Part shown: positions 1 through 42,678 of the stretch, piece after piece | How positions within the stretch are numbered: position 1 is the first letter of the stretch | Layout: every line of letters starts with the position of its first letter | Assembly (NCBI GenBank): GCA_009703455.1 | Contig: WLGB01000007.1 | Location: 1 to 42,678 of the forward strand | Direction of reading: 5' to 3' | DNA from: Actinomycetota bacterium | Lineage (GTDB): Bacteria; Actinomycetota; Actinomycetes; Actinomycetales; Microbacteriaceae | DNA length: 42,678 nt | Translations under genes and position numbers: made by a program | Notes under the pieces: generated by a model | What the model was told of the DNA's origin: nothing | The model's input: the letters and a program-made list of their open reading frames with translations, nothing else | Database searches by the model: none

Positions 1-554
1 CAAGCTACGGTGTGTCATTGGGCCTTGAAACTGACCTCTCTGCCTGGGGTGATTCCCCGCTTTCAGTGGCGGTTCGTGAGAAGGAAATTAGAACTGGTCA
101 AGTGAAGATAAATGGGGACATTTTTTCTGTTTTATCAATTCCCTTTGTGTCACACGGAGTTCCGACTGGAATCGGTGTTCTGATTCTTGACGATGTTCAG
201 ATGAAGCTGGAATTTTCCAAAGGTATTGGTCTAGCCTTATCAAAACTTGGTGCCTTCTACTTACAATCCTTGGATTTTGGAGCTCTAGCCCTCAGTGCTG
301 CCCCTGTCCCTTTAGGTGCCGAGGACCTCAGCCCTCGACAAGTCAATATCCTCGGTCATATCGATTCGGGGCTTGTAAATTTGGAGATAGCAAAAAATCT
401 CATGCTGTCTGAATCGACAATTCGCCAGGAGACGGTAAAGATTTATAGGGCCCTGGGAGTCAGTTCCCGACTTGAGGCCGTTAAGAAGGCCAAGTCTTTA
501 GGGATTTTAGCCAAGAAGAATAGTCATGTTTCTTCTCAATTGAATCAAGGCTGA
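1..554 (+). CDS. GAF–LuxR family transcriptional regulator (5' end outside window)
   Basis: This is the C-terminal part of a transcription regulator. The reading frame is open to the window edge, so the GTG at position 12 need not be the real start. The first ~80 residues look like the end of a GAF-type sensor fold (pattern SVLSIPF..HGVPTGIGVLIL). A LuxR/FixJ-type helix-turn-helix follows at about residues 105-165, with LSPRQVNIL, the recognition-helix region LSESTIRQETVKIYRALGV and a closing LEAVKKAKSLGIL. No receiver-domain residues are visible. The ligand or signal cannot be told from the sequence. The gene ends at a strong hairpin terminator shared with the convergent secreted-protein gene. 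The family call is secure; the regulatory target is unknown. Confidence 0.85.
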   Translation, partial: SYGVSLGLETDLSAWGDSPLSVAVREKEIRTGQVKINGDIFSVLSIPFVSHGVPTGIGVLILDDVQMKLEFSKGIGLALSKLGAFYLQSLDFGALALSAAPVPLGAEDLSPRQVNILGHIDSGLVNLEIAKNLMLSESTIRQETVKIYRALGVSSRLEAVKKAKSLGILAKKNSHVSSQLNQG

Positions 555-558
555 GGTC

Positions 559-598
559 AAATAAAAACCCCCGAGATTACTCTCGGGGGTTTTTATTT
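559..598. terminator. Bidirectional intrinsic terminator
   Basis: An 18-bp perfect inverted repeat (559-576 with 581-598) encloses a four-base loop TTAC. The stem holds a CCCCCGAGA/TCTCGGGGG core flanked by A-rich and T-rich arms, so the transcript ends in a U-run on either strand. It lies 4 bp after the LuxR-type gene and 15 bp after the end of the opposing secreted-protein gene, so it serves both. Confidence 0.92.
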
Positions 599-613
599 GA
601 AGTTAGAAAATAC

Positions 614-1561
614 TTACTTCTTTAGTGATACTGCCTTGCTTGGGAACGCTGCGTTCCACTTCTTAGCTAGCTTGTTGAAGCGCTTCTTGGTAACCATTCC
701 AGCTACCTTAGCCTCAAGAGCCGCAACCTGCTTCGCTAGGTCGCTGTTAGTCTTGCCGTTTACCATTGAGGTGAACGGGTCGGCTGGAGCCTTGAAGCCC
801 TGATCTGAACGGTCGTTGTCAACAGAGACTGTGAAGATGTAAGGAAGATCCGAGCTTGAGGTCAAAGTTAGTTCGTGAACCTTTGTGCTCTCGTTCCACT
901 CGAAGTAACCCCACTGGTCGTCTTCGTATGATCCCAGGCTGGCATTAACGTCGCCATCCCAGTCACCGTTCTTGATTTCGTTACCGAACACGTCGGTTAG
1001 CTTGACACTGAGTTCTGCGTCATCGCCGTCTTCAAGAACTGAAGGCGCTCCAGTTAGGCTGTTGAAGAAATATGGCTCTCCAGCAATTCCCTTAAGGTAG
1101 AAGGTCTTGTTGTAGGTAGTAGTGCTGTTCTTCACGTTAACAGTTACCGTTGAAACGGCAGTGGTGGTGGTGAAAACGTAAATAGTTGGGTCATCGTCGT
1201 CCGATGCGATGGTCAAAGATGTTCTTCCAGCGTTGGTGTTGTTCACATCTGCAGAATTGTCATCAACAGCATCAGTGTCTTCTAGAAGTTTTGCTCCTCC
1301 AGTAGCGGTTACTGTAACAGTTGAATTGGCGTCTGTGTCGATGGAAATCGCACCAGCAGTGTCGTCGCTTTCGCTAATTTCATTGTAGTAAGGCACATCC
1401 AGGGTCGCAGCCTTCACAGCAGTTGATCCGTCGTTTGAACCGCTGTTAGCGACCCATCCAGCACCTGAAAGGGTTGCTGAAGATGCTGCACTCGCAGGAG
1501 CAGCTAGACCCGCTAGGGCCAATACAGCTGCCGCAGCAACTGCAATTAGTTTCTTAGACAT
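614..1561 (-). CDS. Secreted acidic surface protein with basic C-terminal module
   Basis: This 315-residue protein has a clear Sec signal peptide: a KK n-region, an Ala/Leu-rich core and an ASA cleavage site near residue 25. The mature part is rich in Asp, Ser, Thr and Val (residues ~27-260), including runs such as DDDD, and reads like beta-sandwich surface protein. Residues ~270-290 form a short heptad-like coiled coil (AKQVAALEAKVAGM). A basic tail of about 25 residues follows (KKRFNKLAKKWNAAFPSK.VSLKK). There is no LPXTG motif and no lipobox. The tail may bind wall or envelope polymers, but that is inference. I recognise no enzymatic domain. A perfect inverted repeat lies in the presumed 5' leader. 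Function unknown. Confidence 0.8.
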   Translation of the reverse strand: MSKKLIAVAAAAVLALAGLAAPASAASSATLSGAGWVANSGSNDGSTAVKAATLDVPYYNEISESDDTAGAISIDTDANSTVTVTATGGAKLLEDTDAVDDNSADVNNTNAGRTSLTIASDDDDPTIYVFTTTTAVSTVTVNVKNSTTTYNKTFYLKGIAGEPYFFNSLTGAPSVLEDGDDAELSVKLTDVFGNEIKNGDWDGDVNASLGSYEDDQWGYFEWNESTKVHELTLTSSSDLPYIFTVSVDNDRSDQGFKAPADPFTSMVNGKTNSDLAKQVAALEAKVAGMVTKKRFNKLAKKWNAAFPSKAVSLKK

Positions 1562-1859
1562 TTAGTCTCTTTCTTTCTTGGTTTAACCCCTAATCCGGTG
1601 GATTAGGAGGAGCGATTCTTCTAATCTGGCCAACCAAGTAGGCCAGCCCAGAATTGTCGCTCAATAAGATTAGCGTAAATTTGTCCGGACTATTACGGTT
1701 ACTGCCCAGACTTTTTGCCAAGTTTTGGGCCTTTTGAGGCCGATATTGGCCGTTTTTCAAGTTTAATCTTGCAAGTTCCAGCCGGGTTGGCTCCAAACAG
1801 CGCTTCTACTGCCAAAAAGGGGGTGCTAGAAGACCTAAAAGAAGATGTCTGGTAGCGGC
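1562..1859. promoter_or_regulatory. 298-bp non-coding leader region with hairpin
   Basis: No convincing gene is present in this gap between the sigma factor and secreted-protein genes (both on the minus strand). Its one clear element is a perfect 8-bp inverted repeat with a 3-nt loop at 1589-1607 (CCTAATCC/GGATTAGG), 28 nt before the secreted-protein start codon. Three GGCC repeats lie around 1730-1755. No confident -35/-10 pair could be assigned. A 68-codon open frame on the minus strand (1590-1796) has no recognisable features and is not called. Confidence 0.5.
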
Positions 1860-3308
1860 TTAGCTGGCTGCATTTAGTGTGAGGATTACTTCTTTGACGG
1901 TAATCCCGTTTTGCTCCATGATGACCTCGATAATAAATCTGGCGTTTGTTGAGGCTGTTTCAGTCCATTTAATGCCCTCTGAGTCATAGAGGTACGGGGC
2001 TTGGCTAGAAAACACATAGTAGGAAAGGCCCTCTGGGGTTTTGCCACTGATGGTTCCCGAGTCGCTTGGAGTGAAGTTGAAAAACATGTCGGCGAGCTGG
2101 ATTTGGGCAGAGACGTCGCTAAAGACCGAATCTGATGTTGGGTTGAATGTGAACTTGGCTGTTAGCCCGTTATCGCCAACTGCTGTGTAGTGCTGGTCGA
2201 GCACATAAATTTTAGAGTTTGAGTCAGAGTTCATGATGCCGCCGAAGCTTGGCTCACTGAGAACTTCCTTGACTTCAGCAACTGAAGGTTTTGGCTTTAG
2301 CGGTGATTCTGCATCGCTAGGCTGATTCGCTGTCTGATCGCCTGGTGTAGAAACGTTCGAGCCGTCGCCTGTTGAATTGTCGGAACCGTCCATTGGTTGG
2401 GTTGGCGCAGTTGGGTCGGTGGTTGGCACAATGTTTGACAGAGCATCCGCCATCTGGTCGGCTGGTGTTCGACTCATGGTGGGCCAAACGCTAAGTGACA
2501 TGACAACTAGGGCAATAATGGTTAGCGTAGCAGCTCCCACTTTTTTGCCTTCTGATGCTGCTTTTCTTGCAGCAACAGACAATATCGCGGCAGCTGACAT
2601 GCCGGTGGTGTCGATATCTCCAATAAGGGCCTTCTTGAAAGCCGCTCTGGCGCGGAAGATAAGCTGTCGTGTTGCGTTTTCGGATAGTCCAACTTGAGAC
2701 GCAATCTGCTCAGTTGACTTTTCCTCGTACATCGATGCAATAAGAACTTCTCGGTGCCTTGGGTTCAGCTTTGAAAGTGCAAGCCTCACAACGGCCGCAT
2801 CATCTTGCTGCTCAAGTGCACTTGAAACCTCAGGGTCGTTGGATTCTGGCTCAGCCACATCATCAATTGAGTTGATGTAAGCGCGCCCAGAGGCTCTGAT
2901 GACATCGAGCGACAAAAGCCTGGTCTTCCACTTCAAGAACCTTAGAACCCCAATCTCGGAGTCTAGTTCTGGCAAGGAAACCATCAGATACAAGAACGCG
3001 TCCTGAACAACCTCGTCAACGTGGGAAGGGTTGTGTAGAAACCTTCTGGCATGACGTTCTAGGTGTGGTCGAAATCGAACATATATCGAAGAGAAGTCTT
3101 GAGCTGACCATTCAGCTAGCTTTACTGGCTTACCGTCACGGTCCTTGAGCTCGAGGTCACCAAACTCCTCGTTGGACTGCTCGTCTAGGAGAGCTTCTAG
3201 CGAATCTTCGGGAAAAAGCTGGCTAGCTTCCAGTTCAGAAGGAGCTTCGGGTGCATTAAGAACAGCTGCCCTGGCAGCTTCTTTCTTACCTTTTTTGCTA
3301 AATGCCAT
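1860..3308 (-). CDS. ECF-like sigma factor fused to a membrane anchor and exported domain
   Basis: This 482-residue protein combines a sigma-70-family factor with a membrane anchor. Residues ~1-60 are charged. Region 2 lies at ~73-142 (VRFRPHLERHARRFLHNPSH, then DEVVQDAFLYLM) and region 4 at ~172-226 (LNPRHREVLIASMYEE, helix-turn-helix IASQVGLSENATRQLIFRAR). A Lys-rich stretch leads into one hydrophobic segment at ~257-276. A Thr/Ser/Pro/Asp linker follows (~280-340), then a ~140-residue C-terminal domain without recognised family. The positive-inside rule puts the sigma domains in the cytoplasm and the C-terminal domain outside. No separate anti-sigma gene adjoins it, so the tail may sense and restrain the factor, with release by proteolysis; that is inference. 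A TATATT hexamer lies 9 nt before ATG and there is no Shine-Dalgarno sequence. Confidence 0.82.
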   Translation of the reverse strand: MAFSKKGKKEAARAAVLNAPEAPSELEASQLFPEDSLEALLDEQSNEEFGDLELKDRDGKPVKLAEWSAQDFSSIYVRFRPHLERHARRFLHNPSHVDEVVQDAFLYLMVSLPELDSEIGVLRFLKWKTRLLSLDVIRASGRAYINSIDDVAEPESNDPEVSSALEQQDDAAVVRLALSKLNPRHREVLIASMYEEKSTEQIASQVGLSENATRQLIFRARAAFKKALIGDIDTTGMSAAAILSVAARKAASEGKKVGAATLTIIALVVMSLSVWPTMSRTPADQMADALSNIVPTTDPTAPTQPMDGSDNSTGDGSNVSTPGDQTANQPSDAESPLKPKPSVAEVKEVLSEPSFGGIMNSDSNSKIYVLDQHYTAVGDNGLTAKFTFNPTSDSVFSDVSAQIQLADMFFNFTPSDSGTISGKTPEGLSYYVFSSQAPYLYDSEGIKWTETASTNARFIIEVIMEQNGITVKEVILTLNAAS

Positions 3309-3317
3309 TATTTACCC

Positions 3318-3323
3318 AATATA
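3318..3323 (-). promoter_or_regulatory. -10 element of the sigma-factor gene, probably leaderless
   Basis: TATATT on the minus strand ends 9 nt before the ATG at 3308, placing the transcription start within about 3 nt of the start codon. No good -35 box is seen at the normal distance (a TATTAA-like hexamer only). Confidence 0.45.
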
Positions 3324-3438
3324 TAGTTTGCCAGATACTTTTAATAACGCCAAAAGGTGGGTGTTTGTTATGGTCTGAGCCCAAGCCAGCTGACACTGGG
3401 ACATAGGTACTCTTCGACCAGTTTGCTAAGTTAGTCAG

Positions 3439-4731
3439 ATGCCTCCGATCAAAGTTGTCTTTCTTGGCCTCTATTTCGAGGCTTGGGACGCTTTGGATGA
3501 GATTTATCAGCTGATGCTGGACGATGACCGGTTTGAACCGGTGGTTATCTCCTTACCTCGGAAACTAACTGGACAACTCAGATACGACGATGAGGCCAAG
3601 GCCCATGCCTTCTTTGAATCACGCGGAATTGAGCACACTCGCTTTAATTTCGGGGGAACCAACAGTCAAAACAGAGAGGTTTTGGCCAAGCTCAAGGAAA
3701 TGGCTCCGGATTACGTGTTTGTGAACTACCCTTGGCAGCGAAACTATCAGCCAGCTCTTCGCTTTGATGAGCTGGTCCAGTTCACCAGACTGGCTTACGT
3801 TCCATATTTCTCTCTTGTAATGGTTGATGAACCAGACGATGAACCAGGGGGTGGGCAACAAGGTTCCCTCGTTGCCACTCATTTGTACAAGCAACGACTT
3901 CATCAGTTGGCTTCATTAGTTTTCACTCAAGACAAACTTGTCTTAGGCGCGTATTCATCCACTGAGCGCGGAAATTCCTATGTTCACTTTTTTGGATCTC
4001 CCAAGATTGACTATTTGCGCAAAGAAGCTGAAGAGGGCGTCGCGAGTTGGCCCATTGCGGGAGAAGGATTCAAGGTGGTTTGGGCACCACACCACTCCTA
4101 CTCCCCGCATTGGCTCAACTTTGGTGTCTTTTCCAAGATAAAAGATCAGATGTTGGATTTTGCTAAAGCCAATCCAGACATCCAAATTGTTTTGCGTCCC
4201 CATCCTTTTTTGTGGGGAACACTTACAGATAGAAAAGTCTTGTCCAATGATGAACTAATCACCTGGCGAGAAGCTTGGGGTGAACTACCTAACACTTTTG
4301 TAGATGAGGACGGTTCTTACGCTGAGCTGTTTTTAGCAACCGATGTCCTTGTGACGGATGGAATCTCATTCCTTGGTGAATATCCCCTGGTTACGGGCAA
4401 GCCGACAATCTTTTTTGAAAACCAAGGTCACTGGCGGTTCACTAAAACAGGAGAGTTGGCAGCCGCGACGTCGGTTCGGGTCAAAACTTTCGATGAGCTG
4501 AAGGGCACCATTGTTGAAGCCCGTGAAAGTGGCCTCCCGGCCAAAAAAATTGAGATTCAAGAGCTTGTCGAGGCATCGGCGCCTTTCCCGGGGCAAGCTG
4601 CAAAGCTCATTGTGAACCAAGTTTTTGAGGACTTTGCAGGGCCTAAAGGGCCCTCACCGCTCGTTGATTCTTCAAACATTAAAGAGATTGCTTGGGAACT
4701 AACTCCAGGTAGAGAGCCGTTCGAAGACTAG
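3439..4731 (+). CDS. CDP-glycerol glycerophosphotransferase-like protein
   Basis: This 430-residue cytoplasmic protein resembles the C-terminal GT-B catalytic part of TagB/TagF-type teichoic acid polymerases. Key stretches are VVWAPHHSYS (~213-222), RPHP (~253-256), and DGSYAELFLATDVLVTDGIS followed by FLGEYPLVTGKPTIFFEN (~291-328). These correspond to the His-containing and phosphate-binding loops of the family. The N-terminal half (residues 1-190) is the other Rossmann-like lobe. No membrane segment is seen. It stands alone, with no teichoic acid export, polymerase or CDP-glycerol synthesis genes nearby, so the acceptor is unknown. It may build a glycerol-phosphate polymer or modify a glycolipid. 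No clear Shine-Dalgarno sequence precedes the ATG. Confidence 0.75.
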   Translation: MPPIKVVFLGLYFEAWDALDEIYQLMLDDDRFEPVVISLPRKLTGQLRYDDEAKAHAFFESRGIEHTRFNFGGTNSQNREVLAKLKEMAPDYVFVNYPWQRNYQPALRFDELVQFTRLAYVPYFSLVMVDEPDDEPGGGQQGSLVATHLYKQRLHQLASLVFTQDKLVLGAYSSTERGNSYVHFFGSPKIDYLRKEAEEGVASWPIAGEGFKVVWAPHHSYSPHWLNFGVFSKIKDQMLDFAKANPDIQIVLRPHPFLWGTLTDRKVLSNDELITWREAWGELPNTFVDEDGSYAELFLATDVLVTDGISFLGEYPLVTGKPTIFFENQGHWRFTKTGELAAATSVRVKTFDELKGTIVEARESGLPAKKIEIQELVEASAPFPGQAAKLIVNQVFEDFAGPKGPSPLVDSSNIKEIAWELTPGREPFED

Positions 4732-4743
4732 GGAACTTAGCTC

Positions 4744-5835
4744 TTACTCGTCTTCCGTTGGACTCGGACTTGGGGCCTTTGGTGACTCAATCGTGATCTT
4801 CGAAGGCCCGGCCATTAGTTCTACCCAGGTGTTTCCAACCGCAAGTTTGATTGGGGCACCGGCTTCGTCAACAAGTTGAATTGGAGCTGACTGAGAGGAC
4901 TTAGTCCAGGTTCCCTTTACTCTCTTGCCGTTACTAAAGACCCAAGCGACGCCTGAGTCAATCATCACAGTTCTTGGAATTGGGCCATATTTTTTGTCAA
5001 TGAACGAATTATCGACCTTGGTCTTTAGGACAACAACGTTGGTGGCTCTCAGGATTTCGTCGGTGGCAGCATCGATGTGCTGGTCACCGTCTTGGGTTCT
5101 GACCCAGTAGTTTCCTTCTGGCTTCCAAGAGCTGATGGCTTGCGGGTACTTCACCGTAAAGCTCAGGGTTTCTTCTCCTGCTTCAGTGGAGGCTATCTCG
5201 TAGCTTTCTGTCTCAGGATCAAAGGCAACCATGGTAAGCATCGGCTGCGGAGCTTTTTTGTCTAGGTGCTGAGACTGAAGAAGTCCAACATCAACCATGA
5301 CGTTGTGTGGGGCTTGACGGGTAGAAAGTCTTGAGAAACTTCCCAAGTTGTCTGCTTGTTCGCTAGTTTCGCTGGCCATATATTGACCAGTTTCTTTCAC
5401 AGCGTTCACAAAAGGTAGTTGTCCACCGGAGAAGCAAAAGATTCCTGCAAGTGGTGCTGTGATATCAGCATCCATTGGACGCACTGATCTCACCGGACCT
5501 GCTTGATCAACTGGCTGCGACTGCCAAACGGCAACGAGTCTGGTTAAACCAAACTCGACCATCTCAACAAAAACGATGTCGGTTTTGTTGAGGTTAAACT
5601 GTGGTCTTGCTGCCTCGACGTTATCAATCTTGCAGGCTACCGATGGCAAACCAAAAGTCTCTGATCCAGCAGAACCCTCCTCGAGAGTTTCTCCAGTCAG
5701 AGGGGCTGAAACGAAGACCTTGGCTTCTGGTGTTGGCTCGACCGGAACTTCATCTTTTCTGGGCTCTCCGCACCCCGCCAACAGCAAGGTAGAAGTTGCA
5801 AGCAGGGCTAAGGACTTCAGGATAGTTTTGTTCAC
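4744..5835 (-). CDS. DUF3048 domain lipoprotein (YerB-like)
   Basis: This 363-residue lipoprotein has a signal peptide ending in the lipobox LLAGC (Cys22) and then a Pro/Glu-rich linker. The rest matches the DUF3048/YerB family: an N-terminal domain with ARPQFNLNKTDIVFVEMVE and AGPVRSVRPMD (about residues 75-130), and a C-terminal half ending in a Ser/Pro-rich tail. The family is usually anchored on the outer face of the membrane; no biochemical role is established that I can name. The start codon is GTG. The gene begins 19 bp after the upstream dehydrogenase on the same strand and may be cotranscribed with it. It ends convergently, 12 bp from the CDP-glycerol-transferase-like gene. Confidence 0.88.
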   Translation of the reverse strand: MNKTILKSLALLATSTLLLAGCGEPRKDEVPVEPTPEAKVFVSAPLTGETLEEGSAGSETFGLPSVACKIDNVEAARPQFNLNKTDIVFVEMVEFGLTRLVAVWQSQPVDQAGPVRSVRPMDADITAPLAGIFCFSGGQLPFVNAVKETGQYMASETSEQADNLGSFSRLSTRQAPHNVMVDVGLLQSQHLDKKAPQPMLTMVAFDPETESYEIASTEAGEETLSFTVKYPQAISSWKPEGNYWVRTQDGDQHIDAATDEILRATNVVVLKTKVDNSFIDKKYGPIPRTVMIDSGVAWVFSNGKRVKGTWTKSSQSAPIQLVDEAGAPIKLAVGNTWVELMAGPSKITIESPKAPSPSPTEDE

Positions 5836-5854
5836 GGCTCTATTCTGTCTCTTG

Positions 5855-7333
5855 TTAGCTAATCATCGGGTCAGCAATGCCGACATAAACAGTTTCCAAG
5901 TATTCTTCAATGCCCTCGGAGCCGCCTTCGCGGCCAAGGCCGGAGGCCTTGACTCCGCCAAATGGAGCTGCCGGGTTGGAAATAACTCCAGCGTTTAGCC
6001 CGAACATTCCAATCTCGAGTCTTTCGGCAAGGCGAAGACCACGGTTTAGATTCTGGGTGAAGGCATAGGCAATCAGTCCATACTCGGTTGAGTTCGCAAG
6101 CTCTACGGCTTCGTCCTCGGTCTTGAAGGTAATCACAGGCGCCACTGGACCAAAGATCTCTTCTTTGAGAATTTCAGCGTTTGCTGGAACATCGGCCAAG
6201 ACAGTTGGTGGGTAGAAATAGCCATCGCCTTCTGGGACGACTCCTCCAGTTAGAACTTTGGCTCCCTTCGCAACCGCATCTGCAACAAGCGCGTGAACGC
6301 TAGCTCTACTCTTTTCGTCAATCAGAGGACCGATGTTGGCGCCTTCTTCGGTGCCTCTGGCAACTTTTAGTGCCGCCATCTTGGCAGCAAACTTTTTTGA
6401 AAATTCTTCTGCAACGGATTCGTGAACGATAAACCTATTGGCAGCGGTGCAAGCTTCTCCCATGTTGCGAAGCTTTGCGAACATAGCGCCCTCTACTGCT
6501 TTGTCCAAATCGGCATCCTCGAAAACTAGGAACGGTGCGTTTCCGCCAAGCTCCATCGACGTGCGAAGCACTCGATCAGCTGAGTCTGCAATAAGTCTTC
6601 TTCCCACACCGGTGGAACCGGTGAATGAAAGCTTGCGCAATCTTTCATCCTTGATGATTGGTCCCGTGACTTCTCCTGCGCGGGTAGTTTGCACCACGTT
6701 GATAACGCCCTTAGGCAAACCAATTTCTTCCATGACTTTGACGAACAGCATTGAGGTAAGCGGGGTCAAGGCGGCCGGCTTTAGAACCATGGTGCAGCCG
6801 GCAGCTATCGCAGGCGCCATCTTTCTAGTTGCCATTGCAAGTGGGAAATTCCAAGGAGTAATAAACAGTGATGGGCCAACTGGCTTTTTTAGAACCATAA
6901 TTCTGTTTTTGCCATCAGGAGCAGTTCCGTAGCGGCCAGTGACTCTTACTGCCTCTTCGGAGAACCAGCGCAGGAACTCGGCTCCGTACGCTACTTCTCC
7001 TTTGGCTTCGGCAAAGGGCTTTCCCATCTCCAATAACATCACCAGTGCAAACTCATCTGCCATGGAAGTTACTTTTTCAAAGGCAGCACGCAGCATCTCA
7101 GCACGGTCACGAGGAGCGGTCTTGGCCCAGGCTTCCTGGGCGTTGTGGGCAGCCTCGATTGCGGCCATTCCATCGGCTGGGGCGGCATCGGCAATCGAGA
7201 CTAAAACCTTGCCGGTTGCAGGGTCAATCACATCTAAAGTCTTTTTGTCCGCCGAGTCTTTCCACTGGCCATCAATGTAGATCCCACGGGGGACTAGGTC
7301 TAAAACGCGCTTTTCATCCTCTGGAGAAAACAT
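5855..7333 (-). CDS. gabD: NAD(P)-dependent succinate-semialdehyde-type aldehyde dehydrogenase
   Basis: This aldehyde dehydrogenase (492 residues) probably oxidises succinate semialdehyde to succinate, the usual assignment for this subfamily. Visible landmarks are the oxyanion Asn in TPWNFPLAM (Asn162), the cofactor loop FTGSTGVG (~238-245), the general base Glu261 in MELGGNAPF, and the catalytic Cys295 in MGEACTAANRF. The C-terminal pattern FGGVKASGLGREGG is typical of the group. Length is normal. A purine-rich AAGGAAAG precedes the ATG. No GABA transaminase is nearby, so the substrate is inferred from family resemblance. A 15-bp palindromic sequence lies in the upstream gap (7392-7406) and could be a regulator site. 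Confidence 0.85.
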   Translation of the reverse strand: MFSPEDEKRVLDLVPRGIYIDGQWKDSADKKTLDVIDPATGKVLVSIADAAPADGMAAIEAAHNAQEAWAKTAPRDRAEMLRAAFEKVTSMADEFALVMLLEMGKPFAEAKGEVAYGAEFLRWFSEEAVRVTGRYGTAPDGKNRIMVLKKPVGPSLFITPWNFPLAMATRKMAPAIAAGCTMVLKPAALTPLTSMLFVKVMEEIGLPKGVINVVQTTRAGEVTGPIIKDERLRKLSFTGSTGVGRRLIADSADRVLRTSMELGGNAPFLVFEDADLDKAVEGAMFAKLRNMGEACTAANRFIVHESVAEEFSKKFAAKMAALKVARGTEEGANIGPLIDEKSRASVHALVADAVAKGAKVLTGGVVPEGDGYFYPPTVLADVPANAEILKEEIFGPVAPVITFKTEDEAVELANSTEYGLIAYAFTQNLNRGLRLAERLEIGMFGLNAGVISNPAAPFGGVKASGLGREGGSEGIEEYLETVYVGIADPMIS

Positions 7334-7391
7334 TTACGCACTTTCCTTATGTTGATCTAGCAACTTATTTGTCTTTAGTTGATCAGGCCTC

Positions 7392-7406
7392 ATTGCCCTT
7401 GGCAAT
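7392..7406. promoter_or_regulatory. Palindromic site upstream of the aldehyde dehydrogenase
   Basis: ATTGCC-CTT-GGCAAT is a perfect 6-bp inverted repeat with a 3-bp centre, 59 bp before the dehydrogenase start and downstream of the ribosomal-protein terminator. Its position would suit an operator. The regulator is unknown and chance occurrence is possible. Confidence 0.35.
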
Positions 7407-7443
7407 TCTATTTCACCAAAGCCAACGAACTTTAAGAAAAGGA

Positions 7444-7473
7444 AAGAACCGAGGCCTATTGGCCCCGGTTCTT
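7444..7473 (-). terminator. Terminator of the rplK–rplA operon
   Basis: AAGAACCG/CGGTTCTT arms, one A-C mismatch and an inner GGCC/GGCC stem surround a four-base loop. On the minus strand the hairpin is followed by a pyrimidine tract TTCTTTCCTTTTCTT-like. It starts 28 bp after the rplA stop codon. Confidence 0.85.
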
Positions 7474-7501
7474 CTAATTCTTTATGGTCTGAGCCTAAGC
7501 C

Positions 7502-8197
7502 TTAGGCCTTGGCAACAGTGGTGTCTAGCAAGATGCCAGGACCAAAAGTTGTCGAGATGGCGGCTTTGACCATGTACTTACCCTTGGAGCTCGATGGCTT
7601 TAGTCGCTGGATTTCATCCAGCGCTGAAGCTAGGTTTTCCTGAAGCTGCGCAGCTGTGAAGGATGCCTTGCCGATGATGAAGTGAAGGTTGGACTGCTTG
7701 TCAATGCGGAACTCAATCTTTCCGCCCTTGATGTCAGTTACAGCTTTGGCAACATCTGGTGTTACGGTTCCAGTTTTTGGGTTTGGCATTAGGTTTCTTG
7801 GGCCTAGAACTTTTCCAAGACGTCCGACCTTACCCATAAGTTCTGGTGTGGAAACAGCTGAGTCGAAGTCGACCCATCCGGCTGCTACCTTCTCAATCAA
7901 TTCGTCGCCACCGACCTCGTCGGCTCCGGCTGCCTTGGCAGCATCGGCTGCAGGGCCGGTTGCGAATACGATCACGCGGGCAGTCTTACCGGTTCCGTGA
8001 GGAAGCGATACAGTTCCACGAATCATCTGGTCTGCTTTGCGAGGGTCCACTCCAAGCTTGACGGCAACTTCAATTGTTGAGTCAAACTTCTTGGATCCGG
8101 TCTCGCGAACCAAGGCTACGGCCTCGGCTGGAAGGTAATACTTACCCTCGGTGATCTTGTTTGAGGCTTCGATGTAAGCCCTTGAACGCTTTGGCAT
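7502..8197 (-). CDS. rplA: 50S ribosomal protein L1
   Basis: L1 (231 residues, full length) binds 23S rRNA at the L1 stalk and helps deacylated tRNA leave the E site. In many bacteria it also represses its own operon by binding an mRNA copy of its rRNA site. The start [15 protein letters not shown] and the stretches [21 protein letters not shown] and [15 protein letters not shown] are hallmark L1 sequence. AAAAGGAA precedes the ATG. It follows rplK after an unusually long 155-nt gap that contains a candidate L1-binding structure, and it ends the operon at a strong terminator. Confidence 0.98.
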
Positions 8198-8226
8198 ATG
8201 CTGTTGTTCCTTTTCTGGTCACAGTA

Positions 8227-8258
8227 GTGGTTAGACGAACCCAAGCTGGTTCTCCCAC
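8227..8258 (-). promoter_or_regulatory. Candidate L1-binding mRNA structure in the rplK–rplA gap
   Basis: On the minus strand this reads GTGG-GA-GAACC, loop AGCTTG, GGTTC-GTCTAA-CCAC. Two short perfect stems (4 bp and 5 bp) are separated by an asymmetric internal loop of 2 against 6 nt. This is the general layout of the L1 site in rRNA and in L1-regulated mRNAs. It sits 29 nt before the rplA start, so binding could block L1 translation. The motif was read by eye; folding and covariation were not tested. Confidence 0.6.
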
Positions 8259-8352
8259 GACTTCTTTGGTTTGTAGGTGGTGCTGTACTTCTTTACTTCT
8301 TGTTCTTTTAGTGCAATTGTTGCTTTTGTTTCTGGACGAAAACTTTTTTCTC

Positions 8353-8784
8353 TTACGCGTCTACGGTGATTCCCATTGAGCGGGCAGTTCCGGCGATGAT
8401 CTTGGCTGCTGCCTCGACATCGTTGGCGTTTAGGTCAGCCATCTTGGACTCAGCAATTTTCATTAGCTGATCCTTGGACAAATGTGCAACCTTGTCAGTG
8501 TGAGGGGTTGCAGAACCCTTAGAGATTCCAGCTGCCTTTTTGATGAGCTCAGCTGCTGGAGGAGTCTTGAGGATAAAGGTGAAGGAGCGGTCTTCGTAAA
8601 CGGTGATCTCAACCGGGATTACGTTGCCCTTCTGGTCTGAGGTCGCGTTGTTATACGCGGTGCAGAACTCCATGATGTTTACACCGTGCTGACCAAGGGC
8701 TGGACCAATCGGAGGGGCTGGGTTAGCAGCTCCGGCCTGGATTTGTAGCTTGATAAGTCCGGTGACTTTTTTCTTGGGTGCCAT
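8353..8784 (-). CDS. rplK: 50S ribosomal protein L11
   Basis: L11 (143 residues) forms part of the GTPase-associated centre on 23S rRNA and is needed for factor binding and, in many bacteria, for stringent-response signalling. The N-terminal stretch [20 protein letters not shown] and the C-terminal [10 protein letters not shown] are diagnostic. Length is normal. AGGAAAAGAAGAA precedes the ATG. It lies 43 bp after nusG and 155 bp before rplA, all on the minus strand. The same order is standard across actinobacteria. Confidence 0.98.
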
Positions 8785-8827
8785 TTCTTCTTTTCCTTTT
8801 TTTGTTTAGGTTTGTGAAAATCTTTGA

Positions 8828-9796
8828 TTAAAGTGGTCCGACCTGCTCGAAGCCCAACTCCACAGGAGTTTCGCGCTCGAACAGAGAAACAAGTACGGTC
8901 AGCTTGCCTGATTCTGGCTTGATCTCGGAGATGGTTCCAGGAAGACCTGCGAACGAACCGTCCTTAATCATGATTGATTCGCCAACCTTGAAATCAACGT
9001 TGATTGGAACTGCTCTGGTCTTGCCCTTGACCATCTGGGTGCCCTTTACAGCGGCCTTGGCAGAAGCTTCTTCAGGAAGAACATAAAGTGACTTCAGCAT
9101 CTCGAATGCCTCGTCTGGACGAAGTGGTGTCGGATTCTGGGAGTTGCCAACAAAGCCTGTGACAGCTGGTGTGTGGCGAACTAGCGACCAAGACTCTTCG
9201 GTCATTTCCATGCGCACTAGAACATAGCCCGGTATACGAACCTTAGACACAAGCTTGCGCTGACCGTTTTTGATTTCAATGGTGTCTTCCATAGGAACTT
9301 CGATCTGGAAAATCTGGTCGCCACCATCAATGGCAAGCTTTCTGTTCTCAATGTTTTGCTTTACGCGCTTTTCGTATCCTGCGTAAGAGTGAACCACAAA
9401 CCACTTGCCTGACTGAGCTCTAAGCTCGGCGCGGAAGATGCGGTATGGGTCTTCTTCCTTGGCTTCTTCAGAAGATTCCTCGTTAGATTCTTCAACGCTG
9501 TCTGAAACATTAGATTCTGTCGAACTGTTCGAAGCTAGAACCGGAGCCCCGTCTTGAGGAGCTCCCTCAGAAACCATTTCTTCTGACGAAATTTCTGCTG
9601 GGGTCTCGGGAACAAGTGTCTCGGCAGCTGCTGTTTCAGGAGCGTTTCCGAAGGTTGGGGAAACTACCTGTGATTCAGGTGCGACAACTGCAACCACTTC
9701 TTCAACCGCTGAAAATGATGCAGCCGGAATATCGGCAGCATCTAGCGGAGCCGAGGTGGTTTCTGGCTCAAGCTCTGTCTGTTCGATCTCGCTCAA
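8828..9796 (-). CDS. nusG: Transcription factor NusG with long acidic N-terminal extension
   Basis: NusG binds RNA polymerase and links it to Rho and the ribosome. The conserved NGN domain starts near residue 131 ([20 protein letters not shown]) and carries [11 protein letters not shown]. The KOW domain is near 275-305 ([20 protein letters not shown]). The first ~130 residues are a low-complexity stretch rich in Glu, Ser, Ala and Val. Actinobacterial NusG proteins often have such extensions, but this one makes the protein 322 residues against ~180 for E. coli. The start is TTG, preceded by CAGGAA. It lies 28 bp after secE. Confidence 0.96.
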
Positions 9797-9824
9797 TTGA
9801 AGATTCCTGTTCTTTTTGTAAAAA

Positions 9825-10091
9825 CTAGCTGGTTGGGGTGAAGACGAAAGTTACGACGTTGTAGAACAGAAAGTCCAAGCCCGACAAAATCACCATTACA
9901 AGTGCTACGAAGACAAGCACAACGCCGGTGTAGTTAACTAACTCGCGGTAAGTAGGTCTGGTGACCTTGCGAAGCTCCGCGTAAACCTGTTTGAAAAACA
10001 GTGCAAAGCGACCAAAGATGTTGCGAGTCGCAGCACTGTCTGACTTGGCTTTTCCGACTAAGTCATCTGTTGGCTGAAGCTCTTCTGCCAT
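9825..10091 (-). CDS. secE: Preprotein translocase subunit SecE
   Basis: This short membrane protein (88 residues) stabilises SecY in the Sec translocon. Residues 1-30 are a polar cytoplasmic part. The conserved amphipathic helix with [20 protein letters not shown] (33-52) leads into one transmembrane helix (~54-80), which is the usual single-span form of Gram-positive bacteria. The ATG follows GGAAAGAAG. It lies 26 bp after tRNA-Trp, so the two are probably transcribed together, followed by nusG. Confidence 0.97.
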
Positions 10092-10117
10092 TTTCTACTT
10101 CTTTCCTTCGTTGTTTG

Positions 10118-10190
10118 CAGGGCGGACAGGACTCGAACCTGCAACCTGCGGTTTTGGAGACCGCTGCTCTACCAATTGAGCCACCGCCCT
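10118..10190 (-). tRNA. tRNA-Trp (anticodon CCA)
   Basis: A complete cloverleaf is readable on the minus strand. The acceptor stem is AGGGCGG/CCGCCCT, the anticodon loop is CTCCAAA with anticodon CCA, and the T arm GCAGGTTCGAGTCCTGT is standard. Discriminator base is G. The 3' CCA is not encoded. It sits directly upstream of secE, the usual actinobacterial arrangement. Confidence 0.97.
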
Positions 10191-10198
10191 TTAGGGGC

Positions 10199-10227
10199 TA
10201 AACAGCTAAATGAACCAGCCCCGTCAA
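10199..10227 (-). promoter_or_regulatory. Candidate promoter of tRNA-Trp–secE
   Basis: TTGACG (10222-10227), a 17-bp spacer and TGTTTA (10199-10204) on the minus strand would start transcription at about the 5' end of tRNA-Trp. The -35 box is good and the -10 box is weak. A second possible pair farther upstream is TTGCAA-N17-TAGAGT. A perfect 13-bp palindrome TAGATTGAATCTA lies at 10240-10252. Confidence 0.4.
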
Positions 10228-10367
10228 AAGACACACTTCTAGATTGAATCTAAAGATGGATAATTTGCCAGATTAGGCTTTCCGCAGCTGTCAACTACTG
10301 GGTTCTACTCTAATCCGCTTATCTCTGGATTGCAAAGGGCCATTTGGCCCCCGATAGGCTAGGAATC

Positions 10368-11564
10368 GTGACCCACTCCAGAATTTCGAAGCGAATCTCA
10401 GCTATTGCTGAGTCCGCGACTCTAAAAGTCGACGCCAAGGCCAAGGCTCTCCAGTCTGAAGGTAAGCCAGTTATCAGCTATGCCGCTGGTGAGCCAGATT
10501 TCCCAACACCAGCCCATATCGTTGAAGCTGCCGTGCTGGCAGCCAGAGACCCCAAGAACCACCGCTATACGCCAGCGGTTGGTTTACCTGAACTTCGGGA
10601 AGCAATCGTCCAAAAAACCAAAGCTGACTCGGGTACCGAGATTTCCGCCTCCCAAGTAGTTGTAACAAACGGTGGCAAGCAGGCGGTTTACCAAGCTTTT
10701 GCAGTGCTACTCGATCCAGGCGACGAGGTAATACTTCCCTCTCCTTACTGGACTACCTACCCAGAGGCCATTGCCCTTGCTGGAGGAAAAGCCGTCGAGG
10801 TTTTTGCTGGGAGTGACCAGGGCTACATCGTCACCGTTGAGCAGCTAGAAGCTGCCAAAACAGACAAGACCAAGGCCTTGCTGTTTTGTTCTCCTTCTAA
10901 TCCAACCGGTGCTGTTTATTCAAAAGAGCAAGTCAAGGCAATCGGTGAGTGGGCTTTGAAAAACGATGTCTGGATCGTCACCGACGAGATTTATCAGAAC
11001 CTGGTCTATGACGGCAGGAAGGCTTACTCGATCACTGAGGTCGTTCCAGAAATGCTAGATCGAACCATCATGGTCAACGGTGTTGCAAAAAGCTACGCCA
11101 TGACCGGCTGGAGACTGGGTTGGATGGCAGGACCCCTTGATGCCATGAAGGCGGCTGCCAACTTGCAGTCGCATCTTTCCTCAAACGTAAACAACATCGC
11201 TCAGCGAGCAGCACTTGCTGCCCTCACCGGTCCGCAAGATGAGGTCAAGGCCATGCTGGCCGCGTTCGATAGGCGTCGTCACCTGGCAGTTTCTGAGCTG
11301 GGCAAGATTTCCAACTGGCTAGCTCCTATGCCAGAAGGTGCCTTCTATGTTTACTCGGACGTGACCGGACTCCTTGGCAAACAGTGGGGCGGAACAACCA
11401 TCAACACTTCTTTGGAGCTTTGCGATTACATCCTCGATGCCGCTGAAGTGGCCCTTGTCCCTGGAGAAGCCTTTGGTCCCTCAGGATACGTTCGCATGAG
11501 CTACGCGCTTGGCGATGACCAGATTTCTGAAGGTATTCATAGACTTCAGCAACTGTTCAACTAG
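10368..11564 (+). CDS. PLP-dependent aspartate-type aminotransferase (class I/II)
   Basis: This 398-residue fold-type I aminotransferase probably moves an amino group between aspartate or a related amino acid and 2-oxoglutarate. The PLP lysine is Lys241 in [19 protein letters not shown]-contacting stretches include TNGGKQAVY (~100-108), [12 protein letters not shown] (~174-185) and VTDEIYQ (~204-210). Substrate preference cannot be read from this. The GTG at 10368 is preferred over the in-frame TTG at 10344: a TAGGCT hexamer lies 7 nt before the GTG and there is no Shine-Dalgarno sequence, which suggests a leaderless mRNA. The stop codon shares CTAG with the opposing murB stop. Confidence 0.88.
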
Positions 11565-12595
11565 TTTGCGAAGCCAATCAGGTTGGGCTCTGGAACCAAG
11601 TTGATTCCAAAAGCTGCAGCCACTCGCTCTTGAATAAACCTGGCAAGCTCGGCGATTTCTTCTCCGGTTGCGCCGCCAGTGTTCACAATCGCCAATGCGT
11701 GCTTGGAAGAAATTGCTGCTTTCGAGCCTGGTAATGAAAACTCCTTGCCGATACCAGCTTGCTCAATAAGCCACGCGGCGCTTAGCTTGACAGTCAACCC
11801 ATCATCTTCTTGCGTTTCCCATCTCGGTGCATCAGAAGAGAGTGTCCTTGCAAAGCTGTCACTCACGATTGGATTTGTGAAGAAGCTTCCACAGCTAACA
11901 GAGTTTGGGTCTTTTGCATCCAAGACCATGCCCTTGGCTGCTCGGAGAGCAAGCACCGACTCTCGAACATCAGTTAGCTTTACTTGCTTTCCCATTTCGG
12001 ATTTTAAAGCTCCTGCGATTTGCCCTGAATAAAGAGGTCTTGAAAGACCTTCTAGGTCGAGTAGTTCTATCTCAATCCAGGTGATGATGCCGGTCCTGCC
12101 GCGCTTTATCGCGCTATCTCGGTAGCCAAACTTTAGATCTTTAGGTTCAAGAATTACTAAATCCCCAGATTCGTAATCTAAAAACTCTGCTCGCAAAAAC
12201 ACATCGCTTAGTTCCTGGCCGTAGGCTCCGATGTTTTGTACCGGTGATGCTCCACAACTTCCTGGTATGCCACTCATTCCTTCGATGCCGGCAAGGCCCG
12301 CATCCACAGTTTGTTTCACAAGCTCATCCCAATCGACGCCAGCTTGAATTTTCCAAACTTGCTTTCCGTCTAAAACTGTCTTTTCGATCCCGGTTGTTTT
12401 AACCTGAATCACGTTTAGGTTGCTAACGTCTTGAGAAAAAACAAGATTTGTTCCACCGCCGATAGTTATCCAGTCATCGCCCGATGCCCAAAGAGTCTTT
12501 GCTATCTCGATAAGTTGTTCGCGAGTATTGCAAACCTGGATGCTTGCTGGCACACCGCCAACTTGCATTGAGGTTAGCTCTGCTAGCGCCTGCAC
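11561..12595 (-). CDS. murB: UDP-N-acetylmuramate dehydrogenase
   Basis: MurB reduces UDP-GlcNAc-enolpyruvate to UDP-MurNAc with FAD and NADPH in peptidoglycan precursor synthesis. The protein (344 residues) shows the FAD loop [12 protein letters not shown] (~44-55), [20 protein letters not shown], and the expected active-site set: Arg159 in FGYRDSA, Ser237 in SCGSFF and Glu336 in PEPNLIGF. The start codon is GTG and its first base is the last base of the hadB-like stop codon, so translation is likely coupled. murB, hadB and hadA form an operon. The gene ends tail-to-tail with the aminotransferase. Confidence 0.96.
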
Positions 12596-12999
12596 TAGAT
12601 CTTGACCCTTACCTGGGCTTTCCCAAGAACTGTTAGCTCAGCGCACACTGCAGTTACGTCAATGCGGGCTAGCTTTGTTTCTTCGTCAATCTCAATAACC
12701 TTGGCGGCAACCGAAACGGTTGCGCCTTTTTCTGCATCAACTAGGACGGGTTTGGTGAAGCGAACTTGGTAGTCAAGTATCTGCCCGCTGTCTCCAACAA
12801 AATCAACAACCACTTGAACAGCCAACCCCATAGTTAGCATTCCGTGAGCTAGAACTCCAGGAAGGCCCACTGACTGCGCTACATCGTCGCGGTAATGGAT
12901 TGGGTTGAAATCTCCTGAAGCGCCGGCGTAGCGAACCAATGAATCACGGGTTATCTTAAAATCCCTGGCGGGAAGTTCTTGGCCAACAGTTAGATTCAT
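12595..12999 (-). CDS. MaoC-family dehydratase (HadB-like)
   Basis: This 134-residue protein has a single hot-dog fold with the hydratase-2 motif YAGASGDFNPIHYRDD, giving the catalytic pair Asp30 and His35, then GVLAHGML. In mycobacteria HadB is the catalytic partner of HadA in the dehydration step of fatty acid synthase II. It overlaps hadA by ATGA and murB by one base. The genus suggested here is not known to make mycolic acids, so the heterodimer may dehydrate ordinary 3-hydroxyacyl-ACP or another acyl thioester. Catalytic residues are intact. Confidence 0.85.
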   Translation of the reverse strand: MNLTVGQELPARDFKITRDSLVRYAGASGDFNPIHYRDDVAQSVGLPGVLAHGMLTMGLAVQVVVDFVGDSGQILDYQVRFTKPVLVDAEKGATVSVAAKVIEIDEETKLARIDVTAVCAELTVLGKAQVRVKI

Positions 13000-13439
13000 G
13001 CCCCGCCCCTAACCACCAGTGTTGAGATGGCTGTGCAGACCAGTTGGTCCCTTGCGTCGAAGATTGCGGTCTCAAAAGTCACCATGGAGTTTCCCGCGAG
13101 CGCCTTGACGCTTGCTACCTTGAGTTCGCTGGTTAGCTCATCCCCTGCAACGATTGGCCGTTGGTGAATAAACCGCTGGTCGCCGTGGACCACTCTAGAA
13201 AAGTCAATGGCTGCTTCTTTGTCAGCTAGCACCGTGGCTAGCGAACGCTCCTGGATCACAACAGCAAAGGTTGGCGGTGCTATCAGGTCTTGGTATCCAA
13301 GAGCCTTAGCTGCCTCGAGGTCTAGATTTGCGGGGTCTTTGGAGAAAACTGCCTTGGCAAACTCACGAATTTTCTCGCGACCTACCAGGTAGCTGGAAGT
13401 TCGGGGATAGATTTTGCCCTCGATTTGTGGATTGACCAT
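12996..13439 (-). CDS. MaoC-like dehydratase N-terminal-type subunit (HadA-like)
   Basis: This 147-residue hot-dog protein resembles mycobacterial HadA and the UPF0336 group (YLVGREKIREFAKAV; DLIAPPTFAVVI; VHGDQRFIHQRPIVAGDEL). It lacks the Asp-His hydratase motif, as expected for the non-catalytic, substrate-holding partner of HadB. It is the first gene of the hadA–hadB–murB operon and overlaps hadB by 4 nt (ATGA). A promoter with no room for a leader precedes it (CTGACC-N17-TAGATA, ending 10 nt before ATG). Confidence 0.85.
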   Translation of the reverse strand: MVNPQIEGKIYPRTSSYLVGREKIREFAKAVFSKDPANLDLEAAKALGYQDLIAPPTFAVVIQERSLATVLADKEAAIDFSRVVHGDQRFIHQRPIVAGDELTSELKVASVKALAGNSMVTFETAIFDARDQLVCTAISTLVVRGGA

Positions 13440-13449
13440 TTATTAACTG

Positions 13450-13478
13450 TATCTAGCGAACAAGCGCTTAGAGGTCAG
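13450..13478 (-). promoter_or_regulatory. Promoter of hadA–hadB–murB
   Basis: CTGACC (13473-13478), a 17-bp spacer and TAGATA (13450-13455) on the minus strand, with 10 nt to the hadA ATG. Each hexamer matches the consensus at four or five of six positions. No Shine-Dalgarno sequence fits in the short leader. Confidence 0.5.
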
Positions 13479-13500
13479 GTTTCTTTGAGGATTGGGGAAC

Positions 13501-13577
13501 TGGTAGCGGAGGCGGGACTCGAACCCGCGACCCCACGATTATGAGTCGTGTGCTCTAACCACCTGAGCTACCCCGCC
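13501..13577 (-). tRNA. tRNA-Met (anticodon CAT), CCA encoded
   Basis: A full cloverleaf is readable on the minus strand: acceptor GGCGGGG/CTCCGCT (two G-U pairs), anticodon stem CACGA/TCGTG with loop CTCATAA, T arm GCGGGTTCGAGTCCCGC, discriminator A and an encoded CCA. The anticodon stem lacks the three G-C pairs of initiator tRNA, so this is elongator Met. A lysidine-modified Ile tRNA with the same anticodon cannot be fully excluded. Confidence 0.92.
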
Positions 13578-13627
13578 GGGGACTTACCGTTGTCTGCCTT
13601 CGCAATCTGGGTTTTCTAAGTAAGTCG

Positions 13628-13699
<72 letters not shown>

Positions 13700-13819
13700 G
13701 GTTATTGGCTTGGTCTCCAAGCAACCAAAAGAGATTACCACTATTGCTTTGGCGCTAGCAAACGTGTTTAGTCTCAGGGTTTGGAGCTTCAAGTCCTGGT
13801 GTGTGAAGCCTTGGAACCG

Positions 13820-13841
13820 GCTTAGGTTTTCTGTCCTAAGC
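13820..13841. promoter_or_regulatory. Inverted repeat overlapping the GH13 operon -10 element
   Basis: GCTTAGG (13820-13826) and CCTAAGC (13835-13841) are perfect 7-bp arms around 8 bp, ending 8 bp before the GH13 ATG. The right arm overlaps the TAAGCT hexamer (13837-13842), which fits a repressor site. The regulator is not in the window. Confidence 0.4.
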
Positions 13842-13849
13842 TGAATTTC

Positions 13850-15520
13850 ATGGACGCTAACGTTTTGCATAAATCAATCAAATCTCCCGAGTGGTGGAGA
13901 ACCGCCGTGATCTACCAGATCTACCCAAGATCGTTTGCAGACGGCAACGGCGATGGAATTGGTGACCTAGTTGGCACCACAGCAAGACTTGAGTCTCTTG
14001 CCTCCCTTGGAATCGATGCAATCTGGTTCTCTCCGTTTTTCAAATCTCCGCAAAAAGATGCCGGCTACGACGTAGCCGACTACAAGACCATTGATCCACT
14101 GTTTGGAACCAATGAAGAGTTCTATGACTTATGGGCTAAAGCAAAATCACTTGGGCTTCGCATCATCGTGGATGTCGTTCCAAACCACTCATCTGATCAG
14201 CATGAGCTTTTTCAAGCTGCACTAAAGGCTGCTCCTGGTTCTGCTGAGCGCGAGATGTACATCTTCCGCGACGGTCAAGGCGCCAAGGGAGAAATTCCTC
14301 CAAACAACTGGGAGTCGGTCTTTGGTGGAAATGCCTGGACCAGGATCCAAGAGCCAGATGGAACCTTGGGTCAGTGGTACCTGCACATCTTTGACTCCTC
14401 ACAGCCTGATTTCAACTGGGAAAACCCAAAGGTAAGAGAGTTTTTCGAAGGAGTACTTAGCTTTTGGCTCGACAAAGGCGTCGATGGCTTCCGCATTGAC
14501 GTGGCTCACGGCCTCGTGAAGCAAGTTGGACTACCTGATGTGCAAGGTGCTGCCACCCACGTTACTGGCGAAGAAGACCAAGCCACCGAACACCCGTTTT
14601 GGGGTCAAGAGGGAGTTCATGAAATCATCCGTGGCTGGCGCGAGCTTCTAAACAAGTATGACGACCGGGCAATGTGTGCCGAGGCTTGGGTTCTGCCGCT
14701 ATCTCGGATGGCCAAGTGGGTGAGACCCGATGAGTATCACCAGACTTTTAACTTTGGATATCTAGAAACCCCTTGGGACAGAGCTGCACTTGAAAAAGTG
14801 GTGACCGAATCTCTTCACGAATTTGGGAAAGTGGGAGCACCTTCCACCTGGGTGCTTTCTAACCACGACACTATTCGTCACACGTCCAAGTACGGCTCGC
14901 CTTCAATTCCAATGCACGGAATGGGAATTGGTCCAGATAGCGAGCAACCTGACGAAGCATTGGGTCTTAGAAAAGCTCGCGCTGCATCAGCGTTTATGCT
15001 CGGTCTTCCTGGTGGGGCATATGTATATCAGGGTGAGGAGCTTGGTCTTCCTGAGCACACCATGCTTGAAGGAAAGTATCGACAAGACCCGACATATTTT
15101 AGAACCAACGGAGAAAAAGTCGGCCGGGACGGCTGCCGCGTTCCGCTTCCGTGGGAAGCCAATGGCGGAGCTTCTTTTGGATTCAATACCACAGGAAAAT
15201 CTTGGCTACCTGCCCCAGAAAGCTTCAAAAGATATGCTCGCGATCAGCAAGAAGGAGTCCCGGGTTCAACTCTTGAGCTTTACAAGAGATTGATCAAAGA
15301 GCGCAAGCAATTCCACCTAGGCTCTGGTGAATTCCGATTCGCCCCGGAGTACTCTTCTGATTCAACCCTTGGATACATCAACAACGGCGTTCTGGTTCTT
15401 TCAAACTTTGGGCCAGACTCGGTGAACTTGCCAGCTGGCAAGCTGCTTGTCACAACCCAGCATGACCTAACCGTTGAAGGTGTTCTAGAGCACGACCAGA
15501 CTGTATGGATCAAGCTATAG
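13850..15520 (+). CDS. GH13 alpha-glucosidase, copy 1
   Basis: This 556-residue intracellular glycoside hydrolase of family 13 should release glucose from the non-reducing end of alpha-glucosides (maltose, short maltodextrins or isomaltose). The barrel begins with WWRTAVIYQIYPRSF. The catalytic residues are Asp217 (GFRIDVAHG), Glu278 (CAEAWV) and Asp340 (SNHDTIRH). There is no signal peptide. It overlaps copy 2 by 16 nt. A TAAGCT hexamer lies 7 nt before the ATG with no Shine-Dalgarno sequence, so the mRNA may be leaderless. A 7-bp inverted repeat (GCTTAGG/CCTAAGC, 13820-13841) overlaps this element and may be an operator. No sugar transporter is adjacent. Confidence 0.9.
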   Translation: MDANVLHKSIKSPEWWRTAVIYQIYPRSFADGNGDGIGDLVGTTARLESLASLGIDAIWFSPFFKSPQKDAGYDVADYKTIDPLFGTNEEFYDLWAKAKSLGLRIIVDVVPNHSSDQHELFQAALKAAPGSAEREMYIFRDGQGAKGEIPPNNWESVFGGNAWTRIQEPDGTLGQWYLHIFDSSQPDFNWENPKVREFFEGVLSFWLDKGVDGFRIDVAHGLVKQVGLPDVQGAATHVTGEEDQATEHPFWGQEGVHEIIRGWRELLNKYDDRAMCAEAWVLPLSRMAKWVRPDEYHQTFNFGYLETPWDRAALEKVVTESLHEFGKVGAPSTWVLSNHDTIRHTSKYGSPSIPMHGMGIGPDSEQPDEALGLRKARAASAFMLGLPGGAYVYQGEELGLPEHTMLEGKYRQDPTYFRTNGEKVGRDGCRVPLPWEANGGASFGFNTTGKSWLPAPESFKRYARDQQEGVPGSTLELYKRLIKERKQFHLGSGEFRFAPEYSSDSTLGYINNGVLVLSNFGPDSVNLPAGKLLVTTQHDLTVEGVLEHDQTVWIKL

Positions 15521-17175
15521 AACTGCACAAAGCCACACCTGGGTCCCAGTGGTGGCGCTCCGGCGTTATCTACCAGATCTACCCTCGCTCCTTTGCTGAT
15601 TTTGATGGCGATGGTATTGGTGACCTGAGGGGGATTGAACGCCGTCTCGAAACGCTATCCAGTCTTGGCATCGATGCAGTCTGGCTTTCACCGTTTTTCA
15701 AGTCCCCTCAAAAAGACGCCGGCTACGACGTAGCCGACTACACCGAAGTTGATCCGCTTTTTGGAACGCTGGATGATTTTGATGCACTGCTGGCCAAGGC
15801 TCATTCATTTGGCATCAAGGTGATGATTGATCTAGTTCCAAACCACACTTCAGATCAGCATGCCTGGTTTCAAAGGGCTCTTGCCGCAGCGCCTGGAACT
15901 AGCGAGCGCGAGTTTTACCACTTTAAAGACGGTCTCGGAGAAAACGGGGAGTTGCCTCCCAATAACTGGGTTTCGATGTTTGGTGGCAGTGCCTGGACCA
16001 GACTTGTTGAAGAGAATGGCACACCGGGCCAGTGGTACTTGCACCTCTTCGATTCTTCACAGCCAGATCTGAACTGGAGCAACGCCCAGGTTCAACAGGA
16101 GTTCGAGAAGATTTTGACTTTCTGGTTGGACAGAGGAGTCGATGGCTTCCGAGTTGACCAACCCCACGCTATGGCCAAGGCATTGGGGCTTCCTGATCAC
16201 CCCTACGTTGAAGAGGCAGGGGCTGGGTTTATAGAGGGACGGGAAACCCCACCGATGTGGTTTCAGGACGAAGTCCACCCAATCTTTAGGCGCTGGCGAG
16301 AAATTCTTAATTCATACGAAGGTGTCCGGGCGATGTGCGGTGAGACTTACGTTTACCCGCTCTCTCTTATGGCCAAGTGGGTGAGGCCAGATGAATTTAA
16401 CCAAACCTTTAACTTCCGGTTCCTTGACGCTGGTTGGGACCCGAAGAAACTCTTCGACGCAATCAATGAATCCTTCGAGGCCTTTGATGGAGTTGGAGCT
16501 CCCGCAACCTGGGTTCTCAATAACCACGACGTGATACGTCACGCATCTAGGTTCGGAGGGCACTACGGTCGCGCAACCGCTTCCGATGGAGTCGGTCCAA
16601 GCGATACTCAGCCTGACAACGAGCTCGGGTTAGCAATAGCCAAAGGTGCGACGCTGTTCATGCTGGCCCTACCTGGCGCTAGCTATCTCTACCAAGGCGA
16701 AGAGCTGGGTCTTCCTGAACACACCACCTTAGAAAATGCTTACCGGCAAGATCCAACTTTCTTCCGAACCAGCGGCACAAGAGTTGGCCGCGATGGTGCG
16801 CGTGTGCCGCTGCCGTGGGAGCCTGAAGGGGCCTCAAATGGTTTTAGTGACTCTGGTAAGAGTTGGTTGCCACAGCCTGAAAGCTATAAAGCCCTGGCAA
16901 GATCACTTCAAGAAGCCGATGAAAACTCGACGCTTTCGTTTTATAAAAATGCCCTCAATCTTAGAAAACAGTTTGCTCTTGGGGAAGGGTCTTTTGCATG
17001 GCTTCCTGGACACACCGGACCTGGGTCACTCGGTTATGAGAACTTGGGTATCCGCGTGATCTATAACTTTGGGAAAGACCCAATTGATCTTGGGTCAGCA
17101 AAGGTGCTGATTTCAAGCCAGCCGCTAATTGGCGGCCAGCTTGAAATCAATCAATGCGCTTGGATTAAGCCTTAG
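15505..17175 (+). CDS. GH13 alpha-glucosidase, copy 2
   Basis: A tandem paralog of the preceding gene with the same length (556 residues). Its ATG lies inside the last codons of copy 1 (16-nt overlap, another frame). The catalytic set is intact: Asp218 (GFRVDQPHAM), Glu280 (CGETYV) and Asp342 (NNHDVIRH). The stretch FFKSPQKDAGYDVADY is identical in both. The loop after the nucleophile differs between copies (residues ~217-255: DVAHGLVKQ against DQPHAMAKA, and the following insert), so linkage or chain-length preference may have diverged. It is cytoplasmic, with no signal peptide, and ends 11 bp into the convergent MMPL gene. Confidence 0.9.
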   Translation: MDQAIELHKATPGSQWWRSGVIYQIYPRSFADFDGDGIGDLRGIERRLETLSSLGIDAVWLSPFFKSPQKDAGYDVADYTEVDPLFGTLDDFDALLAKAHSFGIKVMIDLVPNHTSDQHAWFQRALAAAPGTSEREFYHFKDGLGENGELPPNNWVSMFGGSAWTRLVEENGTPGQWYLHLFDSSQPDLNWSNAQVQQEFEKILTFWLDRGVDGFRVDQPHAMAKALGLPDHPYVEEAGAGFIEGRETPPMWFQDEVHPIFRRWREILNSYEGVRAMCGETYVYPLSLMAKWVRPDEFNQTFNFRFLDAGWDPKKLFDAINESFEAFDGVGAPATWVLNNHDVIRHASRFGGHYGRATASDGVGPSDTQPDNELGLAIAKGATLFMLALPGASYLYQGEELGLPEHTTLENAYRQDPTFFRTSGTRVGRDGARVPLPWEPEGASNGFSDSGKSWLPQPESYKALARSLQEADENSTLSFYKNALNLRKQFALGEGSFAWLPGHTGPGSLGYENLGIRVIYNFGKDPIDLGSAKVLISSQPLIGGQLEINQCAWIKP

Positions 17176-19261
17176 CTTTTTTGTGATTTGGCCACCAGAA
17201 ATATTTTCCGGTGATGAATGCAAGCGATGGAACAATCACTGTTCTAACCAGCAAAGTATCTAGCAGCACACCGATACCCACGATGATTCCAATTTGGTAA
17301 AGCGCAATCAGAGGAAGAACACCTAAAACTGCGAACACCGCAGCAAGCAAGATACCAGCGCTTGTTATCACTCCTCCGGTTGAGGCAAGGGCCTTAATCA
17401 TTCCTTCTTTGAGTCCAAGCTTTGCGGATTCTTCCTTGGCGCGGGTGACAAGGAATATGTTGTAGTCAACACCCAGGGCTACCAGGAATAGGAAGCTATA
17501 CAAGAACACCGATAGGTCAAGGGCTGGAAGTCCTAGGACATTTTCAAAGATCAACCAGCTGGCTCCAATTGCCGAGAAGAACGACGCCACAACGGTAAGA
17601 AGTAGCAAGATTGGTGCAACCAAGGAACGAAGCAACAACACCAAAACCAAGAACACCAAGATCAAAATCATCGGGATCACAGTTAGCTGATCTGACTCGT
17701 AGGTTTCTTTGACATCCAGCCGCTGCGCGTCAAGTCCTCCAACTAGCGCATCGGCACCGGGGACTGCGCCAAGTTCTGCCCGCAGGTCCTTGATAATCAC
17801 ATAAGCTGCTTCGGACTGTGACTCGGCATCCAGCACAACATCAATCTTTGTGATGTCGGCGTTCGAATCCCCAATTGTGACTTCGGCAACTCCCGAAACG
17901 CTCTTGGCAACGGAGGCAACCTCATCCTCAAAACCGTTGTTCACAATCACAACTGCAGGAGAAGTTGAACCTGCCGGGAAAGCCTCGGCTAAGACTTCCT
18001 GACCGGTGACTGCCTCAGGCGCAACGCGGAACTGCTCGGTTGAAGAAAGTCCTACCTTGACCCCGCCTGAGCCAAGCGTCAAGATGGCAAGAATTGCAAA
18101 ACCGGCAATAGAAACAACTACTGGTCGCTTGCTGACGCCGCGACCAAGCTTGGCCCAAAGGCCGTTGTCTGATTTGTTTACTCCACCAAACTTTGGAACA
18201 AACGGCCAGAACAAGCCGCGTCCAAACACCACGATTGCTGCCGGCAATACCACCAATGCCGACACCATCGCTATAACAATTCCGCCGGCTACTACCAGTC
18301 CAAGGGAGCGGTTACCGCCAAGCTGAGCAAACAGCAAAGTCAGTAGTGCAAGCGCTACTGTTCCGCCCGATGCGATAACAGCAGGAGCGACTCCCCGAAG
18401 AGCTTGGTTCATGGCCTGGTGGCGATCTTGATTGGTTAGAAGTTCTTCGCGGTATCTGGCAATAAGCAAAAGGGCGTAGTTAGTTCCAGCACCAAAGACC
18501 AGCACCGACAAAATACCGGTGATAGAACCATCTGCTGGCGTGCCAAGAAAAATTGATGAAAGCTGAGGGGCAAGCTGAGCAGCCATGCCATCAGCGGTAC
18601 CGATAACAAGCAGTGGCACAAGCCAAAGAACAGGAGATCGGTAAGTGACAAGAAGTAGGAATGCAACGATAACGACCGTTGCAAGCAACAGCGTGAAGTT
18701 TGCTCCAGCGAACACACCGGCGATATCGACCTGGAAGCCTTCAGGACCGGTGACATAAACCTCGAGACCTGATGGCATGCCCTCTTTTGCAATTGCTCGC
18801 AACTCGGCCATGCGGTCAGCGCGCTCGGCAACTTCTTCCAGCTCCGCCAGGGGAATACTGATAACGGCAACCTTGCCGTCATCAGAAACCTGGGCAGGAG
18901 GAACAAACGCATTCCCCTTAATCTCAGCCGAGGTGTACTCCAAGAACTTATCTCCTGCGCCATCGGCAAACGACTGGGTCCCTGGGTCAAAGGTTCCAGT
19001 AATCCAAAGTTTCTGCGATTCAGACAATTCCGACTCGGAAGAATAGACAACTACGGCAACTGTTCCATCTGTGCCTGGAAGTCCTTCTAAGGCTTTGTTA
19101 ACTAAAACAGTTTCATTATTTGCTGGCAGACCATCGGTTGGCGCGTTATCTGACTCACCAGCCGCTAGTGGACCAAATGCCAGGGCTGCGAATATGAGTC
19201 CGATAAGAAGTGTGACCCAGGAGGTTTTGCGGCCTGTAATAAAAGAGGTAACTGCGTTCAA
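17165..19261 (-). CDS. MMPL/RND-family membrane transporter
   Basis: This 698-residue inner-membrane protein matches the MMPL family of proton-driven exporters, which move lipids or hydrophobic compounds. It has an N-terminal helix, a large extracytoplasmic domain, a five-to-six-helix bundle carrying VFGAGTNYALLLIARYREEL, then a second extracytoplasmic domain and bundle with ALGVDYNIFLVTRAKEE. The two GxxxxxxLLxxRY/GVDYNIFL-type motifs are typical. I choose the TTG at 19261 because AAAGGA lies 6 nt upstream; an in-frame GTG 48 nt farther out adds an unlike polar N-terminus. The substrate is unknown. It ends 11 bp inside the convergent GH13 gene. Confidence 0.88.
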   Translation of the reverse strand: MNAVTSFITGRKTSWVTLLIGLIFAALAFGPLAAGESDNAPTDGLPANNETVLVNKALEGLPGTDGTVAVVVYSSESELSESQKLWITGTFDPGTQSFADGAGDKFLEYTSAEIKGNAFVPPAQVSDDGKVAVISIPLAELEEVAERADRMAELRAIAKEGMPSGLEVYVTGPEGFQVDIAGVFAGANFTLLLATVVIVAFLLLVTYRSPVLWLVPLLVIGTADGMAAQLAPQLSSIFLGTPADGSITGILSVLVFGAGTNYALLLIARYREELLTNQDRHQAMNQALRGVAPAVIASGGTVALALLTLLFAQLGGNRSLGLVVAGGIVIAMVSALVVLPAAIVVFGRGLFWPFVPKFGGVNKSDNGLWAKLGRGVSKRPVVVSIAGFAILAILTLGSGGVKVGLSSTEQFRVAPEAVTGQEVLAEAFPAGSTSPAVVIVNNGFEDEVASVAKSVSGVAEVTIGDSNADITKIDVVLDAESQSEAAYVIIKDLRAELGAVPGADALVGGLDAQRLDVKETYESDQLTVIPMILILVFLVLVLLLRSLVAPILLLLTVVASFFSAIGASWLIFENVLGLPALDLSVFLYSFLFLVALGVDYNIFLVTRAKEESAKLGLKEGMIKALASTGGVITSAGILLAAVFAVLGVLPLIALYQIGIIVGIGVLLDTLLVRTVIVPSLAFITGKYFWWPNHKKAKA

Positions 19262-19366
19262 GATGAGTCCTTTAGTTTTGGGGTTGACTTTATCTTTGCA
19301 CTGAACCACCTGAAATACCCAGGAATTTGGTCTTGGGTCTTCGTTTCAAGCGGTGAGGGTCTGCAA

Positions 19367-20611
19367 CTACTGGCTAGCGCTTGGGATCAGCCTCTCCAAT
19401 ATCTTCACGTGTCCAGGTTCTAGTTCCTCAAGAGAGCGAACACCCAAGAGTTTCATGGTCCGAATCATGTCCAGCTGCAGGATGTTGATCATTTTGTCAA
19501 CGCCCTCTCGGCCACCAGACATTAAGCCATACAGATATGCTCGGCCAACCAGGGTGAACTTAGCTCCCTTGGCGATTGAGGCGATTATGTCGGCTCCGTG
19601 CATGATTCCGGTGTCAACGTGGACTTCAGCATCCTTCCCGATTTCCTTTACGGTTTCGGGAACTAAGTGAAAAGGAATCGGAGCTCTATCCAGCTGGCGG
19701 CCACCGTGGTTCGAAAGCACGACGGCGTCTGCACCTGCCTTTACAGCTAGCTTGGCGTCCGCCACATTCTGTATTCCCTTAACTACAAGTTTTCCTTTCC
19801 ACTGCTTTCTTATCCAGTTAAGGTCTTCGAAAGTCACGGTTGGGTCAAACATCTTGTCCAGAAGCTCTCCAACCGTTCCGTCCCAAGAGTCCAGAGATGC
19901 AAACTTTAGGGGATCGGTAGTCAAGAAGTTAATCCACCATGCTGGCCTAGGAAGGGCGTTAATCACAGTGCCGAGAGTTAGTGCTGGTGGAATGGTCATT
20001 CCATTGCGCTTGTCACGAAGTCGAGCGCCCGCCACCGGAACATCTACTGTGAGCATAAGGGTGTCAAACCCCGCTGCTGCAGCTCGCTCAACCAGTGCCA
20101 TACTCTTGTCTCGGTCTTTCCACATGTATAGCTGGAACCAATTTCTACCTGTTGGTGCGGCTTGGGCTACCTCTTCGATAGACCTGGTACCCATAGTTGA
20201 GAGTGAGAATGGAATGCCAGCGGCCTCAGCTGCTTGGCAGCCGGCGATCTCCCCCTCGGTGTGCATCATTCGAGTAAAACCGGTTGGCGCAATGCCAAAA
20301 GGCATTGCAACTTTCTTTCCAAGAACAGTCGTGGAAAGGTCAACGTCAGAGACATCACGAAGCACATTTGGTTGGAACTCGATGTCCTCAAATGCTTGAC
20401 GAGCGCGAGCTAGAGAAATTTCCTGATCGGCAGAACCGTCTGTGTAGTCGAACGGCGCTGTTGGAGTTCTTCGCTTGGCTATATCTCGTAGGTCATAGAT
20501 TGTGTGAGCCTCTTTTAGGCGGCGCTCGGTAGCATTCCAGGTTGGCGTCTTGAACTTCATTAGTTGGGCTAAATCCTTTGGATTAGGTATGCGCCGCTTT
20601 ATTTTTCCCAT
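19367..20611 (-). CDS. lldD: FMN-dependent L-lactate dehydrogenase
   Basis: This 414-residue alpha-hydroxy acid dehydrogenase oxidises L-lactate to pyruvate. Family marks include [18 protein letters not shown], the FMN-binding [17 protein letters not shown], and the active-site His with following Arg in [11 protein letters not shown], then [13 protein letters not shown]. It is the last gene of the rhamnose operon: its ATG overlaps the rhaB stop by one base (TAATG). L-lactaldehyde from rhamnulose-1-phosphate is oxidised to L-lactate by the upstream fusion enzyme, and this enzyme then feeds pyruvate to central metabolism. No strong hairpin terminator was found after it. Confidence 0.92.
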
Positions 20612-22047
20612 TAGTTTTCTCCTGTAACTTGTGGACTGTAAGCCTTAATTGCAAAATTCCTTGAAACCAAACCACGCATTTGTTCTAAGCTCCCACTAAT
20701 TACTCCCGCAGCCCTTGCTTGAACCAGCAAGTTTCCAACAGCCGTTGCCTCGACTGGGCCGGCGAAAACCTCGAGCCCACTGGCATCTGCTAGCAGCTGG
20801 TTTAACAGCTCGTTCTGACTGCCGCCTCCAACAACATGAATGCGCTCCAGTTTTAGTTTGGTTAGCTCTTCCAGCTCGCCTATTACCTCCATGTATTTGG
20901 CCACCAGTGAGTCAATAATGACTCGGACTGTCTCGGCCTCGGTGTTTGGCGCCTGCTGTCCCGATTCGCGGCAGGCTTGCTTAATGCGGCTCGACATTTC
21001 TCCAGGAGATATGAACCGTGGATCATTTACGTCGATAACGGATTTCTTAGGGATAGACCTTGCTTCAGAGATGAGAGGTTCGATTTGGTGAATTCCACCG
21101 GTTGCCTGCCATTCTCGGATACATTCTTGCAAAAGCCAAAGACCCGTTACGTTTTTTAGAAACCTGATTCTGCCGTCTACCCCGCCTTCGTTTGTGAAGT
21201 TGGCTTTCCTAGCAGCTTCTGTCAAGACCGGTTTTTCCAGCTCTACGCCCAGCAAGCTCCAGGTGCCACTGGAGATGAACAAGGAGTTTGGTTTTGTGCT
21301 GGGAACTGCCACAAATGCCGAAGCTGTGTCATGAGATCCCACCGTGACAACTTGCGTTTTTGGATTGAGCCCAGTTAGCTGTTGAACCTCAGTTGTGATC
21401 TGGCCGATGTAGGTACCCTCATTCACAATTTCAGCAAGAAGTCTTTCTTGTAAGCCAAGTGATTGAATAAGGCCCTTGTTCCAGTTTTTAGATGTCGGAT
21501 TCAGCAAGCCAGTAGTGGAAGCATTGGTACGTTCGCTCAACCGGGTCCCACACAGCCAGTAGTTAAATAAATCTGGAATCAATAGCGCTTTATCACTTTG
21601 ATTCAACAAGTCACTTTGCTCCGCCTGGTCAACAGATAACTGGTAAAGCGTATTGAATGGTAGAAACTGCAGACCTACTTGGGCGTAGAGATCTTCCTGG
21701 CTGATTTTTTGATTAGCAATTTCCACTCCCCTGGTGTTTCGCTCATCACGGTAGTGGTGCGGGGCTCGCAGCAATCGACCATTTTTGTCTATTAACCCGT
21801 AGTCCACCGCCCAAGAATCTACGCCGATACTCAATATGTTGGAGTTTGCTAGCTTGGCCAAACCCTGCATGACATTGTCTTTTAGCGAATCAATATCCCA
21901 GTAAAGACCGTCTCCGCGTTCGAATGGACCGTTGCCGAAACGGTGAACTTCCTGGTACTCGATTTTTTCATTAGATATCTTTCCGAGAATAACTCGGCCA
22001 CTTGATGCACCTAAATCAACAGCGGCAAATGAGGGAGAGTTGGACAT
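20611..22047 (-). CDS. rhaB: Rhamnulokinase
   Basis: This FGGY-family sugar kinase (478 residues) phosphorylates L-rhamnulose to L-rhamnulose-1-phosphate with ATP. The N-terminal phosphate loop is [15 protein letters not shown], followed by [15 protein letters not shown]. The C-terminal ATP site includes the adenosine-binding [17 protein letters not shown]. Length is normal. The ATG lies 3 bp after the rhaD stop with GAGGTGAG before it, and the stop overlaps lldD by one base. The surrounding isomerase, mutarotase and aldolase make the rhamnulose assignment firm. Confidence 0.95.
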
Positions 22048-22050
22048 GGC

Positions 22051-24084
22051 TCACCTCAGAAAGGCCGCAGCAACACCGGCATCAACAGGTATGTGAAGGC
22101 CGGTGGTGTGGCTTAGTTCGCCAGCGGTTAGAGCAATCACTGCGTTGGCAACATTTTCAGGCACAACCTCACGCTTCAGGAGCGTGCGCTGCGCGTAAAA
22201 CTTACCAAGGTCTTCTTCTTTAACTCCATAAACCTTTGCGCGGGAGGCACCCCAGCCCTTGGCAAATATTCCAGAACCGCGAACCACGCCATCTGGGTTG
22301 ATTCCGTTGACGCGGATGCCATACTCACCAAGCTCGGCCGCTAGAAGTCGCACCTGGTGAGCCTGGTCCGCTTTAGTAGCCGAGTAAGCGATGTTGTTGG
22401 GCCCTGCAAATACTGAGTTCTTCGAGGAAATGTAAATGATGTCTCCGCCAAGTTTCTGGTCCATCAGGATTCTGGTGGCTTCCCTGGAGACCAAGAACGA
22501 ACCCCTAGCCATTACGTTGTGCTGAAGGTCCCAATCTTGCTGTGTGGTCTCAAGTAGAGGCTTGGAGATCGACAGGCCCGCATTGTTGACGATTATGTCA
22601 ACACCTCCAAATGCCAGGACAGCTTCGTTTAGGGCGTTCTTTATCTGCTCTTCACTAGTCACATCGATGCTCACAGCCATGGCGTTGTCGGATCCAAGCG
22701 AGGCAGCTACCTCCTTCGCTGAATCAAGGTTTAGGTCAGCAATGACCACGCAACCTCCCTCGGCAACAATCCGCTCCGCTATTGCCTTACCAATTCCGCT
22801 ACCGGCACCGGTTACAAATGCCACCCTGGTTGCTAACGGCTTGGCCTTAGGCATCCTTTGCAATTTTGCTTCTTCGAGTGACCAGTACTCGATGTTGAAT
22901 TTCTCGGCATCGTTGATTGGGGCGTAGCTGGATATAGCTTCAGCCCCTCGCATCACGTTTATTGCATTGAGGTAAAACTCCCCGGCCACGCGAGCGGTTT
23001 GTTTGTTAGCGCCAAAGGAAAACATTCCGATTCCTGGAATCAATACGATGGCCGGGTCTGCTCCCCGCATCGCCGGTGAATCTTTCTTGGCGTGTTTTTT
23101 GTAGTAGCCCGCGTAGTCGGCGCGATACAGCTCGTGCAAGGTTGCAAGCCTTGCTTTAACCTTTTCTAAATCGGCATCTCCCGGTAAGTCCAAAATCATT
23201 GGCTTTACCTTGGTGCGCAGGAAGTGATCAGGGCAGCTAGTGCCAAGGGAGCCTAGCTTCTTTAGCTTTTCGCTACCCATGAATTCAAGCACGGCTTCAG
23301 AGTCGTTGAAGTGTCCTACCTGGGTCTTGTCGGTCGAAGCAAGGCCACGAATAAAGCCAGCTAACTCTGCCGCTCTGGCTCTTCGAGCGTCCGGTTTAAG
23401 GGGTTGGAACTTTTCTACTTTTTCACCAAAGGGATTTTTCACTCCCTGCTTTAAAATGTAGTCTTCCGCTTTTGCAATTATTTCTAGAGAGTTGGTCTCT
23501 GACTCTTTACTAGTTTTGCCCCAGGCGGTGATGCCGTGCCCACCGAGAATACAGCCGATTGCCTGAGGGTTGTCGGATTGAAGTTTTGCAATGTCTAGCC
23601 CGAGCTGGAATCCAGGTCTTCGCCATGGAACCCAAAGAACCTTGTCACCAAAAATCTTCTTCGTGAGTGTTTTGCCGTCTAGTGATGTTGCGATTGCAAT
23701 TCCGCTGTCCGGATGCAGGTGATCAACATGGTTTACGTTAATCAGCGCATGCATTGCGGTGTCAATCGAGGGTGCCGCGCCACCACGGCCATGAAGGCAG
23801 TAATCGAATGCTTCGGCCATTTCGTCTTCGCGTTCGATCCCGGGATAGATGTTCTTTAGGCTACGGATTCGCTCAACCTGCAAAACAGCAAGCCCGGACT
23901 CCTTCAGGGTTCCCAAATCGCCTCCGGAGCCTTTCACCCAGATCAACTCAATGCTTTTTCCCGTGGCTGGGTCTTGTCCCAACCCCTTAGCTGAGGTGTT
24001 ACCACCTGCGTAGTTGGTGTACCGAGGGTTGCTGCCAAGTCGATTGCTTCGCTCTAGAAGTTCATCTACTGGTCTATTACTCAT
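22051..24084 (-). CDS. rhaEW: Bifunctional rhamnulose-1-phosphate aldolase / L-lactaldehyde dehydrogenase
   Basis: This is a two-domain enzyme of 677 residues. The N-terminal ~400 residues are a class II, zinc-dependent aldolase (TNYAGGNTSAKG; HVDHLHPDS and GGHGITAWG with the metal histidines), which splits L-rhamnulose-1-phosphate into DHAP and L-lactaldehyde. The C-terminal ~260 residues are a short-chain dehydrogenase (VTGAGSGIGKAIAERI, then IIYISSKNS and YSATKADQAHQVR as catalytic Ser-Tyr-Lys). It is expected to oxidise lactaldehyde to L-lactate. The same fusion type is known as RhaEW or YuxG. It starts 5 bp after rhaI. Fusion lets the reactive aldehyde pass between sites; channelling is inference. 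Confidence 0.93.
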   Translation of the reverse strand: MSNRPVDELLERSNRLGSNPRYTNYAGGNTSAKGLGQDPATGKSIELIWVKGSGGDLGTLKESGLAVLQVERIRSLKNIYPGIEREDEMAEAFDYCLHGRGGAAPSIDTAMHALINVNHVDHLHPDSGIAIATSLDGKTLTKKIFGDKVLWVPWRRPGFQLGLDIAKLQSDNPQAIGCILGGHGITAWGKTSKESETNSLEIIAKAEDYILKQGVKNPFGEKVEKFQPLKPDARRARAAELAGFIRGLASTDKTQVGHFNDSEAVLEFMGSEKLKKLGSLGTSCPDHFLRTKVKPMILDLPGDADLEKVKARLATLHELYRADYAGYYKKHAKKDSPAMRGADPAIVLIPGIGMFSFGANKQTARVAGEFYLNAINVMRGAEAISSYAPINDAEKFNIEYWSLEEAKLQRMPKAKPLATRVAFVTGAGSGIGKAIAERIVAEGGCVVIADLNLDSAKEVAASLGSDNAMAVSIDVTSEEQIKNALNEAVLAFGGVDIIVNNAGLSISKPLLETTQQDWDLQHNVMARGSFLVSREATRILMDQKLGGDIIYISSKNSVFAGPNNIAYSATKADQAHQVRLLAAELGEYGIRVNGINPDGVVRGSGIFAKGWGASRAKVYGVKEEDLGKFYAQRTLLKREVVPENVANAVIALTAGELSHTTGLHIPVDAGVAAAFLR

Positions 24085-24089
24085 CTGTG

Positions 24090-25265
24090 TTAGGCACCCC
24101 AGCCCGCCTGCTGCCCGCCAACACGGGATTCAGCAATTGAGTTTAGGTAGCCGGAGCTGTTAAATGCCTCGACTGGGTCTGGGCTCAGACCCTTTGATTC
24201 CCGCCATTTTGCCAAAGCGGGGCGAACGTCCGTGTAGAAGGCATCCATGAACAAATCGTTGGCAGCCAAAACGTCGCCGGCTTTCTGCGCCTGATCCAGA
24301 CTGTCGCGGTCTACCAGCAGCGCGCGGGCGGTCATTGCCTGAACGTTTATCACGCTTCTAATTTGACCTGGAATCTTGTCTTCAATGTTGTGGCACTGAT
24401 CGAGCATGAATGCGACTCCCGACTTTGCTCCATAGCCGCCGCCGCGAATCACTTCATACATGATTCGGAAAAGTTGGAATGGGTCTGCTGCTCCAACGAT
24501 TAGGTCATCGTCTGCGTAGAACCTTGAGTTGAAATCAAATGAGCCGAGTTTTCCAAGTCTGAGAAGTTGCATAACTATAAATTCGATGTTGGTTCCAGGT
24601 GCGTGATGCCCGGTGTCCAGACACACAACTGCTCGCTCACCAAGTGCATTAACTTGGGCAAGAGCAGTTCCCCAATCAGGAACATCGGTGTGGTAGAAAG
24701 CTGGCTCAAAGAACTTGTATTCCAAAACAAGTCTCTGATTGGAGCCGATGCGAGCATAGATTTTTTCTAAAGAGTCCGCAAGATTGTCCTGTCGGGTGCG
24801 CATGTCATCTTGACCGGGATAGTTACTGCCGTCGGCAAGCCAAATTTTTAAGTCACTTGAACCGGTTTGGTTCATGACGTCAATGCAGTCGAAGTGGTGA
24901 TCAATGGCCCGCTGACGAACTTTTGGGTCGCGGTGAGCAAGGCTGCCTAGCTTGTACTCCTCATCCTGGAAAGTGTTGGAGTTAATTGTTCCTAGCTCTA
25001 CACCTAGGCCGTTAGCGTGCTTTCGCAGTTCCTCAAAGGAGTCGACTTTGTCCCATGGGTAGTGCAGAGCAACAGTGGGGGCGATTCCCGAATACTTGTG
25101 AACCTGAGCGGCATCTTCAATTTTCTCAAAGGGATTACGGGGCACTCCAGCCGAACCAAATACGCGAAAGCGAGTCCCTGAGTTTCCAAAAGCCCAGGAC
25201 GGAAGCTCGATTGCCTGATCGTCCAGCTGTTCGAACAACTGCTGCTCGCTGATTTTGCCTGCCAT
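24090..25265 (-). CDS. rhaI: L-rhamnose isomerase (RhaI type)
   Basis: This 391-residue TIM-barrel isomerase converts L-rhamnose to L-rhamnulose. It belongs to the Pseudomonas stutzeri-like RhaI class rather than the E. coli RhaA class. Recognisable parts are FRVFGSAGVPRNPFEKIEDAA, the metal-ligand region RLVLEYKFFEPAFY, VCLDTGHHAPGTN and FDFNSRFYADDD. I start at the ATG at 25265 (MAGKISEQ), which has AAAGAAAAGG 10 nt upstream; a longer frame adds 12 basic residues without a ribosome site. It lies 60 bp after rhaM and 5 bp before the aldolase fusion. Confidence 0.94.
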   Translation of the reverse strand: MAGKISEQQLFEQLDDQAIELPSWAFGNSGTRFRVFGSAGVPRNPFEKIEDAAQVHKYSGIAPTVALHYPWDKVDSFEELRKHANGLGVELGTINSNTFQDEEYKLGSLAHRDPKVRQRAIDHHFDCIDVMNQTGSSDLKIWLADGSNYPGQDDMRTRQDNLADSLEKIYARIGSNQRLVLEYKFFEPAFYHTDVPDWGTALAQVNALGERAVVCLDTGHHAPGTNIEFIVMQLLRLGKLGSFDFNSRFYADDDLIVGAADPFQLFRIMYEVIRGGGYGAKSGVAFMLDQCHNIEDKIPGQIRSVINVQAMTARALLVDRDSLDQAQKAGDVLAANDLFMDAFYTDVRPALAKWRESKGLSPDPVEAFNSSGYLNSIAESRVGGQQAGWGA

Positions 25266-25325
25266 TTTAATAAACCTTTTCTTTGCTCTGTGTTGGTGCA
25301 TAATTCTTGCCAGATCAAGCTGGCC

Positions 25326-25649
25326 TTACGGTAAATGGAAAATGTCTTCCAAAAGAAGAAATCCTTCGTCCGGGCGACGTCCATTCAGAGAGACAAAAAA
25401 CTCACCCATCATCGCTTGCCAGCGGTCGTTGACGTCCGTCTTTGCCATCCCGTCTAGGGCGGCCTGGAGGTCCGATGTTTCAAAATAGCCAAATAACGTG
25501 GCGTCGCTTCTATCTAAATACAACGTGTAGTTGTGCCAGCCGGTTTCAGAGAGCGCAGTCTGCATTTCTGGCCAAACGTTCTTATGGTGCTCGACGTACT
25601 CATCAAGCCGGCTTGCATCTAACTGCAACCTAAAACCGATTCTTTGCAT
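25326..25649 (-). CDS. rhaM: L-rhamnose mutarotase
   Basis: This 107-residue alpha/beta barrel-dimer protein interconverts alpha- and beta-L-rhamnose so that the isomerase gets its preferred anomer. The start RIGFRLQLDASRLDEYVEHH.NVWPEM, the YTLYLDRSDATLFGYFE core and the ending WQAMMGEFF are family-typical. AAAGGAGAG, a very strong ribosome site, precedes the ATG by about 7 nt. It is the first gene after the large hairpin that follows the binding-protein gene. Confidence 0.95.
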   Translation of the reverse strand: MQRIGFRLQLDASRLDEYVEHHKNVWPEMQTALSETGWHNYTLYLDRSDATLFGYFETSDLQAALDGMAKTDVNDRWQAMMGEFFVSLNGRRPDEGFLLLEDIFHLP

Positions 25650-25677
25650 CTGCTTCTCTCCTTTCTATTGGACTTTG

Positions 25678-25715
25678 AAATCCTGTGGTGGGTGTTGCCA
25701 CCCACCACAGGATTT
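25678..25715 (-). terminator. 17-bp hairpin between rhaS and rhaM (attenuator or mRNA stabiliser)
   Basis: A perfect 17-bp inverted repeat (25678-25694 with 25699-25715) surrounds a TTGC loop and lies 33 bp after the binding-protein stop codon. In the operon direction the U-tract is short (UUUC), so termination would be partial. It could protect the upstream binding-protein mRNA and lower read-through into rhaM and the catabolic genes. On the plus strand it is followed by a better U-run but no plus-strand gene ends there. Confidence 0.8.
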
Positions 25716-25748
25716 TTCATTAAAAGAAGTTACTTAATACCCGAGGGG

Positions 25749-26789
25749 TTAGTAGATCTTCTTAAATGTTTTGATGTTTTCCTTTGTGAAGGTGAATGGG
25801 TCGCCTAGGAAGGCAACGCCACCAGTGGTGACCTTGTAAGTCGTGGTTCCTGCCTTGAAGGAGGTACCGACCTTTCCGGTGAATGTACCGCTCTCAGCGC
25901 GAGCTGCAGCGTACACCGCAACGTAACCTAGGTCGATTGGGTTCCATAGACCAACCTTCTTAACAGTTCCGTCCTCGATATAAGGGGCCATCTGGCTTGG
26001 AAGACCAAGACCGGTCACCTTTACCTTTGCACTCTTTGCCTTCTTCTCAATCGCGGCAGCAAGAACTCCAACGGTAGTCGGGGAAATGATTCCCGCTACA
26101 TCTGGGTACTGAGAAAGAATTGCTGCGAACTGAGCGGTTGACTTGGTTGCGTCGTCATCGCCGTAGAAAGTTGACTTGCCAACGGTTCCACCTACCCATG
26201 ACATCTTTGGGTACTTCTTGGTTAGGTATGGACCCATAGCTTTAATCCAAGCATTCTGGTTTGCAGCGGTAGCTGCAGCAGAAAGAACTGCAATTGAGCC
26301 CTTCTTGCCTACTGCTTCTGCGATCCAGTCAACCTGAGCTGTTCCAATTCGGGAGGAAGCCGCAGGAAGAATTGACACAACACGAGAAGAAGCTGACGCT
26401 TCTGCGACGTCGGCGTCAGAAGTTACAACGGTGATTCCAGCAGCCTTTGCCTTCTTAAGGGAAGGAACAATTGCGTTCTGGTCGGCAGCCGAGATGACAA
26501 GCACGTCATACTTCTGCTGAATAATCTTGTTGATGAACTGAACTTGTGCTGGACCGGTTGCTTCTGTTGGGCCAACGTAGGTGCACTTTGCGCCAATTTC
26601 CTTACAGGCCTTCTGCGCACCCTTGTTCCAGGCGGTGAAGTAACCAATGTTTACTGCCTTTGGCATAATCGCGATCTTTAGACCGGATTTTATGCCAGGA
26701 ACTACTGCAGATGCAGGTGTCACAGCGGTTGCGACAAGTGCACCAACGATTGCTGCTGCTGCAACAACCTTTGCGAGTTTCTTTATCAT
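25749..26789 (-). CDS. rhaS: Rhamnose ABC transporter substrate-binding protein
   Basis: This 346-residue type I periplasmic-binding-type protein resembles the ribose/rhamnose (CUT2) family: KIAIMPKAVNIGYFTAWNKG near the N-terminus, LVISAADQNAIVPSLKKAKAAGI, and GIISPTTVGVLAAAIEK. The signal peptide (residues 1-29, VTPASA) ends at a signal peptidase I site. No lipobox Cys is present, which is unusual for a binding protein in a Gram-positive cell. It may be retained by an uncleaved signal or wall interaction, or be released. It is 28 bp after the second permease gene. The rhamnose assignment comes from the neighbours. Confidence 0.9.
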   Translation of the reverse strand: MIKKLAKVVAAAAIVGALVATAVTPASAVVPGIKSGLKIAIMPKAVNIGYFTAWNKGAQKACKEIGAKCTYVGPTEATGPAQVQFINKIIQQKYDVLVISAADQNAIVPSLKKAKAAGITVVTSDADVAEASASSRVVSILPAASSRIGTAQVDWIAEAVGKKGSIAVLSAAATAANQNAWIKAMGPYLTKKYPKMSWVGGTVGKSTFYGDDDATKSTAQFAAILSQYPDVAGIISPTTVGVLAAAIEKKAKSAKVKVTGLGLPSQMAPYIEDGTVKKVGLWNPIDLGYVAVYAAARAESGTFTGKVGTSFKAGTTTYKVTTGGVAFLGDPFTFTKENIKTFKKIY

Positions 26790-26817
26790 TTCTTACTCTC
26801 CTTTGAGGGTTTCTTTT

Positions 26818-27789
26818 TTATTTTGTAACAAATGCCGAATTGCGTCGACTTTGGTAAATCTCAATGGCCTTTGGAGCAACTACTGAGATCAGGAGCAGAG
26901 CCCCGCTCACAACGAGCAGAGCATTGGCAGAAAAATCAATCAACTGAAGCACAGAGCGGATTGCCCCAAGCGACAGAACGGCGGCAAGTACTCCCCAAAG
27001 AGTGCCAATACCTCCGGCAATTGCTACTCCGCCAAATAGAACAGCAGCTATGACACTTAGTTCATAACCAACAGCTCCATCTGGTGATGCACTGGCGAAA
27101 CGAAGTGTGTAAACCACACCTGCCACGCCAGACATTAGTCCAGTCATCGCGAACAAGCCAAGCTTCATTCGCGCAACTGGAATTCCACTAAATTTGGCCG
27201 CTTCTGGATTGATTCCAATGGCAAAAGTCCAGCGACCAATTCGGGTGTAGTGCAAAACAATCCAAGCAATTGCGGCAAGAATCGCCAAAGGAATTGCTGA
27301 CCAAGGTAAGAAAGTTCCAGGGATGTTCTCGTATCCGAGAACAATCCAATTCTCAGGAAGTTCATTGACGGGCTCGTTGCCAAGCAGTGCATAACAAAGG
27401 CCTCTGAAAAGTGCCAGAGTTCCAATTGTCACGGCTAGGGACGGAAGCCCAATAACTGTAACAAGATAGCCATTTAGCAGCCCACAAAGCAGTCCAACCA
27501 AGAGGCCCCCTACAATCGCTACCTCGAAAGAGGTCCCGTTTCTGAATAGGAAACCCACGGTTGCACTTGTCAGGCTGAGTATTGAGGCAACCGACAGGTC
27601 GATTTCGCCAGCGATTATCAAATAAGTCATGGCCAGTGCGATGATGGCGATTTCAGCAACGTCTTGAATCACAAAACTGATGTTGTCAATTGTTGCAAAG
27701 TACTCGGAGATAAATCCGCCTACAACGACTGTCAAAACTAGGAATACCGAAACTCCCTGATCCCAGCCAAAGGTGTATTTCTTTTTCAT
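26818..27789 (-). CDS. rhaQ: Rhamnose ABC transporter permease 2
   Basis: This integral membrane permease (323 residues) of the CUT2 type has about 8-10 transmembrane helices. Signature pieces are MTYLIIAGEIDLSVASILSL, LPSLAVTIGTLALFRGLCYA and the C-terminal VLFGGVAIAGGIGTLWGVLAAV. It forms a heterodimer with the upstream permease, whose stop it overlaps by one base. Which of the pair is RhaP or RhaQ is not certain. Confidence 0.92.
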   Translation of the reverse strand: MKKKYTFGWDQGVSVFLVLTVVVGGFISEYFATIDNISFVIQDVAEIAIIALAMTYLIIAGEIDLSVASILSLTSATVGFLFRNGTSFEVAIVGGLLVGLLCGLLNGYLVTVIGLPSLAVTIGTLALFRGLCYALLGNEPVNELPENWIVLGYENIPGTFLPWSAIPLAILAAIAWIVLHYTRIGRWTFAIGINPEAAKFSGIPVARMKLGLFAMTGLMSGVAGVVYTLRFASASPDGAVGYELSVIAAVLFGGVAIAGGIGTLWGVLAAVLSLGAIRSVLQLIDFSANALLVVSGALLLISVVAPKAIEIYQSRRNSAFVTK

Positions 27790-28766
27790 TATTTGGCTCC
27801 CATAATGGACGTTGGTTTAACTCGTGTGGAAAGGTACCTGTCCAGTGAAATTGCTGCAATCAAGAGCGTTCCGTTCACAGCCAGCTGCCAGAACTGCGGG
27901 ATTCCAAGAGCTCCTAAAGCCATGGTTATAGCCTGAAGTAAAATCGCTCCGATAACTGCTCCGTACACGGTTCCGACGCCGCCGGCAATCGCCACACCGC
28001 CAACAACGCAAGCTGCAACCACACTTAACTCCAGACCGTTGCCGGAGTTTGCTGCAGCCGTATTGAACCTTGCCAAGAGCACAGCTCCAGCTAGGCCGCT
28101 AACAGCTCCGGTGGCCAAAAATGCGAGAAACACTCTTCTGGCAACCGGAATTCCGCCAAGTTCGGCAGCCAACAAGTTAGATCCGATTGCGTAGAGGTCA
28201 CGAGCGGAACGTGTGCGCCTCATAACGAAACCAACAACTAGCATCAACAAAAATGCCACTAGAAAAAGGTAAGGGATTCCGAAGAAGGTGTTGAGGCCCA
28301 TGAAGTTTATTGGGCCAGGAACCATATCCTCGGTGATTGTGTTTCCGCCGGCGACCTCATTGAACAAACCTCTTACTATGTAAAGCGTTCCTAAGGTGAC
28401 GACAAGACTTGGAAGTCTTAAGTAGGCAACCATAAATCCATTGACCGTGCCGACTGTCAGTCCCAGGGCGAGGCCAAGTCCCATGCAGTACCAGAAACCA
28501 TGGCCTTGGGATGACGCGTCACCGATTAGGTATGCGGAGAACCCGATTGTTGATCCCACCGACAAATCAATGTGTTTCATTACGATTACTAAAGTCTGCG
28601 CTACAGCTAGCGTGGCCACTACGGCAACTCCAAGAGTGACGTCCTGGAATCCAGAGAGGGTGAAGAATTCAGGGTTCGCTGTTCCTGTAATGATTACAAC
28701 AATTACAAGCGCGAGAAACACCGGAAGCTCACGAACTCTAAAGACTTTCTTTACCAAAGTTTTCAT
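27789..28766 (-). CDS. rhaP: Rhamnose ABC transporter permease 1
   Basis: This 325-residue CUT2 permease is homologous to the next one: TLVIVMKHIDLSVGSTIGF, LPSLVVTLGTLYIVRG, and VVGGVAIAGGVGTVYGAVIGA. It overlaps the ATPase gene by 4 nt (ATGA) and the second permease by one base, so the three are translationally coupled. Confidence 0.92.
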   Translation of the reverse strand: MKTLVKKVFRVRELPVFLALVIVVIITGTANPEFFTLSGFQDVTLGVAVVATLAVAQTLVIVMKHIDLSVGSTIGFSAYLIGDASSQGHGFWYCMGLGLALGLTVGTVNGFMVAYLRLPSLVVTLGTLYIVRGLFNEVAGGNTITEDMVPGPINFMGLNTFFGIPYLFLVAFLLMLVVGFVMRRTRSARDLYAIGSNLLAAELGGIPVARRVFLAFLATGAVSGLAGAVLLARFNTAAANSGNGLELSVVAACVVGGVAIAGGVGTVYGAVIGAILLQAITMALGALGIPQFWQLAVNGTLLIAAISLDRYLSTRVKPTSIMGAK

Positions 28767-30265
28767 AGTGAAGAAGCTCCCGTCGCAACAGCAATAATTT
28801 TTTCAGGGGTAGCTGCGCTTCGATCAAACTGCCCCACCATTCGGCCTTCGCGCATGACCAGAATGCGGTCAGCCATTCCCATAACTTCCGGAAGTTCGGA
28901 GGAGACAATCAAGATTGCGACGCCATCCTGTGCCTTCTTGGAAAGCAGTCTGTGCACTTCAGCTTTTGTACCAACGTCGATTCCTCGAGTCGGCTCGTCA
29001 ACAATTAGTAGTTTTGGCTCGGTGGCAAGCCACTTCGCGAGAACAACTTTTTGTTGGTTTCCCCCCGAAAGTCGATCTACCGGGTCGTACCCGGTCTCAT
29101 ATTTGAGCGATAGCCTTTCGCCCCATTGGGCGGCGAGCTTGGCTTCGCTTCTTTCCCTGATGATGAACAGCTGGGAGAGTTTTTTAAGGAGGGTCACAGC
29201 AATGTTTTTGTTTATTGAAGAAGACATAAATAGTCCCTGCTGCCTTCGGTCCTCAGGGACAAGTGCCACGCCGGAAAGCATCTGGGCTGAAGGATTTCCT
29301 GGGCGAAGCTTTTTGCCGTTTAGGGTGACCGACCCGGCATCGAACTTATCGACTCCGAAAATAGCTCTGACAACTTCTGAGCGTCCCGATCCAACAAGGC
29401 CCGCAAGGCCAACTATCTCGCCGGCACGAACTTCGAAACTTATTTCGGTGAATTGTCCGGCGAGACCGAGGCCTTCGACCTTGAGCACTACCTCACCAAT
29501 TTTTGCCTCGAGCTTTGGGTACAGCTCCGACACTTCCCTACCGACCATCAAATGTATGACTTTTGATTCGTTGAGCTCGCTAGTTGGCGCACTTCCCACA
29601 GTTGCACCATCTCGCATAACTGTAATTCGCGAGCAAAGGGCGAAAACTTCGTCTAGGCGGTGGCTAACGAACACCACTGCACAATTTTGAGCCTCTAGGT
29701 TTCTGGCAACCTGAAAAAGTCGATCTACTTCCTTGGAAGACAAAGCGGCCGTTGGCTCATCCATCACAATTACCGTGGCCTGGGTTGAAAGTGCCTTAGC
29801 GATTTCGACAATCTGTTGGTCCGCAATGGACAACCCCCTTGCGGTGCTTGTGGAATCAAGCTTTACACCAAGTTGTTGAAAGAGCTTGTTGGCCTCATCT
29901 TCCATTGCCTTCCAGTTGACAGTTTTGCCAGACTGTAGTTGCCGACCGACAAACACATTTTCGGCAAGAGTTAGATCGGGGAAAAGACTTGGCTCTTGAT
30001 AGATAACGGCAATCCCCTGCTCGCGAGCTAATCGAGTGCTGCCCTGTTGGAATGGCTTGCCGTGCAGAGTGATTGAACCGGAATCAAGTTTGTGAACGCC
30101 AGCCAATGCTTTTAGGAGGGTGGATTTGCCGGCACCGTTTTCGCCAAGAAGCGCGTGAATTTCTCCTGGGAACAGAGTTAATTCGGCACCGCTTAGTGCG
30201 TTTACTCCACCAAAAGCCTTTCGAGCACTACGCATCTCGAGGATCGGGCTCTGGTTGGCAACCAT
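28763..30265 (-). CDS. rhaT: Rhamnose ABC transporter ATP-binding protein (two ATPase domains)
   Basis: This 500-residue cytoplasmic ATPase of the CUT2 type carries two nucleotide-binding domains. The first has GENGAGKST (Walker A), LSIADQQ in the signature position and VIVMDEPTAAL (Walker B). The second has the degenerate GLVGSGRSE, LSGGNQQKV and LLIVDEPTRGIDV. Degeneration of the second Walker A is common in this family. It is the first gene of the operon, preceded by GGAG 9 nt before ATG and by an operator candidate at 30291-30302. It powers import of L-rhamnose through the two permeases. Confidence 0.93.
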   Translation of the reverse strand: MVANQSPILEMRSARKAFGGVNALSGAELTLFPGEIHALLGENGAGKSTLLKALAGVHKLDSGSITLHGKPFQQGSTRLAREQGIAVIYQEPSLFPDLTLAENVFVGRQLQSGKTVNWKAMEDEANKLFQQLGVKLDSTSTARGLSIADQQIVEIAKALSTQATVIVMDEPTAALSSKEVDRLFQVARNLEAQNCAVVFVSHRLDEVFALCSRITVMRDGATVGSAPTSELNESKVIHLMVGREVSELYPKLEAKIGEVVLKVEGLGLAGQFTEISFEVRAGEIVGLAGLVGSGRSEVVRAIFGVDKFDAGSVTLNGKKLRPGNPSAQMLSGVALVPEDRRQQGLFMSSSINKNIAVTLLKKLSQLFIIRERSEAKLAAQWGERLSLKYETGYDPVDRLSGGNQQKVVLAKWLATEPKLLIVDEPTRGIDVGTKAEVHRLLSKKAQDGVAILIVSSELPEVMGMADRILVMREGRMVGQFDRSAATPEKIIAVATGASSL

Positions 30266-30290
30266 AAAAACTCCATTGTTTCAGGTTAAA

Positions 30291-30302
30291 TGAATCGTTT
30301 CA
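30291..30302. promoter_or_regulatory. Candidate LacI-family operator
   Basis: TGAATC-GTTTCA has the central CG and near-palindromic arms typical of LacI-family sites (ideal TGAAACGTTTCA; one mismatch between arms). The similarity extends into A/T flanks. It lies between the divergent rhaT and LacI-type regulator genes, 25 bp before the rhaT start, where binding would block transcription. Confidence 0.65.
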
Positions 30303-30326
30303 ATTTATGTGATGTAATCTACTTTG

Positions 30327-30340
30327 TTGAACTTGTTCAA
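30327..30340. promoter_or_regulatory. Second inverted repeat in the rha divergent region
   Basis: TTGAAC-TT-GTTCAA is a perfect 6-bp inverted repeat with a 2-bp centre, 24 bp beyond the first operator candidate. It could be a second operator or overlap the -35 region of the rhaT promoter (TTGAAC on the minus strand). The two sites differ in centre and arms, so one regulator need not bind both. Confidence 0.4.
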
Positions 30341-30421
30341 AAATTCAAAAGCGAAGTTTGTAACCAAATCGTAACAATAGCTCCAGCAGTTGCCTCAAAG
30401 TTGACGCAGATAGGCAGAGAA

Positions 30422-31468
30422 ATGGCAGTAAGCGTAAGGGATGTGGCCCGAAGGGCTGGTGTGTCGGTAGGCACCGTATCGAACGTGCTCAACAGCCCAG
30501 ATAAGGTCTCCCAAAAAACGGCCGTTGTGGTCCAGAAGGCAATCGACTCTCTTGGATTCGTGCGCAATGACGCAGCTCGACAACTCCGAGCAGGAAAATC
30601 TCGGTCTATTGGGCTAGTGGTTCTTGACATTAGGAACCCATTCTTTGCCGAGGTATCTCGAGGCGCTGAGGAAGCTGCTAAGGATTATGGACTGAGTGTT
30701 CTCTTTGCAAACTCCGATGAGGATTTTGACAGAGAAAACAGTCTGTTGGTGCTCTTTGAAGAGCAGAGAGTGGCAGGGATTCTTTTGTCGCCGCTGGCTT
30801 CAGACCTGAGTGAAATTAGCAGAATTCGAGACCGCGGAACCCCCGTAGTTCTTGTAGACCGCAAATCTAGGAACAAAACTTTCAGTTCAGTTTCTGTCGA
30901 TGACGTCGCCGGTGGGTTTCTAGCGGTGGAGCACTTAAGTCAAGTAGGGAAGAAAAAAATCGTCTTTGCCGGAGGACCACTGGAAATTGAACAGATTGCT
31001 GACCGACTCAAGGGTGCAAAAAAGGCCGCCGAAGCTATGGGAATCAAACTTGAACTGGCGGTGACTAAGAATCTCACTGTTTTGGAAGGTCGGGCGTTGG
31101 CTGCAGAAATTTTGTCCCGACCAAAAAAACTTCGACCTGACGGCATATTTGCCGCAAATGACTTATTAGCGATTGGGATTATGCAGGCATTGGTAGTTGC
31201 CCCGGATGTCTCAATACCAAACGACATCGCCTTGGTTGGCTATGACGATATTTCCTTTGCCGGCACAGCTTTGATATCTCTCACGTCGATTCGGCAGCCT
31301 TCTCTCCTCATTGGAGCCCAGGCAGTTGAGTTACTCATGCAGGAAACCGATCCCATGTCCAACTTCCGCCGACGGCAAGTTGTATTCCAACCAGAGCTGG
31401 TGGTCAGAGATTCAACCAGGCCACAGTCCCCCGACAGAGCAAAAACATTCACTCAGCGCTCTAAGTGA
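30422..31468 (+). CDS. LacI-family regulator of the rhamnose operon
   Basis: This 348-residue repressor has an N-terminal helix-turn-helix and hinge (VSVRDVARRAGVSVGTVSNV, then SRSIGLVVLDIRNPFFAEVS) and a sugar-binding core ending in GYDDISFAGTALISLTSIRQ. I start at the ATG at 30422, which puts the HTH at the extreme N-terminus as in all LacI proteins; the frame is open 132 nt farther upstream. It is divergent from the rhamnose operon with operator candidates between, so L-rhamnose or a derivative is the likely inducer. That link is positional inference. Confidence 0.88.
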   Translation: MAVSVRDVARRAGVSVGTVSNVLNSPDKVSQKTAVVVQKAIDSLGFVRNDAARQLRAGKSRSIGLVVLDIRNPFFAEVSRGAEEAAKDYGLSVLFANSDEDFDRENSLLVLFEEQRVAGILLSPLASDLSEISRIRDRGTPVVLVDRKSRNKTFSSVSVDDVAGGFLAVEHLSQVGKKKIVFAGGPLEIEQIADRLKGAKKAAEAMGIKLELAVTKNLTVLEGRALAAEILSRPKKLRPDGIFAANDLLAIGIMQALVVAPDVSIPNDIALVGYDDISFAGTALISLTSIRQPSLLIGAQAVELLMQETDPMSNFRRRQVVFQPELVVRDSTRPQSPDRAKTFTQRSK

Positions 31469-31572
31469 GTGACTTCAGCAGGGTCTAATTTGTGATGTTT
31501 GAGTACCCAGCGATCACAGTCAAGCTCTAATGCAGATAAACAATCAAAGAACCTCGCCGCCAGTGAACTGAA

Positions 31573-32865
31573 TCACCCCTTGGAGTGATGGATTTGACTC
31601 TCGGAGGGCTTGTTTCCGGTGGACGCATGGGCTGCCGCAATTGCCCTTTTGCCAGCAGGCAGCAAAACCGCCACAGTTGCTATCAATACAGTCAGTACTC
31701 CGGTTGAAATCAACAATTCCTCAACAGGAACGATATCCGCAAGGGGGCCAAGGATTGCCATGCCTAGGGGCATTGCAACTGCCATCACAATTCCGACGAA
31801 ACCAAATACTCGTCCCTGACGCTCTGGTTCAACGGTTTCTTGTAACAAAGTCATGGCTGAGGTTGAGAATGCTGGAACTGCCAGTCCAATTAGGAAAAAC
31901 AGTACGTAGAAGACAATCAGGTTCGTTGTCAGCCCTTGGCCAATTGCCAACACTCCAAAAAGAATTGACGTTCCGATGATCATGTTTAGACGATCCAGCT
32001 TGGAACCGAAAGTAGCCATAAGCACACCTCCTATAACCATGCCAACACCAAAGGACAGCTCCAGAGCTGTCAGCAACCAAACCTCGCTACCGAAATTTCT
32101 AACAAGCATCAAGGGCGCAAGATTTGAGGGAGCAACAATTAGAAAGAATACGATGCCAAATATCGCCATTACCCAACGAACTAAGTCATGGCTAAAGATG
32201 TAACTTAGTCCCTCTTTCATATCTGAAAAGTAGGAAGGCTTTTCTGAGCTTGCAGCGCGGGCAAGTGTTGGTACCGCAATTGTTGCAAGTAAGGAGACTC
32301 CGATTATGGCTGTCAACACATCAATAAAGAGGATTGCAACCAGCGACATCGTTGAGTAAACCGCTGCTGCAGCAACCGGGGCCAGAAGTCCTAGTGAGGA
32401 TTGGATGCTGCTGTTTATTCCGTTGACTCGCATCAATTGATCGGTCGGAACAATTTGTGGCAACAGTGCCGAAATTGCTGGCATCTGGACGCCAGCGCCA
32501 ATTGACCTTACGGCCATAACTAGAAAGATAAGCCAGAGGTCATTAACACCGGACAGCATGAAAAATGCCAAGCCCAAAGTTGAAAGAGCAATCACCGTGT
32601 CTGAAATGATAATCATCACCTTGCGATTTACTCGATCCGCCCACACCCCAGCAAAAATAGAAACGATGGCCTGGGGCAAGAAGCCAAAGACTGCGGCCAG
32701 GGCCAGAATCACTCCAGATTTTGTAGTTAGCGTCAGGTGCCAAATAATTGCGTACTGAACTAAGAACGATCCAAAAGTTGAAACTGTTTGGCCTACGAGG
32801 AAAACAGCGACTTTGTTTTTCCACGCGGGCATCTGACCACGTGCCAGTTCGGTAGGGGTTTCCAT
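31573..32865 (-). CDS. MFS transporter (MFS_3/MefA-like exporter type)
   Basis: This 430-residue, 12-helix major facilitator protein has the starting pattern FLVGQTVSTFGSFLVQYAII and the loop motif GVWADRVNRKVMIIISD, which are typical of the macrolide/siderophore exporter branch. The substrate is unknown, and membership does not by itself imply resistance. AAAGGA lies 9 nt before ATG. It starts 75 bp after the homocysteine methyltransferase gene on the same strand and ends facing the LacI gene. Confidence 0.88.
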   Translation of the reverse strand: METPTELARGQMPAWKNKVAVFLVGQTVSTFGSFLVQYAIIWHLTLTTKSGVILALAAVFGFLPQAIVSIFAGVWADRVNRKVMIIISDTVIALSTLGLAFFMLSGVNDLWLIFLVMAVRSIGAGVQMPAISALLPQIVPTDQLMRVNGINSSIQSSLGLLAPVAAAAVYSTMSLVAILFIDVLTAIIGVSLLATIAVPTLARAASSEKPSYFSDMKEGLSYIFSHDLVRWVMAIFGIVFFLIVAPSNLAPLMLVRNFGSEVWLLTALELSFGVGMVIGGVLMATFGSKLDRLNMIIGTSILFGVLAIGQGLTTNLIVFYVLFFLIGLAVPAFSTSAMTLLQETVEPERQGRVFGFVGIVMAVAMPLGMAILGPLADIVPVEELLISTGVLTVLIATVAVLLPAGKRAIAAAHASTGNKPSESQIHHSKG

Positions 32866-32940
32866 CTTGGTGGTTCCTTTCGAATCTAAATCGGGGATGC
32901 AGACGGGGGATTGGGTACGCAGTTGCTAAGGGACTCGACC

Positions 32941-33816
32941 CTAATTTGTAGTCTCAAGATTTTTCAAATGGTTGCGAAGATCAGCAATATGAGTGGCATC
33001 AGTACTGCAGCAACCACCAATCCATTCGATTGGTGTATCTGCCCAAATTTTCATCCATTCGGAAAATGAGTTGTCAGTGTTTTCAGACCAAGTTTGGGAC
33101 AAAGAGTCCCATGTTCCGCCAAAATTTGGATACGCAATCCCTGGTATGCCGGTGACTTTGTTTATGGCCTGGGTTAGGGTTGCGACGTGCTTTGCCTCAA
33201 GGCAGTTGACCCCAGCGGAGAAAAGGTTCTTGAGTCCCGCGATGGCCTCAGCGGCAGACTCGATGTGCTCACCGGACCGCAGATGTGTGCCAGACGAGGC
33301 TGTGAATGAAATCCAGTAAGGAATTTCAACACTTTCTAACACGACGGCCAAGGCTTTGGTTTCTACGACATTAGGAATTGTCTCTACTGCCAAAAGATCC
33401 GGCTTGGCAGATAGGAGCACTTCAAGCCTCTCGAAATGAAAGTCCTCTAATTGAGCCTGTGAGACTTTGTAGTCTCCGCGAAACTCAGATCCGTCATGTA
33501 GCACCGCAGCGTAAGGCCCTACGCTGGCTGCTACTTGGCAATGCGATTGCCCAACGGCTGCCCTAGCTACTTCGATGCTTGCAATGAGGGCACGGTCTGC
33601 ATCATTCGAGCTCATTCCAATTTCCTGAAATCCCTGGCGACTCAGCTGATAGCTCGCGGTGATGACAACTTCGGCTCCAGAGGAGACGAAGTTGCTATGA
33701 GCTGTCTCCACCAATTCCGGACTATTGAGAAGGGCTTGCCCAGTCCACAACTCACCCCGGAACTGAGCCCCGATTCTTTCAAGTTCTGTTGAAAGGCCGC
33801 CGTCTATCAAACGCAT
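32941..33816 (-). CDS. mmuM: Homocysteine S-methyltransferase
   Basis: This zinc enzyme (291 residues) moves a methyl group from S-methylmethionine or SAM to homocysteine, giving methionine. It shows LIDGGLSTELERIG at the N-terminus, the first zinc Cys in GVNCLEAKHV and the closing pair in WIGGCCSTDATHI. I choose the ATG at 33816; the frame is open 84 nt farther upstream but those codons overlap the tRNA-Tyr terminator and lack family sequence. The 72-nt leader is too short for a SAM riboswitch. Confidence 0.92.
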   Translation of the reverse strand: MRLIDGGLSTELERIGAQFRGELWTGQALLNSPELVETAHSNFVSSGAEVVITASYQLSRQGFQEIGMSSNDADRALIASIEVARAAVGQSHCQVAASVGPYAAVLHDGSEFRGDYKVSQAQLEDFHFERLEVLLSAKPDLLAVETIPNVVETKALAVVLESVEIPYWISFTASSGTHLRSGEHIESAAEAIAGLKNLFSAGVNCLEAKHVATLTQAINKVTGIPGIAYPNFGGTWDSLSQTWSENTDNSFSEWMKIWADTPIEWIGGCCSTDATHIADLRNHLKNLETTN

Positions 33817-33888
33817 AGCTAGTACTCGGCACCTTTCAAAATAGCGAATTGTAATTGAGGCCCTGAAACAATAAGCGTACACAGAATT

Positions 33889-33922
33889 ACAAAAACCCAC
33901 TCGTGGAAGAGTGGGTTTTTGT
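33889..33922 (-). terminator. Terminator of tRNA-Tyr
   Basis: A perfect 14-bp stem (ACAAAAACCCACTC/GAGTGGGTTTTTGT) with a 6-nt loop starts at the last base of tRNA-Tyr. On the minus strand it ends in a T-run, so it should stop tRNA-Tyr transcription before mmuM. Confidence 0.88.
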
Positions 33923-34003
33923 GGCTAGTGAGGGATTCGAACCCCCGAAGGCTGAGCCAGCTGATTTACAGTCAGTTCCCTTTGGCCGCTTGGGTAACTA
34001 GCC
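33922..34003 (-). tRNA. tRNA-Tyr (anticodon GTA)
   Basis: A class II cloverleaf is readable on the minus strand: acceptor GGCTAGT/ACTAGCC, anticodon loop CTGTAAA with anticodon GTA, a long variable arm (GGCTCAGCC region) and T arm with GGTTCGAATCC. Discriminator is A; CCA is not encoded. Confidence 0.96.
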
Positions 34004-34077
34004 ATGCGCATCAAGGTTTTAGGTTTTTAGCGCCCTAAAAGAATACCAATATTTGTATCGGCCTCATACCTTCACTA

Positions 34078-34106
34078 CTGGGCACTCTCGATTCAGCCCT
34101 TATAAA
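34078..34106 (+). promoter_or_regulatory. Promoter of yajQ
   Basis: CTGGCA (34078-34083), a 17-bp spacer and TATAAA (34101-34106) lie 8 nt before the yajQ ATG. The start of transcription would fall at or within 2 nt of the start codon. The AAGGA next to the ATG is too close (2 nt) to serve as a normal ribosome site. Confidence 0.6.
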
Positions 34107-34114
34107 CTAAGGAC

Positions 34115-34603
34115 ATGGCTGATTCCTCATTCGACATCGTAAGCAAAGTTGACCCGCAAGAAGTTGCAAACGCCCTGAACCAGGCTTCTAAGGAAGTTGA
34201 GCAGCGCTATGACTTCAAGGGCGTTGGTGCCTCCATCGAGGAATCTGGTGACAAGATCCTTATCAAGGCCAACAGCGAGGAGCGAGCGAAGGCAATTCTT
34301 GATGTCTTTCAATCAAAGCTCGTAAAGCGCGGAATTTCTTTGAAGAGCCTCGATGATGGAAAACCCTTCGCCTCAGGCAAGGAATTCCGAATCGAATGCA
34401 AAATAAAAGAGGGAATCTCTCAGGAGCATGCCAAGAAGATCAATAAAATCATTCGCGACGAAGGACCTAACAGCGTAAAGTCGCAGATTCAAGGGGATGA
34501 GCTTCGCGTCAGCAGCAAATCTCGCGATGATCTTCAGGAGATTCAGTCTTTGCTAAAGAGCAAGGATCTAGAGGTCGACGTTCAGTTTGTTAATTACCGC
34601 TAG
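34115..34603 (+). CDS. yajQ: YajQ-family nucleotide-binding protein
   Basis: This 162-residue protein of two ferredoxin-like repeats belongs to the YajQ family, some members of which bind cyclic di-GMP. Typical sequence is [27 protein letters not shown] at ~36-42, the middle [19 protein letters not shown] and the end DVQFVNYR. Its cellular role here is unknown; no diguanylate cyclase is seen in the window. It overlaps the opposing SnoaL-like gene by 14 bp at the 3' end. Confidence 0.95.
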
Positions 34604-34985
34604 ATGGCGATAGGTGCTCATGCACCGCAATCCAGCCACCAGATTTTTTCTCAAAAACAATTGTCTCTTTCTCGAAAACCGTTGAGCTCTCCCCTGTCAA
34701 TTCAACAACTGTTTCGACTTCATGGGTAAAAACTGCGGAGTCTTCTCCCAGCATCTGAACATCCTGGTTGGACGATCTGCAGGAATGAACTCGAAATCCG
34801 TCGTCGGACTCCCAGCTATCCCAAAGTTTTTCGTACTCGCTCCTGGATGCCAGCCGAACGGGATGTGTGTAAAAGATGAATGTCGCAGCTTCCGAAAAAC
34901 CGGAAAAATAGTCCTGTTTGTTGTGGGATCCGAAATCAGACACGATTTTTGCAGCCGCAGCTAGCACCTGTTCCTTGGAAGTCAT
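34590..34985 (-). CDS. SnoaL/NTF2-like small protein
   Basis: This 131-residue protein has the cone-shaped NTF2/SnoaL-like fold pattern: a helical N-terminus ([16 protein letters not shown]), aromatic [29 protein letters not shown] and a C-terminal sheet ending [16 protein letters not shown]. Such proteins act as small hydrolases, isomerases or binding partners, and the function cannot be told from the fold. Its ATG overlaps the ureohydrolase stop (ATGA), so it is coupled to that gene and probably serves the same pathway. Confidence 0.8.
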
Positions 34986-35959
34986 TTAGTCCCTTTCTTT
35001 TTCGCCATCATGGTGATCAGGTCATAGGCCAGGTGAGATGCGGCAATAGCGGTTATCTGAGCGTGATCATAGGCTGGAGCCACCTCCACGATGTCGGCGC
35101 CTATCAAGTTGACCTCATCGAGACTTCTGATAATTCGAAGCAGTTCTCTGCTGGATAATCCTCCTGCTTCAGGAGTGCCGGTTCCGGGGGCAAAGGCGGG
35201 ATCCATTACATCAATATCGATTGACACATAAACTGCCCGGCCCTTGACTTGCTCAAGCATCAGCTCAATTACCGCCTCAATTCCGATTTGATCCATTTCA
35301 GTTACGTGCACTGCTCTAAACCCCATAGACGCATCATCAGGAAGATCCTTGGCTGAATAGAGTGGTCCGCGAATGCCAATATGTAGGCAGCCATCAGCAT
35401 CTAAGAGTTTTTCTTCACTAGCCCTTCTAAATGGTGTGCCGTGAGTGTAGTCAGCGCCAAAGTATGTGTCCCAGGTGTCCAGATGGGCATCAAAGTGAAT
35501 GACAGCAATTGGACCATGGACTTTGTGTAGTGATCTAAGGATTGGCAACACTATTGTGTGGTCGCCACCTAAAGTTATCGGTTTAGCTTTTTGGTTCAGG
35601 ATCTCATCCATGCCCGATTCAATTTCGGCTAGAGCCTCGTCAATGTTGAATGGATTAACTGCAATGTCGCCGGCGTCAACAACCTGAGCCAAAGCGAATG
35701 GCTCGGCGTCTTGGGCCGGGTTGTATGGGCGAAGCAATCTAGATGCTTCTCTGATGTGAGCCGGCCCAAATCTTGCACCTGGACGATAACTGGTTCCAGC
35801 GTCAAAGGGAATTCCCACAACAGCAATGTCAGCACTTTTGACTTGGTCAATTCGGGGCAACCTTGCAAAGGTTGGTGCCCCGGCAAACCGGGGCACCACC
35901 GTTGCGTCAACTTGTCCGACAACGTCTCCGTTAGTATCTCTTGGTTCGACGTTCGACAA
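34982..35959 (-). CDS. Ureohydrolase (agmatinase/guanidinobutyrase family)
   Basis: This 325-residue di-manganese hydrolase cleaves urea from a guanidino compound. Metal ligands are readable: His134 (GGDHT), Asp157/His159/Asp161 (HFDAHLDTWD) and Asp248/Asp250 (SIDIDVMDP). THGTPFRRA replaces the region that sets substrate size. Features such as the PRFAGAPTFARLPR start and REASRLLRPYNP resemble guanidinobutyrase/guanidinopropionase-like proteins more than arginase. Agmatine, guanidinobutyrate, guanidinopropionate or even guanidine are possible. It lies 13 bp after an NCS1 permease and before a SnoaL-like protein, rather than next to polyamine genes, which argues for a catabolic role. Confidence 0.85.
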   Translation of the reverse strand: MSNVEPRDTNGDVVGQVDATVVPRFAGAPTFARLPRIDQVKSADIAVVGIPFDAGTSYRPGARFGPAHIREASRLLRPYNPAQDAEPFALAQVVDAGDIAVNPFNIDEALAEIESGMDEILNQKAKPITLGGDHTIVLPILRSLHKVHGPIAVIHFDAHLDTWDTYFGADYTHGTPFRRASEEKLLDADGCLHIGIRGPLYSAKDLPDDASMGFRAVHVTEMDQIGIEAVIELMLEQVKGRAVYVSIDIDVMDPAFAPGTGTPEAGGLSSRELLRIIRSLDEVNLIGADIVEVAPAYDHAQITAIAASHLAYDLITMMAKKKGTK

Positions 35960-35972
35960 ATTTATTTCCTAA

Positions 35973-37472
35973 CTATTTTGTTATTGGTGGAACAGAAGCC
36001 TTGCGGGCACGAACCAAACGTGGTCCCTTTGGACCGTATACGTAGTCTGGCTCCGGGAAGATCAGCAGTGCTCCAATGTAAAGCACCGCCGCTGTTCCAA
36101 TCGCAACAATCAAGCTGAGGTCTATTCCTCCAGCTACACCACTCAAGGCACCTTCAATAACCGGTGGGAAGTAGGCAAACTGAAGGCCAAGAACTGCGGC
36201 AACAATCCAGGCAACCATTCCGCGCCAGTTGAATCCGGACTGGAACCAGTAGCGGCCACCCTTCTTCTGCTCGTTGAACACCTGTAGGTCAGTAGTTTCG
36301 TAGTGGCCACGACGAACAAAGTATCCAATTGCCATGATGACCATCCACGGCGTGGTGGTCACAACAATCGCACCAATGAAGGCATTTACCGATCCAAGCA
36401 GGTCAAAGAATAGACGCCCTCCGAGGATGAATAGGAATGCGACAAGTCCAATTGCGATTGTTGCCTGCACTCGGCTAAGTCTTGGAAATACCGACGAGAA
36501 GTCTAGGCCTGTTCCGTAAAGCGAGGTTGTACCAGTTGATAGACCACCAATAAATGCGACCACCATCAACAACACTGCATACCAAAGCGGTGAAACCTGA
36601 ATCAGACCAACGATGTAGTCGGTGTCACCGGCCACCAAAGTTGCGGTTGCAACACCAAACAGGAATGGGATCAAGGTTGCAAGCTGCCCTAGGAAGGTGG
36701 CTCCCATCAGACTTGAGCCTTTTGTGTTCTTTGGAATGTAACGGCTCCAGTCCCCAAGGAAAGCTCCAAAGGAAATTGGATTACTCATAACAATCAGTGC
36801 CGAAAGAATAAAGGTTGGCCAGAACGAACCAAGAGCGTATTCGCCACCGGCGTAGCTTGCGTCAAACACTCCGGCAAAGGCAACAACCGCAAGGAGCATC
36901 AGGATACTATTCGCGATTACCGCAGTTTTGTTAACTAGCAACATGAACTGGTAACCGAACACAACGACGATAATTACGATTGCCCCGATAAGACCATAAA
37001 TTACTGCGCGAAGTAGTTGCGAATCTTCAACGCCAAACAATCGAACGAGACCTCCAACTAGAGCGTCGCCTCCGACCCAAACAGAGATTGAGTAGAAAGC
37101 AACGGCTGTTAAAAGGCTCAAGAAAGATCCAGCGACACGGCCGCGGACTCCGAAGTGTGCGCCGGATGAAACCGCGTTGTTAGTTCCAGTTTTCGGACCA
37201 AACAATCCCATTGGCATCAGGAAGAAGGTTCCAACAAGCAGACCTAGGATTGTCGCTCCCACTGCCTCCCAGAAAGATAGTCCGAGCAAAATTGGGAAGG
37301 TTCCGAGTAGAACTGTGGCGAAGGTGTTTGCTCCACCGAATTGGATTCTAAACAGATCGAAGGGTTTCGATGTTCTGTCGGCTGCCGGAATTGTTCCGAT
37401 ACCGAAGTTTTCAATTTCCGTTGGTTTTGGCTTGGGATTTAGTGCTACGTTCCCCGAATCAGTTGAGCTCAT
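35973..37472 (-). CDS. NCS1-family permease (cytosine/allantoin/hydantoin transporter type)
   Basis: This 499-residue 12-helix cation symporter belongs to the NCS1 family, which imports nucleobases and cyclic ureides. The N-terminal FGIGTIPAADRTSKPFDLF followed by IQFGGANTFATVLLG is typical of the actinobacterial branch, as is FGPKTGTNNAVSSGAHFG in the first loop. The natural substrate is unknown. It is the first gene of an operon with a ureohydrolase and a SnoaL-like protein and is divergent from a cyclase-family hydrolase and an XRE–cupin regulator. GAGAGG lies 7 nt before the ATG and a TTGCAC-N17-TAGCAT promoter precedes it. Confidence 0.88.
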   Translation of the reverse strand: MSSTDSGNVALNPKPKPTEIENFGIGTIPAADRTSKPFDLFRIQFGGANTFATVLLGTFPILLGLSFWEAVGATILGLLVGTFFLMPMGLFGPKTGTNNAVSSGAHFGVRGRVAGSFLSLLTAVAFYSISVWVGGDALVGGLVRLFGVEDSQLLRAVIYGLIGAIVIIVVVFGYQFMLLVNKTAVIANSILMLLAVVAFAGVFDASYAGGEYALGSFWPTFILSALIVMSNPISFGAFLGDWSRYIPKNTKGSSLMGATFLGQLATLIPFLFGVATATLVAGDTDYIVGLIQVSPLWYAVLLMVVAFIGGLSTGTTSLYGTGLDFSSVFPRLSRVQATIAIGLVAFLFILGGRLFFDLLGSVNAFIGAIVVTTTPWMVIMAIGYFVRRGHYETTDLQVFNEQKKGGRYWFQSGFNWRGMVAWIVAAVLGLQFAYFPPVIEGALSGVAGGIDLSLIVAIGTAAVLYIGALLIFPEPDYVYGPKGPRLVRARKASVPPITK

Positions 37473-37515
37473 TGGCTACCTCTCTGGATTTGGCTTCTGC
37501 ATTGAAGTTGGCTAA

Positions 37516-37544
37516 ATGCTAGACCTAACTTGCCTCCTGTGCAA
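37516..37544 (-). promoter_or_regulatory. Promoter of the NCS1–ureohydrolase operon
   Basis: TTGCAC (37539-37544), a 17-bp spacer and TAGCAT (37516-37521) on the minus strand lie 43 bp before the NCS1 ATG. The -35 hexamer sits close to the divergent cyclase start, so a regulator bound in the 84-bp gap could control both directions. Confidence 0.5.
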
Positions 37545-37556
37545 TAGTTCTTGACT

Positions 37557-38225
37557 ATGGAGATAGTTCGTGTCGTAGATTTATCGCACTCAATCAATGC
37601 CAACACCCAGGTATACCCCGGCGATCCAGAGCCAAAACTGGCCATTCACAGCACAATTGCCAAAGATGGCTTTAACTTGCTGAGTCTTCAAATGGGCTCC
37701 CAAACCGGTACCCACGTTGACGCCCCATACCATTTCGACGAAGACACCGAACGCATAGATCAGCTACCCCTCGAGAGATTTCTAGGTAGAGGAGTTTTGA
37801 TCAATGCAACCGGACTTGAACCACGAACAAGCATTAGCTGGGAAATGATTGAGGCTGATGCTCAGGACATAAAAGCCAGCGATATCGCACTGATACACAC
37901 TGGTTGGAGCAAGTACTTTGGCACCGACAAGTACTTTGACCACCCATTTCTTTCAGGCGATGCCTGTCAGCGGCTTTTGGATAAAGGTGTGATGGTGTTT
38001 GGCATTGACGCCATAAACATCGATGAGACTCCGGATGACACTCACCCAGGCGTTGGGTTCCCTTGCCACCATTTGATTGCAAAAAAGGCTGGGGTCATTA
38101 GTGAGAATTTGTGTAATTTCGAAGCGATAAATTTTGCTAACCCACTTATTTCACTACTGCCGCTAAAACTTGAAGCTGCGGATGGAGCTCCAGTTCGGGC
38201 TGTGGCAATCGAACTAGCAATCTAG
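37557..38225 (+). CDS. Cyclase-family metal hydrolase (KynB/isatin hydrolase fold)
   Basis: This 222-residue protein belongs to the cyclase/kynurenine formamidase-like family, whose members hydrolyse amide bonds, including ring amides such as isatin. The core motif reads SQTGTHVDAPYHF, so the usual first His of HxGTHxDxPxH is Gln49 while His53, Asp55 and His59 are kept. The C-terminal half has a conserved GIDAINIDE and HxxL region. An ATG at 37557 is preferred over the TTG at 37551. It lies 12 bp before the XRE–cupin gene and is divergent from the NCS1 permease, so the substrate is probably imported by that carrier. No tryptophan-catabolism genes are present. Confidence 0.8.
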   Translation: MEIVRVVDLSHSINANTQVYPGDPEPKLAIHSTIAKDGFNLLSLQMGSQTGTHVDAPYHFDEDTERIDQLPLERFLGRGVLINATGLEPRTSISWEMIEADAQDIKASDIALIHTGWSKYFGTDKYFDHPFLSGDACQRLLDKGVMVFGIDAINIDETPDDTHPGVGFPCHHLIAKKAGVISENLCNFEAINFANPLISLLPLKLEAADGAPVRAVAIELAI

Positions 38226-38237
38226 CAATAATTAGAT

Positions 38238-38819
38238 ATGGCAATTCGACGAGCGAGAAAACCCTCCACTGAACCTACTGTTCAAATTGGCCCGAGGCTT
38301 AGAGCTGGAAGACTAAGTCGCGGACTAACTCTTGGACAAGTTGCGGCAGCTGCCGGACTCACCGAAGGATTTGTTAGCAAGCTAGAGCGTGACCAAGTTT
38401 CTCCATCGGTGGCGTCATTGGTTTCTGTTTGTCATGCAATTGGACTTCGGGTTGGGGATCTTTTTGAACCCCCGGTTAGCAATGTGATACGTGCCGGCGA
38501 AGGATCCTTGATTAACTTTGGCGGAGACAAGGTGAGGGAGTATTTACTCAGCCCGGGAGATCAGTCCCACATCGAAGTGTTGCAGTCAGTTATTGAGCCG
38601 GGCGGCTCAGGCGGTAAAGAGCTTTACGCTCTCAATTGCGAAATCGAATTTGTTCTGGTGATTGAGGGTGCACTTGAAATCCAACTGGGACCAGAAATAA
38701 TCAGCTTGGCTCAAGGCGATTCACTAACCTTCAAAGGCTCGGAGCCGCATACCTGGCGAAACCCATCAAAGACTGACGGCTCCCAAGTTATTTGGGTAAT
38801 GGCGCCAGCCAGTATTTAG
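38238..38819 (+). CDS. XRE-family regulator with cupin sensor domain
   Basis: This 193-residue regulator has an N-terminal helix-turn-helix of the XRE/Cro type (RAGRLSRGLTLGQVAAAAGL, then SKLERDQVSPSVASL, about 20-70) and a C-terminal cupin_2 barrel (~110-193, CEIEFVLVIEGALEIQLGP, TFKGSEPHTWRNP). It is of the same architecture as PuuR and other small-molecule sensors of nitrogen catabolism. It is 12 bp after the cyclase gene and likely controls the divergent NCS1/cyclase promoters. The ligand is unknown. Confidence 0.88.
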   Translation: MAIRRARKPSTEPTVQIGPRLRAGRLSRGLTLGQVAAAAGLTEGFVSKLERDQVSPSVASLVSVCHAIGLRVGDLFEPPVSNVIRAGEGSLINFGGDKVREYLLSPGDQSHIEVLQSVIEPGGSGGKELYALNCEIEFVLVIEGALEIQLGPEIISLAQGDSLTFKGSEPHTWRNPSKTDGSQVIWVMAPASI

Positions 38820-38824
38820 CTTTT

Positions 38825-40084
38825 CTAGAGACCATCCACCACTGAGATTGGACCGGTAAGAGGGAAGGCGTTATCAACAGCCTCTTTGCGTTTCGAGTTT
38901 CTGGCAACTCGTCCCGCCAAGATGCCTGCTATGAACATCATCGTTATTGGGAAAACAAGGGCCAGCACTAAACCAATGCCTTGAGCCAGCGCTCCCATGA
39001 AAATCTTGGCGACGATTACCGCCAGGGCATTCACGAGCGACATGCGAGAAAGTGCCTGTGCGGTAGTTAGTCCGGTCACGTGCCCGGCAGCACCAAAGAA
39101 CGAAGGCACCATCGGAGCTAGACCAAATCCAGTCACCGCCCAAAAAAGCGATAAGACAAACAGGGCTAGAACTGGACTTGTTGAAACCAGTGGCGGGGCA
39201 ATAACAACACCGAGCAGCATGGAAAATGACCCAATAATTCCACCCCATTTCGAAAGCTCACTGATGTGAAACTTCTTGGTGGCTTTGCCAATGAGAAGCC
39301 GACCAGCAATCATTGCCAGCGTGAAAACTGTGAATGGAATCGCTCCCAGGGTGGGGTTTAGTTGCATAATCTTTTTTGAAAACACTGCCGACCAGTCCAT
39401 CATCACAAGCTCTGGAAACACGCCGGCAAAAAACCCAAATGCGAGCAGCCAAAGCTGCGTTGGGGACTTGAAGAAAGGCACCTTGGTGGCGGCTTGACGC
39501 TCCTCGTGGTGACCATCCTCCGATGGCTTGAGCATTGACCTAATCGCAACCTCGAATGCAACCAGCGCTAAAAGTCCAACTAAAAAAAGGTGCAGCTGAA
39601 GTGACATAAAGCTTGCCAAAACTCCAGACACCGCTGCGCTAATTCCAGCTCCCACGCTCCAAGCGGCGTGGAACTTACCAAGGATGACTTGCTTGACTTT
39701 TTTCTGCAGCATCACAGACTGGGCATTGACGGCAATATTGAAAAAACTCATGCTGAACATCATCAGTGCGTGAAAGAGAAAATACATCCAACCGCTGGTG
39801 GCCCAACCCAGGCTCATGGTGGTGATAACAATCATCACACTCGAAATTCGAACAATCGGTCTGGTTCCAAATCTTCCAACCAAGCGGTTGGTAATTAGAA
39901 GTGGAATTAGTGAGCCAAGACCGGCAAGCCCAATGATCAGTCCCCAGGCTGCAAAAGACACATCAATTTGGTCGATGATTTCCGGGATTCTCGGAAGGTA
40001 GGTTATTGCTAGAAAACCCTGAGTGAAAAAAGCAGCAACCAATGCAAACTGGGCACTCTTGGATTTTGCCTCGGCGGATTTCAC
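38825..40084 (-). CDS. MFS transporter (YbjJ-like)
   Basis: This 419-residue, 12-helix major facilitator protein has the family start AAFFTQGFLAITYLPRIPEI and the loop GRFGTRPIVRISSV. The substrate is unknown. It starts with GTG directly after the FprA-like stop codon (no gap), so it is cotranslated with that gene, and it ends 5 bp from the XRE–cupin gene on the other strand. Confidence 0.82.
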   Translation of the reverse strand: MKSAEAKSKSAQFALVAAFFTQGFLAITYLPRIPEIIDQIDVSFAAWGLIIGLAGLGSLIPLLITNRLVGRFGTRPIVRISSVMIVITTMSLGWATSGWMYFLFHALMMFSMSFFNIAVNAQSVMLQKKVKQVILGKFHAAWSVGAGISAAVSGVLASFMSLQLHLFLVGLLALVAFEVAIRSMLKPSEDGHHEERQAATKVPFFKSPTQLWLLAFGFFAGVFPELVMMDWSAVFSKKIMQLNPTLGAIPFTVFTLAMIAGRLLIGKATKKFHISELSKWGGIIGSFSMLLGVVIAPPLVSTSPVLALFVLSLFWAVTGFGLAPMVPSFFGAAGHVTGLTTAQALSRMSLVNALAVIVAKIFMGALAQGIGLVLALVFPITMMFIAGILAGRVARNSKRKEAVDNAFPLTGPISVVDGL

Positions 40085-41446
40085 CTAAAACTTGGCTCCT
40101 TTGGCAACTGCAAGAAAGTCAAATCTTTCAACCAACTTGATCCGCTCGCGATCTTGGACCTGTCCAAGGCGGCATTCCTCGGCATCAATTTTTAGCCACT
40201 GCGGCCAACCTACGTATTCAACGCCGCGACTTTCCAAAAGCGCATCAATCGCAGCTTCTTCAGGCGCTGAAGGCTGCCACCAGGTTGGCTGGTCAGAAAT
40301 AACTTGCGCGATTGTTTCTATAGCGTCAGATTTGGTGTGGCCAATAAGTCCTACTGGACCGCGCTTTATCCAACCCGTTGCATAAACCCCTTCAATGTGT
40401 TTTCCGGAGGAATCCAGTACCCGACCCTTGTCGTTTGGAATAACTCCAGCTTTTTCGTCAAAAGGTACTTCAGTCAGTTCAGAGCCGAAGTAGCCAACAG
40501 CGCGATAGACCGCCTGCACTGGAATCTCCCTTAATTCGCCGGTGGCAACAACTCCCCCGTTGCCATCTAACTTGGTGCGTTCAATCTTCAAAGCCTTAAC
40601 TTTGCCGTCTTCACCAATGACCTCAACCGGACTCGAAAAAAAGTGCAGGTGCAGCCTTCTTGCTGCTCCGGTTAGCGCTTTACCGCGCAGCTCCTCAAGA
40701 GTTTTCACCATTACGCGAGTTTGGTTGTTGCTTTCGATCTGCTTGTTGGAGCCCTCGTCATACTGAAAGTCTTCATCGTGAACGATGGTGTCAACACCTT
40801 CGACGTGAACCGCTTCGCGAAGTTCAAGGGGGGAGAACTTCACTTGAGCAGGACCCCTCCGACCAAAGACATGGACGTCGGTTGCGTTGGAAGCCAGTAG
40901 ACCCCTGTAGACATTTTCTGGAATGTCAGTGGCCAGCATTTGTGCTGGCGATTTTACGAGAACCCTTGCAACGTCAAGGGCAACGTTTCCGTTGCCAATA
41001 ACTGCTATTTCTTTCGCGCTCAGGTCCCAGCTGCGTTCAAAGTCTGGGTGGGCGTCATACCAGTTGACAAATGCCGCGGCCCCGAAGGAGCCTTCTAGGT
41101 CAATTCCTGGAATGTTTAGATCGGCATCTTGAATTGCACCGGTTGAAAAAATCACGGCGTTGTAGTGCTTTTTTAGATCCTCTAGAGTGATATCCTTGCC
41201 GTAAGTGACGTTTCCGAAGAAGCGAATATCTCCGCGGTCTAACACTTCGTATAGTGCCTTGATTATTCCCTTGATTCTCGGGTGGTCAGGAGCTACGCCA
41301 TATCTGACTAAGCCGTAGGGAGCAGGAAGTAAATCAAATAAGTCAATTGAAACCTCAAAGTCGCGAAGTTCAGATTTAATCAGAAGATCCGCGGCATAGA
41401 TGCCGGCAGGTCCGGCGCCAACGATTGCAAGCCTGAGCTTTGACAT
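40085..41446 (-). CDS. fprA: Ferredoxin/adrenodoxin-type NADP+ reductase (FprA-like)
   Basis: This FAD enzyme (453 residues) of the adrenodoxin reductase type passes electrons from NADPH to a ferredoxin. It has the FAD motif AIVGAGPAGIYAADLL (~7-22), LPAPYGLVRYGVAPDHPRIK, the NADP loop VIGNGNVALDVARVL and the second flavin signature VYATGWIKRGPVGLIGHTK. The actinobacterial prototype is M. tuberculosis FprA. The cognate ferredoxin is not in the window. It lies 23 bp after the polyprenyl synthase gene and abuts the MFS gene, forming an operon with both. Confidence 0.93.
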   Translation of the reverse strand: MSKLRLAIVGAGPAGIYAADLLIKSELRDFEVSIDLFDLLPAPYGLVRYGVAPDHPRIKGIIKALYEVLDRGDIRFFGNVTYGKDITLEDLKKHYNAVIFSTGAIQDADLNIPGIDLEGSFGAAAFVNWYDAHPDFERSWDLSAKEIAVIGNGNVALDVARVLVKSPAQMLATDIPENVYRGLLASNATDVHVFGRRGPAQVKFSPLELREAVHVEGVDTIVHDEDFQYDEGSNKQIESNNQTRVMVKTLEELRGKALTGAARRLHLHFFSSPVEVIGEDGKVKALKIERTKLDGNGGVVATGELREIPVQAVYRAVGYFGSELTEVPFDEKAGVIPNDKGRVLDSSGKHIEGVYATGWIKRGPVGLIGHTKSDAIETIAQVISDQPTWWQPSAPEEAAIDALLESRGVEYVGWPQWLKIDAEECRLGQVQDRERIKLVERFDFLAVAKGAKF

Positions 41447-41469
41447 CTAGATATTCGTTCCTTTAATTC

Positions 41470-42480
41470 TTAGTTTTGACGCTCAATTACCGCATCAGCA
41501 AAGTTAGTTAGCGCTTCGCGAACTGGTCCTTCTGGCAAATCGACCAAAGCCGCTTTAGCCTCTTCGGCCCAGCGCTTTGCCTCTTGGAAAGCACGCTCTG
41601 TTGCGGGGTGTAGTCTCATTTTCTCAATAACTTCCCCGAGGACCGCGTCATCGTCAAGCCCTTTATCAATTATCGCAACAAGTCTGGCTGAAGATCCATC
41701 GTGAATGGCATCCTGCCTTAGATAAAGCACCGGAAGAGTTGGGACCCCAGCCCGAAGGTCAGTTCCTGGAGTCTTGCCAGAAAGTTTGCCGTCCGAGTAA
41801 ATGTCGATGACATCGTCAATTAGCTGGAAGGCAACCCCGATTGCTTCTCCAAACTTTCTAACCGGCTCGCGAAGAGACTCATCTGCTCCAGAGAACAAAA
41901 CTCCAAGCTCAGCAGACGCAGAAATTAGTGAGCCGGTTTTGTCGGCAAGAACACTCAGGTAGTGATCAATTGGATCTTCACCTTCCTGAGGACCAACAGT
42001 TTCATGTAGCTGACCAAGACAAAGTCTTTCGAAGGTGTCCGCCTGTAAAGTCAATGCCTTCTGACCGAGCTTAGATACAAGCTGGGAGGCTCTTGCAAAT
42101 AAGAGGTCGCCGGTCAGGATTGCGATGTTGTTGCCCCAAATCTCGTGAGCTGCTTCTACACCTCTTCTTCGAGGAGCATCATCCATGACGTCGTCGTGGT
42201 ACAAAGTTCCGATGTGCGTGAGCTCAACAACTACTGCGGCTTGAATGACTTGTTCTTCAGATGGATTTCCAAGCTGGGCGCACAAGAGAACCAAAGTTGG
42301 GCGAATTCTTTTGCCGCCAGCGTCAATTAGGTGCCGAGTGGTGACCTTGGCAATTGGGTCGGTGTGCTTCACAGCTTCAATGAGCTGCTCCTCAACCCTC
42401 TCCAGGCCAGCTTCAAGCTTGGCAATGAGCTGCTTGTCAGCAACCTTGCGAAGCTGTTTCGGCAGCGAGGTTTTGGGCAT
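41470..42480 (-). CDS. Polyprenyl diphosphate synthase (menaquinone side chain type)
   Basis: This all-trans prenyltransferase (336 residues) elongates allylic diphosphates with IPP. The first aspartate-rich motif is HIGTLYHDDVMD and the second is QLIDDVIDIYSDG; GGKRIRPTLVLL precedes them. The small residues before the first motif are those of long-chain enzymes rather than farnesyl synthases. It starts one base after the menG stop, so the side-chain synthase and the methyltransferase of menaquinone are coupled, which supports a menaquinone role. Product length is not determined by this reading. Confidence 0.92.
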   Translation of the reverse strand: MPKTSLPKQLRKVADKQLIAKLEAGLERVEEQLIEAVKHTDPIAKVTTRHLIDAGGKRIRPTLVLLCAQLGNPSEEQVIQAAVVVELTHIGTLYHDDVMDDAPRRRGVEAAHEIWGNNIAILTGDLLFARASQLVSKLGQKALTLQADTFERLCLGQLHETVGPQEGEDPIDHYLSVLADKTGSLISASAELGVLFSGADESLREPVRKFGEAIGVAFQLIDDVIDIYSDGKLSGKTPGTDLRAGVPTLPVLYLRQDAIHDGSSARLVAIIDKGLDDDAVLGEVIEKMRLHPATERAFQEAKRWAEEAKAALVDLPEGPVREALTNFADAVIERQN

Positions 42481-42678
42481 TAGTTAGCTTTCTCTGGTTT
42501 AGTTCCAGTATGGATAGCAACAATGCCAAGGCTTTGATTCCTGAATTCAACAGATTGGTAGCCAACTTTCTCAATCAGTTTGGCAAGTTCTGCCTGCTTA
42601 GGCCAGGCATCAATGGATTCGGCTAGGTAGCTGTAGGCCTCGGGCACCTTGCTAACTAGAGCTGAGATTTTCGGAAGC
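42481..42678 (-). CDS. menG: Demethylmenaquinone methyltransferase, C-terminal part (partial)
   Basis: Only the last 65 codons are in the window; the rest lies beyond its right edge. The visible end has AYSYLAESIDAWPKQAELAK, GYQSVEFRNQSLGIVAIHTG and the TAA at 42481-42483. This matches the C-terminus of UbiE/MenG, the SAM-dependent methyltransferase that makes menaquinone from demethylmenaquinone. It abuts the polyprenyl synthase start with no gap. Confidence 0.85.

Follow-up and report, generated by a model that had tools for sequence, protein, structure and literature searches.

The window analysed here is a stretch of 42,678 nucleotides of actinobacterial DNA. Within it, five genes lie close together around one divergent region (Table 1). 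The minus-strand genes for a SnoaL-like protein, a ureohydrolase and an NCS1 transporter face plus-strand genes for a cyclase-family hydrolase and an XRE-cupin regulator. The SnoaL and ureohydrolase genes overlap by 4 bp, the ureohydrolase and NCS1 genes are separated by 13 bp, and the cyclase and regulator genes by 12 bp. The divergent gap between the NCS1 and cyclase genes measures 84 bp with the ATG start of the cyclase and 78 bp with its TTG start. At the outer edge, the SnoaL gene and the convergent yajQ gene (34115-34603) share 14 bp. A preliminary description of this DNA had reported five compact genes around an 84-bp divergent region, and the recomputed coordinates agree, with gaps and overlaps of at most 13 bp in the set and a divergent region of 78-84 bp.

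Table 1. Features of the five-gene group (positions in the window)
Feature	Position	Strand	Remarks
SnoaL/NTF2-like protein (SnoaL_3/CaMKII_AD)	34590..34985	-	131 aa
Ureohydrolase, Arginase family PF00491, GbuA-like	34982..35959	-	325 aa, TTG start
NCS1 transporter PF02133	35973..37472	-	499 aa
Divergent promoter region, NCS1/cyclase	37473..37556	.	
Cyclase-family metal-dependent hydrolase PF04199	37551 (TTG) or 37557 (ATG)..38225	+	224 aa
XRE-cupin regulator, HTH + Cupin_2	38238..38819	+	193 aa

The grouping of the five genes is far beyond chance. Of 58 named loci that surround related ureohydrolases, 13 carry all five genes with a close NCS1 transporter, and 45 lack the full set. An orthologue of the transporter was found in 12 genomes of the family (150 searched, the source genome included). 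Within 6 kb of it, these 12 genomes hold a cyclase gene in 11 cases, a SnoaL gene in 11 and a ureohydrolase gene in nine, the source genome again being counted. Chance co-location has p < 1e-18 under a crude model of uniform placement, which takes no account of relatedness and counts the very genome from which the question arose. Neither of the two same-genus genomes drawn had NCS1, cyclase or SnoaL matches. The source genome is 1.17 Mb in size and 84.8% complete, so absences in it are soft.

Part of this set is an already known arrangement. In a plasmid record of Pseudomonas aeruginosa (L215), genes for GbuA, a SnoaL protein and an NCS1 carrier are adjacent, and the encoded ureohydrolase contains 302 residues of the GbuA structure 3nio exactly. 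The three proteins are 46% (ureohydrolase), 47% (SnoaL) and 56% (NCS1) identical to those of the window. The P. aeruginosa locus differs in having a LysR regulator instead of the XRE-cupin protein and in the genes that come next, for a sodium:solute symporter, a 2-ketoarginine decarboxylase and an FAD oxidoreductase; the 12.9 kb read there gave no cyclase match. The neighbours of gbuA in P. aeruginosa are presumably PA1420 and PA1419, the latter of which we take to be the NCS1 carrier. The cyclase and the XRE-cupin regulator are thus additions to a gbuA-SnoaL-NCS1 core, and the remark in the preliminary description that no described pathway had this set needs correction. Its view of the genes as one functional unit and its proposal to compare gene neighbourhoods fared better: the set recurs across genera, in two actinobacterial families, which supports a single catabolic unit.

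The best PDB relatives of the ureohydrolase are guanidinobutyrase, proclavaminate amidinohydrolase and guanidinopropionase. All 72 actinobacterial rows keep its six metal ligands (His134, Asp157, His159, Asp161, Asp248, Asp250) as well as Arg77, the counterpart of GbuA R72. In GbuA this residue is reported to cap the neighbouring site, where the Arg could meet the carboxylate (PMC9772407). The position holds Ala in the aligned putative agmatinase 4dz4. For E. coli SpeB, a cation-pi site for the agmatine amine with Trp68 of the neighbouring subunit is reported (PMC8125230). Proclavaminate amidinohydrolase has His here, so that the Arg is not a universal feature of guanidino-acid hydrolases. At the position of GbuA Met161 lies Tyr166, again Tyr in 72/72 rows, including those beside arginine-degradation-type genes. 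Position 161, likewise Tyr in guanidinopropionase, was reportedly assigned a role in specificity by Lee in 2011. Because of this replacement, a chain shorter than C4 is possible, and the protein is placed as working like guanidinobutyrase rather than as a strict guanidinobutyrase. Context and active site together strongly suggest that it acts as GbuA does on a guanidino acid. The active-site comparison with guanidinobutyrase proposed earlier thus returned kept metal ligands and a kept Arg beside an exchanged Met, and the guanidino substrate first suggested for the enzyme can be narrowed to a guanidino acid, which the kept Arg77 and the PDB relatives favour over agmatine.

The enzyme could also be a plain agmatinase of polyamine metabolism that happens to lie beside unrelated genes. 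It passes the cut-offs of the NCBIfam agmatinase models PRK02190 (311 bits, cut-off 302) and TIGR01230 (247 bits, cut-off 174), and the source genome encodes an aminobutyraldehyde dehydrogenase and a GABA transaminase, the latter over its cut-off. However, the family name carries little weight, since GbuA itself is annotated as speB/agmatinase in the plasmid record. This highly improbable explanation was ruled out by the active-site Arg, the guanidino-acid hydrolases among the PDB relatives and the conserved gene set. The comparison suggests that an actinobacterial subfamily annotated as agmatinase hydrolyses guanidino acids.

The transporter passes the family model PF02133 (182 bits, cut-off 23.5) and fails the nucleobase:cation symporter model TIGR00800 (91 bits against a cut-off of 353). 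Neither its sequence nor a profile matched any PDB entry at E 0.001, and at E 10 the sole match was one of 50 residues to a copper-ATPase domain (E 0.57). It is likely to import a guanidino acid or the ring form of one. For its presumed counterpart PA1419, a 2024 screen found no substrate (PMC11633122). Through this set, the NCS1 and SnoaL proteins encoded next to gbuA acquire roles that can be tested.

The SnoaL protein scores 38 bits with each of PF13474 and PF08332, and its fold matches the hub of CaMKII-alpha. The 15 rows compared, which come from three bacterial classes, all share nine residues (Y26, W55, C69, H88, E105, E107, H122, E123, H124). It is probably a small enzyme or a binding protein. 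A shared gamma-hydroxybutyrate pocket was considered but found no support: in CaMKII-alpha the pocket residues include Arg453 and Arg469 (PMC12148480), and the corresponding positions are Ile109 and Leu125 in an alignment read by eye with human numbering.

In fold, the cyclase comes closest to isatin hydrolase, with a Foldseek TM (by query length) of 0.79-0.81, and to related structures of the cyclase family; for bacterial kynurenine formamidase the TM is 0.72-0.77. It shares the motif GTHxDxPxH with these enzymes, whose known substrates are aromatic, and H55, D57, H61, H173 and E185 are kept in 14 of 14 rows. Its full motif, QxGTHxDxPxH, departs from the HxG[T/A]HxDxPxH of isatin hydrolase and KynB in the first residue, which is Gln51 here and Gln in 13 of the 14 rows. 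In the two reference enzymes this His is a metal ligand (PMC4243253, PMC6117287). The protein also has the Glu found in kynurenine formamidases in place of the isatin-hydrolase signature; PMC6117287 leaves open whether that Glu marks linear-amide activity. The KynB model TIGR03035 is failed (91 bits, cut-off 223). The cyclase is a putative ring-amide hydrolase.

The regulator combines HTH_31/HTH_3 and Cupin_2 domains and is distantly PuuR-like, failing the model PRK09943 with 58 bits against a cut-off of 211. A promoter scan of the divergent region found none. The region contains a TTGC-N7-GCAA element (37530-37544). Of 15 orthologous regions, 12 also have it with at most one mismatch (five exact, seven with one mismatch; by eye). 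The motif alone is weak, because the window holds four exact matches where 1.7 are expected. The element is possibly an operator, and the XRE-cupin protein may control both arms from this shared region.

Taken together, the five genes would serve as a unit for breaking down a guanidino acid, with the gbuA-SnoaL-NCS1 core of P. aeruginosa as its base; we give this reading a probability of about 0.6. Its substrate is probably 4-guanidinobutyrate or the lactam of this acid. The transporter would take up the linear acid or the cyclic lactam, the cyclase would hydrolyse the ring amide and so yield the linear acid, and the ureohydrolase, the step most firmly indicated, would split this acid into urea and an amino acid. 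The SnoaL protein might act on the same compound, perhaps in ring-chain or tautomer interconversion. The most likely reaction would be 4-guanidinobutyrate to GABA, which the genome's transaminase could use. The creatinine-like compound of the preliminary description has given way to this line; its carrier and ring opening gain indirect support from neighbourhoods given below, in which the cyclase accompanies NCS1 and SnoaL in stretches lacking a ureohydrolase, or a creatininase-family gene adjoins a related NCS1 (L218). The proposal extends the poorly understood gene neighbourhood of gbuA and gives three proteins testable jobs.

A more specific version is tentative, and we would sooner bet against it than for it. 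Here a gbuA-type NCS1 carrier would import the lactam, the Gln-motif cyclase would open it, the CaMKII-hub-like SnoaL protein would process the guanidine, and either the ureohydrolase or a deiminase with a carbamoylase would free the amino acid. Conserved Glu and His residues of SnoaL are invoked for its step. If true, this route would be a so far undescribed, non-homologous analogue of the creatininase-creatinase pathway, and the ring step a novel enzymatic way to open cyclic guanidines, in a genome of 1.17 Mb.

Whether the cyclase belongs to the same route can be weighed from partial sets. Among actinobacteria, the cyclase remains together with NCS1 and SnoaL even where the stretch lacks the ureohydrolase (L168, L169, L185, L212), and it is found again with a second clade of NCS1 (L015, L171, L180, L182). 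Both patterns count against the rather doubtful alternative that NCS1 and ureohydrolase handle linear 4-guanidinobutyrate while the cyclase serves another, co-regulated compound, such as the linear amide 4-guanidinobutyramide. This alternative can point to NCS1 with ureohydrolase but no cyclase match in mycobacteria (L034, L036, L040, L059) and in Proteobacteria including P. aeruginosa (L215-L217), by which a ring is unnecessary for the core. The kynurenine-formamidase-type Glu also fits it, as does a Thioclava plasmid that pairs the ureohydrolase with an annotated cytosine permease, undetected as similar to the window's NCS1. Cyclase and SnoaL were never together in eight plasmid regions opened around matches to either. 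Close cyclases occur without the NCS1 orthologue in genomes G028 and G103.

At L169, genes for an arginine-deiminase/DDAH-like protein and a carbamoylase-like protein occupy the ureohydrolase position beside cyclase, NCS1 and SnoaL, in keeping with amidino removal. That this is a single locus, and that genome G146 has a ureohydrolase on a separate contig (L214), count against the proposal. Enzymes of the carbamoylase/allantoate amidohydrolase kind, to which the M20 enzyme of L169 belongs, have known substrates that are mostly alpha or beta ureido acids. This would suit an alpha-guanidino ring (creatinine or glycocyamidine), with the cyclase as creatininase analogue and the ureohydrolase acting on creatine or guanidinoacetate, as would the Tyr at the guanidinopropionase position. 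In Rhodococcus (L218), moreover, a 47% identical NCS1 has a creatininase-family gene (PF02633, 154 bits) as its neighbour and an arginase-family gene nearby; the product of the latter is, however, only 26% identical to the window's ureohydrolase. The active-site residues examined are nearly identical between cluster members and members beside arginine-degradation-type genes, and the nine window proteins scanned contain no creatininase (PF02633) or creatinase domain; we consider such a substrate unlikely. The creatininase-creatinase pathway opens a ring amide and then releases urea from the guanidino acid. The proposed unit would share that logic, with a cyclase and an arginase-family protein instead. 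The metformin cluster metT-metCaCb likewise joins an NCS1-family importer of a guanidine-type compound to ureohydrolase-family enzymes (PMC13390362, PMC11271267). Its hydrolase is Ni-dependent, has two subunits and comes with nickel-incorporation proteins, whereas a single ureohydrolase occurs here and the nine scanned proteins include no nickel-incorporation protein.

The source genome gave no match to urease alpha or to the 2-ketoarginine decarboxylase model, and the amine-oxidase-family protein found a 46-residue match only. With no urease found, urea would probably be lost. Urease alpha is absent from 10 of 11 same-family NCS1 carriers searched (source genome included, G137 left out) and present in eight of nine carriers from other families; coupling of the unit to urease was rejected, because urease does not track the unit.

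In line with the guanidino-acid reading, other ureohydrolases of the group adjoin ThDP enzymes related to 2-ketoarginine decarboxylase (in L042, 359 bits on that model, below the cut-off of 500), as well as amine-oxidase-family and carbon-nitrogen hydrolase genes. At L200-L203, the deiminase-like and carbamoylase-like families lie near ThDP (three of four loci), ABC-transporter (three of four) and GABA-transaminase (one of four) genes, which belong to families also met near ureohydrolases.

The preliminary description had claimed a compact five-gene cluster, and its genes, strands and short spacings were all found again (see table). The GC content of the cluster is 0.493, compared with 0.500 for the window. 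It is flanked by a homocysteine methyltransferase gene, yajQ and two MFS carrier genes, which suggest no link to the cluster. The MFS carrier at 31573-32865 of the window has the 2A0121 H+ antiporter and macrolide-efflux (Mef) models as its best matches, both below cut-off.

Divergent transcription units of the cluster
Unit	Region from which it diverges	Strand
NCS1-ureohydrolase-SnoaL	37473-37556	-
cyclase-XRE-cupin	37473-37556	+

The cluster is a real, conserved unit. A scan of genome contigs with the window ureohydrolase gave 58 named loci, and in 14 of them there is an NCS1 that is 65% or more identical. All five families occur in 13 of these 14, and the remaining locus, L014, is cut by a contig end. 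The 13 come from Microcella, Yonghaparkia, other Microbacteriaceae, Geodermatophilaceae (including Geodermatophilus and Blastococcus) and one Actinomycetales MAG. Since such a scan favours close ureohydrolases, four of the families were also sought separately in 150 Microbacteriaceae genomes, the window's own included. NCS1 was found in 12 (E 1e-60), the cyclase in 45 (E 1e-20), SnoaL in 25 (E 1e-6) and any ureohydrolase in 128 (E 0.001). The proposed set mostly held together in this neighbourhood comparison: a cyclase gene lies within 6 kb of NCS1 in 11 of the 12 genomes, a SnoaL gene likewise in 11 and a ureohydrolase gene in 9. Close cyclases (at least 52%) occur in 11 genomes of the family and adjoin NCS1 in 9, the other two (G028, G103) being without that NCS1. 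Gene order varies (genomes G141, G076, G139 and G016) while the set is kept, which speaks for selection acting on the set. Counting against conservation, the two sampled genomes of the same genus yielded neither NCS1 nor cyclase nor SnoaL at the scan thresholds (E 1e-60, 1e-20 and 1e-6). Apparent decay of the unit is seen in genome G137, where the NCS1 orthologue is in two pieces (C1:1001295-1002480), a SnoaL gene sits with a distant cyclase gene 0.4 Mb away (1399464-1400545), and the best ureohydrolase is at 2011005.

At the level of the order, NCS1 was found in 11 of 297 genomes, the window's own and G141 among them. The nine loci from other families (L205-L213) include two stretches shorter than 6 kb and one of 8.4 kb, with contig ends. 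All five families are present in L205, L206 and L208, four in L207 (SnoaL unmatched) and L211 (XRE unmatched), three in L212, and two each in L209 and L210; L213 has NCS1 alone.

The cluster also exists in variant forms. In loci L015, L171 and L182, XRE-cupin, ureohydrolase and SnoaL genes accompany a different NCS1 (24-27% identical) and cyclase (34-37%); L180 has this second form minus XRE-cupin. Thus the carrier and cyclase clades differ and the families stay together. NCS1, SnoaL and cyclase occur in L168, L169, L185 and L212 with the ureohydrolase unmatched within the stretch, and Nonomuraea has a ureohydrolase-NCS1-cyclase set. A Peribacillus plasmid (L226:4593-8369) carries a second-clade NCS1 (38%), a cyclase (43%) and an aldehyde dehydrogenase consecutively, so the carrier-cyclase pair occurs in Bacillota too.

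An example of possible replacement of the ureohydrolase is L169:3804-6087 (contig 44 of genome G146). Between XRE-cupin and cyclase-NCS1-SnoaL this stretch carries two genes: one is ADI/DDAH-like (PF02274, PF19420), the other encodes an M20 protein of the allantoate amidohydrolase/carbamoylase type (424.1 bits, cut-off 424). On a plain reading of the gene content, a deiminase and a carbamoylase would perform the ureohydrolase's job. This replacement is a single locus, and a further contig of G146 (L214) holds a ureohydrolase. In the order, 4 of 297 genomes have relatives of the ADI-like gene; L200-L203, from three genomes, are long enough for reading, L204 being too short. In L200 and L201 the gene adjoins an M20 relative; in L202 and L203 the two are 4-7 kb apart. 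Both families stand there among arginine-degradation-type genes. A ThDP enzyme is nearby in L200-L202, that of L200 scoring 541 bits to the 5-guanidino-2-oxopentanoate decarboxylase model (cut-off 500). An amino-acid ABC transporter is nearby in L200, L202 and L203, and a GABA transaminase in L201. The ADI/DDAH-like gene may encode an uncharacterised guanidino-acid deiminase.

A guanidino-acid hydrolase core is well supported. NCBIfam names the window ureohydrolase agmatinase, but among PDB entries it comes closest to guanidinobutyrase, proclavaminate amidinohydrolase and guanidinopropionase. All 72 actinobacterial rows share the metal ligands, the counterpart of Arg72 in the P. aeruginosa guanidinobutyrase GbuA and a Tyr at the position of GbuA Met161, regardless of neighbours. 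Other members of the group have amine-oxidase-family, carbon-nitrogen hydrolase and ThDP-enzyme genes as neighbours, probably encoding arginine monooxygenase, guanidinobutyramide amidase and 2-ketoarginine decarboxylase; the ThDP representative scores 359 bits to the last model (cut-off 500). This arginine-degradation-type context points to 4-guanidinobutyrate. In the ureohydrolase tree, 22 rows bore a label marking a close NCS1 in their locus. Seventeen of them, the window included, form a supported set with one other row (95/99), and the remaining five sit with variant rows. Of the 22 arginine-type rows, 21 group apart with weak support (89/68). Nearest to the window ureohydrolase are the rows of L003, L004 and L178.

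The predicted SnoaL model (pLDDT 96.8) has CaMKII hubs as its top fold matches. Its invariant residues include H88, E105, E107, H122 and H124, on predicted strands; being paired two apart, they lie on one face and may line a cavity. For the cyclase, which may open a ring, the model has a pLDDT of 83.9 (the other four models 53-71), and its nearest fold is isatin hydrolase. The cyclase retains H55, D57, H61, H173 and E185; where the first His is expected, 13 of 14 rows have Gln (Gln51), and the second-form L015 has His. Close cyclases (58-60%) at L166:6463-7137 and L167:6775-7461 come from genomes without the NCS1 orthologue, the sole NCS1 similarity being a 23% match some kilobases off. They adjoin an aspartate aminotransferase type Ic gene (named in L166), and a metallophosphoesterase gene is two genes away.

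In the divergent region, a TTGC-N7-GCAA element recurs; by a count made by eye, 12 of 15 loci have it with at most one mismatch. It is a candidate regulatory element as a lead only, because the loci compared are relatives of one another, the motif is no rarity in the window, and a promoter scan found nothing.

The window's own genome has a GABA transaminase (683 bits, cut-off 639) and an aminobutyraldehyde dehydrogenase (674 bits, cut-off 615), both on contig 34. A urease alpha gene was not found in this genome (84.8% complete). The 5-guanidino-2-oxopentanoate (2-ketoarginine) decarboxylase model is unmatched in the whole of it at E 0.001 and matches in 14 of 14 control genomes; acetolactate-synthase-like enzymes may be missing from the genome or from its assembly. 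The amine-oxidase-family protein gave a 46-residue match only. These absences are soft because of the 84.8% completeness, yet they suit import of the compound. In L231 (contig 34, 42000-56752), transaminases, the dehydrogenase and the GABA transaminase lie within 13 kb of a 1.17 Mb genome, as for putrescine-to-GABA breakdown.

Among the matches listed from open-licence literature, no paper describing the five-gene set was recognised. A known relative is the gbuA locus. A P. aeruginosa plasmid record (L215) holds LysR, speB, NTF2-family, cytosine permease, sodium:solute symporter, 5-guanidino-2-oxopentanoate decarboxylase and FAD oxidoreductase genes, and its speB protein matches GbuA (3nio) exactly over 302 residues. 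Neighbours of speB are 47% identical to the window SnoaL and 56% to the window NCS1; we take them to be PA1420 and PA1419. A 2024 screen (PMC11633122) yielded no substrate for PA1419. MetT, of the metformin cluster, is an NCS1 protein able to import a linear guanidine compound (PMC13390362). A Klebsiella plasmid has a related gene set, and Rhizobium has one with a polyamine-type ABC transporter and NCS1 unmatched. On a Rhodococcus qingshengii plasmid (L218:3571-8614), a creatininase-family gene directly precedes NCS1 (47%), and MFS and arginase-family genes adjoin.
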